From: Tidjanibacter sp.
Lineage (GTDB): Bacteria; Bacteroidota; Bacteroidia; Bacteroidales; Rikenellaceae
Reading direction: 5' to 3'
Assembly (NCBI GenBank): GCA_017466345.1
Contig: JAFTUI010000024.1
Span: 93,410 to 157,409, forward strand
DNA: 64,000 nucleotides
Below are positions 1 to 64,000 of this stretch, piece after piece; positions within the stretch are counted from its first letter, which is position 1; the number at the start of each line of letters is the position of its first letter. A program made the position numbers and the translations under genes. The notes under the pieces are model-generated. The model was given only the letters and a program-made list of their open reading frames with translations. It made no database searches and was not told the origin of the DNA.

Positions 1-887
1 TCCTGTTGGAGAGCCTGCGCAGAATGTATACATCCGTTCTCTCCATTGACACCGTAGCCGAAGAAGAGAAGGTTATTGATGCCTTATTGGGTTTGCCCAA
101 AGAGTTTTTTGAGCCAAGCGATGAAGAAATGTATGGCTGTCCTCCCGCGGATTTCAAGGAGATAATCCCCGAAGAGGAGGTTGCAGAGGAGCCCGAAGAG
201 GAGGCAGAGCCTGTTACTGAGGAGGTTATAGCAGAGCTCGAAGAGGAAGTTATAGAGGAAACCGAAGAGGAGGAGCCAGCCACTGAGCCTGAACCTATCG
301 CAGAAGAGACCGAGGTTGGCGATGAGATTGACCACGAGGTGTTAATCTCTCTCTACGATGACGAAGAGGACGAGGAACCCGCTGTTGAGGAAGAGAGCGA
401 AGAGGAAACCGAAGTGGAGGTCGCTCCCGAAGAGCCAAAGGCGGTAGAAGAGGAGCCAGCAGATATAGAGGAAGAGCCTATTATTGAGGAGATAGATGAA
501 GAGGAGGATGAGGAGCCCACTGGAATAGCCGAAGGCGAGCCGACTGCGGAAAAAGAAGAGACACAATCGGTAGTATTGGGCGATGTGCTTGCTATGGAGC
601 AGACCACCCTTGCCGACAATCTTGCCGAGCAGATGGGTACGGACGTAGCAACAGCTGTTGGTGCTAACCTCTCGCTTCGTCAGACTATTGCCATAAACGA
701 CAAGTTTATCCTTATGCGCGACCTCTTTGGTGGCAACAACGACTACTACGAGACAGCCATTGAGAAACTCGACTCGTTCGACAATCTCGATGATGCAATG
801 CTTTACATCTACGACCATTTCCATTGGAATCCCAACAGCGAGGGCGCACGCCTGCTGATGGAACTCTTGGCTCGTAAACTTTTTTAG
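1..887 (+). CDS. Glu-rich acidic protein, 5' truncated by window edge
   Basis: The reading frame is open to the first base of the window and the first usable codon is a TTG at 6, so the true start probably lies upstream. The visible part has a short N-terminal segment, then about 150 residues dominated by Glu runs with Pro, Val and Ile (roughly residues 45-190). A compact C-terminal domain of about 95 residues follows, with the motifs LRQTIAINDKF and FGGNNDYYETAIEKLD. Proteins with a similar ending occur as uncharacterised Bacteroidales proteins. The acidic middle is probably a disordered spacer. rsmI starts 16 bases downstream on the same strand. The function is unknown. Confidence 0.75.
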   Translation, partial: LLESLRRMYTSVLSIDTVAEEEKVIDALLGLPKEFFEPSDEEMYGCPPADFKEIIPEEEVAEEPEEEAEPVTEEVIAELEEEVIEETEEEEPATEPEPIAEETEVGDEIDHEVLISLYDDEEDEEPAVEEESEEETEVEVAPEEPKAVEEEPADIEEEPIIEEIDEEEDEEPTGIAEGEPTAEKEETQSVVLGDVLAMEQTTLADNLAEQMGTDVATAVGANLSLRQTIAINDKFILMRDLFGGNNDYYETAIEKLDSFDNLDDAMLYIYDHFHWNPNSEGARLLMELLARKLF

Positions 888-903
888 CAATAAGAACTGA
901 GCA

Positions 904-1602
904 ATGCCAAAACTTTATATCATACCGACACCTATCGGCAACCTCGAAGATATGACCTACCGAGCTGTAAGGCTACTCCGCGAGGTTGATATTGTGCTTG
1001 CCGAGGATACTCGCACCTCGCAGGTGCTACTGAAACACTACGGTATAGAGCGCAAACTCTTCTCGCACCACAAATACAACGAACACCAAACGGTGGAGTT
1101 CGTAGCCTCGCGCATCGAGGCGGGCGAAAGTGTGGCTCTTATCTCAGATGCGGGCACACCTGGTATCTCCGATCCAGGTTTTCTCTTGGTGCGCACCTGC
1201 TTAGAGAGGGATTTGGAGGTGGAAACTCTCCCCGGAGCAACTGCCTTTGTCCCTGCCTTGGTGCAGAGTGGCTTTCCCTGCGATAGATTTTGCTTCGAGG
1301 GCTTTTTGCCACAGAAGAAAGGACGCAAAAAACGCCTTAATGCCCTTGCTGAGGAGCCTCGCACAATGATTTTCTACGAATCACCGTTTAGGGTTTTGAA
1401 GGCTCTGGGCGAATTTTCGGAGGTCTTTGGCTCGGAGCGCAGAGTGAGTGTTTCAAGAGAGCTGTCCAAGAAATTTGAGCAAACAGTGCGTGGCACCATC
1501 AGCGAGGTCATTGCCCACTTTGAGGCGCATCCTCCCAAAGGCGAGTTTGTAATGATAGTGGAGGGTGCGGGTAAGAATGAAGATAATAGAGAAGAAGAGT
1601 AA
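904..1602 (+). CDS. rsmI: 16S rRNA (cytidine-2'-O-)-methyltransferase RsmI
   Basis: This cytoplasmic enzyme methylates the 2'-OH of C1402 in 16S rRNA with S-adenosylmethionine, tuning the decoding centre. The 232-residue product has the tetrapyrrole-methylase fold motifs of the family: IIPTPIGNLEDMTYRA at the N-terminus, AEDTRTSQVLLKHYGI, SDAGTPGISDPGF, LPGATAFVPAL and IFYESPFRV. The protein is shorter than the E. coli enzyme at its C-terminus, which I believe is common in this phylum. It starts 16 bases after the Glu-rich gene and is followed 19 bases later by a DUF389 gene, so it is probably part of a plus-strand transcription unit reaching 6476. The assignment is secure. Confidence 0.96.
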   Translation: MPKLYIIPTPIGNLEDMTYRAVRLLREVDIVLAEDTRTSQVLLKHYGIERKLFSHHKYNEHQTVEFVASRIEAGESVALISDAGTPGISDPGFLLVRTCLERDLEVETLPGATAFVPALVQSGFPCDRFCFEGFLPQKKGRKKRLNALAEEPRTMIFYESPFRVLKALGEFSEVFGSERRVSVSRELSKKFEQTVRGTISEVIAHFEAHPPKGEFVMIVEGAGKNEDNREEE

Positions 1603-1621
1603 TGCATAGACAAATACAACA

Positions 1622-3043
1622 ATGGACGTAAATCAGGATAACAATAGATTGCCAGAGGTGGAGAATAACCCCACAAATAGACCGCGTATTGACCTATTGG
1701 CTATGCTTAGGCGCATCGTCAAAAATACCCGCCAATTTATGCACGGCAGGTTCGATCTTCGCGAAGGAAGTGCCCCCCAAGCAGAGGTAATCGAGGAGGT
1801 TCGCAAAGGCATCGACTTCAAAGGCACCAACCTATGGGTGTTGATGTTTGCCGTATTTATCGCCTCGCTTGGTCTGAACGTAAACTCTACGGCTGTGATT
1901 ATTGGTGCGATGCTGGTATCGCCCCTTATGGGACCAATCACAGGCATAGGCTTGTCGTTGGGTATCAACGACTTCGAGATGCTCAAAGCCTCTTGGCGCA
2001 ACTTTTTGCTAATGGTTGCCGTAAGCCTTATAACCAGCACAATCTACTTTTTTATTTCGCCAATTTCGACTGCACAGAGCGAACTTTTGGCACGCACAAG
2101 CCCCACCACCTACGATGTACTGATAGCATTTTTTGGCGGTTTGGCGGGTATGGTTGCCCAAACTCGCAAGGATAAGGCTATGACGGTGGTGTCGGGTGTG
2201 GCTATTGCCACTGCGCTGATGCCTCCTTTGTGTACGGCTGGTTTCGGTATCGCAACAGGCAACTTCAATTTCTTCTTTGGTGCGCTCTACCTATTTACCA
2301 TCAATGCCGTATTCATTGCAGTGGCAACCTACCTTGTAGTACTCTTTTTGCGCTACGAAAAGAAGACCATTCTCGACCCCGTACAGCAAAAAAAGAACAC
2401 CCGCTACATCACGTTGGTAATCATTTTGGTTGGCGTTCCGAGCATATTGTTGGGCGCACAGATTGTACGCCGCACAACATTTGAGGAGAATGTGGACAGA
2501 TATGTCAGCAAAGTGTTCCAATTCAACCGCACAATGATTGTGGATTACTCCAAAGAGTTCCATTACGAGGATGATCTCTCGCGAGTAGAGATTAGGCTCG
2601 TTGGCGAGCCCCTTTCGGAAGATGTCATCGACAATGCTCGCGCACAGATGGACGACTTCGGGCTCCACAAAACCGAACTAATTGTAAAGCAAGCCGATAG
2701 TGACGAAAGACTCGATATTAGCAAGTTGCAGAACAGTTACGCCGACATTATAGACGAAAAGAATAATACCATAAGGCGTTTGGAGCAGCGACTTGCGACT
2801 GTCACACCCATTGACACGCTGTCGGGTGCAGACATTTCGCGTGAGTTGGCTATCGCAGTGGAGAATGTCGGCTCGGTATCGCTCTCGAAACACACTGCCT
2901 ACAACAATGGCTCTGCCGAAGGTGTAAGAGTGGTTGCTATCGTTAGGGCAATCGATCCTGCCGAACCCATAGATTTGGAAAAGGTACGCCAATTGCTGGC
3001 TGTACGCACCAAAAGCAACGACATTAAGGTAATTCAGGAGTAA
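1622..3043 (+). CDS. DUF389 family membrane protein
   Basis: This 473-residue integral membrane protein has the DUF389 signature around residues 65-120 (NVNSTAVIIGAMLVSPLMGPI and following), then further hydrophobic segments to about residue 285. The C-terminal part, about 180 residues, is soluble, with a predicted helical stretch near 385 (IDEKNNTIRRLEQRL). The molecular function of the family is not established. A role as a transporter or membrane stress protein is only a guess. It sits between rsmI and an acyltransferase gene, with short spacers that suggest co-transcription. Confidence 0.85.
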   Translation: MDVNQDNNRLPEVENNPTNRPRIDLLAMLRRIVKNTRQFMHGRFDLREGSAPQAEVIEEVRKGIDFKGTNLWVLMFAVFIASLGLNVNSTAVIIGAMLVSPLMGPITGIGLSLGINDFEMLKASWRNFLLMVAVSLITSTIYFFISPISTAQSELLARTSPTTYDVLIAFFGGLAGMVAQTRKDKAMTVVSGVAIATALMPPLCTAGFGIATGNFNFFFGALYLFTINAVFIAVATYLVVLFLRYEKKTILDPVQQKKNTRYITLVIILVGVPSILLGAQIVRRTTFEENVDRYVSKVFQFNRTMIVDYSKEFHYEDDLSRVEIRLVGEPLSEDVIDNARAQMDDFGLHKTELIVKQADSDERLDISKLQNSYADIIDEKNNTIRRLEQRLATVTPIDTLSGADISRELAIAVENVGSVSLSKHTAYNNGSAEGVRVVAIVRAIDPAEPIDLEKVRQLLAVRTKSNDIKVIQE

Positions 3044-3071
3044 CAACACAAAAAACAACAGAGAATAACAA

Positions 3072-4001
3072 ATGGCTCACAAAGAGAAAAAGAGCAGTAG
3101 TTTGGGACAGGATGTAGCTTACTACACCCTGCTTGGTGTGACCAAGTTGGTGGGCTACCTCCCCTACTTTGTACTCTATCGCCTGCTGGCACCTTTTATA
3201 TACTTCATCTTGCGCCACGTTCTGCGCTACCGTGTCGCGGTTGTAAGGCGAAATTTGCAAAACTCCTTCCCCGAAAAGAGTGAGAAGGAGAGAAGAGAGA
3301 TTGAGCGCAAATTCTATCACCATCTCTCGGAGGTCTTTGTTGATGTTATTGATATGACAAGTATGTCGCCCAAGGAACTCAAACGCCGAATGGTGGTGGA
3401 GAATATGGAGCAGACCGATAGGGAGATTGGTAATAGCAACTGGATTGCTGCCCTTGCTCACTTTGGCGAATGGGAGTATTTCTCGGTCTATGCTATCGAC
3501 CACCCCTACCACAACATTGGCGTCTATCATCCGCTGAGCAACAAGGTTATGGACCGCTTTATGCTCTACATACGCCGCCGCTTCGGTATGGAGGTGGCAC
3601 CTATGAACTCACTTGCACGTCCCGTAGTGAAAAACCTTAAAGCGGGCGAGCAGATGGCTCTCGGACTCATTGCCGACCAACGTCCTCGTATTGCGGATAG
3701 CGATAAGATATGGCGTACCTTCCTCAATCAAGACGCTCGCTTCTTTGGCGGCATAGGCAACTATGCCAAGCGTTTTGGTATGATGGTCTACACTCTTGAC
3801 ATAGAGAAAATTAAACCATCGCACTACAAGTGTAACTTCATACAGCTCTACGATGGCAAAGAGGATATATCCGAGGAGCAGATTATGGATCGCTATGTAG
3901 CCAAAATAGAGGAGATAATACGCCGCCGCCCAGAGTTGTGGCTATGGTCACACGATAGGTGGAAACACCGCAAGCCAGCAGAGCAACCTACCATAGAATA
4001 G
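3072..4001 (+). CDS. LpxL/HtrB-like lipid A acyltransferase
   Basis: A 309-residue protein of the lysophospholipid/lipid A acyltransferase superfamily. Such enzymes add secondary acyl chains to lipid A at the inner membrane. It has an N-terminal hydrophobic segment (residues about 25-60), the HxxxxE catalytic motif as HFGEWE near residue 135, a downstream block LGLIADQRP, and the C-terminal WLWSHDRWKHR typical of bacterial HtrB-like proteins. Which acyl group it transfers cannot be read from sequence. The neighbours, a GT2 glycosyltransferase and membrane proteins, fit an envelope-biogenesis cluster. Confidence 0.9.
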   Translation: MAHKEKKSSSLGQDVAYYTLLGVTKLVGYLPYFVLYRLLAPFIYFILRHVLRYRVAVVRRNLQNSFPEKSEKERREIERKFYHHLSEVFVDVIDMTSMSPKELKRRMVVENMEQTDREIGNSNWIAALAHFGEWEYFSVYAIDHPYHNIGVYHPLSNKVMDRFMLYIRRRFGMEVAPMNSLARPVVKNLKAGEQMALGLIADQRPRIADSDKIWRTFLNQDARFFGGIGNYAKRFGMMVYTLDIEKIKPSHYKCNFIQLYDGKEDISEEQIMDRYVAKIEEIIRRRPELWLWSHDRWKHRKPAEQPTIE

Positions 4002-4023
4002 CCGCACAAAGTTTTTTAACACA

Positions 4024-5019
4024 ATGCTCAACACCAAGGTCGTAATACTCAATTGGAATGGCGAAGAGTGGCTCTCGCGCTTTCTGCCTCGCATAGTGGC
4101 AACACTACCTGAGTGGGCTACGCTTGTGGTTGCCGACAATGGCTCTGAGGACTCTTCGGAGGAGATTGTGAGCCACCAAGAGGGTGTGGAGTGGTTACCG
4201 TTGGGCAAGAATTATGGCTTCGCCGAGGGGTACAACAGGGCTTTGGCGGAGATGGAGGGCGAGGTTTTCGTGCTTCTCAATAGCGATGTGAAGCCTGCCG
4301 ATGGGTGGCTGACGCCACTTGTGGAGAGGTTAATGGAGAGTGATAAAATTGCTGCCGTTCAGCCGAAGATACTATCCTACTCAGAGCCCACGAAGTTTGA
4401 GTATGCAGGTGCTGCGGGAGGTTTTATTGACCGCTATGGCTATCCTTTCTGTCGTGGGCGCATTATGAATATCACAGAGCAAGACAAGGGGCAGTACGAT
4501 ACTGCAACATCCATCTTTTGGGCAAGCGGAGCTTGTATGGCTATTAGAGCTGAGGCGTGGCGCAAGGCAGGAGGTTTGGATGGCGACTTTTTTGCCCATA
4601 TGGAGGAGATTGACCTCTGCTGGCGACTGCAACTACTTGGTTACGAGATTGCAGCAGAGCCCCGCAGTGTGGTCTATCACGTTGGTGGAGGAACACTGCC
4701 CAACAATTCGCCACGCAAGATTTATCTCAACTTCCGCAACTCGCTCTGTATGTTGCACAAATGCCTTCCCGATGAAGAAAGGTGGCGACTTGGAGTGAGG
4801 ATGTGGATGGATAGGCTCTCGTGGATGGTTTATGTGCTTACGGGCAAGTGGGCTTTTGCTCGTGAGGTCTGCCGAGCGCACCGCGACTACAAGCGTATGC
4901 GCCCATCGCTCGATGCAAAACGCCAACTACTACCCCACAATCTCCGCCCTACCACCATCTACAATGGGTGGATAGTATGGAAACATCTATGGGGCAAGAG
5001 AAGATTTGAACAATTATAG
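4024..5019 (+). CDS. GT2 family glycosyltransferase (WbbL-like)
   Basis: A 331-residue inverting GT-A fold glycosyltransferase. The nucleotide-sugar site is indicated by VVADNGSEDSSEEIV and the metal-binding LLNSDVKPADGW. The acceptor and catalytic region contains WASGACMAIRAEAW and HMEEIDLCWRLQLLGY. The layout matches rhamnosyltransferase-type GT2 proteins that build surface polysaccharides. The sugar and acceptor are not predictable. It starts 22 bases after the acyltransferase gene, so lipid A/LPS or other glycan assembly is a reasonable inference. Confidence 0.9.
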   Translation: MLNTKVVILNWNGEEWLSRFLPRIVATLPEWATLVVADNGSEDSSEEIVSHQEGVEWLPLGKNYGFAEGYNRALAEMEGEVFVLLNSDVKPADGWLTPLVERLMESDKIAAVQPKILSYSEPTKFEYAGAAGGFIDRYGYPFCRGRIMNITEQDKGQYDTATSIFWASGACMAIRAEAWRKAGGLDGDFFAHMEEIDLCWRLQLLGYEIAAEPRSVVYHVGGGTLPNNSPRKIYLNFRNSLCMLHKCLPDEERWRLGVRMWMDRLSWMVYVLTGKWAFAREVCRAHRDYKRMRPSLDAKRQLLPHNLRPTTIYNGWIVWKHLWGKRRFEQL

Positions 5020-5042
5020 AAACCTTAATAATTTATAGTACT

Positions 5043-5468
5043 ATGGAAATTTGGCATATCTGGGCTATTGTAGCCGTACTTTTCGTCATTGGCGAGATCT
5101 TCACTTCTGGCTTTGCATTCATTTGCTTTGCCGTAGGTTGCATAGGTGGAGCCATTGCTGCCGCTGCGGGCGCGATTTTGGAGTGGCAACTTGGCATCTT
5201 TGCCATCGCCACGTTTGTTGCTTTCTTGTTGGTGCGCCCACTGCTTAAAAAACTATCGGCTAAGGACGAAATTGCAACCAATGCAGACGCGCTTATCGGT
5301 CGTACTGCAAAGGTTACCGAGTGCATAGAGGTTGGTGGCAAAGGTCGCGTGGCTATCGATGGCGACATTTGGCAGGCTGTGAGCCACGAGCAGACCGACA
5401 TCGCCGAGGGCGAATGGGTGGAGGTCATCTCACGCGAGAGCATCGTCCTTACCGTAAAACGCAAATAA
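5043..5468 (+). CDS. NfeD-like membrane protein
   Basis: A 141-residue short NfeD-family protein. The N-terminal half has two to three membrane segments (roughly residues 5-65). The C-terminal half forms an OB-fold-like domain containing LIGRTAKVTECIEVGGKGRVAIDG, listed here only as a region around residues 83-107. Short NfeD proteins typically pair with stomatin/SPFH proteins in bacterial membrane microdomains. Here an SPFH gene follows after 24 bases, which is the expected pairing. The precise role of such pairs is still not firmly defined. Confidence 0.88.
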   Translation: MEIWHIWAIVAVLFVIGEIFTSGFAFICFAVGCIGGAIAAAAGAILEWQLGIFAIATFVAFLLVRPLLKKLSAKDEIATNADALIGRTAKVTECIEVGGKGRVAIDGDIWQAVSHEQTDIAEGEWVEVISRESIVLTVKRK

Positions 5469-5492
5469 TCAACTCATTAAAACTATACAACT

Positions 5493-6476
5493 ATGGGAAC
5501 TCTCTATGTTATTATTGCATTGGTAGCCATTGTGGTTATCTATGTTCTGTCGGGTCTTACCATCGTTCAGCAGAGCGAAACCTGCATTGTTGAACGCCTC
5601 GGTAAGTACAACAAAACCCTCACTTCGGGCATCAACATCATTTGGCCCATCCTCGAAAAACCTCGCCGCATCTACACCCGCCACACCCAACAAGATTGGA
5701 ATGGCAATGTTGTGGTGTCGTTCCGCTACACTCCACGCATTGATCTTCGCGAGCAAGTGTACGACTTCCCTGAGCAGAATGTGATTACTAAGGATAACGT
5801 AACCACCCGCATCAACGCACTGCTCTACTTCCAGATTGTGGACCCCGTGAAGGCTGTTTACGAGATTAACAACCTGCCCAATGCTATTGAGAAACTCACT
5901 CAGACCACCCTGCGTAACGTCATTGGCGAGTTGGAGTTGGACGAAACTCTTACTTCGCGCGACACCATCAATGCCAAACTCCGCAACGTGCTGGACGAGG
6001 CAACCAACAAGTGGGGTGTGAAGGTTAATCGTGTTGAGTTGCAGGACATCACTCCTCCTTCGACCGTGCGTGATGCTATGGAGCAGCAGATGCAGGCTGA
6101 GCGTGAGCGTAGGGCTAAAATCCTTCGTGCTGAGGGCGAGAAACAGTCGGCAATTTTGCAATCCGAGGGCGAGAAGCAGTCGCAAATCAACTACGCAGCG
6201 GCCGAAAAGGAGGCTCAGATTCTCAAAGCACAGGGCGAGGCTGAGGCTAAGGTTTTACAGGCAAATGCTGAGGCTGAGGCTATTAGGCGAGTGAGCGAGG
6301 CTATTGCAAACACCAAGACCGACCCCGCAACCTACCTCCTCGCAGTGAAATATATCGAAACCCTCCGCGAGATGGCAAGCGGTCAGGATAGCAAGACGGT
6401 ATATATGCCCTATGAGGCGAGCAGTGTTCTCGGCTCGCTCGGCGGCATCAAAGATCTATTTCCTGCCGGCAAATAA
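5493..6476 (+). CDS. SPFH/band 7 (stomatin-like) protein
   Basis: A 327-residue membrane-anchored SPFH protein of the stomatin/QmcA type. A single N-terminal transmembrane helix (residues about 3-25) is followed by the band 7 domain, with motifs such as QQSETCIVERLGKYNKTL and NVTTRINALLYFQIVDP. An Ala/Glu/Gln-rich coiled coil runs from about residue 190 to 275, and the C-terminus has a Gly/Leu-rich tail. Such proteins oligomerise into membrane scaffolds. The preceding NfeD gene is its likely partner. The gene ends at a strong hairpin shared with the converging hexosaminidase gene. Confidence 0.93.
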   Translation: MGTLYVIIALVAIVVIYVLSGLTIVQQSETCIVERLGKYNKTLTSGINIIWPILEKPRRIYTRHTQQDWNGNVVVSFRYTPRIDLREQVYDFPEQNVITKDNVTTRINALLYFQIVDPVKAVYEINNLPNAIEKLTQTTLRNVIGELELDETLTSRDTINAKLRNVLDEATNKWGVKVNRVELQDITPPSTVRDAMEQQMQAERERRAKILRAEGEKQSAILQSEGEKQSQINYAAAEKEAQILKAQGEAEAKVLQANAEAEAIRRVSEAIANTKTDPATYLLAVKYIETLREMASGQDSKTVYMPYEASSVLGSLGGIKDLFPAGK

Positions 6477-6503
6477 TTGATTGAAAACTATTAATCTGCT
6501 ACA

Positions 6504-6543
6504 CAAAACACCTCCTCTATATACATAGGGGAGGTGTTTTTTC
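6504..6543. terminator. Bidirectional rho-independent terminator
   Basis: A hairpin with arms AAAACACCTCC and GGAGGTGTTTT, followed by a T run on the plus strand and preceded by an A run, lies between the convergent SPFH and GH20 genes. It can terminate both transcripts. Confidence 0.85.
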
Positions 6544-6571
6544 GTACTGCTCACACACAAAACCACCTTTA

Positions 6572-8563
6572 CTATTTAGGATTTACCCTTATTATTGGAA
6601 ATTGGAGATAGACAAACCTATCGCCATTGCCGGTGGCAGTGGAGCGCAGGCGTATGTGATGTGTGGGTTTATCTACAAGGATAGTCGCCGAGCCATTGTC
6701 AAGTGGGGCCACCTCGCGGTAGGTCTTGCCATCGCCACTCAACTCCACCACCCCAAATGGGAATATACCGCGAGGAACGTGGCGATAGCCCGTAGTAAGT
6801 TCAATGGTCACATTATTAATCGGTTGCGAAAATGAGTAGAGTATCCAATCGCCATCGTGGCAGGTGCGTGTGGTGCGGCAGCCAAAATCGTTGGCATAGG
6901 CAGATAGTTTTGCAAGTGCCTTCTCATTACTTAGCGGCAACGAGGTTGTAATCTCCATTGCAGGGGTAATCTGCCTACCCTGAGACTTTGTGGGCACACC
7001 TCGCCGATAGCTGATACCCATCGCCTCCATTCGCCCCTTGTGACTCTCCAAGCGAGTTGAAAAACTCCCCCACTCTCGCCGACTCTGAGGCATCCACCCA
7101 ATCTCCGCCAGAGCGCAGATACGCGGGAAGGTCTGATACTCCAAGTAGTTATCGTATTTGTGGCTGTGAGTGAGGTAGAGTTCGCTCCAAAAGGCACCCG
7201 AAAAGCCCACGACATTGCGTTTTGCACGCTCGGAGTAGCCCAACTCTTCAAGGCTCACGGAGTAGCACTTTTCGAGTGTCACAACACCAGCCCAATTATG
7301 TCCGTCTTCGTTTTTGCTCTGGCGCATATCGAAGTAGAAATAGGGACCTGGCATAACAACTGTGGGATAGCCCGACTCGGCAACCTTGCGGCACTCTTCG
7401 AGCCCCTCCCACCCATAGATACGTACATCCTTTGAGAGAGTGCCACTCTCGGCAGACTCATTCCACATCGCCGCCCTCCGCCCATAGCGGGCAAGGATGG
7501 TAGCCACACGTTCCATAAAGTAATCTTGCAGTTGGTGGTAGTCGCTGAGCCCCAACTCTTTGTAGAGTGCCGAGCAGTGGGGACATTGCTTCCAGTAGGA
7601 GGTATCTACCTCATCGCCGCCAATGTGGATATACTCCGAAGGAAAGATGTCACACAACTCGCCCAAAATATCCTCCAACAAGCGGTAGTTATCCTCGCGT
7701 GCCACGCACCACACATTGCGTTTGTCGTAGCCCGCAGCAGCCTCGGTATTCATCTCCACCGGACACAACACTTCTGGGTAAATTTTACCTATCGTAAGGC
7801 TATGCCCTGGCAGATCAATCTCAGGAATGATGGTAATACCCCTTTGGTGGGCATACTCCACCAAGCCTCGCAACTCTTCTTGCGTATAATACCCGCCATA
7901 ACGCTCGCCCCAAGCACCATAAACCGACCAGATGGGCGAGTCGCCACCACGCCAACCGCCCACCTCGGCAAGTTCGGGATGGGATTTTATCTCCACTCTC
8001 CACCCCTCGTCATCGGTAAGATGCAGGTGTAGGGTATTTATTTTGTGGTGTGCAAGGTGGCTCACAAACTCCTCTATTTGTTCTATGGTAGAGAATGTGC
8101 GGGCAACATCGAGGTGCTGACCACGATAGGCGTAGGCGGGATAGTCCACAATCCTCAGACAAGGTAGCACACACGCCCTGCGAAAGCCACCCGCATAAAT
8201 CTCTTTGGGAAAGAGTTGTAGCAGTGTGTGAAAGCCATTGAGCAGTCCTGCTCTATCAACACCCTCTACAAGTACTCCGCACTCGTTCACACTGAGCACA
8301 TAGCCCTCACTGGGGAGTTGTAGCGAGGGGTTGATGCGCAACACCACACCCGCAACACCGTAGCCTCCTGCAAGATAGCTATCCACATAGGGTTCAATGC
8401 TCGGCTCGCACCATACCGCAGTGGATGGCACAAGGCAATACTCGCCTCCTATGAGCTCCACGCTTACGGGCGCAGGCAACAACCCCAACCTCTCGGCAGG
8501 AGTAGCAAAGGCTTGCACCGAAACCATTGCAGCCAACAGCCATATATAGCATCTAATTTTCAT
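6572..8563 (-). CDS. GH20 beta-N-acetylhexosaminidase, secreted
   Basis: A glycoside hydrolase family 20 enzyme that removes terminal beta-linked GlcNAc/GalNAc by substrate-assisted catalysis. I chose the ATG at 8563 because it opens a clean signal peptide (MKIRCYIWLLAAMVSVQAFA) and overlaps the upstream gene by only 11 bases. An upstream start at 8620 would lack this. A GH20b-type N-terminal domain (about 25-120) precedes the catalytic barrel with HLHLTDDEGWR and the catalytic Asp-Glu pair in HIGGDEVD. A C-terminal beta-rich module ends the 663-residue protein. The neighbouring NamZ-like gene suggests peptidoglycan or host glycan degradation. Confidence 0.94.
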   Translation of the reverse strand: MKIRCYIWLLAAMVSVQAFATPAERLGLLPAPVSVELIGGEYCLVPSTAVWCEPSIEPYVDSYLAGGYGVAGVVLRINPSLQLPSEGYVLSVNECGVLVEGVDRAGLLNGFHTLLQLFPKEIYAGGFRRACVLPCLRIVDYPAYAYRGQHLDVARTFSTIEQIEEFVSHLAHHKINTLHLHLTDDEGWRVEIKSHPELAEVGGWRGGDSPIWSVYGAWGERYGGYYTQEELRGLVEYAHQRGITIIPEIDLPGHSLTIGKIYPEVLCPVEMNTEAAAGYDKRNVWCVAREDNYRLLEDILGELCDIFPSEYIHIGGDEVDTSYWKQCPHCSALYKELGLSDYHQLQDYFMERVATILARYGRRAAMWNESAESGTLSKDVRIYGWEGLEECRKVAESGYPTVVMPGPYFYFDMRQSKNEDGHNWAGVVTLEKCYSVSLEELGYSERAKRNVVGFSGAFWSELYLTHSHKYDNYLEYQTFPRICALAEIGWMPQSRREWGSFSTRLESHKGRMEAMGISYRRGVPTKSQGRQITPAMEITTSLPLSNEKALAKLSAYANDFGCRTTRTCHDGDWILYSFSQPINNVTIELTTGYRHVPRGIFPFGVVELSGDGKTYREVAPLDNGSATILVDKPTHHIRLRSTATGNGDRFVYLQFPIIRVNPK

Positions 8564-9494
8564 ATATAAGATACTCTTCTCGCTCGGCAATAAACTGCGC
8601 CACATCATCACGCCACACACTCTCTATCTCCTCAGCTGTGTAGCCATAGGTTATCATCTCGCGTACATAACTTACACCCATTGACACATCGAACTCCTCG
8701 CCAACGAAGAACTCTTCCTCACTACTGCGCCCAGCGTAGGCGGAAACTACACGCGAAAGACTTATCTTACCATTCTCCACAATGGGCACTTCTACACAAA
8801 GTCCGCGTGAGAGCACTTCGGGAGTTAGCTCACCTCTCCGTGCATAGTTCAGACAGGGAACAACCGTCAGCGATACCTTAGCACCGCCCGCAAGCCATCC
8901 CTCGCCACTTATCATTAGCGACAGTTCGCCAAGTGTCATACCATACAGCAGAGGCAAAGGCAACACTCCTCCGCCACGGAAAGGTGACACTGCAATTGCA
9001 CCATCAACCGAGTCGCCAAATGGATTGGGACTGTCGAGCACTACGAGTGGCACGCCAATATCGCCACACACCTGCATAATCCTCACGAGTGCCTGCAATG
9101 CGGACGACCACCTCACACCCTCGTCCCTTACATCGCAAACCACCACATCGCACCCAAAGACATCGTTTGCTTTGGGCTCTTGGTCGAGAATGACTATCTC
9201 CACACCCAAATAGGAGTCACGGTGTGCTTGTGCGTTATCTCCATAGAAACCACCATCGGGAGTGAAGATACGTTTTATCTCCACACCACTTTTAAGCAGT
9301 GTGTCTACAATGTGGGTGTCATCAATCACTGCTGTGTGGTCGGTAAGTAACCCCACTCTTTTGCCTTGTAGTAGGTGTATGTAGTCGCCAAGTCGCCTAT
9401 CGCCCCCCACAACTGCCACCTCCTGAGAGTGAACATCACAAAAGGCAGACAATGAGCACAACAAAGCGAGTATTGTTATTAAGAATTTTCTCAT
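8553..9494 (-). CDS. Divergent DUF1343 / NamZ-like exo-N-acetylmuramidase homologue
   Basis: A 313-residue exported protein with a signal peptide over residues 1-23. It resembles DUF1343/NamZ proteins, which cleave terminal MurNAc from peptidoglycan fragments. Recognisable blocks are KRVGLLTDHTAV, VVVCDVRDEGVRW, VVLDSPNPFG and LYGMTLGELSLMISGEGWL. Two departures stand out. The family's usual PEHG is PDGG here (residues 79-82), and the usual block around GTNxSxGRGTxxPF is absent, making the protein shorter than the roughly 400-residue family norm. It may be inactive or altered in substrate. It overlaps the GH20 gene by 11 bases, implying translational coupling. Confidence 0.78.
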   Translation of the reverse strand: MRKFLITILALLCSLSAFCDVHSQEVAVVGGDRRLGDYIHLLQGKRVGLLTDHTAVIDDTHIVDTLLKSGVEIKRIFTPDGGFYGDNAQAHRDSYLGVEIVILDQEPKANDVFGCDVVVCDVRDEGVRWSSALQALVRIMQVCGDIGVPLVVLDSPNPFGDSVDGAIAVSPFRGGGVLPLPLLYGMTLGELSLMISGEGWLAGGAKVSLTVVPCLNYARRGELTPEVLSRGLCVEVPIVENGKISLSRVVSAYAGRSSEEEFFVGEEFDVSMGVSYVREMITYGYTAEEIESVWRDDVAQFIAEREEYLIYEN

Positions 9495-9522
9495 TGTGGA
9501 TGGTTTGTAATTTTATTTCTCA

Positions 9523-9530
9523 CAAAATTA
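9523..9530 (-). promoter_or_regulatory. Candidate -7 box for the NamZ-like/GH20 unit
   Basis: On the minus strand the octamer TAATTTTG matches the Bacteroidetes TAnnTTTG -7 element, 29 bases before the start codon. No convincing -33 TTTG lies at the usual spacing, so this is tentative. Confidence 0.4.
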
Positions 9531-9552
9531 AACAAATTTTTGGCGAAAAGAG

Positions 9553-9560
9553 TATCTTTG
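9553..9560 (+). promoter_or_regulatory. Candidate -7 box for mazG
   Basis: TATCTTTG matches TAnnTTTG on the plus strand, 36 bases before the mazG start. It lies 22 bases from the opposing minus-strand box, forming a divergent promoter region. The -33 element is not clear. Confidence 0.45.
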
Positions 9561-9595
9561 TCTTGTTAAACCGAAACTTTAAGTAAGAAAACGAT

Positions 9596-10384
9596 ATGTA
9601 CGAAAAGAAACTCGAAGCCGCAGCGCGACTGTTGGAGGTTATGGACACACTGAGGGAAAAATGCCCCTGGGATAGAGAGCAGACCTTCGACAGCCTCAGG
9701 AGCAACACCATCGAGGAGTGTTTTGAGCTCACAGACGCCATTGCGGATCACAATATGGAGGGCATACGCGAAGAGTTGGGCGATGTGCTGTTGCACATTG
9801 TCTTCTACTCCAAGATGGGCGAAGAGATGGGCGCATTCGACTTTGCGGACGTATGCAACTATCTCTGCGATAAGCTTATCTATCGCCACCCCCACGTCTA
9901 TGGCGATGTTCACGCCGACAACCCCGAAGAGGTTATCCACAATTGGGAAATGCTCAAACTGCGCGAAAAAGCCAAGAAAGAGCGCAAAGCAGCAGGTGGC
10001 GTGCTCTCTGGCGTACCTCGCTCGTTGCCCGCAATGGTCAAGGGCTATCGTATAGGCCAAAAAGCAGCCTCGGCAGGCTTCGATTGGGAGCAGAAAGAGG
10101 ATGTATGGGCTAAGGTCAAGGAGGAGATTGAGGAGGTAGAAACCGAAATTAGGAACGGTAATAAGGAGGGTATTGAGGAGGAGATTGGCGACCTCTTCTT
10201 CTCGCTCATCAATGCTTCGAGGCTCTATGGTGTAGATCCCGAAACCGCATTAGAGCGCACCAACAAGAAGTTTATGGCGCGTTTTTCGCATATCGAGCAG
10301 GGCGCAGCAAAGATGGGCAAAACCGTTGGCGAGATGACCCTCAATGAGATGGAAGCCCTCTGGCAAGAGGCAAAGAAAAATTGA
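9596..10384 (+). CDS. mazG: Nucleoside triphosphate pyrophosphohydrolase MazG
   Basis: A 262-residue all-alpha NTP pyrophosphohydrolase that hydrolyses (d)NTPs to NMP and pyrophosphate, acting as a housecleaning enzyme. The tandem MazG layout is visible. The N-terminal repeat has CPWDREQTFDSLRSN, the metal-binding EExxE-type EECFELTDAI and EELGDVLLHIVFYS. The C-terminal repeat has KVKEEIEEVETEI and EEEIGDLFFSLINASR. The stop codon falls inside a TGAAAATTGAAAATT repeat. A gamma-carbonic anhydrase gene follows 20 bases later. Confidence 0.95.
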   Translation: MYEKKLEAAARLLEVMDTLREKCPWDREQTFDSLRSNTIEECFELTDAIADHNMEGIREELGDVLLHIVFYSKMGEEMGAFDFADVCNYLCDKLIYRHPHVYGDVHADNPEEVIHNWEMLKLREKAKKERKAAGGVLSGVPRSLPAMVKGYRIGQKAASAGFDWEQKEDVWAKVKEEIEEVETEIRNGNKEGIEEEIGDLFFSLINASRLYGVDPETALERTNKKFMARFSHIEQGAAKMGKTVGEMTLNEMEALWQEAKKN

Positions 10385-10396
10385 AAATTGAAAATT
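10382..10396 (+). repeat. TGAAAAT heptamer repeat at the mazG stop
   Basis: Two tandem copies of a TGAAAAT unit, with the first TGA serving as the mazG stop codon. The same arrangement appears at the aroC stop (63980-64000). Confidence 0.6.
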
Positions 10397-10403
10397 AGAA
10401 TAT

Positions 10404-10952
10404 ATGGCTGTAATTAAGAGTGTTAGGGGTTTTACCCCAAAGATTGGTAAGGGCACGATGGTGGCTGAGAATGCTACGATTGTGGGCAATGTAGAGATTG
10501 GCGAGGATAGCAGCGTATGGTTTGGTGCTGTTATTCGTGGCGATGTGAACGCTATTCGCATCGGTAAGAGGTGCAACATTCAAGATGGAGCGTGTCTGCA
10601 CGCCACCTACGACCTCTCGCCCCACCCTTCGGTAACTATTCTGGGCGACAATGTGAGCGTAGGTCACAACGCCATCATTCACGGTGCGCAGATAGGCGAT
10701 GGTTGCCTTATTGGTATGGGTGCAACCGTACTCGACAATGCTAAGGTTGGCGAGGGTTGCATCATCGCTGCCAACGCTTTGGTGCTTTCGGGTGCAGTAT
10801 TGGAGCCCAACGGACTCTATGCAGGTGTGCCCGCCAAGAGGCTCAAAGAGGTAACACCCGAACAGAGGGTAAATACCTTGGAGCGTACCACACGCGACTA
10901 TATGCACTACGCATCGTGGTTCCCCGAATACAACATCGACAATAAGCAGTAG
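10404..10952 (+). CDS. Gamma-class carbonic anhydrase family protein
   Basis: A 182-residue left-handed beta-helix protein of the gamma-carbonic anhydrase/YrdA family. Hexapeptide repeats run from about residue 12 to 140. The signatures VWFGAVIRGDVNAIRIG, CNIQDGACLHA and GDNVSVGHNAIIHGAQIG carry His residues in the positions used for metal binding in Cam-like trimers. Many homologues have no proven carbonic anhydrase activity, so the specific reaction is uncertain. It probably shares a transcript with mazG. Confidence 0.9.
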   Translation: MAVIKSVRGFTPKIGKGTMVAENATIVGNVEIGEDSSVWFGAVIRGDVNAIRIGKRCNIQDGACLHATYDLSPHPSVTILGDNVSVGHNAIIHGAQIGDGCLIGMGATVLDNAKVGEGCIIAANALVLSGAVLEPNGLYAGVPAKRLKEVTPEQRVNTLERTTRDYMHYASWFPEYNIDNKQ

Positions 10953-11012
10953 CGCACCACCCCGCAACCCAACATCACAAACCCCAAAACAAGGAGTAAT
11001 AAAGACCTCTAT

Positions 11013-12221
11013 ATGACACATCCCAGACAATATCGCAAAGTGGCTATAAACTGCCTTATTGCCATAACCATATCTTTGGTGATGAACTTCTCCTATTTGG
11101 TGTTTGTGATGATCGGCGAGGACCGCGAGCCCGCGCCTAAGCACCCCATAAAGCCCAAGACCGAGCAGATTGTGAAGGACAAGTATAGTGGCGAAGAGGC
11201 GCAACTATCGCAAGAGGAGAGCGACACTCAAAAGGCTGAGGTTATTATTCGCGAAGAGAGCATATTGCGCCAAAGTCGTCAGCGCAACGACACACATCCG
11301 ATGGCGACATCGCGTGGCAATCTCTTTATGGGAATAGACATACTCTTTTATATAATTGTGGCGATGCTCTTCCTGAGCATTATGACCAACACAAGGCGAC
11401 ATCAACAAAATCGTTGGGTGCGCAGACTCTTGATGTGTGCTGTTGTGGCGGTGTTTGCTTATTTTCTATCTCCGCAGATGACTTGGAGGGGCGAGATTAT
11501 ATTGAACGCCTATGCCCGCCACCTATTCAACCCTATGACGATGCTCAAACTATCTACCACACTGATAGTCTGCGCACTCTATGGTAAAATCTACGAGCTT
11601 CTCTATGCCAAGCAAGAGGTTGAGATGGAGAATGAGAGGCTCAAAAACGAAAATCTCACTTGGCAGTATAACACACTCGTAAATCAGGTTAATCCCCACT
11701 TCCTCTTCAACTCGCTCAACTCACTCTCTATGCTCGTAAGGGAGCACAAAACCGATGATGCAGTAACCTACATCGGGCAGATGAGCGACACATACCGCTA
11801 TATTCTAGAGGAGGGACAGGTAGAAAAGACCACCGTAGGCGAGGAGTTGCGCTTTGTGGAGGCTTACGGTTACCTCTTGGAGATACGCTACGCAGGCAAA
11901 CTGCGCATCGTAACAAATGTCAGTGAGGAGTATCTTTCGTGGCAGATGCCCCCACTCTCCATTCAGCCACTCATTGAGAATGCTGTAAAACACAACACCA
12001 TAACCACCTCGTTGCCTATGGACATTGAGATTTCCGCCGAGGAGGGCTATATTGTTGTACGCAACCCCATACATCCAAAACTCCAAGCCGAGGAGAGTAC
12101 GGGTATTGGTCTGAGGAACCTTTCGAGCCGCTACGAGCTCATCGTGGGACGCAACATAGAGGTAGAGGCGAACGACAACCTCTTTGTGGTCAAACTACCA
12201 TTAATAGCACCGCAGAAATGA
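11013..12221 (+). CDS. LytS/YehU-type sensor histidine kinase
   Basis: A 402-residue membrane histidine kinase. Four hydrophobic segments span roughly residues 10-35, 108-130, 140-160 and 178-200, followed by a short coiled coil (EVEMENERLKNENL). The His_kinase domain has the phospho-acceptor motif QVNPHFLFNSLNSL near residue 230. The HATPase part contains QPLIENAVKHNT and GIGLRNLSSR. It lacks a large extracellular sensor domain, so it may sense through the membrane region or a partner. Its stop overlaps the response regulator start by 4 bases, so the two are translationally coupled. Confidence 0.94.
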   Translation: MTHPRQYRKVAINCLIAITISLVMNFSYLVFVMIGEDREPAPKHPIKPKTEQIVKDKYSGEEAQLSQEESDTQKAEVIIREESILRQSRQRNDTHPMATSRGNLFMGIDILFYIIVAMLFLSIMTNTRRHQQNRWVRRLLMCAVVAVFAYFLSPQMTWRGEIILNAYARHLFNPMTMLKLSTTLIVCALYGKIYELLYAKQEVEMENERLKNENLTWQYNTLVNQVNPHFLFNSLNSLSMLVREHKTDDAVTYIGQMSDTYRYILEEGQVEKTTVGEELRFVEAYGYLLEIRYAGKLRIVTNVSEEYLSWQMPPLSIQPLIENAVKHNTITTSLPMDIEISAEEGYIVVRNPIHPKLQAEESTGIGLRNLSSRYELIVGRNIEVEANDNLFVVKLPLIAPQK

Positions 12222-12961
12222 AAGCCATAATCATAGAAGACGAAACCGCTGCAAGTCGCAACCTGAAAGTGTTGCTTGCCTCCACACACCCAGAGATTGA
12301 CGTCATTGCCACCTTGGAGAGTGTGTCCGAGAGCGTGGAGTGGTTTGAACACAACGAGGCTCCCGACCTTGTTTTTATGGATATTCATTTGGCTGACGGA
12401 AACGCCTTTCGCATCTTCGACAAAGTAACCATCTCGGCACCTATAATCTTCACAACCGCCTACGATCAATACGCTTTGGAGGCTTTCAAGGTAAATAGCA
12501 TAGACTACATCCTCAAACCAATCAAACAAGAGGATTTGGAGAGGGCTGTGGCTAAATTCTCCTCACTCACACATATAGCCCAAGCCGACTACTCGCGCCG
12601 CGTGAGTCAGATGGTTGAGCAGTCGCGTGCCAAGAGGGTATTGGTACATATTAAGGACAAGATTTTGCCGATTGGCGAGGAGGATATAGCCTTCTTCTAC
12701 ACCTCCAACGAGCAGGTAACACTCTCCACGCTCGATGGCAAACTCTACCCCACCAACGGTACCCTCGAAGGACTCTATGGGGAGTTTGCAGGCGAGCATT
12801 TTTTCAGAGCAAACCGCCAATTCATCATCGCCCGTAAGGCCATACGGGATATTTCGGTGTGGTTTGGTGGCAGGCTTGCTGTGAACCTCTCGGTAGCAAC
12901 CCCAGAGCGAATTATCGTTAGCAAAGCCCGCGCCTCGGAATTTAAGGCGTGGTTGAAGTAG
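12218..12961 (+). CDS. LytTR-family response regulator
   Basis: A 247-residue response regulator. The receiver domain shows the acidic pocket IIIEDET and the phospho-acceptor Asp55 in VFMDIHLADG, with FTTAYDQYALEAF and the conserved Lys in DYILKPIK. The C-terminal LytTR DNA-binding domain covers about residues 140-247 (RVLVHIKDKI, FFRANRQFIIARKAI). It is the cognate partner of the overlapping histidine kinase. The genes immediately downstream, for a Cys-rich repeat protein and an outer-membrane receptor, are candidate targets. That is inferred from position only. Confidence 0.94.
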   Translation: MKAIIIEDETAASRNLKVLLASTHPEIDVIATLESVSESVEWFEHNEAPDLVFMDIHLADGNAFRIFDKVTISAPIIFTTAYDQYALEAFKVNSIDYILKPIKQEDLERAVAKFSSLTHIAQADYSRRVSQMVEQSRAKRVLVHIKDKILPIGEEDIAFFYTSNEQVTLSTLDGKLYPTNGTLEGLYGEFAGEHFFRANRQFIIARKAIRDISVWFGGRLAVNLSVATPERIIVSKARASEFKAWLK

Positions 12962-13049
12962 CATCATTCCGCCCTCTCGAAGAGGTCATTTCACCCCCAA
13001 ATTTGGGCGTTTCACCCCTATGGCGAACTCTTTTACGAGTTCGCTGTAC

Positions 13050-13057
13050 TATTTTTG
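13050..13057 (+). promoter_or_regulatory. Candidate -7 box for the Cys-rich protein gene
   Basis: TATTTTTG matches TAnnTTTG, 48 bases before the chosen start at 13105. A T-rich segment lies upstream at 13031-13035, but its spacing is shorter than consensus. The box suggests the gene has its own promoter separate from the two-component genes. Confidence 0.45.
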
Positions 13058-13104
13058 TACCGCAGACAAGAAAAATGTTAGCCAATCATAAAAAACGAAG
13101 CATT

Positions 13105-13851
13105 ATGAAAACTATCCAGAAACTCACGATTGCAGCTGTGGCTATCGTATCGATGAACTCGTGCTGCGCACAGAACGACAAACCTAAGTTCGATGCCAAG
13201 GAGTACGCCAAACACAAAACCGAGCGTATCGACAACATTGTTGAACTCTCGGACGCTCAGGAGAAAGAGGTGTATGCTCTCTATCTTGCACAGGGCAAAG
13301 AGATAAAGAAGAATATCAAAGCAGCCAAGAAAGAGTGTGGCGAAATGAAACGCCCCGACTGCAAAAAAGCAGAGGGTTGCGACAAGGCAAAGTGCGATAA
13401 GCCCTGCCCAAAGAAAGCAGAGGGTTGCGACAAAGCAAAATGCGACAAGCCCTGCCCCAAGAAAGCAGAGGGTTGCGACAAAGCAAAGTGCGACAAGCCC
13501 TGCCCCAAGAAGGCAGAGTGCTGTGACAAAGCAAAATGCGACAAGCCCTGCCCCAAGAAAGCAGAGTGCTGCGACAAAGCAAAGTGCGATCAGCCCTGCC
13601 CCAAGAAGGCAGAGTGCTGTGACAAAGCAAAGTGTGACAAGCCCTGCCCCAAGAAAGGCGAGTGCGCTAAGCCTCATAAGCCTATGCGCCGCCACCACTT
13701 CGTGTCGCCCGAATCGAAAAAAGCAACCTTCGAGAAGCTGAACACTATCCTCACTCCTGAGCAGAGTGCGAAACTTAAAGAGCTTCACACCAAACGTCAC
13801 TCTCATTGCTCCGGGGGCAAAGAGTGCATCCCTACCCCCGCAGAGAAATAA
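13105..13851 (+). CDS. Exported Cys-rich repeat protein, Spy/CpxP-like ends
   Basis: A 248-residue product starting at the ATG at 13105, which opens a signal sequence ending near NSCCAQ. An in-frame start at 12949 would lie inside the previous gene and is rejected. The N-terminal part (IDNIVELSDAQEKEVYALY) and C-terminal part (FEKLNTILTPEQSAKLKELH) resemble the helical segments of Spy/CpxP-like periplasmic proteins. Between them, residues 88-183 are six tandem 16-residue units of the form KAExCDKAKCDKPCPK. Each has three or four Cys residues plus many Lys residues. Metal or thiol chemistry is a reasonable inference, but no function is known. Confidence 0.85.
   Translation: MKTIQKLTIAAVAIVSMNSCCAQNDKPKFDAKEYAKHKTERIDNIVELSDAQEKEVYALYLAQGKEIKKNIKAAKKECGEMKRPDCKKAEGCDKAKCDKPCPKKAEGCDKAKCDKPCPKKAEGCDKAKCDKPCPKKAECCDKAKCDKPCPKKAECCDKAKCDQPCPKKAECCDKAKCDKPCPKKGECAKPHKPMRRHHFVSPESKKATFEKLNTILTPEQSAKLKELHTKRHSHCSGGKECIPTPAEK
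13366..13653 (+). repeat. Six tandem 48-bp in-frame repeats
   Basis: Six consecutive 48-bp units with no spacers encode 16-residue Cys-rich repeats. The first three read KAEGC and the last three KAECC at the start, and unit five has Gln in place of a Lys. The near-identity suggests recent expansion by slippage or unequal crossing over. Confidence 0.95.
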
Positions 13852-13902
13852 ATTTTCAAACACCCCCCCACTCAATTTATATAGTAGTTAGTCAGGAACG
13901 AG

Positions 13903-16791
13903 ATGAAGAGAATAATCTTGTTTATAGGATGTGTTATTTTGGGCATTGGTTTCGCCTTTGCCCAAAATAGCGGCATTCTCAAAGCGACACTCAAAGATAG
14001 CAAGAGTGGCGAGGGTATCAATGGCGCTGTCATCGAACTTACCTCTTCTGCCAATGGCAAGTCACAGTACTACACGAGTGGCTATCAAGGTAAAGTCGAG
14101 ATCAAAAACCTTACCCCCACCACATACAATATGACCATTACCTTCTTGGGCTACAAGGAGTACACCAAGAGGGTAAAAATCGGTGCAGGCGTAAACAACC
14201 TCGGTGCGATAAAATTAGAGGAAGACGCCACCATCATTGAGCAGGTAGAGATTAATGGCTTTTTGGGCACTTCGACCAAAGGCGACACCGTAAGCTACAA
14301 CGCTGCGGCATTCAAGACCGTACGCGATGCGAGCGTAGAGGGTTTGCTATCCAAGATGCCAGGCATTACCGTAGGTGGCGATGGATCGGTAACAGCTCAG
14401 GGCGAGAGTGTCGAGAAGGTATTTGTGGATGGCAAAGAGTTCTTTGGCGAGGACGTATCAACAACCATCAAAACCATCCCTGCCGAGATGGTATCTAAGG
14501 TGGAGGTCTATGATAAACTCTCCGACAAGGCAGAGTTTACGGGTTTGGACGATGGCGAGGGCTATAAGGCTATCAACATCGTAACCTCACTCGGCAAGCG
14601 CCGAGGTGTCTTTGGCAAGGTCTATGGCTCATACGGTTACCCCGACAAATATAGCGTGGGTGGCAACGCCAACCTCTTCAATGGCGATGAGAAGATTTCG
14701 ATTATCGCTATGGCTAACAACATCAACCAACTCAACTTCTCGTTTGAGGATATTGTTGGAGCCACCTCATCTGCAAACGTAGCCTCTTCGGGAGGTGGCG
14801 GTGGAGGTATGCACGGAGGAGGCGGTATGCGTCAGGCCCGCAACTTTATGGTGCGTCCTATGTCGGGCATTTCCACTGTGCAGTCTGTTGGTGTGAACTA
14901 CGCCAACCAATGGGATAAGTTGGAGGTGCAGAGCAGCTATTTCTTCAACCACTCCACAACCATCAACGAGAATACCACAGACAAGACCATCCTTAGTAGC
15001 GACTCCTACAAGGAGCACTCGCTGAGCGAGAGTAGTTCCGATGGCGAGAACTGGAACCACCGTCTGAATTTGCGTCTGGACTATAAGTTCAGCAAGAGCA
15101 GCTCGCTGATGGTGCGTGCCAACGCCAGCTTGCAACAATACGAGAACACCATAATAGGGTCGGAAAATATCAGCAACGCCGCAACGGGCGAGGCTCTAAA
15201 AAGTATGACCTCCGAGAACAACGATGAACGCATCGGTACATACGGTAACATCTTCGCTCTCTACCGCACACGCTTGGGCAAACCAGGTAGGACCATTACG
15301 GTAAATTCGAGGGTTAATTGGAACTCCAACGAGAGTCACAACATTCCCCTTTACAGTTTTACCATTCCTACCGACTCGCTCTATCAGAACATAATAGACA
15401 ACCTCAGTGGTAGCAACTCTTTCCGTGCCGAGGCGACCTATACCGAGCCCCTCAGCAAGCAGGTACAGATGGACTTTGAGTATGAATTCCGCCACAATAT
15501 GGACAACCAGAACAAGGTGGCTCAGGTGTGTATCAACAATGTGGAGGACAAGACGCTCAGCACCCTACTCTCCAACATCTCCGAGAGTGGCTATACCATC
15601 CACCGAGTAGGTCCCGGCATTAACCTCTCGACCGACAAGGTTAAGTTCAACGCACAGGTGAGGTATCAGTACTCTTCGTTGGATAACTCTCAGACACTGC
15701 CCAAAGAGTTGTCGCAGTCCTACAATTTCAATGATGTAACCTATCGTGGCAACCTGACGGTCAACTTCAACCAGACTAACTCGCTGAGAATGAGGCTACA
15801 CTCACGCACGCAAAATCCCTCTATCGGTCAGTTGCAAGATGCTACGGACGTCAATGGTACGAGTTTTACAGCGGGTAATCCCGACCTCAAACCGAGCTAC
15901 ACTCACAGCCTTATGACGTTCTACACCAATACGAACATCGAGAAGGGACAAACCTTTATGTTGCACGGTGGTATGTGGCTTACGACAAGGTCTATTGCCT
16001 CGTCTATTCAGATAAACAACCCCGCATTTACCAATCCCGTGACGGGTATGCCTTTGGGGGCGGGCGAGACATATAGTCGCTACGAGAATATCTCAGGTTG
16101 GAACAACTGGAACATCTTTACGGGTGTGAGCTATGGCTTCCCACTGACTGCTCTCAAAAGCAACATTACGCTGTCACTCAACGCCAACTTCAACAACACT
16201 CCGAGCAAGATCAACGACTACCTGAACATTATGAAGGGTCAGTACTACACATCGGGTGTGCAGATTGGTAGCAATGTGAGCGAGAATTTGGACTTTACGC
16301 TGGCTTACAATTTCAGCTACTCCATCAACGACAACTCTTCGGCTATCTACTCGCAGCTCAATAGGTACCTGAGCCACAATGCAAGGGCGAACTTCAAATG
16401 GGTGGCTTGGAAGGGCTTTACGCTGACAGCAAATGCCACCTATAACCAATACAAAGGCATTACCGACAGCTACAACGAGGAGATATTGCTCTGCAACGCC
16501 TATATAGGCAAAAAACTCTTCAAGGACGAGCGTGGCGAGCTGAGCATTGGCGTGAACGACATTTTCAACCAGAACCGCGATTTCCGCCGCTCGGTAGGTG
16601 CGAACTACATCCAGAACACCACCAACCTCGCCATTGGCAGATATGTTGCAGTGCAGTTTGTCTACAACATTCGCGCATTTGGCAACGGGTCTTCGGCAAA
16701 GGATTTCGATAATATAGGTATGGGGGGTGCTTCACGCGGAGGCTTTCCTGGTGGTGGTCGCCCAATGGGTCCCCCACCCCATATGAGATAG
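13903..16791 (+). CDS. TonB-dependent receptor-like outer membrane beta-barrel protein
   Basis: A 962-residue outer-membrane protein with a signal peptide ending near FAFAQ. A CarboxypepD-regulatory-like domain (about 22-110) is followed by a plug-like region (TVSYNAAAFKTVRDASVEGLLSKMPG and KVFVDGKEFFGEDV, given as positions near 128-185). A long beta-barrel of the OMP_b-brl_3 type completes the protein. Unusual Gly/Met/His-rich insertions lie around residues 295-310 (GGGGGGMHGGGGMRQ), and a Gly/Pro-rich tail ends in PPPHMR. The cargo is unknown. It lies 51 bases after the Cys-rich protein gene and ends at a strong terminator. Confidence 0.88.
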   Translation: MKRIILFIGCVILGIGFAFAQNSGILKATLKDSKSGEGINGAVIELTSSANGKSQYYTSGYQGKVEIKNLTPTTYNMTITFLGYKEYTKRVKIGAGVNNLGAIKLEEDATIIEQVEINGFLGTSTKGDTVSYNAAAFKTVRDASVEGLLSKMPGITVGGDGSVTAQGESVEKVFVDGKEFFGEDVSTTIKTIPAEMVSKVEVYDKLSDKAEFTGLDDGEGYKAINIVTSLGKRRGVFGKVYGSYGYPDKYSVGGNANLFNGDEKISIIAMANNINQLNFSFEDIVGATSSANVASSGGGGGGMHGGGGMRQARNFMVRPMSGISTVQSVGVNYANQWDKLEVQSSYFFNHSTTINENTTDKTILSSDSYKEHSLSESSSDGENWNHRLNLRLDYKFSKSSSLMVRANASLQQYENTIIGSENISNAATGEALKSMTSENNDERIGTYGNIFALYRTRLGKPGRTITVNSRVNWNSNESHNIPLYSFTIPTDSLYQNIIDNLSGSNSFRAEATYTEPLSKQVQMDFEYEFRHNMDNQNKVAQVCINNVEDKTLSTLLSNISESGYTIHRVGPGINLSTDKVKFNAQVRYQYSSLDNSQTLPKELSQSYNFNDVTYRGNLTVNFNQTNSLRMRLHSRTQNPSIGQLQDATDVNGTSFTAGNPDLKPSYTHSLMTFYTNTNIEKGQTFMLHGGMWLTTRSIASSIQINNPAFTNPVTGMPLGAGETYSRYENISGWNNWNIFTGVSYGFPLTALKSNITLSLNANFNNTPSKINDYLNIMKGQYYTSGVQIGSNVSENLDFTLAYNFSYSINDNSSAIYSQLNRYLSHNARANFKWVAWKGFTLTANATYNQYKGITDSYNEEILLCNAYIGKKLFKDERGELSIGVNDIFNQNRDFRRSVGANYIQNTTNLAIGRYVAVQFVYNIRAFGNGSSAKDFDNIGMGGASRGGFPGGGRPMGPPPHMR

Positions 16792-16862
16792 ACAAATGTT
16801 TGTAATATAGTAATGGTTATTTAGGTTAAACACCATTCGCAGACGAGAGAAAGCGAATGGTT

Positions 16863-16904
16863 GGGCGGAGGGATTTTTGTGGTTGCCCTCCGCCCGTTTT
16901 TTTT
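16863..16904 (+). terminator. Rho-independent terminator after the receptor gene
   Basis: Arms GGGCGGAGGG and CCCTCCGCCC enclose a loop and are followed by an eight-to-nine T run. Confidence 0.85.
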
Positions 16905-16999
16905 GCCACTTGTAACCACCGACCTGCGTAAAGAAGTGGGGCTGAAAAAAATCGGGTAGCGAAAACGCCACCCGATAATAATGGATTATAGTTAGTATA

Positions 17000-17497
17000 T
17001 TACTGCACCTTCGTATATGCTCCCGACAAGCTCAGATCAATATCTTCTACTGTACAATAGCTAACATGCAATACATATTCATTATTATGAGAAACAATGA
17101 ATACAGAACAATCAAATGAAATCATCGCCTCATCAGAGAAGTTCATATTTTTGATTTTAAGAAGACCTAATTCCAATCTGTACTCATAGGTAAAAGGTCG
17201 CAAATATGTTCGGTACACAAGATTATCATTTTCATCCCAAGTAGGTCGATATAGGGAATATACACCTGTACCATCTTGGTTGAAAGTAAACGTAGTTTTG
17301 TATGTATAGCCATTACCAAGCATTGTTCGCTGCCAGCTACCCACAATGCTAACCTTCTCTTTGTCGGTGTTGTAGTCGTTGTCGCCATTGTCGGTGCTTG
17401 GTTTGTCAATAGTTGGATTGTACTCTTCGGGCTCCGAGCAAGCCACACCCAAAACCAACATTGAAAGCAAAAGTGCCACTTTCGTAAATTTCATCAT
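17000..17497 (-). CDS. Small lipoprotein of unknown function
   Basis: A 165-residue protein with a typical lipoprotein signal (LLLSMLVLGVAC, lipobox Cys at residue 20) and a Pro/Asp/Asn-rich linker after it. The rest is predicted beta-rich, with alternating Tyr/Thr strands such as SIVGSWQRTMLGNGYTYKTT, which resembles lipocalin-like domains of Bacteroidales lipoproteins. That similarity is only by appearance. It is probably monocistronic. No function is proposed. Confidence 0.8.
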   Translation of the reverse strand: MMKFTKVALLLSMLVLGVACSEPEEYNPTIDKPSTDNGDNDYNTDKEKVSIVGSWQRTMLGNGYTYKTTFTFNQDGTGVYSLYRPTWDENDNLVYRTYLRPFTYEYRLELGLLKIKNMNFSDEAMISFDCSVFIVSHNNEYVLHVSYCTVEDIDLSLSGAYTKVQ

Positions 17498-17778
17498 AAT
17501 TTGTTCGGTGTTAAATATCTACCCCAGCACCAAAGGGTAATCTATAAACAAAAAGAAAGCGTGGCGCTACAAGATTTATTTTACTTGGTTCAGTAGGTTG
17601 TCTGTTGAAGTTCCTACGTTCACACAGTGAAAATAAACTTACACTTTCCGCATAACATCAATACACTACTACAAAAATAGTAAACTTTTCCGCAGGGTGC
17701 ACAGAATAGTGGATATTTTTTTTGGGGGGGGTATTCATAAAAAGAGCTACATACGAGGTATGTAGCCCTTTGGGGTGT
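17498..17778. other. Intergenic region with homopolymer tract
   Basis: About 280 bases without a gene. It holds the upstream region of the lipoprotein gene, a T8G8 tract at 17716-17731, and at its right end the terminator of the next minus-strand gene. I see no RNA gene in it. Confidence 0.6.
17739..17768 (-). terminator. Terminator after the unknown membrane protein gene
   Basis: On the minus strand the arms GGGCTACATAC and GTATGTAGCTC are followed by a T run, 11 bases after the stop codon of the gene ending at 17779. Confidence 0.8.
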
Positions 17779-19245
17779 TTATTTCATCTTCTCGATGCCG
17801 AGGATACCATCGCGAGTCATAACCACTCGGAAGCGGCGCAGCGACACATCTGAGCCATCAGTGAGTTGCATCACTATATTGATATAGTATATCTTCTGCA
17901 CCTTGACGGTAGTGAGGTTGCCATCCGAGCCGAGCGTATCAACGGGCACTTCGGGATTGTCCATCTTCTGCGTGAAGCGGTGCATATGGAAGCGCAAAAT
18001 CTCGTTAATGCCATTGACCGTATAGACACTCGCCGCACTAAGTTGCTCGTTGTCAATCACAACTCGCTTGCGGTAGAGCAGAATTTTCTCCTCGAATATC
18101 TTATTCTCTGCCTCCACCAACGAGGAGCGTCCCCTGAGTTCCATAACCTCCTTAGGAGTCTTATGTTCGCTAATGAAGTCCACACCCTCCTTGATGACAC
18201 CCACAGACTTGTCGTGAATTCTAACCTCCGCCTTGTTGTCGAAATACTTATTGCCGAGTCGGTGGGCAAAGTAGTAGCGCATAAGGTCTTTGATGCGGTC
18301 TTTGAGCATATAGCTAACCACCAGCACCACAAACAGCGGGCCCGTGATGTTGCCATATTTGAGTTGCGCAAACCACGCCACAGCAGTAGCAAAAATCATC
18401 GCTAAGCCTGCCGCAAGGCTATAATAGACCTGTTCTACTGCAAAACCATCGCGTTTCTTGTTGAGTTTTATGTAGAGTTCGCTCTCAACATACTTTTTCA
18501 GCAGTCCATAGCGGAACACGAGCGCACGATTACCCACAGCATCTTCGGGCTCCAAAAGTTCATACCCCTGCGAGAGTTTGTAGCTCTTCTCGGAGCGCAG
18601 CAAGCCAACCAACTTTTCGCGGATCGGGGCAAGCGACTTATCTCCAAATGAGTCAATATGTTTAACAACCCTAATGCTCTGCACATCAACAATATGACTC
18701 ATTATTTCATCGCCAAAAAGATAGTAGTTCCTAAGGCGTTGTTCTACCGTTGGGACATTGATGGTTTGATAGAGTCGGCGGTACTCCCCCTCTATTGCCC
18801 TCACACTTGCCACAAAATCGTCCGTAAGGTAGCCAATCTCATTGGCACTCTCCGACTTGGTAATATGTATCGAATGGTTGCGCAGTGCGCTCTTGAAAAT
18901 TGCCACAAAGAGCTTAATCTGCGACTCGTAGTTCTCCTGATTTACTGCCGAAGGTTGGATTGCCAAACGCTCCAAAGCTCCGCGCAAAGTGACAAAAGGC
19001 AGTGACGCAGGCTCGGCGAGTTCGCGAAGCAGGTAGACGGGCGTAATGAGCCTTACGTTCGACTTTATATCGCGGTAGAATTGGTCTTTACCGTAGGTTT
19101 GCGGGTTAATATCGAGGCTATTAGGTACAAAAATCCACGAATTGACCACAAACTCGTGGCGTCCGACCTCTTCGTGGTTGCCCTCGAAACCGAACTTAAA
19201 CTCAACCGAGAAATTATCGTGTTTTTTGGCGTGAATGTTTATCAT
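17779..19245 (-). CDS. Unknown protein with central membrane hairpin
   Basis: I do not recognise this 488-residue protein. The N-terminal 270 residues look soluble and mixed alpha/beta. Two hydrophobic helices lie near residues 278-320 (AAGLAMIFATAVAWFA and ITGPLFVVLVVSYML). A C-terminal soluble domain of about 160 residues follows. There is no signal peptide, so both large domains probably face the cytoplasm. It is separated from the SLC13 gene by 171 bases, yet lies in the same direction as the porin/CYTH/SLC13 genes. Membership of that functional group is possible but not shown. Confidence 0.75.
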   Translation of the reverse strand: MINIHAKKHDNFSVEFKFGFEGNHEEVGRHEFVVNSWIFVPNSLDINPQTYGKDQFYRDIKSNVRLITPVYLLRELAEPASLPFVTLRGALERLAIQPSAVNQENYESQIKLFVAIFKSALRNHSIHITKSESANEIGYLTDDFVASVRAIEGEYRRLYQTINVPTVEQRLRNYYLFGDEIMSHIVDVQSIRVVKHIDSFGDKSLAPIREKLVGLLRSEKSYKLSQGYELLEPEDAVGNRALVFRYGLLKKYVESELYIKLNKKRDGFAVEQVYYSLAAGLAMIFATAVAWFAQLKYGNITGPLFVVLVVSYMLKDRIKDLMRYYFAHRLGNKYFDNKAEVRIHDKSVGVIKEGVDFISEHKTPKEVMELRGRSSLVEAENKIFEEKILLYRKRVVIDNEQLSAASVYTVNGINEILRFHMHRFTQKMDNPEVPVDTLGSDGNLTTVKVQKIYYINIVMQLTDGSDVSLRRFRVVMTRDGILGIEKMK

Positions 19246-19416
19246 CTGAGACCTCGTTAGTTAAAGGGTATTGTAGTCAAATAGTCGAGATTGGAGGGTA
19301 GGAAAACCTTACTTCGAGCAGATTATAAATTCGGCGTAAGACAATCTTGCCCAAGCATTTGAGAGGTTTTTCCACCACCCCTCACTCGTCTATTTTTGCG
19401 TATTTTTATTGGTCGC

Positions 19417-21036
19417 TTAGAACAAACCAGGGGTAAAGCCCAACCATTGGAGCACCGTCTCGCCCCACACGAGAATGAGCACCCAAGCGATAGCCATCAT
19501 CGTAATACCAAACTTGAAGGTATCGCTCCAACTATAATGGTTGGTGGTGTAGAGCAGTGCCGCAGGTTTGCTATTGAAGGGCAGAACATAGACGTGCTCG
19601 ATGAGCAGTGCCACCGAGAAAGCAAGGCTCATAATCGGATAACCGAACTTCTGAGCCGTAGCAATAGCGATAGGCACGAAAATCATAGTACGCATATTCT
19701 TGCTCGAAAATACCAGAGCACTAATCAGCATAAAGCCCGTAAGTACCACATAGAGAACCCAATAGGGAGTATTAGCAGTGATGCCGAGGCTATCGAATAC
19801 CGCATCCACAATGGTAACGTGCAGGTCGGTAGCATTCAGGCCCGTACCCAGCACATAAGCACCAGCCGAGAAGAGCATAAGGTGCCAGGGAATATCCACA
19901 TCGTTCCACTTCACGATGCCGATACCGGGCATAAGAGCCACCACAGCACCAATAAATGCAACAGTTGTCTCGTCAATACCGTGCCACTCCTTCGTTACCC
20001 ACAGCAGAAGTACTCCGACAAAAATCAACACCGACTTAATCTCTTCTAAGGTAACCTTGCCCATCGCATTCAGCTCCTCTCTGAGGCGTTCCATACCGCC
20101 CTCAATTTGGGGTTTGCGCTCCTCTTTCTTCAAGGGGAAGATGACCTTTGCACCAATAAACCAACCGAGGAAGAGTAGAATGAGTGCCAAGGGCAGAGCT
20201 GCCGAGAGCCAATCGGTGTAGGAGATGGTGTAGCCACCCACAACGCCTGCAATGAGCGACACCGCCAGCAGGTTAGCACCCGAACCGGTCATAAAACCAC
20301 TTGCACCGATATTCACTGCAAAGAGGTTTTGGAGCACCAAGTTACGACCAAAATTATTCCTATCTCCATTGCTTGCGCCATAGATAGCCGCCACAACCAT
20401 AAAGATAGGCAGCAGGATGGTAGCCTTAACCGTAGTAGCCGAGATGAACATCGACAGCACAAGGTTGATGATTATGAAGCTGAAAAAGATACCGCTCGCA
20501 CTACGACCAAATTTCAGCACAAACCACAGCGCAAATCTCTTTGCAACCTTAGTTTTAACGAGCATACTCGCCAACACAAACGAGAGGATATTGAGCCACA
20601 TCACGGGGTGACCGAGCTGAGCGAAAGCCTCTTTCTGTGGTGCTACGCCTGTAAGCACAACGCCCAAGATTACCAACAGCGAGGTGAGGTAGTTGGGGAT
20701 AGCCTCCGTAACCCACAGCACTATGGCTGCTGCAAAAATTGCCAGCATAGCGTAGTTGGCGCGTATAAACTCTGCCAGACCGAGCGTATCGAGCCTTTTG
20801 ATAGCCTTGTCGCCCGTGAGCGAGTCGGCAGTAATGTCGTTCAGAAAGCCAATATCGAACACCCAATAGATAAGTACAAAGGCGAGAATAGCAAGCGGAC
20901 CACCAAGTCGTGCCATCCACTTCTCGAAGCCGCTCTTCTGCATTTTTGGCAACTTCTCGACCTTATAGTTGTTCATATCCAGCGGATCGAACACTTGCTG
21001 CTCCTCTTGGGGATTCAAATTAGTAGTTTCAGCCAT
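19417..21036 (-). CDS. SLC13/DASS family anion transporter
   Basis: A 539-residue inner-membrane transporter of the SLC13 (divalent anion:Na+ symporter) family, with about eleven hydrophobic segments after a 40-residue cytoplasmic N-terminus. Typical blocks are WVTEAIPNYLTSLL and the two re-entrant-loop regions. In characterised members both loops carry SNT motifs that bind sodium and substrate carboxylates. Here they read FISATTVKATILLP and VFSSKNMRTMIFVP, so both Asn residues are changed. Substrate could therefore differ from dicarboxylates. The adjacent OprP-like porin and CYTH genes point to phosphate-type anions, by inference. Confidence 0.88.
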   Translation of the reverse strand: MAETTNLNPQEEQQVFDPLDMNNYKVEKLPKMQKSGFEKWMARLGGPLAILAFVLIYWVFDIGFLNDITADSLTGDKAIKRLDTLGLAEFIRANYAMLAIFAAAIVLWVTEAIPNYLTSLLVILGVVLTGVAPQKEAFAQLGHPVMWLNILSFVLASMLVKTKVAKRFALWFVLKFGRSASGIFFSFIIINLVLSMFISATTVKATILLPIFMVVAAIYGASNGDRNNFGRNLVLQNLFAVNIGASGFMTGSGANLLAVSLIAGVVGGYTISYTDWLSAALPLALILLFLGWFIGAKVIFPLKKEERKPQIEGGMERLREELNAMGKVTLEEIKSVLIFVGVLLLWVTKEWHGIDETTVAFIGAVVALMPGIGIVKWNDVDIPWHLMLFSAGAYVLGTGLNATDLHVTIVDAVFDSLGITANTPYWVLYVVLTGFMLISALVFSSKNMRTMIFVPIAIATAQKFGYPIMSLAFSVALLIEHVYVLPFNSKPAALLYTTNHYSWSDTFKFGITMMAIAWVLILVWGETVLQWLGFTPGLF

Positions 21037-21087
21037 AACCGTATGTTGTTTTGTTAATTAGATTCTCATTAGGTGGCATCCCCCACC

Positions 21088-21110
21088 CCTGTCGCACTTG
21101 GGGCGACAGG
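21088..21110 (-). other. Intercistronic hairpin, CYTH to SLC13
   Basis: Perfect 8-bp arms CCTGTCGC and GCGACAGG with a 7-base loop lie in the 142-base gap between the CYTH gene and the SLC13 gene. There is no T run, so it may stabilise or process the transcript rather than terminate it. Confidence 0.55.
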
Positions 21111-21178
21111 GCGTAGGATGCATTTTGTGCAATAGATTTTTTGTACCCATCCGCCAAGGTGGCGTTGGGCAAACTGTT

Positions 21179-21649
21179 CTATTTCCAGTTTTTGTAGGGG
21201 TTCTTCATCAGCATCGAGTTGTAGTACTTCACATCTCCGGTAACCTCCTCGCCCAACCACTCGGGTTTTGCGAAGTTCTCGTCCTCCGATGCGAGTTCCA
21301 CCTCAGCCACAATAAGACCCTCGTTGTCGCCGTAGAACTCATCTACTTCGTAGGTGTGCTCGCCAGCCTCCACAAGATAGCGTGTTTTGTCAATCACGCC
21401 GGGCTCGCAGATTTTCAAGAGTTCCTCCACCTCGGCGGTAGGAATCTCTTTCTCCCACTCGTAACGGCTTGCACCACTTGCCGAGCCGATACCTTTAATG
21501 GTAATAAAACCTTTTTCGCCTTTGATCCTCACGCGAACAGTGCGCTCGGGTACGGACGAGAGGTAACCCTGAGTGATGCGGGTTGCCTTCTTAGCCAACG
21601 ACTTGAACTCGCCGGCTACCAAGAATTTTCTCTCAATTTCCTGTGCCAT
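21179..21649 (-). CDS. CYTH domain protein (triphosphate tunnel family)
   Basis: A 156-residue single-domain CYTH protein, probably an inorganic triphosphatase or related phosphohydrolase working with a divalent metal. The tunnel residues are visible: EIERKFL (ExExK) at the N-terminus, RVRIKGEKGFITIKG, EWEKEI, a basic KTRYLV strand, EVDEF and VAEVELAS. Length and order match bacterial tripolyphosphatases. Substrate is not certain, because the family also includes thiamine triphosphatases and class IV adenylate cyclases. It starts 14 bases after the second CYTH-like gene, so the two are co-transcribed. Confidence 0.92.
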   Translation of the reverse strand: MAQEIERKFLVAGEFKSLAKKATRITQGYLSSVPERTVRVRIKGEKGFITIKGIGSASGASRYEWEKEIPTAEVEELLKICEPGVIDKTRYLVEAGEHTYEVDEFYGDNEGLIVAEVELASEDENFAKPEWLGEEVTGDVKYYNSMLMKNPYKNWK

Positions 21650-21663
21650 AGTCGTAGAGTTGT

Positions 21664-22308
21664 TTACTCGTTTGCCAAAGGTTTCTTGGTCATACCAATC
21701 ACACGTTTGATGGCCTGCAAGTAGTTGATGTTCTCAACGCCCTCCAAACCACAGTCGGCGATGGTCTTTTTGATGTCCTCAATCTCGGTCGACTCGGAGT
21801 TGATGGTAACAACCTTTGCACCGTTGATAAGCACATTGCCAACCTCGCAGATGGTGTCATTTACCATATAGCCGAATCTCTCTTTGTGTACCCTTACTGC
21901 TGCCAAGTCCTTGTTTGCCTCTACCATAGCGAGGAACTCCTCGAAGGTGTAGGTGTCCTTGGTAAGTGCGGGCATTTCTACCATAAATGCGGGGAATACC
22001 TCCTGCTCCAAAACCTCACGCGAGATGGGAAATTCACCCTTCATAAGGGGGTTCCACTGCTCCAAACCGTCAACGGTCTGAACATAGGTTTTAATATCCA
22101 TCTTACCATCGCGGATTTTGGTGTTGTTGATGTCGTTGGCGCGGCTGATGATGTAGATTTCATCACTTGTGCGCCTCCAAACTTTCTCGGGCACAGGCAC
22201 CGACAGGCGAGCCATACGAGCGTGTGCAGCCTCGAAGTTCTGACCGAAGGAGCGGAACTCAAAACGGGGTTTCGAGATTGCTCCAATCTCCATTTTTTCT
22301 TTTGACAT
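21664..22308 (-). CDS. Divergent CYTH-like protein
   Basis: A 214-residue product from the ATG at 22308 (MSKEKMEIGAI). An earlier start at 22377 is less likely because it would run through an intercistronic hairpin. The pattern resembles a CYTH fold: PRFEFRSFG in place of the ExExK strand, NNTKIRDGKMDIKTYV, a central helix region, AVRVHKERFGYMVND and VVTINSESTEIEDI. The N-terminal ExExK is altered, so catalytic activity is doubtful and a binding or regulatory role is possible. The assignment rests on motif order and on the neighbouring canonical CYTH gene. Confidence 0.7.
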   Translation of the reverse strand: MSKEKMEIGAISKPRFEFRSFGQNFEAAHARMARLSVPVPEKVWRRTSDEIYIISRANDINNTKIRDGKMDIKTYVQTVDGLEQWNPLMKGEFPISREVLEQEVFPAFMVEMPALTKDTYTFEEFLAMVEANKDLAAVRVHKERFGYMVNDTICEVGNVLINGAKVVTINSESTEIEDIKKTIADCGLEGVENINYLQAIKRVIGMTKKPLANE

Positions 22309-22344
22309 TGTGTTATTTGTTTTATGTATTAAGCAGTAAAGGAA

Positions 22345-22369
22345 TGCCCCACCCCAAAGGGATGGGGCA
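22345..22369 (-). other. Intercistronic hairpin, porin to CYTH-like
   Basis: Arms TGCCCCA and TGGGGCA lie in the 101-base gap after the porin stop, without a T run. It could lower downstream expression relative to the abundant porin. Confidence 0.5.
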
Positions 22370-22409
22370 CTCGCCAAAAATCATACAATAAATTTGCCAC
22401 TCTTATGGA

Positions 22410-23846
22410 TTAGAAAGCAACCTCGAAACGCATTGCGATCATACTGTAATCCAAACCAGTCTCGGGAACGTCAATGTCACCACCTGCGTCAGCGAACTCA
22501 TCGTTGTCGTTGTACTGATAGTTAAGGATGAGTTTAACATTCTGGCTGGGATAGTAGTTCAAACCAACTGCGTAAGCGCGAGCAAAACCACCACGATATT
22601 TGTCTGCAATGGCAGCTTTCTCGAAGTTGAAGTCACACTCCTCATAGCGCAAGCAGAGCTCAAGGTCGCCACATTTCTGACCACGATTTACGCGAGTGTA
22701 TTTTGCACCACCCTCATCGTAGTTCTGGTTACCACCAAAGAGAAGATAACCTGCCTGAACATACCAACCGTGACCGGTCAAATTGATTGACTCGGGAACC
22801 TCCTCCATTTTTTTGAAGAGTTTTTTACCCCAGAATTCGGGATCACCATACTCTGCTGCAAGGCTCTGTTTCAGATAAGCAGTTTTCGAGATGTAAGCAG
22901 CCTCATAGCGGAGAGCTTTGTAGTGACCTGCCAACTCGATGGTGTACATATCCTCGTGGTCTACACCCTGCAATTTCTTGCTATCGAGGTATTTAACACG
23001 GTTGATATTGGTCGAGTTGCGGCTGTCAAAGCGAGCAATAGGATATGCAATATCTACTTCTTCTTTTTCACCATCCTCATTCTCTACCTCGTAAGTATCG
23101 AACTCATAAGAGGTAAGTTTAGGGTTGCGATACGAATAGGCAAAACCAATGTGGAGCGAACCATCCTCCATATTGTGCAAGGGACGCAATACAGCCTTTG
23201 CGGTATAGGCCAAACCCTCGCTACGCTGCCAATCTTTGTTTGCATCCTCAAATGCAGTCTGCTCCTCGAAAGTCTTCAACTCGGGACCGGTGATACCTGC
23301 CGAAATCCAATAGAGGGGTTTCGAGTAGGTGAAGTTGATACCCAAGTGGCGCGAAGGAGCCAACGAGGTAATCATAGGACGCTCCATAAACTGCAAGTAG
23401 CGGCTGGTGGTGTTGCGCTGAATCGAGAAGTTCTCTTTGAAGTTACCAACTTTAATCTCCAAGTCCTCTACGCCATTGAATTTGAGGTAAGCATCTTTAA
23501 TCTCGGGCGTACCACTTGTCCAGTCGGTATCAATCTCACCATACCAATTATCGTCCAACTGTGCCTTAACAGCAAAACGGGTACGGCGAAGGCTCATACC
23601 ATTACCAATCGAATACTCATCTTTGTCATAGCCAAAGAATGCGGCTGCATCTGCCTGGATACGAACATCGAACCACATTTTGTAGCCAGCATCTTTATTC
23701 TGGAATACCATAATACCATCCTGAATGGTAGCCTCTACTGGCAGAGATTTAACCTCTTGACCATACTGGTTAACCTCGGTCTCCTGTGCCTGTGCTCCAA
23801 AAATCGAAGCAACAGCAACAGCTGCAATAAGTAAAAGTTTCTTCAT
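22410..23846 (-). CDS. OprP/OprO-like phosphate-selective porin
   Basis: A 478-residue outer-membrane porin with a signal peptide ending SIFGAQAQ. Features of the phosphate-selective porin O/P family are visible: GMSLRRTRFAVKAQLDDNWYGEIDTDW, described as the region near residues 84-110, then KDAYLKF, IKVGNFKENFSIQRNTTSRY, the LAPSRHLGINF block, and a C-terminal strand ending in MRFEVAF with the terminal Phe expected of beta-barrels. It would admit phosphate or polyphosphate to the periplasm. It has a near-consensus promoter and heads the putative CYTH/SLC13 transcription unit. Confidence 0.9.
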   Translation of the reverse strand: MKKLLLIAAVAVASIFGAQAQETEVNQYGQEVKSLPVEATIQDGIMVFQNKDAGYKMWFDVRIQADAAAFFGYDKDEYSIGNGMSLRRTRFAVKAQLDDNWYGEIDTDWTSGTPEIKDAYLKFNGVEDLEIKVGNFKENFSIQRNTTSRYLQFMERPMITSLAPSRHLGINFTYSKPLYWISAGITGPELKTFEEQTAFEDANKDWQRSEGLAYTAKAVLRPLHNMEDGSLHIGFAYSYRNPKLTSYEFDTYEVENEDGEKEEVDIAYPIARFDSRNSTNINRVKYLDSKKLQGVDHEDMYTIELAGHYKALRYEAAYISKTAYLKQSLAAEYGDPEFWGKKLFKKMEEVPESINLTGHGWYVQAGYLLFGGNQNYDEGGAKYTRVNRGQKCGDLELCLRYEECDFNFEKAAIADKYRGGFARAYAVGLNYYPSQNVKLILNYQYNDNDEFADAGGDIDVPETGLDYSMIAMRFEVAF

Positions 23847-23909
23847 TTGTTTGAGTTTTTAGTTAATAATTAGGGTTTATATAATGACTTTTATCTCGGT
23901 TGTAATACA

Positions 23910-23942
23910 CAAATATAACTCTTTTTGTTGAAAAAACACAAA
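23910..23942 (-). promoter_or_regulatory. Promoter of the OprP-like porin gene
   Basis: On the minus strand a -33 TTTG (23942-23939) and a -7 TATATTTG (23917-23910) are separated by 21 bases, matching the Bacteroidetes consensus, about 64 bases before the start codon. Confidence 0.75.
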
Positions 23943-24019
23943 ATAATTTAACAATTATTTAACAATAGACGATATATCCCTTGCGAATATCTATAAATCA
24001 GATACTTATATGTGATAAC

Positions 24020-24047
24020 AAAAAACTCCCCTCGTGAGGGAGTTTTT
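24020..24047 (-). terminator. Terminator after the C11 peptidase gene
   Basis: On the minus strand arms AAAAACTCCC and GGGAGTTTTT form a short-loop hairpin ending in a T run, 31 bases after the stop codon. Confidence 0.8.
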
Positions 24048-24078
24048 GTCTATTTATGCCATATTTTGTTCATTTTGT

Positions 24079-25482
24079 CTATTTCAAGGCGTAGATCTTT
24101 TTCGCCCAAGCGGTCTGCAAATAGTGCGAAAGTGTGGTCGGAGCCTCGCTGATGGGGATATAGGTGCTAATACCACATAGCTCCAACTCTCCGCCAACCT
24201 TATATTCTATGTCGTCATAGCCCCACGAAATGCCATTGAGCGAATAGCCCACCGAGTATATATCTGCTGTGTGGACATTCCACCTAACAGCCTCGTCAAG
24301 AGCCGAGATAAATTGTTGCCTCAGTGCCTCATTGTCAGAGAGCTTGCATACGAAATCCTCCAAATCGTGAAATCCAGCGGGGCGCATCCTATCTAACGGT
24401 TGCACGCCATCGAAATAGGGCAATTCTTCGCCATCATATATCGCTTTTTGGAGCCTACTCTCCACAAGTGCAAGGCAATCATCCACACCGGCGGAGGCAT
24501 AAATTGCAGCAACAGCGTCTGCCAAAGCATCCAGCTTAGAGCAATCTATCATCGTAAGTGCCAGAGATTTGCGCGATGTGAAGTTATTATCCCTCATATA
24601 TACATCCATAATCACATCGCCCAAGCGGCTAAGGTTTGAGGTGTGGCTCATAAGCGTTTGCACAATCTCGGTATAGGGCAATCCTACCGCCAAAATCTCA
24701 ACGGGCGAAGCCACAATATAGTCGGCAACAGTGCGCATATCGTAGAGGAACTCCACCGAGGACATAAAGCAAGCATCTAAGATGATATAGTCGAAATGGA
24801 TGGGAGAGAGTCCTTCGAGGAGTTCGGTCGAGCAGATAAAGCTGTCGTCCAAATCCCTATACCATCCGCCATCATCGCCAAGCGCATAGTCGTAGCCCAT
24901 AGAGCGGGTTTGGGGCTTATCTCGCCACAAGTCAAAGAAGTATTCGTTCCCCACACTCTCACCTTGTTCCCCCAGAGGTGCCACCTTCTGCTGGTCATAG
25001 CCAATATCCGAAGAGGGGTCTGGAAACCATCCCGTACCGTGTCCCGATATTACTAAGCCATAGGAGCGGCTCGGCGCCAGTTCCTTCACATCCTCCATCA
25101 CACGCTTCATAACATCGGGTGTTGTGGAGGTCTGTCGTGGGTATGTTTTCAGGGTTTTGCAGTGGCGGATGTGCTCTCCACCTGCACCATAGGGCAGATA
25201 GCGCACCTCGTAGAGCTTCGAGCCCTCCGACTTATCGAGATAAATCACAAGTCGCGTGGCGGGCGAAGCACCAATCATTCCCTCCTCGGCATCGAGGGCG
25301 TTGTTATAGATGCTCGTTGAAAGATTATTGTCGGCCAGCAGGTACATAACAAGCGTATGCTCCACCTCGTCAGTATCGAGGATGGTCATCTCGTCATCCT
25401 GCACAGCACACCCCGCCAGCGTTACCAATGCGAGTAACGACAGCAACCACCTATTTATATACGTACGGTTGTGGGGGTTCAT
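24079..25482 (-). CDS. Clostripain-family (C11) cysteine peptidase lipoprotein
   Basis: A 467-residue lipoprotein with lipobox LVTLAGC near residue 25. The peptidase C11 catalytic dyad is visible: His in VISGHGTGW and Cys in IILDACFMSSVEFLYD, followed by VASPVEILAVGLPY. These enzymes cleave after basic residues, usually after self-activation, and are common as surface or periplasmic proteins in gut Bacteroidales. The target is unknown. It is the last gene of a minus-strand series with a DUF4919 gene 13 bases upstream, and is followed by a terminator. Confidence 0.9.
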   Translation of the reverse strand: MNPHNRTYINRWLLSLLALVTLAGCAVQDDEMTILDTDEVEHTLVMYLLADNNLSTSIYNNALDAEEGMIGASPATRLVIYLDKSEGSKLYEVRYLPYGAGGEHIRHCKTLKTYPRQTSTTPDVMKRVMEDVKELAPSRSYGLVISGHGTGWFPDPSSDIGYDQQKVAPLGEQGESVGNEYFFDLWRDKPQTRSMGYDYALGDDGGWYRDLDDSFICSTELLEGLSPIHFDYIILDACFMSSVEFLYDMRTVADYIVASPVEILAVGLPYTEIVQTLMSHTSNLSRLGDVIMDVYMRDNNFTSRKSLALTMIDCSKLDALADAVAAIYASAGVDDCLALVESRLQKAIYDGEELPYFDGVQPLDRMRPAGFHDLEDFVCKLSDNEALRQQFISALDEAVRWNVHTADIYSVGYSLNGISWGYDDIEYKVGGELELCGISTYIPISEAPTTLSHYLQTAWAKKIYALK

Positions 25483-25495
25483 AATCTCTTTTCTC

Positions 25496-26248
25496 TTAGC
25501 TAAGGGGGATATTATTGATTGTCCAGCCTCGTTTTTCGGGCTTCAATGGTTCCTCAGACCTTACCCAATAGATCCTCGAAAAGTCAAAATAGTAGCCCAA
25601 GTTCCCTCTCTCGTCTTTCATCGTAAGGAAGATATATTCGCAAGTACGCGACACCACCTCGCGGCTCTTAATATCCAGGCCACGCGCATAGAGCACATCG
25701 GCTGCGTGCGAAAACCACAAGACGTGCATTGGACTATGCTCCTTCTCGCCCGTGCCAGAACTCTCTATCGTTTTCAGCACCGCTTCAAGTCGCTCATAGC
25801 ATCGTTTTTCGTTAATCGTATCGCCCAACGACCCGTAGGCGAAGGCAAGGAAGTTGAGGTTTTTGGGGCTGAACGGGTCACGCTCCATAACCTGCATACC
25901 GCTCTCAATGAGCCTATTCATACGCTCTTCGGTAGGCTCGGTCATAATCTCCTCTACAACCGCCAGCACCTTATCTTCGGCTGCGATAGGCTCCAAAGGT
26001 TTGTAGAGGTCGCTATATGCGTAGCCATAGTAAAGGTAGTGCATCTCCTCCTCCGAAAGAGGCTGTTGCCACGAGAGGTATTTTGCCATAAGGCGGTCGA
26101 GAAAATATGGCGAGTCGTAGTCAATGGTGCGAGCCAAAACGTCATCATTGTCGGGCACGCGCACACTCTGTGCTGCGACCTCACAGATGGCAGCACACGT
26201 TGCCACCACGGCAACCAACAACCTTAAAACAAGCCTATTACGCCTCAT
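25496..26248 (-). CDS. DUF4919 family exported protein
   Basis: A 250-residue exported protein with a signal peptide (LVLRLLVAVVATCAAICEVAAQ). The block DSPYFLDRLMAKYLSWQQPL followed by EEMHYLYYGYAYSDLYKP matches the DUF4919 pattern, and the rest is helical with TPR-like hydrophobic spacing. The function of the family is unknown. It lies between dapA (6 bases away) and the C11 peptidase gene (13 bases away), so co-transcription is likely even though the functions are not obviously related. Confidence 0.85.
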   Translation of the reverse strand: MRRNRLVLRLLVAVVATCAAICEVAAQSVRVPDNDDVLARTIDYDSPYFLDRLMAKYLSWQQPLSEEEMHYLYYGYAYSDLYKPLEPIAAEDKVLAVVEEIMTEPTEERMNRLIESGMQVMERDPFSPKNLNFLAFAYGSLGDTINEKRCYERLEAVLKTIESSGTGEKEHSPMHVLWFSHAADVLYARGLDIKSREVVSRTCEYIFLTMKDERGNLGYYFDFSRIYWVRSEEPLKPEKRGWTINNIPLS

Positions 26249-26254
26249 TCGCGA

Positions 26255-27142
26255 CTACCTAAAATTTCCTTCCTCAATACTCTGCGCCAAAGCCCCATAG
26301 AGTTCCTCCGATACGGGCACAAGTGGCAGTCGAAGATTATTTTTCACAACACCCCTTATGGTAAGAGCCGCCTTCACGCCCGAAGGATTGCCCTCGGCAA
26401 AGAGCATCTTAACCGTTGGGCGTATCTTCTCGAATTTCTCGTCATTAGCTCTACTACCGCCCCTTGCTTGCTCGCCAATGAGGTCTGCAAAATAGTGTGG
26501 GAAAGCGTTAGCGGCCACCGATATAACACCCACACCGCCTGCCTGCATAATGGGCAGTGCGAGCGAGTCATCTCCCGATATGGTCAAAAATCCCTCAGGA
26601 GCACTTGTGATTATCTCCTTAATTTGCACAATGTTGCCGCTTGCCTCCTTGATAGCCACCACATTGGGGCAGTCGCGGGCAATCCTGAGCGTTGTAGCAG
26701 CCTCCATATTCACACCCGTTCTGCCGGGGACATTATAGAGAATAATTGGGCGTGGCGAACGCTCGGCAATATATTTATAGTGTTCGTAGAGTCCTCGCTG
26801 CGAGGGTTTATTGTAGAATGGTGTGACGCTCAGTATGGCATCCACGCCATCGAGGTTGGTCTGGTCTATGAGTTCCACCACCCTTGCTGTATCGTTACCA
26901 CCGACACCCACAACAAGAGGCAATCTACCCGCATTGCGAGCCTTGACAGCCCTCAACACAGCCACCCTTTCGGGCATAGCAAGCGTGGGGGTTTCGCCCG
27001 TGGTGCCCATAACAACAAGGTAGTCCACCCCACCCTCAATAACATAATCCACAAGCCTGTCGAGCGCTGCATAATCCACCTCGCCCGAATCGGTAAAGGG
27101 GGTAACAAGCGCAACGCCAAGTCCACTGAGTCTATCTTTCAT
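26255..27142 (-). CDS. dapA: 4-hydroxy-tetrahydrodipicolinate synthase
   Basis: A 295-residue TIM-barrel lyase of the lysine/diaminopimelate pathway. It condenses pyruvate with aspartate semialdehyde. Key residues are visible: GTTGETPTL, the Tyr in IILYNVPGRTGVN, and the Schiff-base Lys in NVVAIKEASGN, followed by ISGDDSL. I start at the ATG at 27142 (MKDRLSGLG). A GTG five codons upstream is possible. It follows the ligA reading frame by about 56 bases and is followed closely by the DUF4919 gene. Confidence 0.96.
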   Translation of the reverse strand: MKDRLSGLGVALVTPFTDSGEVDYAALDRLVDYVIEGGVDYLVVMGTTGETPTLAMPERVAVLRAVKARNAGRLPLVVGVGGNDTARVVELIDQTNLDGVDAILSVTPFYNKPSQRGLYEHYKYIAERSPRPIILYNVPGRTGVNMEAATTLRIARDCPNVVAIKEASGNIVQIKEIITSAPEGFLTISGDDSLALPIMQAGGVGVISVAANAFPHYFADLIGEQARGGSRANDEKFEKIRPTVKMLFAEGNPSGVKAALTIRGVVKNNLRLPLVPVSEELYGALAQSIEEGNFR

Positions 27143-27198
27143 ATCTATTCTCTTCACTTTAATTCCGAAGTTTAGGTCACAAAAATATATTTTTTCGT

Positions 27199-29394
<2,196 letters not shown>

Positions 29395-29435
29395 TTATAA
29401 TTGCAGAAAATTTTGAGCAAATAAAGTAAAGAGAT

Positions 29436-29759
29436 ATGACAACGAAAGTAGTTAAAAGACGCTCCGTAGTGAGTTTTGCAAACCTTCCCGAGGAGTTGCA
29501 GGAGGCTGTTAAGAAGTTGTACCCCTATGGCTATAACGAGGCGATGATGCGTATCGAGAAACCCAATGGCGACTTTTTCTACGCCGTACCTTTCGAGACT
29601 GACGAGGTTAGTTACTTGGTCAAGGTAGCGGTCAAGATTGACGACCACATCGAGGAAGAGGAGGATAAGGACTATTATAGCGATGACCTCAAAGGCGCGG
29701 ACGAGTTTGCCGACAACGAAGAGGACGAAGATATAGACAACCTGAGGGATGAAATCTAA
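29436..29759 (+). CDS. Small acidic protein, unknown function
   Basis: A 107-residue cytoplasmic protein divergent from ligA. The first 70 residues look folded (FANLPEELQEAVKKLYPYGY, then FFYAVPFETDEVSYLVKVAV). The last 35 are strongly acidic and probably disordered. Similar small acidic proteins occur in Bacteroidales, but I know of no function. A strong terminator follows immediately, so the gene is monocistronic. Confidence 0.82.
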   Translation: MTTKVVKRRSVVSFANLPEELQEAVKKLYPYGYNEAMMRIEKPNGDFFYAVPFETDEVSYLVKVAVKIDDHIEEEEDKDYYSDDLKGADEFADNEEDEDIDNLRDEI

Positions 29760-29760
29760 C

Positions 29761-29793
29761 AAAAAACGCCACCGATTGCTCGGTGGCGTTTTT
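29761..29793 (+). terminator. Rho-independent terminator
   Basis: Arms AACGCCACCG and CGGTGGCGTT with a 7-base loop and trailing T run begin just after the stop of the small acidic gene. Confidence 0.9.
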
Positions 29794-29855
29794 ATTTCCC
29801 CGCCTTGCCACGACTGCCATAGGCAGGCGGTTGGCATCTACCGCTCTTCGAAGTG

Positions 29856-29887
29856 TGGTGCAAAAAGCACCCACAAGGCACCGCTCG
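29856..29887 (+). repeat. Dispersed intergenic repeat, copy A (partial)
   Basis: The motif TGGTGCAAAAAGCACCCAC followed by AAGGCAC recurs nearly unchanged at 34257-34287 and, with changes, at 40799-40830. GTGCAAAAAGCAC is itself a small palindrome. It lies in the roughly 295-base gap before the small peptide gene. The rest of that gap is AT-rich promoter-like sequence with TACCTTTG at 29942-29949. Confidence 0.6.
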
Positions 29888-30054
29888 TTAAAATTTTGCA
29901 AAAAATTTGCGCCTTATATATAAATATATGTAAAAAAGTTATACCTTTGCGGCAGAGCGCGCAAAGGAAAAGCGCAACTGCCACACTTATAGCAAGATAA
30001 ACAAAAACAACAATATATTAACAAACAATTTTTTACCACAACAAACAAAAAACA

Positions 30055-30207
30055 ATGAAAAAACAGTACAACGAACCTCAAATCTACGTTGAGAACGTAG
30101 TAGTAGAGAACGGAATTGCCGTTTCGCCCGTTTGGGGCGACTATGGTGCCGCAGGTATGAGTGGCAACGAAGATGATGGCTATGTAGATTCTTATGGTGA
30201 TTTTTAA
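30055..30207 (+). CDS. 50-residue peptide upstream of the secreted nuclease
   Basis: A 50-codon gene, ATG at 30055 and TAA at 30205. It starts MKKQYNEPQIYVENVVVENG and ends in an acidic, Gly/Tyr/Asp-rich tail. Short proteins with this MKK-x-Y-x-x-P-x-I-x-V start often precede surface-protein genes in Bacteroidales, as far as I can recall, but their function is unknown. No signal peptide is visible. It lies 13 bases before the lipoprotein gene at 30221 and the two probably share a transcript starting near 29942. Confidence 0.65.
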   Translation: MKKQYNEPQIYVENVVVENGIAVSPVWGDYGAAGMSGNEDDGYVDSYGDF

Positions 30208-30220
30208 TTCTATTGCAGTT

Positions 30221-32908
30221 ATGAAGAAACTTATGAAATCTTTGATGCTTTTTGCAGCAGCTGCAATGGCATTGACCTCGTGCGAGAACGAGGCTATGAA
30301 CGAGGGTATTGAGGCTAATGATACCTACACTATGAATTTTGTTGCCGGTGCACCCGAGAGCAAGACTTCGGTGAATATTGCAGACAATATCGCGACTTTC
30401 TCGTGGGCAGAGGAGGGTGAGACCTTCACTTTCGTACAGAACACCGCCGAAGGTTTGAAGAAGGGCACGGCTGTGACTTTCAACTACAACGAAGGCTTGG
30501 CAGAGATTACCGCAACTTTCACTGAGGCTACCAGCCCCATTGTTGCAGTTTATCCCGAGGCTGCTTGGGTTACCAATGAGAATACCAACTACAACAAGAT
30601 TAAACTCATTGTTCCCAGCGACCAAGACATCCTCGTTGGCACTTTCGACCCCAATGCAGACCTTTTGGTTTCGAAAGAGGTAACTCCCGAGAATACTACC
30701 GACACCCATTTATTGGAGTTTGCTCGTTTGGTTGCAGTTGGTAAGATGACTATCAAAAACCTTCCCGTTGAAGGTACTGAGGTTATCGAGAAAGTAAATT
30801 TCTCCATCGACAGCGAGAACGCTCTTAGCGGTCGCCTCTATATCGACCTTGAAACAGCTGAGGTTAGCGAGTGGGGATATTACGGTCAGGCAAACAAGTA
30901 TGTAAACCTCGTAGATGGTAATGTAACCGCAGCCGCCGAGAATGAGTTCTTCTTTACTTGTATGCCCGCAACTGTTGCAGCCGGCGAGACTTTCACTGTT
31001 GAGGTTACCACTAATGTTGCAACCTACACCCACAGTGTAACTATCCCCGAGGGTAAATCTATCGACTTCACATCGGGTCGCGTTAGCGCATTTGGCGTAA
31101 ATATGCAGGTTGCAGAACGAGTTGCAAACACCGCCATCGCTCTGCCTTGGACTGAGAGTTTCGACAATGAGGAGGCTGTTAGCAAATACGATACTACCAA
31201 TGGTGGTGGCACTACCGCATTTTATGCCGAGGCGCTTGCTGGTGGTACAACAGGCGAGATTCTGATTGCCAAAAGTGATGGTTCTATGACCGCAACCATC
31301 GCTTCGGATGGTACTGCCAAGACTCTCTACTTCTGGTTCAAGAGCAACAAGGACTTTATCGAGGTATCTTCCGCAACCGAGAATGTGACTATCAACAAAG
31401 TTAATAGCAAATACTACACTATTACTCTTGCAGAGGGTGTTAAGCAGTTCAAACTGACTTTGACCAATAGTAATAGTGGCAATGCTCGTGTTGATGACAT
31501 CGTTTTGACTACCGAGGCTCCTGCAATTGAGAGCATCACTCTTGACGGTGCAAAAACATCGTTCACTGTTGGCGACGCATTCACTTCCGAAGGTCTTACC
31601 GTCACAGCTGTTTACTCCAACGGTGCAACCGAAGATGTTACCGCATCGGCTGCCGTAGATAGCAGCGCAGTTGATATGAACACCGCTGACGACTACACCG
31701 TAACCGTTGCCTATGGGGGCAAGACCGCTAACTACACCATTACCGTTAGCAAGCCAAGTGCAGTACAAACCAAGACTGTCACCTACACTGTAACTTCAAG
31801 TTCGGCTGTATCTGTAAGTGGCGAGGCTCCCACTGGTGCAAGTGCAACCTACCAATCGACATACAATACTAAGTGCCAATTGACCAACGGTAATAGTATG
31901 ACACTCACGTTGTCTAACTACGCAGGTGTGAAGATTACTGGTCTTACTATGAGTATGAAGTCCAACTCATCCAAAGGTGCTGGTAACTACTCAATGAATG
32001 TGGGCAATACTACGATTTCCTCGATTGCAACGGCTAAATTCAATACTGCATCTTGGAACGGAGCTTGGTCGACATCGTATGTAGATGTTACTCCCTCTGT
32101 TACCGCGACCACCGTTGGTGCTGATAAGAACATCGTTATTACCATTGCTGCTACTGAAAACTCTTTGTACTGCCAAAGTTTCACTTTGACCTACGAGGTC
32201 GGTGGTACTTCCGGTGGTGGCAGCGAGACTCCCGATCCCGAGCCTACTAAGTTGGATACTCCTACCAACTTGCAGGTGGAAACAAACGAACTCGAAGTTA
32301 GTTTGTCATGGACTGGCTCTGCTAATGCTACATCTTACTATGTAACTTGTGGCGACAAGAACACGACAGTAGATACAACAAGCGCTCAGTTCACAATGGA
32401 GGCTGCTGGCACTTACAATATTACAGTAGTAGCTAAGGCAGATGGTTACACAGACTCTGATGCACTCAATGGCTCTGCAAATGTAACCGAAAGCACCGGT
32501 GGTGGCGATGTTACTACTCCTTCCGAGCAGACAGTGGAGATGGATATTAAAGGTACGACTGGTACTTTGGCGAGCGACAGCAGTTACATCACTTGGACAA
32601 GTGGCGATGTTACCTTTACTAATACAAAAGGTAGCACTGCGATCCGCACATCAGATAGTTCCCACTACCGTGCATACGAAGGAAGCGGTATAACTATCAG
32701 TGTTGCAGAGGGTACCATTTCTAAGGTTGTTATTACTTGCGTTAATAACAACTACCAAACTGTGATGAAAACCTCGTTCACAAACGCAGGATATACCGTT
32801 AGCACAAGTGGTACTACCGTAACCGTAACTGGTAGTGGTAGCTCGTTTACTGCAACCGCATCTGCCCAGACTCGTCTTAGCAAAATTGAAGTAACCTACA
32901 CCAAATGA
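30221..32908 (+). CDS. Multidomain lipoprotein, N-terminal part of a split secreted nuclease
   Basis: An 895-residue lipoprotein. I start at the ATG at 30221 because it gives a lipoprotein signal (LMKSLMLFAAAAMALTSC). A fimbrillin-like beta domain (about 30-300) is followed by a carbohydrate-binding-like beta region, a bacterial Ig-like Big_3 domain near 445-520 (ITLDGAKTSFTVGDAFTSEG), further beta domains joined by Gly/Ser/Pro linkers, and an FN3-like module. It stops at a TGA (32906-32908), but the same frame continues through a Gly-rich linker into a nuclease domain. The protein therefore appears to be the front of a longer ancestral polypeptide. Confidence 0.85.
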   Translation: MKKLMKSLMLFAAAAMALTSCENEAMNEGIEANDTYTMNFVAGAPESKTSVNIADNIATFSWAEEGETFTFVQNTAEGLKKGTAVTFNYNEGLAEITATFTEATSPIVAVYPEAAWVTNENTNYNKIKLIVPSDQDILVGTFDPNADLLVSKEVTPENTTDTHLLEFARLVAVGKMTIKNLPVEGTEVIEKVNFSIDSENALSGRLYIDLETAEVSEWGYYGQANKYVNLVDGNVTAAAENEFFFTCMPATVAAGETFTVEVTTNVATYTHSVTIPEGKSIDFTSGRVSAFGVNMQVAERVANTAIALPWTESFDNEEAVSKYDTTNGGGTTAFYAEALAGGTTGEILIAKSDGSMTATIASDGTAKTLYFWFKSNKDFIEVSSATENVTINKVNSKYYTITLAEGVKQFKLTLTNSNSGNARVDDIVLTTEAPAIESITLDGAKTSFTVGDAFTSEGLTVTAVYSNGATEDVTASAAVDSSAVDMNTADDYTVTVAYGGKTANYTITVSKPSAVQTKTVTYTVTSSSAVSVSGEAPTGASATYQSTYNTKCQLTNGNSMTLTLSNYAGVKITGLTMSMKSNSSKGAGNYSMNVGNTTISSIATAKFNTASWNGAWSTSYVDVTPSVTATTVGADKNIVITIAATENSLYCQSFTLTYEVGGTSGGGSETPDPEPTKLDTPTNLQVETNELEVSLSWTGSANATSYYVTCGDKNTTVDTTSAQFTMEAAGTYNITVVAKADGYTDSDALNGSANVTESTGGGDVTTPSEQTVEMDIKGTTGTLASDSSYITWTSGDVTFTNTKGSTAIRTSDSSHYRAYEGSGITISVAEGTISKVVITCVNNNYQTVMKTSFTNAGYTVSTSGTTVTVTGSGSSFTATASAQTRLSKIEVTYTK

Positions 32909-32962
32909 GGTGCATCCGGCGGGGGCGCCGGGGGTGAAGAGCCTACACCTACCCAGACAGTC

Positions 32963-34042
32963 TTGATAGGCGAGATGGGTAAAAGCATCGATGCAACTTA
33001 CGCATTTGTGAGTGCGTACTGTTATGACGAATATGCCAAAAGCGTGAACCCTACTTCGGTAGGGTTCCGCTACGGCACATCGGCAGGCGATCTCAGCCTC
33101 AGCGAAGAGGCAGGTCTGAGCGATGACGGAACATACTTCGATGCTACTCTGACGGAGCTCAGTGCTAACACCACATACTACTATCAGGCGTGGGCTGTGG
33201 CAAGTGATGGTAACACCTACACAAGTGATATTTACAATTTCACAACCCTCAGCGCATCGCAAAGTAGCGACCCCGTAGACGGAACGCAGCCCGACTGGTG
33301 GGAGGTGCCCGCAGCAATGAGTGGCACTAACCTCTATGTCAACACTCTCTTCTATGGCGGAGAAAGAAACTACACCATAGCCTACGACAAAGAGGACTAC
33401 ACCACTTATTGGGTGGCTTATCCTCTCAACAGTAGTCATATGGGCTCGCTCTCGCGACCAGGCAGTTGGAGTTTCGACCCCAATCTGGACGAGAGCTACC
33501 AAGTAGACCTTTGCAGTCATTCGTACAGCGGCAACTATTCGAGGGGACACCTTATACCAAACTCCTCGCGCAACAACATAAAAGGTATGCAGTTGCAGAC
33601 TTTCCACGTTACCAACTCCGTACCTCAGCTCCAAGATAAATTCAATGGCAGCATCTGGAACGCACTCGAACAAGCAGTGCAAGGTATTGCCGAAAAGGAA
33701 GAAATCTATGTTGTGACGGGTACTGCTTTGCAGAAGGTGGGAGTCAACGAAAACATCTCCTACACAAAAGCAAAGGACGACACCAAGAGCGTGCCGGTGC
33801 CAAACTACTTCTACAAGGTGGTGCTCAAAGTCGAGACAAGCGGCTCGACAGTTACCTCTGCCTCGGCAATTGGTTTCTGGTTTGTGCACCAAAACTATTC
33901 CGACTCCCTCTACGCAAACTATGCAGTGAGTGTGGACCAAATCGAGGAGTGGACGGGTATGGATTTCTTCGTGAATCTTCCCGACAGTGTAGAGAGTGCC
34001 GCAGAGGCAAACAGCAGTTGGGACACATTCCAAAATTTCTAA
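32963..34042 (+). CDS. DNA/RNA non-specific endonuclease, C-terminal part of split protein
   Basis: A 359-residue segment in the same frame as the preceding lipoprotein. The codons from 32909 to 32962 read as a Gly-rich linker (GASGGGAGGEEPTPTQT), so no new start is needed if the TGA is read through. The first 110 residues form an FN3-like module. The rest is a NUC1-type bba-metal nuclease with the motif YSRGHLIPNSSRN, where His is the general base and the usual DRGH is SRGH, plus FHVTNSVPQ for metal binding. On its own it lacks a signal peptide, so independent translation would leave it in the cytoplasm. Confidence 0.85.
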   Translation: MIGEMGKSIDATYAFVSAYCYDEYAKSVNPTSVGFRYGTSAGDLSLSEEAGLSDDGTYFDATLTELSANTTYYYQAWAVASDGNTYTSDIYNFTTLSASQSSDPVDGTQPDWWEVPAAMSGTNLYVNTLFYGGERNYTIAYDKEDYTTYWVAYPLNSSHMGSLSRPGSWSFDPNLDESYQVDLCSHSYSGNYSRGHLIPNSSRNNIKGMQLQTFHVTNSVPQLQDKFNGSIWNALEQAVQGIAEKEEIYVVTGTALQKVGVNENISYTKAKDDTKSVPVPNYFYKVVLKVETSGSTVTSASAIGFWFVHQNYSDSLYANYAVSVDQIEEWTGMDFFVNLPDSVESAAEANSSWDTFQNF

Positions 34043-34063
34043 AACTCCCTTTGAGGGTTACAC

Positions 34064-34100
34064 AAAAAAACTCTTCCGAAATCTCGGAAGAGTTTTTTTT
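34064..34100 (+). terminator. Terminator after the nuclease
   Basis: Arms AAACTCTTCCGA and TCGGAAGAGTTT followed by eight T residues. Confidence 0.9.
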
Positions 34101-34180
34101 GTTTACACACGCCCCGCCTCTGGGTTTCGACCATCTCCCCCTAACTCAGGGGGAGTGTGGTTGTGCGAGTGGGTTTTGTG

Positions 34181-34287
34181 GAGGGATTTTTGTGCCAAAC
34201 AAGAGAGCGAGTCCGCAGTTTACAAGGCGTAAATGAGGAACTCGCTCTTTGAAGTTTGGTGCAAAAAGCACCCACAAGGCACACTCG
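34181..34287 (+). repeat. Dispersed intergenic repeat, copy B
   Basis: This copy contains GAGGGATTTTTGTGCC, then TTTACAAGGCGTAAATGAG, then TGGTGCAAAAAGCACCCAC with AAGGCACACTCG. All three blocks recur at 40794-40903 in a different order, and the last block at 29856. Its right end runs into the hydF stop region. Confidence 0.65.
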
Positions 34288-34288
34288 C

Positions 34289-35488
34289 CTACGGAAATGC
34301 TACCATATCCAAAATACCCTGCAAGTGCGCAATGGCAAATCCGTAGTTGGTCATCGGCACACTCTGGCTCTCGGCAGTAGCAAGGCGCGAGAGAACGTGG
34401 CGGCGTGTGAACATACAAGCTCCACAGTGTATCACAAGGTCGTAGGGGGTAAGGTCCTCAGGGAAGTCCGCACCGCCCACAACATCCACTCGCAACCCCT
34501 CGCCCACCCTGCGGCGTAGCATTGCGGGGAGTTTAACCCTGCCAATATCCTCGCTCTGGGGTGCGTGGGTGCAAGCCTCAGCAATAAGCACGCGCGACTG
34601 TACGGTAAGGCTATCGATGACCTTAGCGCCCTTCATAAACGCCTCCCTATCTCCCTTACTGCACGCCAGCAACACCGAAAAAGAGGTCAGCAGAGTGCCC
34701 TCGGGCACCCTCTGGGCAACGTAGCCAAAGACCTGCGAGTCGGTAATAATCAGTTTAGGATTCGCCGACAATCCCCTCAGCGTACTTTCCAACTCCTCGG
34801 GTTGGCAGCAGGTGGGGATGGCGTGCTTATCGAGCAGTTCGCGCAGGGTTTGCACCTGGGGCAATATGAGTCTACCCTTCGGGGCGCTCTCGTCCTGTGG
34901 CATAACGAGCACCACCCTATCGCCCGCATCAACAAGCGAACCCGTAAGGCTCTCGGAAGCATCCGACTTGGAGCCCCTATGCGACACAAGCGACTCCACA
35001 ACAGCCCCAATACCTATATTATTAGTAGCACTCACCAGCAGTGGGCGCACACCAAGCTCTCGCTCCACACGCCCCACACGCTCGGCAGGCGAAATGAGCA
35101 TATCGCACTTACCCAGCACCACAACTACGGGCACCCTACGCTCCGCAAAGCGTTCCACAAGTCCCCGTTCAAGCCCATAGTCCTCCTCGGCACCGCACAC
35201 CACAACCGCCATATCGCATCTGTCGGCTGCACGCATCGTCTGCTCGCGGCGCATCTCGCCCAGAGGGCTACTATCGTCAATGCCTGCTGTGTCTATCAGC
35301 ACACAAGCTCCGAGTGCTCCAATTTCCATACTCTTTACGACCGAGTCGGTAGTTGTGCCCGCAACATCGCTCACAATAGCCACACTCTGGCCCGCTATGG
35401 CGTTGATAAGAGATGATTTACCCACATTGCAACGACCAAAAAAGCCGATGTGGGTGCGCAAAGATTGAGGTGTAGTGTTCATAGTCAT
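34289..35488 (-). CDS. hydF: [FeFe]-hydrogenase maturation GTPase HydF
   Basis: A 399-residue scaffold GTPase that assembles the 2Fe subcluster and delivers it to the hydrogenase. The N-terminal GTPase domain shows the P-loop GRCNVGKSSLIN, the switch DVAGTTTDSVVKSM, DTAGIDD and GKCD. The C-terminal Fe-S domain has the ligand pattern CxH (EACTHAPQSED) and HCxxC (VIHCGACMFTRR). It lies 21 bases after hydG and completes the hydE-hydG-hydF order. A second ATG two codons in (35482) is equally possible. Confidence 0.96.
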   Translation of the reverse strand: MTMNTTPQSLRTHIGFFGRCNVGKSSLINAIAGQSVAIVSDVAGTTTDSVVKSMEIGALGACVLIDTAGIDDSSPLGEMRREQTMRAADRCDMAVVVCGAEEDYGLERGLVERFAERRVPVVVVLGKCDMLISPAERVGRVERELGVRPLLVSATNNIGIGAVVESLVSHRGSKSDASESLTGSLVDAGDRVVLVMPQDESAPKGRLILPQVQTLRELLDKHAIPTCCQPEELESTLRGLSANPKLIITDSQVFGYVAQRVPEGTLLTSFSVLLACSKGDREAFMKGAKVIDSLTVQSRVLIAEACTHAPQSEDIGRVKLPAMLRRRVGEGLRVDVVGGADFPEDLTPYDLVIHCGACMFTRRHVLSRLATAESQSVPMTNYGFAIAHLQGILDMVAFP

Positions 35489-35509
35489 AAATCTCTGTTG
35501 TTCTGCAAC

Positions 35510-36931
35510 TTAAAACCTAAAATCGCGCTCGCCCTGCTCTATCTTCGCAAGGTTTTCGGTAGCAATGCGTCTAACCTTCTGGTGGGGCACACGTTCCAGC
35601 TCCTCGGCAATAACTTTCAAGCCGAGGCGCAGTGTTTCGGGCGAAGCGTAGTCCATAAGATACTCTTTGAGGGTCATCAGTGCGTTAGGCTGGCAACAGT
35701 TGGCAATCTGACCGCTCTTGACGAGTGACATAAACCTATCGCCCGTGCGTCCCTCACGGTAGCAGGCTGTACAAAAGCTCGGCACATAGCCCAGCCTCAG
35801 CAGCCACCCGACAACCTCATCGAGTGTGCGGTGGTCGCTAACATCGAATTGTGCTGTCTGCTGGCTCTCCGTCTCATTGCCATCGGCATAGCCTCCCACG
35901 CCCGTATTTGAACCACCACTGAGTTGCGACACGCCCAACTCCAACACCCTCTCGCGCGAGGCTTGGCTCTCACGGGTGGAGATAATCATTCCCGTATAGG
36001 GCACCGCAATGCGGATGACAGCCACCATCTTGTGGAAAATCTCGTCAGGCACTGCGTCTTTGAAGTCGGCAACATCTATATCGTCTGCGGGGCAGATGCG
36101 GGGCACACTAATAGTGTGAGGGCCTACGCCAAACCTTGCCTCCAAGTGCTCGGCGTGCATCAATAGGCCCACAAAGTCGTAGCGGTAGCTCTCCAAGCCA
36201 AAGAGCACTCCGATACCCACATCGTCAATGCCGCCCTCCATAGCCCTATCCATAGCCTCCGTATGCCAAGCGTAGTTGCTCTTGGGACCGCGCGGGTGGA
36301 GCCTTTCGTAGCGCTCCTTATGATATGTCTCTTGGAATAATATGTAGGTACCAATGCCGGCGTCTTTCAGTCGGCGGTAGTTCTCGACAGTTGTGGCAGC
36401 TATATTGACATTTACCCTGCGTATAGCACCGTTCTTGTGCTTTATGGAGTAGATGGTCTTGATGCTCTCCAAAATATACTCCAAAGGGTTGTGGAGTGGG
36501 TCCTCGCCTGCCTCCAAAGCCAAACGCTTGTGTCCCATATCCTGCAACGCCACCACCTCGCGTGCAATCTCCTCCTGAGTGAGTTTACGGCGTGGGATGG
36601 TCTTGTTGGCAATATGGTAGGGGCAGTAGGTGCAACTATTCACACAGTAGTTGGAGAGGTACAGAGGGGCAAACATCACAATCCTATTGCCATAGAACCT
36701 CTGTTTAATCTCCTTTGCGAGCGCAAACATCCGCTCCGTAAGGTCGGGCTCCTCGCACTCCACAAGCACTGCTGCCTCGCGGTGCGTGAGTCCCTTGCAC
36801 TCCTCAGCCTTGCTTATGATACTCTCTATGAGAGCCCTATTGTTCTTATTCGCCTCGGCATACTCCATTGTGGCGAGAATCTCGCTATGGGAGATAAACT
36901 CCTCGGCAACATTGGACTTCGGGTTATACAT
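35510..36931 (-). CDS. hydG: [FeFe]-hydrogenase maturase HydG
   Basis: A 473-residue radical SAM tyrosine lyase that makes the CO and CN ligands of the H-cluster. The radical SAM cluster motif is NYCVNSCTYCPYH (CxxxCxxC). The C-terminal auxiliary-cluster motif is CTACYREGRTGDRFM with the following Cys pair in IANCCQP. This C-terminal extension and length separate it from the ThiH tyrosine lyase. It lies between hydE and hydF with short gaps on both sides. Confidence 0.96.
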   Translation of the reverse strand: MYNPKSNVAEEFISHSEILATMEYAEANKNNRALIESIISKAEECKGLTHREAAVLVECEEPDLTERMFALAKEIKQRFYGNRIVMFAPLYLSNYCVNSCTYCPYHIANKTIPRRKLTQEEIAREVVALQDMGHKRLALEAGEDPLHNPLEYILESIKTIYSIKHKNGAIRRVNVNIAATTVENYRRLKDAGIGTYILFQETYHKERYERLHPRGPKSNYAWHTEAMDRAMEGGIDDVGIGVLFGLESYRYDFVGLLMHAEHLEARFGVGPHTISVPRICPADDIDVADFKDAVPDEIFHKMVAVIRIAVPYTGMIISTRESQASRERVLELGVSQLSGGSNTGVGGYADGNETESQQTAQFDVSDHRTLDEVVGWLLRLGYVPSFCTACYREGRTGDRFMSLVKSGQIANCCQPNALMTLKEYLMDYASPETLRLGLKVIAEELERVPHQKVRRIATENLAKIEQGERDFRF

Positions 36932-36952
36932 ATCTTTATCTATTTTTTGCGG

Positions 36953-38011
36953 TTAATCTTTCTTTACAAAATCGGGGTGGTCGCCACGTTCCATAGCGGC
37001 AGTGTAGCCCACGCTCCCCAACTCCTCTTGGAGCAATCTCAATCCCTCGCCCGACTCCGAGCCACTACTCTTCTTGCCGTCATAGATGGCGTAGTGAGGA
37101 CGATATTGGGGAGGAGTTATATTAGGCATCACAACATTTGCACCCGCGAGCACTCCCCTTACCGTACCACTCTCGTCCGAAGATGCCAAAGCGGTTGTAG
37201 CGGGCAGCAACGCCTTCGGGAGCGCAATCCTCGCAAGCGAGAGCATCAACAGAGTCTGCTCCACGCTGCCTCTCTTCATATTGGCAAAGGGGGTGTTGCT
37301 CTGTGGTATAAAGGGACCTATTCCTACCATCTCGGGGCGCAACTCCAACAAAAACTCCACATCACGGGCGAGTTCATCCTCTCTCTGGTAGGGCGAGCCG
37401 ACCATAAAGCCGGCACCCACCTGATAGCCGAGTGAGCGCAACACCCTCAGGCAGCGCATTCTACCCTCGTATGTTTGACGTTCGGGATGCAGGCGTGCAT
37501 AGTGCTCCTTGGTTGCCGTTTCGTGGCGCAGCAGGTATCTGTCCACCCCTGCCTCGCGCCAGAGAGCATAGACCTCCTCGCTCTGTTCGCCAAGCGAGAG
37601 GGTGACTGCCGCATCGGGCATCGTCTGCTTAATTGTGCGCACCACATCTGCCACGCTCTCGGCATTATCTCTCACTTCTCCACCTTGCAGCACAAAACTG
37701 CGAAGTCCCAAACGGTAGCCCTCCTTACACGCCCCCATAATCTCCTCCTTAGAGAGCGCATATCGTTCTACGTTGCTATTCTCTGCCCTCAGACCGCAGT
37801 AGTAGCAGCCACACGCACAGCGGTTGGAAATCTCCACCAAGCCCCTGAGGTAGACCTTGCGACCATAGACCTCGCTCATAATCTCTCTTGCAAGTCCTGC
37901 GGCATAGTCGAGTGTCGAATCATCCGCAGAGGCAATGAGTCCCGCAAGTTCCTTATGGGACGCCTCATTGTGAGCTGCAAGCCATTCGAGTATTTTTGAG
38001 TTTCGGCTCAT
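36953..38011 (-). CDS. hydE: [FeFe]-hydrogenase maturase HydE
   Basis: A 352-residue radical SAM enzyme for H-cluster assembly. The motif EISNRCACGCYYCGLR carries CxxxCxxC, followed by SFVLQGGEV, LLRHETATKEHYARLHP and VGIGPFIPQSNTPF, all typical of HydE and distinct from biotin synthase. It starts the hydE-G-F set and lies 45 bases after an EamA permease gene. No [FeFe]-hydrogenase structural gene is in the window, so the client must be elsewhere. Confidence 0.95.
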   Translation of the reverse strand: MSRNSKILEWLAAHNEASHKELAGLIASADDSTLDYAAGLAREIMSEVYGRKVYLRGLVEISNRCACGCYYCGLRAENSNVERYALSKEEIMGACKEGYRLGLRSFVLQGGEVRDNAESVADVVRTIKQTMPDAAVTLSLGEQSEEVYALWREAGVDRYLLRHETATKEHYARLHPERQTYEGRMRCLRVLRSLGYQVGAGFMVGSPYQREDELARDVEFLLELRPEMVGIGPFIPQSNTPFANMKRGSVEQTLLMLSLARIALPKALLPATTALASSDESGTVRGVLAGANVVMPNITPPQYRPHYAIYDGKKSSGSESGEGLRLLQEELGSVGYTAAMERGDHPDFVKKD

Positions 38012-38056
38012 AATACTATCCGTTGGTCGTCTTTGTCTTATACAAATATACTATTT

Positions 38057-38917
38057 TCAAACGAAAAATGCAACTATTCCGCAAGCGGCAACCACCAAGC
38101 CTGCAATCTGCACCTTCGAGAGTCTTTCTCGAAAAACAAAGACTCCACAAGTTGCAACCAAAGCCACAATGCCGATATGGTAGATGGGGAAAAATACACC
38201 GCTCGGCAGCAATGCCAAGCCAAGAATCATACAATAGGTCGTGAAGAAGTTTGCCACACCGAGCGCTACACCGCCCAACATCGCACTCCACGAAAACATC
38301 CTCTTGGGGCTGGCTGCAAAGAAATATATCCAACTCAGCACTGCAGCAAAAAGGAAAATAGCAGCCGAAAGTTGTTCGGCACCACCCTCTGCGTTCATTC
38401 TGCTCTGCGCCCACTTCAAGCAGAAGTTATTTGCTCCAAAGAGCAAAAACACCCCCAAAGGCAGTAGCAGTGTGCCGATAGGGTGTTTCTCTTGCTTTGT
38501 GGCGTGTGGTGTTCGCTGTCCTATAACCATCACAAGGGCGAGCAGTATGACCACAATAGCACCCCATCGAGGCTCTTGTTGGTCGGGTAGTAGCAGGTAA
38601 CTACACACAACGGGTATGACAAGCGCCACCCTCGCCGCAACCGTAGTGACCGACACCCCAACCTTTACGGTACTGCGTGCCATAAGCACAAAGGCTGCAA
38701 CAAACATCGCACCCATAAGCACCGACAAGCACCACTCCTCGCCCGAAAGCACAACTCCCTCACGCAGTGTGCCAAACGATAGTCCAATGCCTAATAGTGC
38801 TGCTGTAAGATAGTTAAAAGCAATCGCTTGCAGAGAGTCTATATCTCTGCAAGCGAACAACTTAAATAGTATCGAGTAGGTCGATGCTGCGACTATTGCA
38901 AGGAGTAAGTATAACAT
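38057..38917 (-). CDS. EamA/DMT superfamily permease
   Basis: A 286-residue inner-membrane protein with about ten hydrophobic helices, as in the EamA branch of the drug/metabolite transporter superfamily. The two-repeat organisation is visible (helices over about 1-135 and 150-285), with basic loops in between. Substrate cannot be predicted. Its start overlaps the end of the GNAT-like gene by 25 bases, and hydE follows 45 bases later, so all may be co-transcribed. Confidence 0.85.
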   Translation of the reverse strand: MLYLLLAIVAASTYSILFKLFACRDIDSLQAIAFNYLTAALLGIGLSFGTLREGVVLSGEEWCLSVLMGAMFVAAFVLMARSTVKVGVSVTTVAARVALVIPVVCSYLLLPDQQEPRWGAIVVILLALVMVIGQRTPHATKQEKHPIGTLLLPLGVFLLFGANNFCLKWAQSRMNAEGGAEQLSAAIFLFAAVLSWIYFFAASPKRMFSWSAMLGGVALGVANFFTTYCMILGLALLPSGVFFPIYHIGIVALVATCGVFVFRERLSKVQIAGLVVAACGIVAFFV

Positions 38918-40017
38918 CTGCGGCGTTTGTGATTACGGTGTTCAAACATCTTCCATTGGCTTTGAACTTCCACGTTGGTTTCGAGTTCGGGACCCGTCTC
39001 CGCAACCTTCATACCGTTCTTTATGGCACCAGCCAAACCCTCGCGCAACAAAATAGCGTTCACGCCCTTATTTTGGTATTCGGGTTTCACGCCAATGCTA
39101 TAAAAGTCGAGAGTTTTACTCTTCTTCAAATCCCTGAAAATGCGGAAGATACCACAGGGTAGAATCTTACCCTTCGACTCCCTTACAGCCTTACTAATCG
39201 AAGGAGCCATAAAGCTATAACCAATGATATTATCCTGCTTATCCGTAACCACCGAAACGTAGTCGGGGTTACCAACGAGCAAAATCAGTTGAGAGAAGTC
39301 GATGAGTTGTTTGTCGCTGAGCCAAACCGTACCAAAGAGTTTCTCGAACGCCTCGTTGAGAATTTGCAATGCAGGAATGATGTAGGGTTTAATGTCGGTA
39401 ATCTTCTTAAACCTCAGCACCTTATAGCCATAGCGTTTGATAGCCATCTCGGCAATCCTATCGAGCCTCTCGTTCATCTTTTCAGGAATGGTAATCTGGA
39501 ACTCCATCCAATCGACTTTCTTGGTCATACCCAGACGCTCGAAGTGCTGCACATAGTAGGGATAATTATAGGGAGTGACGTACATATCCTCCTCCTCGAA
39601 GCCCTCAATTACCAAGCCTTGTTTATCCAAGTCCGAAAAACCAATGGGACCGATAATCTCGTTCATACCGCACTCTTTGGCATACTCCACAACCTTCTCG
39701 AAGAGAGCATCTACAACCTCTGCATCGTCCACAAAGTCAAACCTTGTGAAGCGCATCTGTTTGACGTTCATCTTCTGGTTGTAAGCCTTATTGAGCACAC
39801 CTGCTGCCCTACCTACAACCTTGCCATCACGCTCTGCGAGCCACATCTTACACTCAGCATAGGCGAAAGCGCCATTCTGCTTGGGGTCGAACTCGCTCTT
39901 CTCGTCCATATAGAGCGAAGGCACAAAATAGGGGCAATCCTTGTAGAGTTCAACGGGGAACTTAAAGAAACGCCTCTTATCCTTTTTACTATTAGTTATC
40001 TCCCTTATTACCAACAT
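38893..40017 (-). CDS. GNAT-like acyltransferase family protein
   Basis: A 374-residue cytoplasmic protein with a GNAT-like arrangement. An N-terminal segment (PVELYKDCPYFVPSLYMDEK and WLAERDGKVVGRAAG) is followed by a C-terminal half with LDFYSIGVKPEYQNKGVNAILL, which resembles the acyl-CoA binding motif A. Such large GNAT-like proteins are common and uncharacterised in Bacteroidetes. Substrate unknown. The closing residues overlap the permease start by 25 bases. Confidence 0.78.
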   Translation of the reverse strand: MLVIREITNSKKDKRRFFKFPVELYKDCPYFVPSLYMDEKSEFDPKQNGAFAYAECKMWLAERDGKVVGRAAGVLNKAYNQKMNVKQMRFTRFDFVDDAEVVDALFEKVVEYAKECGMNEIIGPIGFSDLDKQGLVIEGFEEEDMYVTPYNYPYYVQHFERLGMTKKVDWMEFQITIPEKMNERLDRIAEMAIKRYGYKVLRFKKITDIKPYIIPALQILNEAFEKLFGTVWLSDKQLIDFSQLILLVGNPDYVSVVTDKQDNIIGYSFMAPSISKAVRESKGKILPCGIFRIFRDLKKSKTLDFYSIGVKPEYQNKGVNAILLREGLAGAIKNGMKVAETGPELETNVEVQSQWKMFEHRNHKRRRCYTYSLQ

Positions 40018-40120
40018 ATTGTCATCTATTTAGTTAATGGTTAAAATTTGGCTTCTCACTTTTTTACACACTCTCCACAAGCCAAACAAACGCATTTTTT
40101 CTTCCTTACACACTCCTGCC

Positions 40121-40738
40121 TTAGCGGCTGATGAGCGATTTTATATTCTCGATGAGCATCGACACCGCCACAGAGTTGAAACCACCCTCGGGAATGATTA
40201 CATCTGCATATTTTTTTGAGGGCTCAACAAACTCCTCGTGCATAGGCTTAACAGTTGTGGTATACTGCGAGATGACCGACTCCATCGACCTGCCACGCTC
40301 CTGCACATCTCTCAGGATACGGCGCGAGAGCCTAATGTCAGCATCAGTATCCACAAACACCTTAATATCCATCAAATCCCTCAGCTCCTTGTTCTCGAAG
40401 ATGAGGATGCCATCCACGATGATAACCTTCGAAGGTTTCACGGGCACTTTCTCTGCGGTACGGTTGTGCTCCACAAACGAATAGACGGGGTGCTCAATGG
40501 CTACACCACTTTTCAGAGCCTTAATATGCTCAACCAGCATATCCGTATCAAACGCCTGAGGATGGTCGTAGTTGAGTTTACAACGCTCCTCGTAGGTCAG
40601 ATTGGGGAACGACTTGTAGTAGTAGTCGTGGCACAGCGTTGCCACATCGTCACCTGCGAAAGCCTCTTGCAATCGCTTTACAAGCGTACTCTTGCCACTA
40701 CCGGTACCGCCTGCAACTCCAATGATTGTTACGTTCAT
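40121..40738 (-). CDS. udk: Uridine kinase
   Basis: A 205-residue P-loop kinase that phosphorylates uridine or cytidine for pyrimidine salvage. The motifs are GVAGGTGSGKSTL (Walker A), HDYYYKSFPNLTYEER, NYDHPQAFDTDML and IVDGILIFENKELRDLMDIKVFVD (region near 108-131), then RRILRDVQERGRS as the lid. The length matches bacterial Udk. It is separated from the GNAT-like gene by about 103 bases and from gyrB by a repeat-bearing gap. Confidence 0.96.
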   Translation of the reverse strand: MNVTIIGVAGGTGSGKSTLVKRLQEAFAGDDVATLCHDYYYKSFPNLTYEERCKLNYDHPQAFDTDMLVEHIKALKSGVAIEHPVYSFVEHNRTAEKVPVKPSKVIIVDGILIFENKELRDLMDIKVFVDTDADIRLSRRILRDVQERGRSMESVISQYTTTVKPMHEEFVEPSKKYADVIIPEGGFNSVAVSMLIENIKSLISR

Positions 40739-40793
40739 ATTGTTTGGGTTTTCGGTTTGTCAGTTGAAAGCTGAAAGTTACAAGTTACGATGA

Positions 40794-40903
40794 ACCTTTG
40801 GTACAAAAACATCCACAAGGCACACTCGCTCGAAAGGAATAGAACGGAGGGATTTCAAGGCTTGCGAATGGCGAGAAAGCGGAGTTTACAAGGCGTAAAT
40901 GAG
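40794..40903 (+). repeat. Dispersed intergenic repeat, copy C
   Basis: The gap between udk and gyrB contains TGGTACAAAAACATCCAC with AAGGCACACTCG, then GGAGGGATTTC, then GAGTTTACAAGGCGTAAATGAG. The same blocks occur in copy B with the order changed. The remaining bases of the 215-base gap show nothing else recognisable. Confidence 0.6.
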
Positions 40904-40953
40904 CATTTCGAGCCAGAGCGTAACGCAGAAATTACCCGTTATATTTCTTTCAA

Positions 40954-42930
<1,977 letters not shown>

Positions 42931-42959
42931 TTATTTCTTCATTTCTTTTCTTCTGTTCC

Positions 42960-43688
42960 CTATCGCCCAAGAGCTGCCTTCAAATCAACCTCTTGTATCC
43001 TACCCTTTTTGAACATAAAGGTTCGAGCAGGATATTTGTCGGCAAGTTGGATATTGTGCGTAGCCATAACCACTGCGCAACCACTCTCGGTAATCTGCCT
43101 AAATAGCATCATAATTTCGTTTGCCGACTTGGGATCGAGGTTACCCGTAGGCTCATCGGCAAGTATTATCTTGGGGCTATTGACCAGCGCTCTGGCAATT
43201 ACGAGTCTTTGTTGCTCGCCACCCGAGAGTTCGTGTGGCATCTTATACTCCTTGTTGGTCAGCCCAACAACACTCAGCAACTCCTCAATGCGCTCGGCAA
43301 TATCAACCTCCTTTTTCCAGCCCGTAGCCCTCATCACAAAGCGAAGGTTTTCGTAGACATTCCTATCGCGCAAGAGGCGGTAGTCCTGAAAGACAATACC
43401 CATATTCCTACGCAATTTTGGAATATCCCTGCGGCGCAAAGACGCAAGGTCGAAGCCCACAATCTCGCCCTCGCCCTCCAAAAGGGGCAACTCGGCATAG
43501 AGCACTTTCAGAAGCGAAGACTTGCCGCTACCAACCTTACCGATAAAGTAGACCATCTCGCCTTCCGACACCGAGAGTTCAACTCCCGAAAGCACCTGCT
43601 GGGCGTTCTTATAGGAGAGATTTCCGCCCTCATCTTCGGGCTGAAAAACCGTCACTCCACTCAGCCTTATAATATTCTCTTGCTTCAT
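42960..43688 (-). CDS. FtsE-like ABC transporter ATP-binding protein
   Basis: A 242-residue ABC ATPase from the ATG at 43688 (MKQENIIRLSGV). An upstream start at 43772 would add an unsupported leader. Walker A is GKVGSGKSSLLK, the Q-loop follows in GIVFQDYRLL, the signature is LSGGEQQRLVIARAL, and Walker B is IILADEPTGNLDP. GIVFQDYRLLRDRNVYENLRF is FtsE-like (region near 88-108). FtsE works with FtsX to control cell-wall hydrolases at division. No ftsX is adjacent, so the partner must lie elsewhere or the role differs. Confidence 0.88.
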   Translation of the reverse strand: MKQENIIRLSGVTVFQPEDEGGNLSYKNAQQVLSGVELSVSEGEMVYFIGKVGSGKSSLLKVLYAELPLLEGEGEIVGFDLASLRRRDIPKLRRNMGIVFQDYRLLRDRNVYENLRFVMRATGWKKEVDIAERIEELLSVVGLTNKEYKMPHELSGGEQQRLVIARALVNSPKIILADEPTGNLDPKSANEIMMLFRQITESGCAVVMATHNIQLADKYPARTFMFKKGRIQEVDLKAALGR

Positions 43689-43795
43689 CGTAAATCGCGC
43701 TCTAAAAACAAACAAAGATAGGAATTCCTCGCGGAAATTCAAATATTTCGGAGTGTTATTTTTCATTTTCACACTCCTTATTGCTCATTTTTTAT

Positions 43796-43803
43796 ACCTT
43801 TGC
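43796..43803 (+). promoter_or_regulatory. Candidate -7 box for the metallophosphoesterase gene
   Basis: TACCTTTG matches TAnnTTTG, 36 bases before the ATG at 43840. The -33 element is not evident. Confidence 0.45.
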
Positions 43804-43839
43804 CCCCACAACGAGAAATAATCCTTCCAAGAAACAACA

Positions 43840-45024
43840 ATGTTTGTAGCAATACTATCCACCATTCTACTCCTCCTCGCGCTTTCAGAATGGCACATTT
43901 GGCGCACCATATTGCACGGACGCTCAGCTCGTCTAAGGGGTATCTACTACCTCATTTCGGCGCTTTGTACATTGCCCTATTTGTTAATTTGGGCAGCAGG
44001 ACATATATGGGATATTTTCTCGCCCATAGCCACCACAATTAGCCAAATTAGTATCATACTACTACTGATAAATGCCACACTCAAAATACTCCACGCTGCT
44101 GGCTCTTTGCTTGCTGGGTGGTTATCCAAGCGCAATATAGCGCTACTCTTCGACCTCTTGGCATTGGCGGTAGTGGGCGTTATTCTCTATGGGCATCTAT
44201 GGGAGCGCAAACAACTGCGCACCACGGAGATAGAGCTCCTCTACCCCAATCTGCCCGATGGAGCCAATGGAGTGAAGATTGTGCAGTTTGGCGACCTTCA
44301 CATTGGTTTGGGGCGTGGGCGCTACGCTATGCTCGAAAAGGTTGCCGAGAGAGTGAATGAGATTGGGGCAGATATAGTGGTGGATTGTGGCGATATAACA
44401 AATAGTCGCTACACCGAACTCGACTCCACAGCAATGCAGATACTCTCACGTATTGAGGCTCCTCTTGGCGTCTATACAGTCATCGGCAATCACGACAACG
44501 GTATGTATATTCGCGATACGGTAGCCATTCCTCGCGAAGAGAACATACGTCTTCTTATGGAGCGTCAGAGGGGTATGGGGTGGCACAACATTACCGACAC
44601 AACCATACCTATCGCCATCGGTGGCGACACGCTCTACCTCAGTGCAATAGATTATCCCCAACAAATCAAAAAAGGGGCTCACGGTGTGGAGGTCGGCGAT
44701 GACTATTCGCACCACTTTGCCAACCTGCCCGATGGGGCTTTCAACATCGTTCTTGCCCACACGCCCGTTGTGTGGAGCAATATACTCGCCGCTTGCGAAG
44801 CCGAACTTACGCTCTCGGGGCACGTTCACTCGATGCAGCTAAAACTCCCCTTCGGAGAGCGTGGTTGGTCGCCCGCCGCACTCATCTATGAGCATTGGAG
44901 CGGACTATATCACAATGGTTTATGTGCACTCAACATTACCGATGGTGTAGGTAGTAGCCTACCTATGCGCGTTGGTGTTAAACCCGAAATTGTGGTCATC
45001 ACATTAAGGAAAAGCGCAAAATAA
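43840..45024 (+). CDS. Membrane-bound metallophosphoesterase (YkuE/YaeI-like)
   Basis: A 394-residue protein with four hydrophobic helices in the first 125 residues and a calcineurin-like phosphoesterase domain after them. The metal ligands are visible in order: FGDLHIGLGRG, VDCGDITNSRY, VIGNHDNGMY, VLAHTPV and TLSGHVHSMQLKLPFG. Homologues act on phospholipid head groups or UDP-sugars, but the substrate here cannot be set. It is transcribed alone from a TAnnTTTG box and is followed by tmRNA. Confidence 0.92.
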   Translation: MFVAILSTILLLLALSEWHIWRTILHGRSARLRGIYYLISALCTLPYLLIWAAGHIWDIFSPIATTISQISIILLLINATLKILHAAGSLLAGWLSKRNIALLFDLLALAVVGVILYGHLWERKQLRTTEIELLYPNLPDGANGVKIVQFGDLHIGLGRGRYAMLEKVAERVNEIGADIVVDCGDITNSRYTELDSTAMQILSRIEAPLGVYTVIGNHDNGMYIRDTVAIPREENIRLLMERQRGMGWHNITDTTIPIAIGGDTLYLSAIDYPQQIKKGAHGVEVGDDYSHHFANLPDGAFNIVLAHTPVVWSNILAACEAELTLSGHVHSMQLKLPFGERGWSPAALIYEHWSGLYHNGLCALNITDGVGSSLPMRVGVKPEIVVITLRKSAK

Positions 45025-45058
45025 TGCGATTTTGCATCATTAATTTTGAATTTTGCAT

Positions 45059-45066
45059 TACCTTTG
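45059..45066 (+). promoter_or_regulatory. Candidate -7 box for tmRNA
   Basis: TACCTTTG matches TAnnTTTG, 17 bases before the tmRNA 5' end at about 45083. Several upstream TTTG sequences exist, none at exactly 19-21 bases. Confidence 0.55.
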
Positions 45067-45082
45067 CACTTGCTTACTACAC

Positions 45083-45486
45083 GGGGTTGACCGGTTTTGA
45101 CAGCAGGATATGCAGGTAGGTAAGCACGCCGAGCTTTGTGTGGGGGCTCGTTAATCTCAACGCTCAAACAATTAAATGGCAATAATAGCTACGCACTCGC
45201 TGCCTAATTAACCGAGTTAATTGGCTTAATCCACGCGCCCAAGGCTGGTGCGAGGACGAGTACTCCGCAGAGCCGACCCGCTTCTTGTCGGCATTGCATA
45301 CGGAGTATCATCAATGAGAAGATAGCCCGAGGAGGGTTCTGACCGTAGGGCGAAAATTTAGGGACTGGGACTGTGATTTGGTTGCCACTCACCGGGTTGC
45401 AGTAGGAGGATTAAGCGGTGGCTAAGCGTGTAGAAAGCTTTCAGGCAGACTGTTTGGACGGGGGTTCGACTCCCCCCAGCTCCACA
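45083..45486 (+). ncRNA. ssrA: Transfer-messenger RNA
   Basis: tmRNA rescues stalled ribosomes and adds a degradation tag. The 5' end GGGGTTGACCGGTTTTGAC is characteristic and pairs with the 3' end CAGCTCC to form the acceptor stem. The T-arm is present as GGGGGTTCGACTCCCCC. The tag reading frame at 45178-45207 encodes GNNSYALAA followed by TAA, similar to other Bacteroidales tags. The 3' terminus lies within a perfect palindrome that also serves as the terminator. Confidence 0.96.
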
Positions 45487-45527
45487 AAAAAAGAGAGAAC
45501 TTTGGTTCTCTCTTTTTTTGTGGAGCT
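45478..45527 (+). terminator. tmRNA terminator, perfect palindrome including the tmRNA 3' end
   Basis: Two perfectly complementary 23-base arms flank a TTTG loop. The left arm begins with the last bases of tmRNA (AGCTCCACA), and the right arm ends TGTGGAGCT. A T7 run lies in the descending arm. The remaining 80 bases before the next gene carry a C-rich/G-rich inverted repeat (45549-45580). Confidence 0.85.
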
Positions 45528-45607
45528 AACGCTCTCATATTTACATTCCCCCTAAATCCCCCTTTGGAAAAGGGGGACTTCTTGGGAGTTATCTCGAAAC
45601 ATCATAC

Positions 45608-46573
45608 TTAGTCAATGCTCACAAGCTCGTATGTGCGCGAGCCGAGACCGATTTTCTCGGCGTGCTCGATGATGTGTACACCGTGGCGCGAGTTGATGCG
45701 CTCGATGAGTGCAGCAGCGTCATCGCCCTCGCTCGAAGGGTACTCAAAGACCAAATCCACGCAAGCCTGGTCGAGTGCTACGGGGTCCAAGGATGCCAAG
45801 ATACCGATGTCGCTCATCTCGGGGTCTGCGGGATGCGCGTTGCAGTCGCAGTCAACCGAGAGGTTATTCATCACGTTGATATAGACCATCTTGCCGCCAT
45901 AGTACTCGTGGATAGACTGCGCAGCGGCAGCCATAGCCTCCAAGAAGTGGTCCTGCTCGGTCTGACCGATACCTGCCCAAAGTTCCTCTTTGGTCTCCAC
46001 CTTGCCTGCCGAGTGGATATAAGCCTTACCATTTGATGAAGCCACACCAATAGATTGGTTTTTCAGCACACCACCGAAGCCACCCATTGCGTGACCTTTG
46101 AAGTGTGCGAGGTTGAGCATCCAATCGTAGTTGTCGAGGTGGTCGCCCACGATATTGAATTTCAAGTGGGTAGTGTCCTGCACGGGGATACGCATCTCGC
46201 CCTCTTCGTCCATAATGTCGCAAGGAGCAATATCGTAGAAGCCGTGAGCCTTGATAGTGTTCCAATGCTCCTCTGTGGAGTAGCGAGCACCCGGGTATGC
46301 CACATTGCACTCCACGATAGTACCATCAACCTTCTGCACGAGGTCTTTGATAAGGTCAGCCCTCAGAAAGTTGTGACCACCACGCTCGCCGGTGGATATT
46401 TTCACAGCCACCTTACCATCGAAATCCACACCCAGAGCCTCATAGACCTTCACAAGACCTTCGGGCGAGATGTCGGTAGTCATATAAACCTTGGGCGTTG
46501 CAGGCTCCTTGGGAGCGCACGAAACGGACAGCACCAGAGCGGCTGCCATAGCCATTACAATCGCTTTTTTCAT
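45608..46573 (-). CDS. DUF362 domain lipoprotein
   Basis: A 321-residue lipoprotein (AAALVLSVSC lipobox near residue 19) with a DUF362 domain: VAVKISTGERGGHNFL, HFKGHAMGGFGGVLKNQSIG and SVDCDCNAHPADPEMSDIG with ILASLDPVALDQACVD. Some DUF362 proteins bind Fe-S clusters through an added ferredoxin part. This one has no such part, though DCDC could bind metal. It lies 15 bases after the CENC/His-rich gene, so a metal-related role is possible but unproven. Confidence 0.85.
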   Translation of the reverse strand: MKKAIVMAMAAALVLSVSCAPKEPATPKVYMTTDISPEGLVKVYEALGVDFDGKVAVKISTGERGGHNFLRADLIKDLVQKVDGTIVECNVAYPGARYSTEEHWNTIKAHGFYDIAPCDIMDEEGEMRIPVQDTTHLKFNIVGDHLDNYDWMLNLAHFKGHAMGGFGGVLKNQSIGVASSNGKAYIHSAGKVETKEELWAGIGQTEQDHFLEAMAAAAQSIHEYYGGKMVYINVMNNLSVDCDCNAHPADPEMSDIGILASLDPVALDQACVDLVFEYPSSEGDDAAALIERINSRHGVHIIEHAEKIGLGSRTYELVSID

Positions 46574-46588
46574 ATTCTCGGAGTGTTG

Positions 46589-46999
46589 TTAGTGTGTGTG
46601 ATTGTGCCCTGCGTGGTCGTGATTGTGATTGTGGTTGTGACCATCACAGCAAGCGTCATTTTTGGTATGCTCGCCAACACAAGCACCTGCGCAAGTGCCG
46701 TTGCACTCGCTTGGTTTTACTACGTTTACGTCAATTTTTTTGAGTTCTGCCTCCAACTTTGCAGCATCGGTCTTTCGGGGGTCGAAAGTAACCTCTACGG
46801 TCTTGGTAGCAACATCCACAACGCAATCCTTAACGCCCTTCTTGAAGGGAATGACGTTGAGAATCTTCTTTGCGCAGTTCTCGCAGTCGAGGTCGGTCTG
46901 GAAGGTTACGGTTTCGCTCTTTTTCTGTGTTTTCTCCTGTGCGGAAGATGCGCTAACGCCCAGCGTGAGAGCCAGCAAGAGAATTAAAATTTTTTTCAT
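46589..46999 (-). CDS. Exported heavy-metal-associated domain protein with His-rich tail
   Basis: A 136-residue exported protein with a signal peptide ending SASSAQ. A single HMA fold spans about residues 30-92 with the metal site DLDCENCAKKIL. A Cys-rich segment (CNGTCAGACVGEHTKNDACC) and a tail with nine His residues alternating with Asn/Asp follow. HMA CxxC sites bind Cu(I) or other soft metals, and His-rich tails bind Cu(II), Ni or Zn. It probably acts as a periplasmic metal chaperone or buffer for the receptor encoded 37 bases upstream. Confidence 0.92.
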   Translation of the reverse strand: MKKILILLLALTLGVSASSAQEKTQKKSETVTFQTDLDCENCAKKILNVIPFKKGVKDCVVDVATKTVEVTFDPRKTDAAKLEAELKKIDVNVVKPSECNGTCAGACVGEHTKNDACCDGHNHNHNHDHAGHNHTH

Positions 47000-47036
47000 A
47001 GTAAATTGGTGTTATTTTTAGTTATAATTCGTTCTA

Positions 47037-49325
47037 TTAGTAGAGGTTAAACCTTGCGCCGATATAGAATTTGCGTCCCATCAGAGGACCCCAAACCACC
47101 GAGGAGTTGAAGTCGGGCGAGAAGGGGGTGTCGATGCCCACAATGGGGTCCATCTGCATATAGTTGAGGATATTCTCGCAACCCACATAGATATCCCACT
47201 GCCCCACTCGGTGGCTAACCTGACCGTAGAACATTGGGTAGACGGGCGAGTACTCCGCAGCAGCAATGTTACCATCCAATGCGGGCAAACGCATAGGACC
47301 ATTGAGCTGTGCCGTAAAGTCAAACACCCAGCGGCGGAACTTGGTTGCGTACTGCACATTCACAAGACCTTTGAACTTACCAACCAGAGGGCGGTCTACG
47401 AGCATTTCGTTGCCATCTCTTTCGAGTGTCACTCGCGAGTCGGTATAGCGGAAAGTTGTAAATATATCCAAGCCCTCGGTGGGAGTCCACTGCACGTCAA
47501 TTTGGTAGTTATTAGCCCACGAGGGGAGGTCGGTATTGTAGAGGCGGATGGTGCCGTCTGCCCACTCTTGGTCGGCATAAACGGTATTGCTGAATTGTGT
47601 GCGGAAGAAATCCACACTTACAGTCATATCGTTGTAGCCCACAAGGCTCAGCGTGTGGCTAAGGCTACCGCCAAAGGTTGCCGCCTGCTCCAAGTCCTTA
47701 CCTGCCTCAATGTTGTTCACAATCTGGCGCCCCGTTGCGAGCATCCAAATGTTGTCCGTAAAGGGCATAACCTTACGCGAGCCCAAGCCTGCCGAAGCCC
47801 TCAAAACGGTCTGCTCGGTAAAGTTATAGCGCAGGTGCATACGGGGCGTGAGCAGGAACTGCGAATAGTCGCTGCCATCGGCAAGAGGAGTGGTCATCAG
47901 GTCGCCCCTCAGACCAGCTACAAGCGAGAATTTATCCTTAATGGCATAGGTATACTCGGCAAACAAACCGGGCTCTACCATCTCCACGCCATTCTCCAAG
48001 GGCTTTGCCATCTGCAACACATTCTCCTCAATTTGTCGAGCCCACAGCGAACCACCGGCAGTCAGCGAGGAGCGACCCGAGAAGTAGTGGAGATATGAGA
48101 GGTTGCCCCAGATGGAATTTTCGGCACCCTTATAGGTATTCAGACCAAAGTAGGAATCCATATTGAAGTTATCCACGTCCATCACAAAAGCAACGCTCGA
48201 ACGCTTCTCTTCCTGAGCCTCCTCGTCCCACACAGCAGCACCCACAGGTATTCCGACTTTCAAATAGCCATTCAATCCCCTATTCTTAATCTCTGAGCCG
48301 TAGATTTGTTTCTCGCTCACCATCTGGTCGTAGCGTTCGGGGCTATACTCCATATCGCCACCCACGCGATTTTCGTTCACAAACCTCCAACCCCAACGCC
48401 ACTGCATACCATTTGTCGCCTGATAGAGCCAGCGGTTGGCGATGTTGAACTGCTGAGCCATAGGTAGGTCGCGGAAGCCGTCACCATTGTGGTCCATCGG
48501 TTGAGTGTCGCCCGAATAGTGCAACAAAATGTTGGTTGTCAGTCTTTTATCCTTGTCAAACGCGAAAGACATTGCGATATTAACCTCGGGTTTGAGTTCG
48601 TTGTCGAAGTAGAGATTGAGGAAGAATTTCTCCTCATCGGTAGGTTTGCGGTATTCGAGGTTAATCTGTCCCGTCATTGCCTCGTGACCCGCTGTTACCG
48701 ATGCAATACCCTTTGACACTTGAATAGAGTTGAGCCACATACCTGGGGTATAGTTCAGACCATAGGGCGAGCCAATACCACGCATTATGGGGCGGTTTTC
48801 ATCGAGGATTTGGGTGTAGGTACCTGCCAGACCGAGCATCTTGATTTGGCGAGAACCGCTCACTGCATCGCTATAACCCACCGTAACGGCTGCCGAGTTC
48901 TCGAAACTCTCTGCCAAGTTACAGCAAGCCATCTTACACAAGCCCGCAAAGCTGATATTCTCGCCCACCATCATACTGCTCTGGCGGATTTTGTTATTTG
49001 ACACACCCTCAATCACAACCTCCTCGATATTAACGCCATCGGAGAGTGTGAAATTTACCTCCTTAACACCCTCTGCAACCTCCTGCACAGAGTCCACATA
49101 GCCGAGATAGGCCGCCACGAGGCGTGGATGTCCTTTCACGCGGTAGAGTTCGTAGGTGCCATCCACATCGGTAGCCGTGCCTACGGTTGTGCCCTCCCAA
49201 TAGACGCTCGCACCAATCAGCACCTCGCCACTATTGTCACGCACAACGCCTCTGATGTTCTGTGCCTCGCCCGCAGCCACAAAGCCCACAAGCAGAGCGC
49301 ACAACAAGAAAAATTTTCTCTTCAT
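47037..49325 (-). CDS. TonB-dependent receptor, probably metal-linked
   Basis: A 762-residue outer-membrane receptor with signal peptide, CarboxypepD-like domain (NIRGVVRDNSGEVLIGASVYW, region near 22-45), TonB plug and a 22-strand-type barrel ending in FYIGARFNLY. The plug contains an unusual Cys/Met cluster, GLCKMACCNLAESF near residue 130. The next gene codes for a CENC/His-rich protein and DUF362 follows. Together they suggest uptake or sensing of a metal such as copper. This is inference from context. The start follows the DPP IV stop by 14 bases. Confidence 0.9.
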   Translation of the reverse strand: MKRKFFLLCALLVGFVAAGEAQNIRGVVRDNSGEVLIGASVYWEGTTVGTATDVDGTYELYRVKGHPRLVAAYLGYVDSVQEVAEGVKEVNFTLSDGVNIEEVVIEGVSNNKIRQSSMMVGENISFAGLCKMACCNLAESFENSAAVTVGYSDAVSGSRQIKMLGLAGTYTQILDENRPIMRGIGSPYGLNYTPGMWLNSIQVSKGIASVTAGHEAMTGQINLEYRKPTDEEKFFLNLYFDNELKPEVNIAMSFAFDKDKRLTTNILLHYSGDTQPMDHNGDGFRDLPMAQQFNIANRWLYQATNGMQWRWGWRFVNENRVGGDMEYSPERYDQMVSEKQIYGSEIKNRGLNGYLKVGIPVGAAVWDEEAQEEKRSSVAFVMDVDNFNMDSYFGLNTYKGAENSIWGNLSYLHYFSGRSSLTAGGSLWARQIEENVLQMAKPLENGVEMVEPGLFAEYTYAIKDKFSLVAGLRGDLMTTPLADGSDYSQFLLTPRMHLRYNFTEQTVLRASAGLGSRKVMPFTDNIWMLATGRQIVNNIEAGKDLEQAATFGGSLSHTLSLVGYNDMTVSVDFFRTQFSNTVYADQEWADGTIRLYNTDLPSWANNYQIDVQWTPTEGLDIFTTFRYTDSRVTLERDGNEMLVDRPLVGKFKGLVNVQYATKFRRWVFDFTAQLNGPMRLPALDGNIAAAEYSPVYPMFYGQVSHRVGQWDIYVGCENILNYMQMDPIVGIDTPFSPDFNSSVVWGPLMGRKFYIGARFNLY

Positions 49326-49339
49326 ATACTCTTTCTATA

Positions 49340-51469
49340 TTACAAATTCTCCAAGCAATACTCCACCATCTTCTCCCTTACATTAACCTTTCCGTAGGGC
49401 ATCATAGAGTGGTTATCATCGGTATAAATCATCATATCAATCTGTTTGCCTGCCTCAACAAACTCGTGCACCATAGCGTAGGCGTTCTGAATGTGCACAT
49501 TGTCGTCAGCTGTACCGTGCATCAACAGAAGTTTGCCTTTGAGGTTCTTGGCGTAGCCAATAGGCGAAGGCTCATCGTAGCCCTCAGCATTCGTCTGGGG
49601 CAGACCATTTACCCTTTCGGTATAGACCGAGTCGTAGTAGCGCCACGAGGTCACGGGAGCCACCGAGATTGCCATCTTGAAGGTGTCGGCACCTTTGAGG
49701 ATGCAGTTGAGAGCCATAAAGCCACCGTAACTCCAACCATAGACGCCTACCCTCTCGCCATCCACAAAGGGCAGTGTCTTCACATACTCTGCAAAGGCAA
49801 TCTGGTCTTCGGTTTCGAGCCTACCCATAATGCCGTAGGTGCTCTTCTTAAAGTCTGCCGAGCGGAAGCCAGTACCCCTTGGATCGCAGTCCACCACAAT
49901 ATAGCCGTGCTGCACCAAGGCGTCCTCCCAATCAATGGTCCACCTATCCCTAACATCCTGCGAGCCGGGACCGCTATATTGTGTAAGCAATACGGGGTAC
50001 TTCTTCGCAGGATCGAAATCTGCCGGTTTTTTAATATACGCATTCAGCGTATCGCCACGAGGAGTTACAAATGTGAAAAACTCTTTCTCCGGAAGACCTA
50101 TTTCGGCAATGTAGCGTTTTAGTTCGGTGTTGGCTTCAAGCGTGTCAATCAATTTACCGTTGCCCTTGTGGAGGGTTACGGTGTTGGGCGTTGAAGCGTT
50201 CGAGAAGTAGGAGATGTAGTACTTGCATCCCGCGCTGGGCACAATGCGGTAGGTACCCGAAGTGGTCGAAAGGCGTTTTTTGCCCTTGCCATTGAGATTT
50301 ATAGTATAGAGTTCCCTACGTAAGGGCGACTCCTCGGTCGAGAGGTACCAAATCTTCTTATCGGTAGCACATACAACCTCCGTTACGTTCCACGCGCCCT
50401 CGGTCACAGGCACCAACTCGCCCTTCGAGAGCGAAGAGAGGTAGAGGTGGTTGTAGCCGCTACGCTCGCTCATAACCAAGAACCTATCCGAGTCGGAGAG
50501 GAATGTTATGGTGCTGTTCGAGAGGTAGTCGATATACTTTTCGTGGCTCTCGGTATAGATAACTCTCTGCTGCTCGCCCTCGCACAAGATAACATCGAGG
50601 TGATTTTGCAAGCGGTTAATCTCGAAGTAGTAGAGCCTACCATCGGGGGTCCAATCAAAGAAGGGGATATAGAGGTCGCCCTCTTTGCGATTGACCTTGT
50701 GAGCCACTCCCTCGCGGATGTCGAAGACGTGGAGCGACACCTTAGAGTTTTTCTCTCCTGCCTTAGGATACTTGTACTTGAAAAGTTCGGGGTAGGGAGT
50801 ACCCGTAAGGAACTTCATAAAGCCAAACTCCTCAACCTCACTCTCGTCACTCCTTAGGAATGCGATATGGTTGCCATCGGGCGAGAAGCAAAATGCGTGG
50901 TCAATACCCCACTCCTCCTCATAAACCCAATCGGGCATACCGTTGATGATGTGGTTCCACTCGCCATCGGTGGTCACTGCATAGGTAAACCTCTGCTCCA
51001 AGTCGTGGATGTAGATATTATTATCCTTGACGTATGCAACCTTATCTCCTTTGGGAGAGAAGAGAGCATAGCGAACATCGCCGCTCTCATCTACCTCCAC
51101 CAATTCGCCACTCGTCAGATCATAGACCACATAATTCGAGAAGTGTGAACGGCGATACAAAGGACGTGAATTGAGGCGAATGAGGACTTTGTTCTCATCT
51201 GCCGAAAATGCATAGTCGGCAACAGCACCATCCAAGACTCCGAAACTTACCAACAACTCCTTTTCGCCACTCTTGGCGTAGGAGCAGCGGTAGAGTCCGT
51301 CATTCTCCCTTATGGTGTAGTGTTCGCCATCCTTCATAGAGCGCAAACCTGCCACACTCTTCTGAGCAAACTTGCCCGTAGCAATGTCGGCATAGGTAAA
51401 CTTAGGCTGTGCATTGGACACAATCACGCCCAACAGCAAAGTCATCATCAGCACTCCCAATCTCTTCAT
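49340..51469 (-). CDS. Dipeptidyl peptidase IV (S9 family)
   Basis: A 709-residue exported prolyl peptidase from the ATG at 51469, which opens the signal peptide MKRLGVLMMTLLLGVIVSNAQ. The N-terminal beta-propeller spans about 30-470. The hydrolase domain has the nucleophile Ser in GVYGWSYGGFMAL, the Asp in MHGTADDNVH, and the His in DDNHSM. The Glu pair in DWVYEEEWG is the DPP IV substrate-anchoring motif. It removes X-Pro dipeptides from peptides in the periplasm. It is in the same orientation as the downstream receptor. Confidence 0.94.
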   Translation of the reverse strand: MKRLGVLMMTLLLGVIVSNAQPKFTYADIATGKFAQKSVAGLRSMKDGEHYTIRENDGLYRCSYAKSGEKELLVSFGVLDGAVADYAFSADENKVLIRLNSRPLYRRSHFSNYVVYDLTSGELVEVDESGDVRYALFSPKGDKVAYVKDNNIYIHDLEQRFTYAVTTDGEWNHIINGMPDWVYEEEWGIDHAFCFSPDGNHIAFLRSDESEVEEFGFMKFLTGTPYPELFKYKYPKAGEKNSKVSLHVFDIREGVAHKVNRKEGDLYIPFFDWTPDGRLYYFEINRLQNHLDVILCEGEQQRVIYTESHEKYIDYLSNSTITFLSDSDRFLVMSERSGYNHLYLSSLSKGELVPVTEGAWNVTEVVCATDKKIWYLSTEESPLRRELYTINLNGKGKKRLSTTSGTYRIVPSAGCKYYISYFSNASTPNTVTLHKGNGKLIDTLEANTELKRYIAEIGLPEKEFFTFVTPRGDTLNAYIKKPADFDPAKKYPVLLTQYSGPGSQDVRDRWTIDWEDALVQHGYIVVDCDPRGTGFRSADFKKSTYGIMGRLETEDQIAFAEYVKTLPFVDGERVGVYGWSYGGFMALNCILKGADTFKMAISVAPVTSWRYYDSVYTERVNGLPQTNAEGYDEPSPIGYAKNLKGKLLLMHGTADDNVHIQNAYAMVHEFVEAGKQIDMMIYTDDNHSMMPYGKVNVREKMVEYCLENL

Positions 51470-51569
51470 ATCATTCACTTTCATTTTCGGTCGCAAAGTT
51501 ACGGGTTAGTAGTCGGCGGCACAATACCGCAATGATTGTATTTTTTCGTTCCGTAATACCTACAAATAG

Positions 51570-52424
51570 TTATTTGCACGCTTTAAGGCTCATATCGAGG
51601 CTCTTTATTTGGTGCGTTAGTGCGCCTACGGAGATATAGTCCACACCCGCCTCGGCATAGGCCCTCATAGTTTCGAGCGTAATGCCGCCCGATGACTCGG
51701 TACTACATCTGCCTGCCACCTTCTCCACAGCCAATTTGGTCTGTTCGGGAGTAAAGTTGTCGAACATAATCCTATCCACGCCACCTGCCTCAAAGACAAG
51801 GTCAATATCTTTGAGCGAGCGCACTTCGCACTCTACGGGGATGTTTTTGCCCTTTTCGGCAAGGTACCTCCTGACCGAGTTGATTGCAGGAATAATACCG
51901 CCCGCAAAGTCGATATGGTTGTCCTTCAAGAGCACCATATCGAAAAGACCGATGCGGTGGTTCTCGCCACCGCCAATCTTCACCGCCATCTTATCGAGCA
52001 CCCTCATACCCGGGGTGGTCTTGCGAGTGTCGAGCACCTTGCATTTGGTACCCTCCAACACCTTAGCATAGATTGCTGTCTGGGTAGCTACGCCACTCAT
52101 ACGCTGCATAATGTTCAGCACGATGCGCTCGGCTTGGAGCAGGGTTTGGATGCGTCCCTCAACATAGAACGCCACATCGCCTACTTTCACCCTGTCGCCA
52201 TCGGCTTTGAGAATCTCTATCTCTATCGACTCATCGAGCCTGCGGAAGACCTCAACAGCAACCTCAACGCCCGCCAAGATACCTTCCTGTTTGATGAGGA
52301 GTTTCATTTTGCCTCGTGCTTCGGCTGGAATAGTCGAAAGACTTGTGTGGTCGCCATCGCCAATATCCTCCCTGATGGCAAGTTCGATGAGTTCGTTTAC
52401 AAACTCTACATATTCTGCTTTCAT
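51570..52424 (-). CDS. nadC: Nicotinate-nucleotide pyrophosphorylase (carboxylating)
   Basis: A 284-residue quinolinate phosphoribosyltransferase of NAD biosynthesis. It has LIELAIREDIGDGDHT at the start, then the substrate-binding region LNIMQRMSGVATQTA, LDTRKTTPGMRVLDK with the catalytic basic residues, GGGENHRIGLFDMVLLKDNHI (region near 152-172), and the C-terminal SSGGITLETMRAYAEAGVDYIS. The family match is full length. A possible -7 box (TATTTTTG on the minus strand, 52501-52494) precedes it in the gap shared with the kinase cassette. Confidence 0.97.
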   Translation of the reverse strand: MKAEYVEFVNELIELAIREDIGDGDHTSLSTIPAEARGKMKLLIKQEGILAGVEVAVEVFRRLDESIEIEILKADGDRVKVGDVAFYVEGRIQTLLQAERIVLNIMQRMSGVATQTAIYAKVLEGTKCKVLDTRKTTPGMRVLDKMAVKIGGGENHRIGLFDMVLLKDNHIDFAGGIIPAINSVRRYLAEKGKNIPVECEVRSLKDIDLVFEAGGVDRIMFDNFTPEQTKLAVEKVAGRCSTESSGGITLETMRAYAEAGVDYISVGALTHQIKSLDMSLKACK

Positions 52425-52570
52425 TTTCTCAATAAATTTTTGTTCGTCTGCCTTTTTGTGTTATTCAACCCGAATAACACCCCAATCAACCAACAAAAAT
52501 AATTATTTATTTTTGATTTTTTATATTTTCGTGTGTCGAAACACCAATTTATCAGTCACAACGGATAATT

Positions 52571-53443
52571 ATGGTAAAAATGTTACTACATAACCTTATT
52601 TCTTATCTCGCAATTGGAGATGAAGCATTCTCCTCTCTGCGCGGAATTGAGCCACAATACGACCCTCGTGGCAGAATGATTTTTATTGCAGGGCGCCAGA
52701 GTGCTGTTTTCAAAGTTGCCTACGAGGGTAGAGATTACGCCCTGAAATGTTACCAAAGTACAAGCACTTTGCGGGCGGAGCGTTGCAACTATCTGAGTAC
52801 CCATGACCCACAAGGACTCTTTGTGCATCCACGCTACTACTGCAATGAGTTGTGGACCAAAGAGGGAATGATAGATGTCGCACTCTATGAATGGGTGGAT
52901 AGTCGCTCACTGGGGTGGTATATCCGCAAAGCAATACACGACAACAGCCCAAGCCAACTACAAAAACTCCTCGCCCAATTCTGTCGTTTAGCATCCAACA
53001 TATTGGACCAAGAGTGGCGACACGGCGACCTGAAAATAGAGAACATCGTATTAAGAGAGAGCGACAGGGAGATGGTGTTGGTTGATTGTGACGCACTCTA
53101 TGCGCCATCGCTCACACCTTCGGGCGAGCTCGGAACGCCCAATTGGGTACATCCCGCGCGAGGAGAGAACTACGATGCCCACATAGACGACTATGGCATT
53201 GCACTATTGGTTGTGTCACTTGCGGCACTCGCGCTCAATCCACAACTCTTTGTGGGCGAGTGTGCTGTGGCTATCCCCTCGCTCGGCAATCGTAGCGAAA
53301 TAGCCAAACTACTTGCTCCATACGAAGAGCTTACAACCCTACACGAAGCACTTTATAATCAAACCTATATCATCGACAATCTAAACCACAACTTACGATG
53401 TATAGAGCACCTATCACACGACTTAACAAAGCAGCCTTTGTAA
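52571..53443 (+). CDS. Bacterial protein kinase-like enzyme of a VWA-linked cassette
   Basis: A 290-residue cytoplasmic protein kinase-fold protein. The ATP-anchoring Lys is K59 in DYALKCY, and the catalytic loop is HGDLKIEN with H151, D153, K155 and N158. The metal loop is LVDCDALYAPS rather than DFG. The activation region has GTPNWVHPARG. The domain resembles kinases with a lvDxDxxyxP motif found beside VWA genes. It overlaps the VWA gene by 46 bases, an unusually long coupling. I infer it phosphorylates a partner in the cassette. Confidence 0.86.
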   Translation: MVKMLLHNLISYLAIGDEAFSSLRGIEPQYDPRGRMIFIAGRQSAVFKVAYEGRDYALKCYQSTSTLRAERCNYLSTHDPQGLFVHPRYYCNELWTKEGMIDVALYEWVDSRSLGWYIRKAIHDNSPSQLQKLLAQFCRLASNILDQEWRHGDLKIENIVLRESDREMVLVDCDALYAPSLTPSGELGTPNWVHPARGENYDAHIDDYGIALLVVSLAALALNPQLFVGECAVAIPSLGNRSEIAKLLAPYEELTTLHEALYNQTYIIDNLNHNLRCIEHLSHDLTKQPL

Positions 53444-54243
53444 TACTCATTGACCGTTCGGGTTCAATGGCAGAGGAGGTTACATTCGAGGGAAGACTCT
53501 GCACCAAAGCCGAAGCAACAGCTGAGGCGGTAAATACACTCCTCGAAGAGATTATAAATCGTTCATACCGAGATCGGTTTATTGGCGACTACTTTGACGT
53601 TGCCATAATTGGCTATGGTGGCGAAGGCGTAGAGAGTCTGCTCGGTAGCGGCTTTAAGCCCATAACCTTCGTTGACTCTATGTACATACCCTCGCGCACA
53701 AAGATAGTAAGACACACTCTGCCCTCTGGCAGACGCTGCGACACAGTGGTTGAGACTCGCCAATGGTTGGAACCACAAGCCAGCGGTCAAACTCCTATGG
53801 GCAAAGCATTTGCAAAAGCATACCGTATGGTCGCCTCGTGGTGTCGTAAGCATCCGAACAGTTTCCCTCCCATCGTAATAAACATCACCGATGGCGAGGC
53901 TACGGATGTCAGCGCAGAGAAGATTAGGGCTTTGGCAGAGCAGATAAAGAGTACCTCCACAAACGATGGCGGCACACTACTGATGAACATACATCTGGCA
54001 TCGCAACACGATAGCGAGTTCCGTCCGCTCCGCTTTCCTGCCGAGGGATCACAACTGCCAATCAACCGCCATTCGCGTCTGCTCTACGACATTTCGAGCA
54101 CCCTACCGCCTATCTACAACTCCTCTATCGAACCCTCGCACAACGAGGAACCACCTTTTAGGGCGATTTGCTACAACGCCCCTATTGATGACATTTTAGG
54201 GCTGCTCGTCATAGGCTCATTGAGTATCAACCAACTCTTTTAG
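53398..54243 (+). CDS. TerY-like VWA domain protein
   Basis: A 281-residue cytoplasmic von Willebrand factor A domain protein without signal peptide. The metal-ion-dependent adhesion site is complete: D19-x-S21-x-S23 in LIDRSGSM, T132 in GQTPMGKA, and D165 in INITDGEATD. This format matches TerY-type VWA proteins of Ter-associated stress systems. The start lies inside the end of the kinase gene, and the next gene begins 2 bases after its stop. Those two links make a three-protein complex or pathway likely. Confidence 0.9.
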   Translation: MYRAPITRLNKAAFVILIDRSGSMAEEVTFEGRLCTKAEATAEAVNTLLEEIINRSYRDRFIGDYFDVAIIGYGGEGVESLLGSGFKPITFVDSMYIPSRTKIVRHTLPSGRRCDTVVETRQWLEPQASGQTPMGKAFAKAYRMVASWCRKHPNSFPPIVINITDGEATDVSAEKIRALAEQIKSTSTNDGGTLLMNIHLASQHDSEFRPLRFPAEGSQLPINRHSRLLYDISSTLPPIYNSSIEPSHNEEPPFRAICYNAPIDDILGLLVIGSLSINQLF

Positions 54244-54245
54244 GT

Positions 54246-55718
54246 ATGGGTACACCTTGGACCATAGAGGCTCTTGTGGAGGCACTATCACAACCTCAGT
54301 TGCTCGCGCCCACACTTGCGCATAGTTATCATCCCATAGAGCCCATCAAACACAACTACCGCATTGAGCACAACCTCATACGCATTCCATTTTCGGACGG
54401 AAGAAAGAGGTGGATTCTAACAATACCCACAGCGGGAACTTTTGAGCTGACGGAGCGCGAAATTCGCACAAGATGCACACTCGCACATACTTCGTCACTG
54501 CTTGCCGAAGCGCACTACATACGCTCGGCGGTAACACTCTTCGACAACAACTCTACACCACACACCCTGCCAGCACTCTTGCAAGAAGAGACGCTACCCA
54601 TCTATGAGTTTCTGCGCCTGAATTACTCCACGCAGAATATACATTGCCTGCGCCGAGCTTTGGAGAGCGTGGCACTCGCCACAACAAGGCTCCTTCGGGA
54701 TTCGTTCACTCACGGTCATCTCTCGCGCCACAATGTAGGGTTCGACAAGGAGTGTCGTTTGAAACTTTCCGACTATCCCATTGCCGAGCGTAAGAGTGAC
54801 GATGTGGAGCAACTCGCCAAAGCAGCAGTATTAATATACATCGCTGCAAGTCAAAAAGATGCGTATAAATTACTCGCCACCAAGAGTCGCAATATCGAGG
54901 AGCACGCAAAGCGACTGAGGGCTATACTTGTAGCCTCGGAGCACTACACCATACGTCCTCTTGTAAGATTGATTAAAGGGCTTATGCACAAAGCCAACTC
55001 AGATAGTATATCCGACTCACTCGGCGAGTTAGCTATGGAGCCATTTCGCCCTCTACCGCTCCTTACGGGACTCCTATCGGGTAACGAGGAATATGCCGCC
55101 ACATCCACTCCCCACCTCTCCTTTGCAGAGAGTTTGAAGGTAGATTTTGACTCTTGCGATGAGGTGCTACCAGCTGGCGAAGGTTTTGTAAGGTATCGCC
55201 AGAGCGGCCTTTGGGGCTACGCCCGCACCGATGGCAGCCGACTGCCCATAGAACGCATACTGCTCTATGCAGATGAGTTCCACAATGGCAGGGCTGTGGT
55301 CAAAACCTCGCGTGGCTATGGCTTGATGAATACCGATGGGCGTATGGTTATGAATGATGTGTGGGAGGACCTCGATTGGCACCACCAAGAGGCGATTGTG
55401 ACAGCGGCTGACAAGGGCGGCAAATGGCATATCTACGACTCTTGCGGCAGACAACTCTCCTCGGTGGCTTGCGACTGGATGGGATGCGTGTCGGAGGGCT
55501 TTGTGGTCGGCAGATGTGGCAATAAGTTTGGCTACTTCTCCACCTCAGGACAAAAACTCACGAACTTCATCTACAATGAGGCATATAGCTTCCACAATGG
55601 CTTGGCGCGGGTGTCGTTTGGCTCCTCGCACTACCATATCGACACCACCTTCCACCGCCTCGCACCCCACGAAGAGGAGTTCATCCAACGCTTCCGAGGC
55701 CTGAAAACCACTCCCTAA
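54246..55718 (+). CDS. Pseudokinase-WG repeat protein
   Basis: A 490-residue cytoplasmic protein. Residues about 30-280 look like a degenerate kinase C-lobe. HGHLSRHN (H156-H158) replaces HGDLKxEN, so the catalytic Asp is His. KLSDYP (D176) follows where the metal loop would be, and SDDVEQLAKAAVLIYIA matches the kinase in the first gene. Residues about 300-485 contain WG-type repeats such as SGLWGYARTDGSRLPI and NKFGYFSTSGQKLTNFIYNE, which usually form beta-rich binding surfaces. It may be the scaffold or target-recognition subunit of the cassette. The name is by inference. Confidence 0.82.
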   Translation: MGTPWTIEALVEALSQPQLLAPTLAHSYHPIEPIKHNYRIEHNLIRIPFSDGRKRWILTIPTAGTFELTEREIRTRCTLAHTSSLLAEAHYIRSAVTLFDNNSTPHTLPALLQEETLPIYEFLRLNYSTQNIHCLRRALESVALATTRLLRDSFTHGHLSRHNVGFDKECRLKLSDYPIAERKSDDVEQLAKAAVLIYIAASQKDAYKLLATKSRNIEEHAKRLRAILVASEHYTIRPLVRLIKGLMHKANSDSISDSLGELAMEPFRPLPLLTGLLSGNEEYAATSTPHLSFAESLKVDFDSCDEVLPAGEGFVRYRQSGLWGYARTDGSRLPIERILLYADEFHNGRAVVKTSRGYGLMNTDGRMVMNDVWEDLDWHHQEAIVTAADKGGKWHIYDSCGRQLSSVACDWMGCVSEGFVVGRCGNKFGYFSTSGQKLTNFIYNEAYSFHNGLARVSFGSSHYHIDTTFHRLAPHEEEFIQRFRGLKTTP

Positions 55719-55740
55719 CCCCACCCTATCACAAAACAAT

Positions 55741-55766
55741 CACGGGTATCTTTTTTGATACCCGTG
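55741..55766. repeat. Hairpin 1 after the kinase cassette
   Basis: Perfect 10-bp arms CACGGGTATC and GATACCCGTG flank a T6 loop. It shares 22 bases, as the reverse complement, with hairpin 2. Confidence 0.85.
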
Positions 55767-55810
55767 AAGAAAGGGAGCGGCTCTATTATGGTTGGTGGGA
55801 GAGAAAAAAT

Positions 55811-55842
55811 ACTCGCGGGTATCAAAAAAGATACCCGCGAGT
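55811..55842. repeat. Hairpin 2 before DUF4293 gene
   Basis: Perfect 13-bp arms ACTCGCGGGTATC and GATACCCGCGAGT flank an A6 loop. The two hairpins sit between converging genes and probably terminate or protect both transcripts, but neither has a classical trailing T run. Confidence 0.85.
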
Positions 55843-55877
55843 GTTTTGGTAAAGTTATATCACTATTATTCAGCGTA

Positions 55878-56312
55878 TTAGCGGATGCGGTCGAGGGAGC
55901 GCACGAGGCGTTCGTCTTTGAGGATGCCGCGGATGGCGAGCCACACCAAAATAAGGCACACAACAGGGAAGAAGGTGGGGGTTTTGATGCTCGTCATAGT
56001 AATCTCGCCCAGAGCCTTCACATTATTCGTAAAGCCGATGGCGTACCACAGCGAGAAAATCTGAGCGCCCACAAGCAGCACCATCTCGGCACAGAGCAGT
56101 CGCACCTGCAACATTCTATTCTTATAGAGCCACACCACAACAAAAGCGAGCAGTGCAGCGAGTGCAAAAAGTGCCCCAATCCACCAAAAATCAAAAGCCA
56201 CAAATGCACCCTCGGTACCATCGGCTGCGTAAGTAGCCATAGGGGTAAAGCAAAGTGCGGTCATCAGTCCCGCAACTATCAGCAAATAGAGTGTTTGTAC
56301 ACGTTGTAACAT
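55878..56312 (-). CDS. DUF4293 membrane protein
   Basis: A 144-residue protein with four transmembrane helices and the DUF4293 start MLQRVQTLYLLIVAGLMTAL. The family is restricted largely to Bacteroidetes and its function is unknown. A C-terminal basic stretch (RGILKDERLVRSLDRIR) lies in the cytoplasm. It follows the GT2 gene by 16 bases on the same strand. Confidence 0.88.
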   Translation of the reverse strand: MLQRVQTLYLLIVAGLMTALCFTPMATYAADGTEGAFVAFDFWWIGALFALAALLAFVVVWLYKNRMLQVRLLCAEMVLLVGAQIFSLWYAIGFTNNVKALGEITMTSIKTPTFFPVVCLILVWLAIRGILKDERLVRSLDRIR

Positions 56313-56328
56313 ATCTCAATAATCGTTT

Positions 56329-57261
56329 TTAGTCTATTTCTTCATCTATAAAGTAGTGGTTACGCTCGGGAGCGTTGCGATTGATGAGTTCGCCCAAGAA
56401 GCCCGCCAAAAAGAGTACCACACCCAGCAATATAGCCACAAGGCTGAGGTAGAAGAGCGGTTGGTTAGTAAGCGGGTTGCCGAGCGTGAATTTCTGCACG
56501 ATAATCCACACCACCGACACAAAGCCCACAAGGAACATCAGCGTTCCGGCACCGCCGAAGAAGTACATTGGCGAGCGACCATACTTCGACACGAACATAA
56601 CTGTAATGAGGTCGAGGTAGCCTTTGAGGAGCCTCTCCCAGCCATACTTCGACACACCAAACTTGCGGGGATAGTGCGTCACCGCCTTCTCGCCAATGCG
56701 TCCAAAGCCCGCTCTCTTGGCAAGAATAGGAATATAGCGGTGCATCTCGCCATAGACCTCGATACTCTTGACAACCTTTTGGCGGTAGGCTTTGAGTCCG
56801 CAGTTGAAGTCGTGCAGTTTTATGCCCGAAGCCCAGCGGCAGGTTGCGTTGAAGAATTTACTCGGCAGGGTTTTGGCTTTGGGATCGTGGCGGGTGCGCT
56901 TCCAGCCCGACACCATATCGTAGCCCTCCTCCACTATCATCTTGTAGAGTGAGGGTATCTCGTCTGGCGAGTCCTGCAAGTCGGCATCCATCGTGATAAC
57001 CACATCGCCTTCGGCACGCTCGAAGCCGCAGTAGAGGGCGGCACTCTTGCCGTAGTTGGTGCGGAAGCGCACAGCCTTAACCCTCTGGTCGCTCTGGGCA
57101 AGGCGGTCCACAACGCTCCACGAAGAGTCGGTGCTGCCGTCATCAATAAAGAGCAACTCGAAGGAGTAGCCCTCCTTCTCCATCACTCGCACAATCCACG
57201 AGTAGAGTTCGCCCAGCGACTCTTCCTCGTTCAGCAGAGGTATTACTACACTAATATCCAT
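56329..57261 (-). CDS. GT2 polyprenyl-phosphate glycosyltransferase (GtrB/DPM1-like)
   Basis: A 310-residue membrane-anchored glycosyltransferase. It starts MDISVVIPLLNEEESL, with the nucleotide-binding FIDDGSTDSSW, the metal motif TMDADLQDSPDE and the acceptor region SGWKRTRHDP. Two C-terminal transmembrane helices span about 230-295. The family moves a sugar from NDP-sugar to undecaprenyl phosphate for later transfer outside the membrane. The sugar is not predictable. It lies between the DUF4293 and DUF4199 genes. Confidence 0.93.
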   Translation of the reverse strand: MDISVVIPLLNEEESLGELYSWIVRVMEKEGYSFELLFIDDGSTDSSWSVVDRLAQSDQRVKAVRFRTNYGKSAALYCGFERAEGDVVITMDADLQDSPDEIPSLYKMIVEEGYDMVSGWKRTRHDPKAKTLPSKFFNATCRWASGIKLHDFNCGLKAYRQKVVKSIEVYGEMHRYIPILAKRAGFGRIGEKAVTHYPRKFGVSKYGWERLLKGYLDLITVMFVSKYGRSPMYFFGGAGTLMFLVGFVSVVWIIVQKFTLGNPLTNQPLFYLSLVAILLGVVLFLAGFLGELINRNAPERNHYFIDEEID

Positions 57262-57269
57262 AGACTCTA

Positions 57270-57827
57270 CTATTGGTTTTCGTTATTGTTCTGCTCGGGG
57301 GCAAAAATATCGGGCTGGCGGCGGGTCAGCAGTGAGAGGCACAAGCCCATAAGCAGACCAAAGAATGCGTTACTCAACACCGAAGAGACAGTCAGCAGCA
57401 AAGGATTCACAACCGATGCTCGCATCATCTGATAGGTGCTATCGAACTCCTCGGCAGGGAGTAAGTCCTGCATATCTGCCATAACCATATCGACACTCGC
57501 CAGCACCTCCTCGCGGATGAAAAAGTTTGCCATAACAGCCGAATAGACACCGCTAATGACACCCACAAAAAGCATCATAGCAACCACAAAGCCAACGCCT
57601 CTGCCATAGGTAAAGCCCTCGGCAGCACTATGCTGAGTGGCAAATTTGCGCATCAGACCAAACACCAAGAGGATAGTCACAACGGTCGAAGCAAAGTTGA
57701 TAATAGATACAAGCGTTGTCTTTTCGCCCGCAAACTGCAACACTATCGAAAAAGCGACCGTTACAAGTCCAACCAAGGTGCCACCTTTGAGCGCCTCGAA
57801 CCAAAAATTTTTTCTGCTTTCGTTCAT
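57270..57827 (-). CDS. DUF4199 membrane protein
   Basis: A 185-residue membrane protein with four hydrophobic helices and the DUF4199 layout: FWFEALKGGTLVGLVTVAFS near the N-terminus, GFTYGRGVGFVVAMMLFVGV in the middle, and a soluble loop (residues about 105-145) before the last helix. Function unknown. It lies 8 bases upstream of the GT2 gene, and in this phylum such genes often neighbour DPM1-like transferases. It may help that enzyme, by inference. Confidence 0.88.
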   Translation of the reverse strand: MNESRKNFWFEALKGGTLVGLVTVAFSIVLQFAGEKTTLVSIINFASTVVTILLVFGLMRKFATQHSAAEGFTYGRGVGFVVAMMLFVGVISGVYSAVMANFFIREEVLASVDMVMADMQDLLPAEEFDSTYQMMRASVVNPLLLTVSSVLSNAFFGLLMGLCLSLLTRRQPDIFAPEQNNNENQ

Positions 57828-57873
57828 ATCTTTATGCTTTTTTATTGTCTACTAAGTAACTCTTTATTTTGAA

Positions 57874-58482
57874 TTATTTTAGTTCTCCTCCTCCCTCGCG
57901 CAAGACTTCGGGTTCATCGCCCGTAAGATCCACAAGAGTTGTGGGAACAAGCGAACCATAGCCGCCATCTATTACCAAATCCACACTCTGCATATACCTT
58001 TCGGCAATGAGTTCGGGATCTGTGGTGTACTCCACAACCTCGTCATCATCCTTTACCGAGGCGGTAGCCAGCGGGAAACCCAATCGCTCGATAATAGCCA
58101 GAGGAATCTGATTGTCGGGAATCCTCACACCCACCGTCTTACGCCCCGATAGAGCCTTGTCGGGCACTTTGCTTGACGGCTCCAAGATAAACGTAAAAGC
58201 ACCGGGAGTATTGCGTTTGAGGGTTTTGAATTGCGCATTGTCGATGCGGGCAAACTTATCTACCATAGAGATGTCGGAGCAGACTATGGTGAGCAGTTTT
58301 TCATCACGCCCACTGAGCGAACGCAACTTTTCTACTGCCTTAGTGCTCTTCAACAGGGCACCAAAAGCATATACGCCATCGGTTGGGTAGATTATAACAC
58401 CGTCATTTTCGAGCACCTTTACAACTTTGGCTATTTCGCGCTCCGAGGGATTTTGTGGGTAGATTTTAACCGTTTGTGACAT
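57874..58482 (-). CDS. L-threonylcarbamoyladenylate synthase family (TsaC/YrdC)
   Basis: A 202-residue Sua5/YciO/YrdC fold protein, expected to make threonylcarbamoyl-AMP for the t6A37 modification of tRNAs. The key blocks are GVIIYPTDGVYAFGA, KLLTIVCSDISMV, TPGAFTFILEPSSKVP, TVGVRIPDNQIPLAI and PLATASVKDD. It lacks the Sua5 C-terminal domain, as TsaC does. YciO-like paralogues are possible and cannot be excluded. Confidence 0.9.
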   Translation of the reverse strand: MSQTVKIYPQNPSEREIAKVVKVLENDGVIIYPTDGVYAFGALLKSTKAVEKLRSLSGRDEKLLTIVCSDISMVDKFARIDNAQFKTLKRNTPGAFTFILEPSSKVPDKALSGRKTVGVRIPDNQIPLAIIERLGFPLATASVKDDDEVVEYTTDPELIAERYMQSVDLVIDGGYGSLVPTTLVDLTGDEPEVLREGGGELK

Positions 58483-58513
58483 ATACGAAAGTACTTATAG
58501 TCAATAGAATTAC

Positions 58514-58603
58514 TCTTATTTTGATTGTTTTGGCAAAAATTTTCGAGGATTTTTTGAAAGTTGCCCGAAGGAGCATAGCGGGACTATGTAACTGAGGGAA
58601 CTT
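58514..58603. repeat. 90-bp direct repeat, copy 1
   Basis: The first of two 90-base copies (second at 58646) that differ at two positions, with a period of 132 bases. Each contains an inverted-repeat core, CATAG and CTATG around CGGGA, inside GTTGCCC and GGGAAC arms. The stretch between the tsaC-like gene and SRP RNA holds no gene. Confidence 0.9.
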
Positions 58604-58645
58604 GCAAAATACCCAAAAGAACGAAAATCGCACAAATCAACATCC

Positions 58646-58735
58646 TCTTATTTTGATTGTTTTGGCAAAGATTTTCGAGGATTTTTTGGAAGTTGCCCGA
58701 AGGAGCATAGCGGGACTATGTAACTGAGGGAACTT
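58646..58735. repeat. 90-bp direct repeat, copy 2
   Basis: The second copy of the same unit, ending 44 bases before the SRP RNA 3' end. The shared flanks beyond the 90 bases diverge. Confidence 0.9.
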
Positions 58736-58779
58736 ACAAAAAATACCGAAAAGAGTGCCAAAACAACTAAATAAAAAAA

Positions 58780-58875
58780 GGGTAAGCTACTTATATCGCA
58801 CCGCTACAACCACCTACCCTTGCTCTCTTCCAAGCCTGGGGGATTCAGCAGGAGCTGGTCGTATAAGACTTACCC
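58780..58875 (-). ncRNA. ffs: Signal recognition particle RNA (4.5S)
   Basis: A 96-base RNA on the minus strand. The 5' GGGTAAG and 3' CTTACCC ends pair, as do the next segments CTTATA and TATAAG. The conserved SRP helix 8 core is recognisable: CAGGCTTGGAAGAGAGCA has a GGAA tetraloop, a CUU/GAG stem, and the CAGG and AGCA internal loop needed for Ffh binding. A T7 run follows the 3' end as a terminator. The RNA targets Ffh to ribosomes making membrane proteins. Confidence 0.88.
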
Positions 58876-58881
58876 GAGGTG

Positions 58882-58912
58882 CAAATGTACAATTTTTTCT
58901 TATTTTTGCAAA
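58882..58912 (-). promoter_or_regulatory. Promoter of SRP RNA
   Basis: On the minus strand -33 TTTG (58912-58909) and -7 TACATTTG (58889-58882) are separated by 19 bases, a full consensus match, 7 bases before the RNA 5' end. Confidence 0.85.
58901..58908 (+). promoter_or_regulatory. Promoter -7 box for mltG, overlapping the ffs promoter
   Basis: TATTTTTG matches TAnnTTTG on the plus strand inside the spacer of the ffs promoter. The start codon is only 18 bases downstream, so the leader would be very short. Confidence 0.55.
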
Positions 58913-58926
58913 AAATTTTGAACTTT

Positions 58927-59949
58927 ATGGCAAACAAACATCGCAAATCATTTGGCGGCATCTCGCTTATAGTGCTGATTGGCATAGTGTTGGCACTTGG
59001 CGCACTATGGTTGGCGGGCAAGCCTTGCGTGGAGCAAGATACCGATATTTATATTCCTACGGGCTCTTCCTACGTCTCGGTAGTGGAAATTCTCGATGAG
59101 GCAGGAGTGGAAAGGCTCGGCATTATCGACTTTGTAGGCAAGCTCAAAAAACTCGACCGCAACCCCAAGGCGGGACACTACCTCCTGCCCAAAGGAGCAA
59201 GCCCAATGGATGTTGTGAATATGTTGCGTAGCGGTGCCCAGAAGCCCGTAAGGCTCACCTTTAATAATACTCGCACCCTGCAAGATTTGGCAGGTCGCAT
59301 AGCAGAGCAGATAGAGGCAGATAGCCTTACTCTCCTTGCGCACCTTTCAGCCCCCGAGACTGCCAAGAAATACAACCTCTCGCAAGAGGAGGTCATCGGA
59401 CTCTTCATCCCCAACACCTACGAGGTGTGGTGGAATATCTCGCCCGAAGCACTCACTGACCGTATGGCGAAGGAGTGGAAGAGGTTTTGGAACGAAGAGC
59501 GCACCAAGAAGCTCTCGCGCACAAAACTCTCCAAAATGGAGGTCATAACGCTTGCTTCGATAGTCTACGAGGAGACCAAGAATGTGGGCGAGATGCCCAA
59601 AATTGCAGGCGTATATATCAACCGTCTTAGGCTCGGTATGCCCTTGCAGGCTTGCCCAACTGCCAAATATGCCGTTGGCGACTTCACGATTAAGCGTGTG
59701 CTACACAAACACACTCAGGTAAAATCGCCCTACAACACATACCTCAACAAGGGGCTTACCCCGGGACCCATCTGTACACCTTCCATTGCGGCAATAGATG
59801 CTGTGCTGAACTACTCTGACCACAGTTATCTCTATTTCTGCGCCAAAGAGGATTTTTCGGGCACACACTACTTCTCCAAAACACTCTCGGAGCACAACCG
59901 CTATGCTGCACGCTACACTAAGGCTCTAAAAAAGTCGGGGATAAAATAG
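58927..59949 (+). CDS. mltG: Endolytic murein transglycosylase MltG
   Basis: A 340-residue inner-membrane protein that cuts nascent glycan strands and helps terminate peptidoglycan elongation. I start at the ATG at 58927 (MANKHRKSFGG), 18 bases after the -7 box. An upstream start at 58879 would lie within the promoter. One transmembrane helix (about 10-32) is followed by a LysM-like part and the YceG domain. The catalytic region is ITLASIVYEETKNVGEMPKI (Glu in VYEE) followed by VYINRLRLGMPLQACPT and TPGPICTPS. Confidence 0.93.
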   Translation: MANKHRKSFGGISLIVLIGIVLALGALWLAGKPCVEQDTDIYIPTGSSYVSVVEILDEAGVERLGIIDFVGKLKKLDRNPKAGHYLLPKGASPMDVVNMLRSGAQKPVRLTFNNTRTLQDLAGRIAEQIEADSLTLLAHLSAPETAKKYNLSQEEVIGLFIPNTYEVWWNISPEALTDRMAKEWKRFWNEERTKKLSRTKLSKMEVITLASIVYEETKNVGEMPKIAGVYINRLRLGMPLQACPTAKYAVGDFTIKRVLHKHTQVKSPYNTYLNKGLTPGPICTPSIAAIDAVLNYSDHSYLYFCAKEDFSGTHYFSKTLSEHNRYAARYTKALKKSGIK

Positions 59950-60007
59950 GCGGTATTTTTCGGGTTTATTACTACCTTTGTAGGGAATAAAAATAAAGAG
60001 TATCACG

Positions 60008-61060
60008 ATGCGCAACCTTAAATCCATCATAGAGAGCCCACACCCCACCATTGCAGGCCCTTGCAGTGCCGAGAGCCGAGAGCAGGTGCTCACTATTGCA
60101 CAAAGGCTTGCCGCCACGGGCAGGGTAGATGTTCTGCGTGCGGGAGTGTGGAAACCTCGCACAAGCCCCAACTCGTTTGAGGGAGCAGGCGATGCGGCTT
60201 TGGAGTGGCTCCGCGAGGCTCGGGAGATTACGGGACTGCCCGTAGCCACCGAAGTTGCCACAGCACAACACGTCAGGAAGGCTACCGAGGCGGGAGTGGA
60301 TATGCTTTGGATAGGTGCACGCACCGCCAACAACCCTTTCAGTGTGCAGGAGATTGCCGAGGCTCTCGAAGGCTCACAAATCCCCGTGTTTGTGAAGAAC
60401 CCCACAAGTGCTGATGTGGAGTTGTGGATTGGAGCAGTTGAGAGGTTGCAGAGGTGTGGTGTAGAGAACATAGGGCTCATACATCGTGGCTTTGCGGGCT
60501 ACACCTCGGTGGGCAACTACCGCAATGCTCCTCTGTGGGGTGTTGCTTTGGAGATGAAGCGCCGAATGCCCCACCTTAGGATGATTTGCGACCCCTCGCA
60601 CATCTGCGGCAACCGCGAAGGGCTTCTTTCGGTGGCTCAGCAGGCTGCTGACCTCGACTATGGCGGCGTGATGATTGAGTGCCACCCAACGCCCGATTGT
60701 GCGCTGAGCGATGCCGAGCAACAGATAACTCCTGAGGAGTTGGAGCGACTCTTAGGGCAGATTGTGTGGAAGAGCACATCGTCCGATTCTACACTCTGCA
60801 AGAGCGAACTCGAAAGGCTGAGGGGCGCAATAGACCGCCTCGATGAGGAGATTTTCTCGCTCATTGCCCGCCGAATGGACATCTCGGACCAAATAGGAGC
60901 CATCAAACGCCAAAATAACCTCACTATTTTGCAGTCCAACCGCTGGCAAGAGGTTGTAGATAGGGTAACAGCCCACACCCAGCAACTCGGACTGAGCAAA
61001 GAGTGTACAACCAAAATACTCAATGCCATACACTTAGAGAGCATTGAACGTCAAAAATAG
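60008..61060 (+). CDS. DAHP synthase fused to type II chorismate mutase
   Basis: A 350-residue bifunctional shikimate and phenylalanine/tyrosine pathway protein. Residues about 1-260 form a type I-beta-like DAHP synthase (PTIAGPCSAESREQ, RAGVWKPRTSPNSFEG, FVKNPTSADV, CDPSHICGNREG, VMIECHPTPDCALSDAEQQ), which joins PEP and erythrose-4-phosphate. Residues about 265-350 form an AroQ-type chorismate mutase (LERLRGAIDRLDEEIFSLIARRM). The fused mutase may act as an allosteric sensor, as is known for such enzymes. It lies upstream of the aroDA and aroC genes. Confidence 0.95.
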   Translation: MRNLKSIIESPHPTIAGPCSAESREQVLTIAQRLAATGRVDVLRAGVWKPRTSPNSFEGAGDAALEWLREAREITGLPVATEVATAQHVRKATEAGVDMLWIGARTANNPFSVQEIAEALEGSQIPVFVKNPTSADVELWIGAVERLQRCGVENIGLIHRGFAGYTSVGNYRNAPLWGVALEMKRRMPHLRMICDPSHICGNREGLLSVAQQAADLDYGGVMIECHPTPDCALSDAEQQITPEELERLLGQIVWKSTSSDSTLCKSELERLRGAIDRLDEEIFSLIARRMDISDQIGAIKRQNNLTILQSNRWQEVVDRVTAHTQQLGLSKECTTKILNAIHLESIERQK

Positions 61061-61091
61061 CCCCATACAATAGTCCATAGGCAATACACGA

Positions 61092-63008
61092 ATGGATATT
61101 TGTCTTAGCATATCCCAACGCAACCCTGCAAGGTGGCTCACGCTCGCAAAGAGCCAGCCGCTGGTGGAGTTGCGCTGTGACCTTATGGGTATCTCGCAGG
61201 GCGAGTTAAAAGGGCTACTGAGCCACTGTAACCAAGCGATTGTCACTTGCCACAGCGAGGACAGAGAATATGCTTTGGGGATATACCTCGCAGCCATTGA
61301 GGCGGGTGCGTGGGCGGTGGATGTTGACTACCTTAGCCCACACGATTTCCGCCAAAGAATAGCCGCAGAGGCACACCAAAAGGGCGTGAAAGTTATCTTC
61401 TCGCGCCACTACACCAACACTCCCCCACTCGAAGAACTTGTGGCAACTGCCGAGGGAATGTTTGCCGAGGGGTGCGACATTGCCAAAGTTATCACTACCG
61501 CCACCACAACTGCCGAGGCACTTGTGCCTATGGGACTCTATGAGCACTTCGAGAGTGGCAGACTTGTAGCCTTTGCGATGGGTAGTGAGGGTGCTTTTAC
61601 GCGCCGACTATCACTCCTTAGGGGTGCACCCTACACCTACGCTGCTCCATCCGCAAAGGAACGCACCGCTGAGGGGCAACCCACAATCGAAGAGTTGGAG
61701 GAGTCACTTAGGGCGGGGTATGGTTTTGAGCACATCGCTCTCCCCCACTCCGCAACACCCCCCTGCTCCAAGAGTGAGGCACAAAGAGCCATAATACTTG
61801 CTACGCTTACGGAGGGCACAACAACAATAGAGAACTACACTCCTTGTGGCGACTCGCTGGCTGCCGAGGGTGTTGCTTTGGCACTTGGCGCACACATTTC
61901 CCACCCTACACCCTCCACGCTCCGCATTGAGGGCGTAGGAGTCGAGGGGGTACGCAAAAGGCTCTGCGAGGACAATCTGAGGCTTTCGGTGGGCGAATCG
62001 GCACTCCTTGCGAGGATGACATTGCCGATTGTGGCGTTGCTTGGTGGAAGGGCGACCATAGAGGGCGAGGGCACGCTGCTCGAACGCTCTTTGGCGGGCG
62101 ACATCGCCACACTCAATGGGCTTGGCGCAAACTATACTTCCGAGAACGGAAAACTCCCCATAACTATTCATTCGGGGGCAAAAATAGAGAATAAGATAAC
62201 CATTGACGGCAGCCACTCTTCGCAGAGCGTGACAGGTTGGATGCTGGCACTTGGCGCAACGGGTGGCGAGCACACTTTGGAGGTTACAAACCCCACAAGC
62301 CGCCCCTACATACTCCTCACCGCCCGAATGATGGAGCAGTTTGGGGCAAGCGTGACCATAGAGGGCGAAGAGAAACTTACCATAACCATAAACTCCGCAG
62401 GCTACCACTCGTCACACATAAGGCTCCGAGCCGATTGGTCGGGTGCATCCTACTTTGCGGCAGCCTTTGCGGTGGCTCAGAGCGGCAAGAGGATTGCCGA
62501 GTGCTACACCATCCGAGCCACAACCCACACCGAGCAGGCAGACGAGGCAGTGCTCGATATTTTGCGCTCTGCGGGGGCGGAGATTGAATACGGCGAGGGC
62601 GAGGTGCGATTTTTGCCCTCGGGCAGACTGAGGGGGTTTGACTATGATGCCACACACACTCCCGACCTTGTGCCAACGCTTGCGGTGCTGGCACTCTTCT
62701 GCGAGGGCTCTTCGCGCATTGGTGGGCTCTCTCGCCTACGCAACAAGGAGAGCAACCGCACCGAAGTGCTCGTGGAGAACCTTGTGGCATTGGGTGCACG
62801 GGTGGCAATAGAGGGCGATGAATTGGTGGTTTGGGGCACAAGCGACCTTCGCTCGGCACCCCTTAGGAGCCACAACGACCACCGCATAGCGATGGCTCTC
62901 GCAGTGGCAGCACTCTTTATGCCCCAAAAGCCCACGATTGACAATGTGGAGTGTGTGGCAAAATCCTTTCCCGACTTTTTTGAGCAACTAACAGCAAAAC
63001 AGAGATAA
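61092..63008 (+). CDS. Fused type I dehydroquinate dehydratase and EPSP synthase
   Basis: A 638-residue fusion. Residues about 1-215 form a type I dehydroquinate dehydratase (AroD) with the catalytic His in VIFSRHYTNTP and the Schiff-base Lys in CDIAKVITTA. Residues about 225-638 form EPSP synthase (AroA) with CSKSEAQRAIIL, SSQSVTGWMLAL, DWSGASYFAAAF, RLRNKESNRTEVL and SHNDHRIAMALAV. The usual NAGTxxR block is changed to VGESALLARMTLP. AroA and AroD catalyse non-consecutive steps with AroE and AroK between them, so the fusion may fix stoichiometry rather than channel. aroC starts 2 bases after its stop. Confidence 0.94.
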   Translation: MDICLSISQRNPARWLTLAKSQPLVELRCDLMGISQGELKGLLSHCNQAIVTCHSEDREYALGIYLAAIEAGAWAVDVDYLSPHDFRQRIAAEAHQKGVKVIFSRHYTNTPPLEELVATAEGMFAEGCDIAKVITTATTTAEALVPMGLYEHFESGRLVAFAMGSEGAFTRRLSLLRGAPYTYAAPSAKERTAEGQPTIEELEESLRAGYGFEHIALPHSATPPCSKSEAQRAIILATLTEGTTTIENYTPCGDSLAAEGVALALGAHISHPTPSTLRIEGVGVEGVRKRLCEDNLRLSVGESALLARMTLPIVALLGGRATIEGEGTLLERSLAGDIATLNGLGANYTSENGKLPITIHSGAKIENKITIDGSHSSQSVTGWMLALGATGGEHTLEVTNPTSRPYILLTARMMEQFGASVTIEGEEKLTITINSAGYHSSHIRLRADWSGASYFAAAFAVAQSGKRIAECYTIRATTHTEQADEAVLDILRSAGAEIEYGEGEVRFLPSGRLRGFDYDATHTPDLVPTLAVLALFCEGSSRIGGLSRLRNKESNRTEVLVENLVALGARVAIEGDELVVWGTSDLRSAPLRSHNDHRIAMALAVAALFMPQKPTIDNVECVAKSFPDFFEQLTAKQR

Positions 63009-63010
63009 CG

Positions 63011-63982
63011 ATGAACTCTTTTGGACACAATTTTCGCATTTCGCTCTTTGGCGAGTCGCACGGTGCGGCAGTAGGCGTAGTGATAGACGGAGTACCCGCA
63101 GGCATAGCCCTCACGGAGGCGGATTTTGCCGAGGATTTGGCACGCCGCAAGGGTGGCACGCTCGGTACAACCTCTCGCACCGAGCCCGATGAGCCCGAAC
63201 TGCTCAGTGGCATCTTCAACGGGCATACCACAGGCGCACCCGTAGCGATACTCTTCCGCAATCGCCATCAGCAGAGCGAGGACTACGCACCCCTTGCCCA
63301 CACGCCCCGTCCCGGACACGCCGATTGGGTGGCTGCCAAGAAGTTTGGCGGCTGGAATGACCCTCGTGGCGGAGGTCACTTCTCGGGCAGGCTTACGGTG
63401 GCTCTTGTGGCGGCAGGCGTGGTAGCCAAGAAGATTATGGGTGCGAAGATTACTGCCCGAGTGTGCGAGATTGGTGGCGAGAGCAACCCCGCAAAGTGGC
63501 AGGAGATGCTCACACAAGCCGCCTCGGATGGCGACTCACTCGGTGGCATCGTGGAGTGCCGAGCCGAGGGCGTGGGCGTAGGTCTTGGCGAGCCATTTTT
63601 CGACTCGTTGGAGAGTACCATAAGCCACCTCTTGTTCTCCATTCCCGGCATTAGGGGCGTGGAGTTTGGCGATGGCTTCGAGGCTGCACGCAAGCGTGGC
63701 TCGGAGCACAATGATCCCATCATCAGCCCCGATGGTACTACGGCGACCAATGGCGCAGGAGGTATCAATGGCGGCATCTCGAATGGCAACCCCATTGTGG
63801 TGCGCGTGGCAGTGAAGCCCACTTCGAGCATAAGGCGCGAGCAACACACTCTCAATACCCTCTCGGGTAGTGTGGAGCCCCTCAGCATTGGCGGCAGGCA
63901 CGACCTATGCATAGCCCTGCGTGCAGCAGTGGTTGTGGAGGCAGCGGTGGCTATTGCGCTGGCAGATGCAAGTGCGAATTGA
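63011..63982 (+). CDS. aroC: Chorismate synthase
   Basis: A 323-residue FMN-dependent lyase that converts EPSP to chorismate. It has SFGHNFRISLFGESHG at the start, ARRKGGTLGTTSRTEPDE (region near 39-58), HTPRPGHADWVAAKKFGG, DPRGGGHFSGRLT, GAGGINGGISNGNPIVVRVAVKPTSSI (region near 253-282) and GRHDLCIALRA. It is slightly shorter than the usual 350-390 residues, but the domain appears complete. It starts 2 bases after the aroDA stop. The stop codon lies in a TGAAAAT repeat. Confidence 0.96.
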   Translation: MNSFGHNFRISLFGESHGAAVGVVIDGVPAGIALTEADFAEDLARRKGGTLGTTSRTEPDEPELLSGIFNGHTTGAPVAILFRNRHQQSEDYAPLAHTPRPGHADWVAAKKFGGWNDPRGGGHFSGRLTVALVAAGVVAKKIMGAKITARVCEIGGESNPAKWQEMLTQAASDGDSLGGIVECRAEGVGVGLGEPFFDSLESTISHLLFSIPGIRGVEFGDGFEAARKRGSEHNDPIISPDGTTATNGAGGINGGISNGNPIVVRVAVKPTSSIRREQHTLNTLSGSVEPLSIGGRHDLCIALRAAVVVEAAVAIALADASAN

Positions 63983-64000
63983 AAATTGAAAATTGAAAAT
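63980..64000 (+). repeat. TGAAAAT heptamer repeat at the aroC stop
   Basis: Three tandem TGAAAAT units run to the end of the window, with the first TGA as the aroC stop codon, as also seen after mazG. Confidence 0.65.

Follow-up and report, generated by a model that had tools for sequence, protein, structure and literature searches.

Three tightly packed genes of Tidjanibacter sp. (Rikenellaceae), encoding a protein kinase, a TerY-like VWA protein and a pseudokinase-WG protein, form a set that is a trait of one bacterial family and is found in most of its genomes. On the best reading of the sequences, the set would be a derivative of the TerY-P triad, in which duplication of a kinase-WG gene gave rise to a pseudokinase-WG partner and the PP2C phosphatase was lost. 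What appears to be new is the PP2C-less TerY-P variant with its pseudokinase-WG protein, while the kinase and VWA proteins belong to families already known from TerY-P. The window, i.e., the whole stretch of DNA that was analysed, covers 64,000 nt (positions 93,410-157,409 of JAFTUI010000024.1, assembly GCA_017466345.1), and the family was taken as Rikenellaceae from its named member.

The sequence-only reading had proposed a compact kinase / VWA / kinase-like-WG trio, and the ORFs, overlap, gap and motifs were all confirmed. The three ORFs lie on the + strand, with a 46-base overlap of genes 1 and 2 and a 2-base gap before gene 3. The features of the locus are as follows.

52571..53443, + strand: gene 1, protein kinase, 290 aa (PADLOC STK_OB match, catalytic residues)
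52745..52747, + strand: beta-3 lysine K59 of gene 1, in ALKCY (sequence motif)
53021..53029, + strand: catalytic loop HGD of gene 1 (H151-D153), within HGDLKIEN
53398..53443, + strand: 46-base overlap of genes 1 and 2 (ORF coordinates)
53398..54243, + strand: gene 2, TerY-like VWA protein, 281 aa (PADLOC TerY, full MIDAS)
54246..55718, + strand: gene 3, pseudokinase-WG protein, 490 aa (profiles, Pfam WG_beta_rep)
54246..55115, + strand: kinase-derived N-terminal part of gene 3, aa 1-290, catalytically degenerate (hhalign to the gene 1 family; the more variable part)
54711..54719, + strand: HGH of gene 3 (H156-H158), replacing HGD (family alignment)
55173..55655, + strand: WG-repeat region of gene 3, aa about 310-470 (Pfam WG_beta_rep, 3.6e-10; the better conserved part)
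55740..55842, no strand: two hairpins, GGGTATC-W6-GATACCC, between convergent transcripts; possible terminators

The hairpin sequence is also a genome-wide repeat. At 10 of 13 other same-genus loci the mechanically called ORFs of genes 1 and 2 overlapped by 18-73 bases, and at the remaining three the ORF starts lay too far upstream for the overlap to be judged.

Gene 1 carries the motifs of an apparently active kinase, as had been noted (K59 in ALKCY, HGDLKIEN and VDCD), and matched the kinase part of the PADLOC model STK_OB (6.7e-17), which was matched by all 21 members of the alignment of gene 1 relatives (A4). The match stops at model position 234 of 562, so that the OB-fold part is left unmatched by this protein, and no Pfam domain for a C-terminal OB fold or zinc ribbon was found on it. 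The catalytic Asp column contained D in 34 of 35 genuine kinase rows and N in one (L069); a 36th row (L077) is an upstream WG protein, not a kinase, and was left out. The beta-3 column contained K in 29 and R in six of the 35 rows, and the kinase may therefore be weak in those six. Gene 1 is predicted to be an active Ser/Thr kinase. A WG profile built here detected a WG tail on gene 1 in 21 of the 35 family relatives, and this tail is absent from gene 1 of the window.

The second protein had been described as a VWA protein with a full MIDAS, and all of the residues (D19/S21/S23, T132 and D165) are present. It matched PADLOC TerY (1.9e-49) over aa 2-274. Across the 42 family loci, the five MIDAS residues are conserved in 39, 41, 41, 41 and 42, respectively, the exceptions being one Asn and gaps. 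The VWA gene is broken in L070.

Gene 3 was likewise found to be what the earlier description held, a kinase-like domain with the catalytic Asp changed to His, followed by a C-terminal WG region. It reads HGHLSRHN at the site of HGDLKIEN in gene 1, and Asp occurred at the catalytic position in none of the 36 family rows with a letter there (five more rows have gaps). In the hhalign alignment for the window, K59 of gene 1 is placed against T59 of gene 3. Among 40 gene 3 rows from relatives, six have Lys at the beta-3 column, and thus ATP contacts have not been lost uniformly. The relationship of the N-terminal part to kinases was supported by sequence profiles: hhalign against the gene 1 family gave a probability of 100 and an E value of 9.9e-41 over 253 columns, and the gene 3 profile matched solved kinases from E 5e-9. 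Pfam, run on the single gene 3 sequence, gave no kinase match in the N-terminal part. A single-sequence search for solved kinases returned weak matches only, and profiles were required. By profile comparison, the kinase half of gene 3 could be shown to be a paralogue of gene 1 without the catalytic Asp. The WG repeats clear the Pfam cut-off (WG_beta_rep, PF14903; 40.1 against 25.6 bits). When gene 3 alone was searched across the order, the matches listed fell mostly in the WG repeats, and among them at least two genomes besides its own matched outside WG.

The VWA gene was found in 184 and the kinase gene in 185 of 201 family genomes, each in 22 of 22 genera, and there was usually one match per genome. 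In the 42 fetched family loci, gene 3 adjoins the VWA gene in 41 and the kinase lies upstream of the VWA gene in 35; a kinase beside the VWA gene was not found in the other seven, of which L073 and L079 offered only 1.5 and 2.4 kb upstream. The VWA and kinase genes were both absent in 10 genomes against 1.35 expected (Fisher p 5e-9). A chance neighbourhood was ruled out by the family-wide gene order and the joint absence, and the conservation of the three genes as a set, on which the sequence-only reading had made its proposal depend, was borne out.

It had also been claimed that a PP2C phosphatase is absent and that the pseudokinase-WG protein takes its place. This was supported for the family: our own PP2C profile gave no match in any of the 42 loci, nearly all of which have gene 3 adjoining the VWA gene. 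PP2C was present in all 16 examined loci outside the family, six of which had been used to build the profile; among these six, the PP2C was named by PADLOC in L117, L118 and L119, and by its record in L122. The TerY-P PP2C model matched none of the 201 family genomes and was silent in control genomes as well, so that this search by itself is no proof of absence. Of 21 genomes, two that belong to the same genus have another PP2C_2 protein away from the trio. In a tree of the kinases, 14 outside kinases fell on one side (support 95) and genes 1 and 3 of the family on the other. In the same tree the 38 gene 3 rows grouped together (weak support, 40, with several long branches), as did 34 of the 35 gene 1 rows. 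Outside the family, L139 (G768) is a locus with kinase-WG, VWA and PP2C; this is the type expected of the ancestor, and possibly an intermediate form in a living relative. The paralogy together with the tree, the absence of PP2C matches, L139 and the WG tails on gene 1 favour the reading of the trio as a TerY-P derivative. Of the claim of a new TerY-like phosphosignalling system, the TerY-like kinase/VWA pair was upheld, and the idea that the system is wholly new gave way to this derivation.

We consider it rather probable, judging from sequence, that the trio is one chromosomal signalling module, descended from the TerY-P triad and regulated by its pseudokinase. Gene 1 would phosphorylate as an active Ser/Thr kinase, and the VWA protein with a Mg2+-loaded MIDAS would be the adaptor uniting the kinase and its target. 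As a regulator without catalysis of its own, the gene 3 protein would bind gene 1 by a kinase-kinase contact kept from their common ancestor, and the WG repeats of gene 3 may provide a sensing or target-binding surface. Switching would depend on assembly, the pseudokinase-WG protein being bound to the kinase or released from it, and not on a dedicated phosphatase. The pairwise distances of the kinase and VWA proteins remain correlated once a housekeeping gene is corrected for (partial 0.68, 15 loci); the corresponding partial correlations over 15 loci were weak for the kinase and gene 3 (0.24) and modest for gene 3 and VWA (0.36). Most likely the trio serves the cell in a standing role, in signalling or in stress, and is not a mobile defence cassette. 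A fuller history can be offered tentatively: an anti-phage phospho-switch may have been domesticated once in the Rikenellaceae stem, where the kinase-WG gene was duplicated and its copy, turned into a pseudokinase-WG regulator, took over from the phosphatase; the rebuilt trio would then have come to lie behind a core biosynthetic operon, as a nearly universal kinase/pseudokinase signalling complex lacking a phosphatase.

Anti-phage defence itself is a somewhat unlikely alternative. The trio would then be a TerY-P system that is fixed in this lineage and specific to it, with the pseudokinase-WG protein detecting infection and freeing the kinase, so that the cell or the phage is halted. Its components are those of the TerY-P defence system (PMC7699616, PMC10889362). 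The kinase and VWA genes are missing from three 99%-complete genomes (G337, G358 and G364); in a check for an empty site, G337, of the same genus as the window, was seen to have a NadC-like gene, and its fetched stretch gave no match to any of our five models. The median identities of genes 1-3 to the window at 12 same-genus loci were 42, 51 and 38% by pairwise alignment, against 82% for a NadC-like gene (10 loci), 60% for a DPP4-like gene (11), 85% for a glycosyltransferase (4) and 62% for a DUF4199-like gene (4), each taken from the best tblastn piece. At 15 family loci, the kinase, VWA and gene 3 identities were 38, 45 and 25%, against 68% for a DAHP synthase-like gene. The trio thus diverges much faster than its neighbours, which leaves room for a defence role. 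However, most of the family has it (184 of 201 genomes), usually with one match per genome, and its neighbours look like housekeeping genes; a link to a mobile or defence locus was not supported. There was no match in the phage records searched, nor in viral contigs by a two-pattern scan, and the two distant plasmid matches, both cyanobacterial, carry PP2C. The unmatched OB-fold part of STK_OB also speaks against defence. The GC content of the trio (48-52%) is native-like beside 50.1% for the window, and its GC3 (0.50-0.58) is somewhat lower than that of six neighbours (0.60-0.71). A mobile island was disfavoured by the absent phage and viral matches, the PP2C-type plasmid matches and the native-like GC.

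Gene 3 could also be essentially a WG-repeat binding protein, with the kinase-derived half as decaying baggage that has no regulatory job, but we regard this as improbable. Within the genus, the median identity was 20-30% in the kinase-derived part and 46% in the WG part, and therefore the kinase half may matter less than assumed; several loci also have a short gene 3 of about 300-350 aa. On the other hand, the A5 profile recognised the kinase-derived part in all but one of the 41 gene 3 ORFs; for the remaining one (L072) it did so in the neighbouring ORF. Conserved positions in this part include 24 (Leu, 90%), 156 (His, 83%) and 186 (Asp, 86%). Gene 3 is divided between two ORFs in L070 and L072.

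In 13 of the 42 loci, from 11 genera, the kinase is preceded on the same strand by an aromatic amino-acid gene cluster (prephenate dehydratase, aminotransferase, prephenate dehydrogenase and DAHP synthase/chorismate mutase, named by sequence reading and not by family search), and in six of these 11-22 bases separate the kinase ORF from the end of the DAHP synthase match. The window has a DAHP synthase/chorismate mutase-like gene on the same strand, 4.3 kb downstream of the trio. The trio might accordingly regulate aromatic amino-acid biosynthesis from the same operon, acting on the enzymes or the flux. This seems quite improbable to us: 29 loci are without the arrangement, some for want of upstream sequence, the trio adjoins nadC in the genus of the window, and the neighbourhood may simply supply steady expression. 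A tellurite/Ter stress module, to which the TerY resemblance of the VWA protein points, is very improbable and is disfavoured: TerD was not found in 21 genomes (own, 12 same-genus and 8 same-order; the model matched two of 14 controls), and no such gene was recognised by eye among the ORFs beside the trio. A link to Ter genes was likewise not supported.

No description of the trio was found among the matches listed from the literature searched, subscription papers being mostly outside its scope. If the TerY-P derivation is true, the trio is a traceable case of a signalling cassette that lost its phosphatase and gained a pseudokinase by duplication of its own kinase, and TerY-P searches requiring PP2C would miss it.

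The TerY-P triad consists of a TerY VWA protein, PP2C and an STK with a zinc ribbon or OB fold (PADLOC TerY/PP2C/STK_OB), and is reported to act against T7-like phages (PMC7699616) and against Autographiviridae in P. aeruginosa (PMC10889362). The trio resembles it in the full-length TerY match of the VWA protein, the match of gene 1 to the kinase part of STK_OB and the tight gene packing. Unlike TerY-P, the family trio has a pseudokinase-WG paralogue of the kinase instead of PP2C, its gene 1 leaves the OB part unmatched, and it is chromosomal in most genomes of one family. Other Bacteroidales TerY-P loci with DarT domains (L114, L116 and L117) share the TerY-like VWA protein with the trio, and against the gene 1 profile the outside kinases of L115 and L117 score next best after L139 (218 and 210 bits). 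These DarT-type loci differ from the trio in having PP2C, DarT domains and DUF6939 (named for L117), and the L117 kinase has a repeat tail, SEL1-like by reading of the sequence. L139 resembles the trio in its kinase fused to WG repeats and its TerY-like VWA protein, but has PP2C, a kinase on the opposite strand and no pseudokinase copy seen in the stretch. WG_beta_rep proteins (PF14903) are similar to the C-terminal half of gene 3, which differs from them in its fusion to a pseudokinase and its link with a kinase/VWA pair.

The window carries the following features, in which the three open reading frames are referred to together as the trio:

52571-53443, + strand, gene 1 (kinase), ORF
53398-54243, + strand, gene 2 (TerY-like VWA protein), ORF
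54246-55718, + strand, gene 3 (pseudokinase-WG protein), ORF
55740-55842, pair of hairpins (GGGTATC-W6-GATACCC) separating two convergent genes

Genes 1 and 2 share 46 bases and genes 2 and 3 are 2 bases apart, exactly the coupling described in the sequence-only reading. From names read from sequence, the flanks in this 1.82 Mb draft genome look like housekeeping genes: NadC-like and DPP4-like genes upstream on the opposite strand, and on the downstream side glycosyltransferase 2, DUF4199-like, Sua5-like, MltG-like and DAHP synthase/chorismate mutase-like genes. The hairpin occurs at 9 sites genome-wide, and its reversed control at 0.

The proteins were compared with PADLOC and Pfam models. 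For gene 1 the match was to STK_OB (6.7e-17) and confined to the kinase part, and for gene 2 it was to TerY (1.9e-49) over the full length, in agreement with the proposed TerY-like kinase/VWA pair, and no PADLOC model matched gene 3. The Pfam kinase and VWA matches of the trio were weak and under the cut-off; the WG repeats of gene 3 exceeded it, confirming the WG region ascribed to this protein. STK_OB was matched by 21/21 members of the gene 1 alignment and, at E <= 0.01, by 5/20 members of the gene 3 alignment, the window's gene 3 not being among them. Relatedness that the single sequences conceal came out at the profile level: the gene 3 N-terminal profile could be aligned to that of gene 1 across 253 columns (E 9.9e-41), including the lead-in ahead of the kinase domain, and reached solved kinases, mainly over the catalytic-loop region (best GCN2, 5e-9). 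These profile comparisons support the kinase-like character suggested for this part. At the level of sequence, they establish the families as kinase, VWA and kinase-derived-WG, and gene 3 as a paralogue of gene 1.

The motif residues were then counted. Among 35 genuine gene 1 rows of 36 (L077, an upstream WG protein and not a kinase, was left out), the catalytic Asp is intact in 34 and replaced by N in one, all 35 retain the Asn and the metal-binding Asp, and the beta-3 position holds K in 29 rows and R in the other 6. The Arg occurs in loci L083, L099, L100, L101, L102 and L103, so some of the family's kinases may be weakly active or atypical. The gene 3 catalytic-Asp position had a letter in 36 of 41 rows (N 14, R 5, S 5, H 4, A 4, G 3 and F 1) and was Asp in none of the 36. 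Lys was found in the gene 3 beta-3 column in 6 of the 40 rows with a letter. The full MIDAS assigned to gene 2 was likewise conserved, its residues being kept in 39 to 42 of 42 loci.

From the family, taken to be Rikenellaceae, 43 stretches were fetched, representing 42 distinct VWA loci sampled at about one per genus, with extra loci from two genera, a leaning to strong VWA matches and some genera, e.g. g184, left out. Gene 3 adjoins the VWA gene on its downstream side in 41/42 loci (as two separate ORFs in L070 and L072), and in 35/42 a genuine kinase is found upstream in the same orientation; the set is conserved together, as the proposed system requires. For the remaining seven genomes, a match to the kinase profile falls at another place (located for six); two of these loci, L073 and L079, had only 1.5 and 2.4 kb of contig upstream. 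In five loci (L083, L099, L100, L101 and L102), kinase and VWA are separated by a DUF4954-type gene; Pfam, run on L083, assigned DUF4954 and DUF6819. A separate WG-repeat match was seen in the own genome (L035, C22, about 15325-15693) within a 1240-codon open frame, and WG matches also occur in frames of ~1240-1400 codons in several other genomes of the genus.

In the family, the VWA profile matched 184/201 genomes, and the kinase profile 185/201, an upper figure for weak matches, as this profile can also match gene 3. The gene 3 profile (E <= 1e-10) matched 160/201, with errors possible in both directions, since its source sequences came from the window's genus and it also catches other WG proteins. 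Each profile covered 22/22 genera. VWA was absent from 17 genomes and the kinase from 16, both from 10 versus 1.35 expected (Fisher p 5e-9). Part of this co-absence could come from incomplete drafts; five of the ten genomes are at least 90% complete (G337, G358, G364, G405 and G421), and neither gene was found in the 99%-complete, same-genus G337. In the fetched G337 stretch (L147), aldolase-like and Nuo-like genes, named from sequence, lie upstream of a NadC-like gene. The same-genus G345 (99% complete) has the trio, yet no match to the window's NadC-like protein. Beyond the family, the VWA profile matched 6 of 294 genomes from the order, the own match and two from the same genus being left out of the count, 13 of 296 from the phylum (own excluded) and two plasmids. 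Phage records gave no match, nor did viral contigs in a two-pattern scan. The only VWA relative in the named genome collection was L032, from a Tidjanibacter MAG (Rikenellaceae) whose contig is also that of G402, listed as same genus; the reading of the family as Rikenellaceae comes from this MAG.

In 13/42 loci from 11 genera (including L067, L080 and L098), the trio follows a co-oriented cluster of aromatic amino-acid genes, with prephenate dehydratase-like (12), aminotransferase-like (11), prephenate dehydrogenase-like (13) and DAHP synthase/chorismate mutase-like (13) members; in six loci, 11-22 bases separate the end of the DAHP synthase match from the kinase ORF. Loci of the window's genus instead have a NadC-like gene next to the trio, in the usual orientation in 10 (window included) and inverted in 1. 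This stable position among core genes favours a standing function of the cell. Against this, the trio diverges faster than its neighbours within the same genomes, a behaviour of conflict genes, though one that weakly constrained regulators share. The WG part of gene 3 is better conserved (46%) than its kinase-derived part (20-30%). A role in defence appears rather unlikely.

No PP2C match was found by profile search in the 42 family loci, in contrast to 16/16 outside loci with PP2C beside VWA, which bears out the earlier view that the phosphatase is absent and a pseudokinase-WG protein stands in its place. The outside sample comprised 16 of 21 matches (6 order, 8 of 13 phylum and 2 plasmids), and the kinase lay inside the fetched stretch in 14/16. 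The PP2C profile was built from 6 of these 16 loci, whose PP2C was identified by PADLOC (L117, L118 and L119), by record (L122) or by sequence reading only (L114 and L116). The PADLOC PP2C model matched 0/201 family genomes; controls were also silent, though this model does detect PP2C in L117, L118 and L119. PP2C_2 was missing from the own genome; of the 21 genomes searched, 2 have it, at a site apart from the trio.

A quick-method tree of 87 kinase domains, with several long branches, placed 14 outside kinases on one side (support 95) and the family genes 1 and 3 jointly opposite. Gene 3 (38 rows) fell on one side with a support of only 40, and the gene 1 rows grouped together apart from L070. 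WG repeats occur on gene 1 in 21/35 family loci, and L139, outside the family, encodes kinase-WG, VWA and PP2C. The simplest course, which we infer, would start from TerY-P, the triad of TerY VWA, PP2C and kinase, with a kinase-WG: this gene would have duplicated at the family root, one copy would have lost catalysis, PP2C would have been lost, and gene 1 would later have lost its WG repeats in part of the window's genus. In the resulting module, gene 1 would be the active kinase, VWA an adaptor and gene 3 a regulator of gene 1, with WG as a sensing or binding surface. Taken as a whole, the trio is probably a TerY-P-derived kinase/VWA/pseudokinase-WG module.

Three loci of other Bacteroidales (L117:4771-7667, L114:1244-4280 and L116:702-4131) are TerY-P-like and contain DarT (PF14487, 1.4e-35 in L117 and 1.5e-22 in L116). 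DarT is fused to the TerY-like VWA in L117 and, from a reading of the same sequence motif, in L114, and to the PP2C-like protein in L116. The fusions adjoin a DUF6939 protein (named for L117), and L117 also has an STK_OB kinase with a repeat tail; by their predicted domains, these loci are TerY-P/DarT hybrids. A description of the trio was not found in the literature searched, of which the coverage was partial. Published descriptions give TerY-P as VWA, PP2C and kinase (PMC11090510; PMC4978471), so the outside loci count as ordinary TerY-P-like loci, with the family form as the exception.
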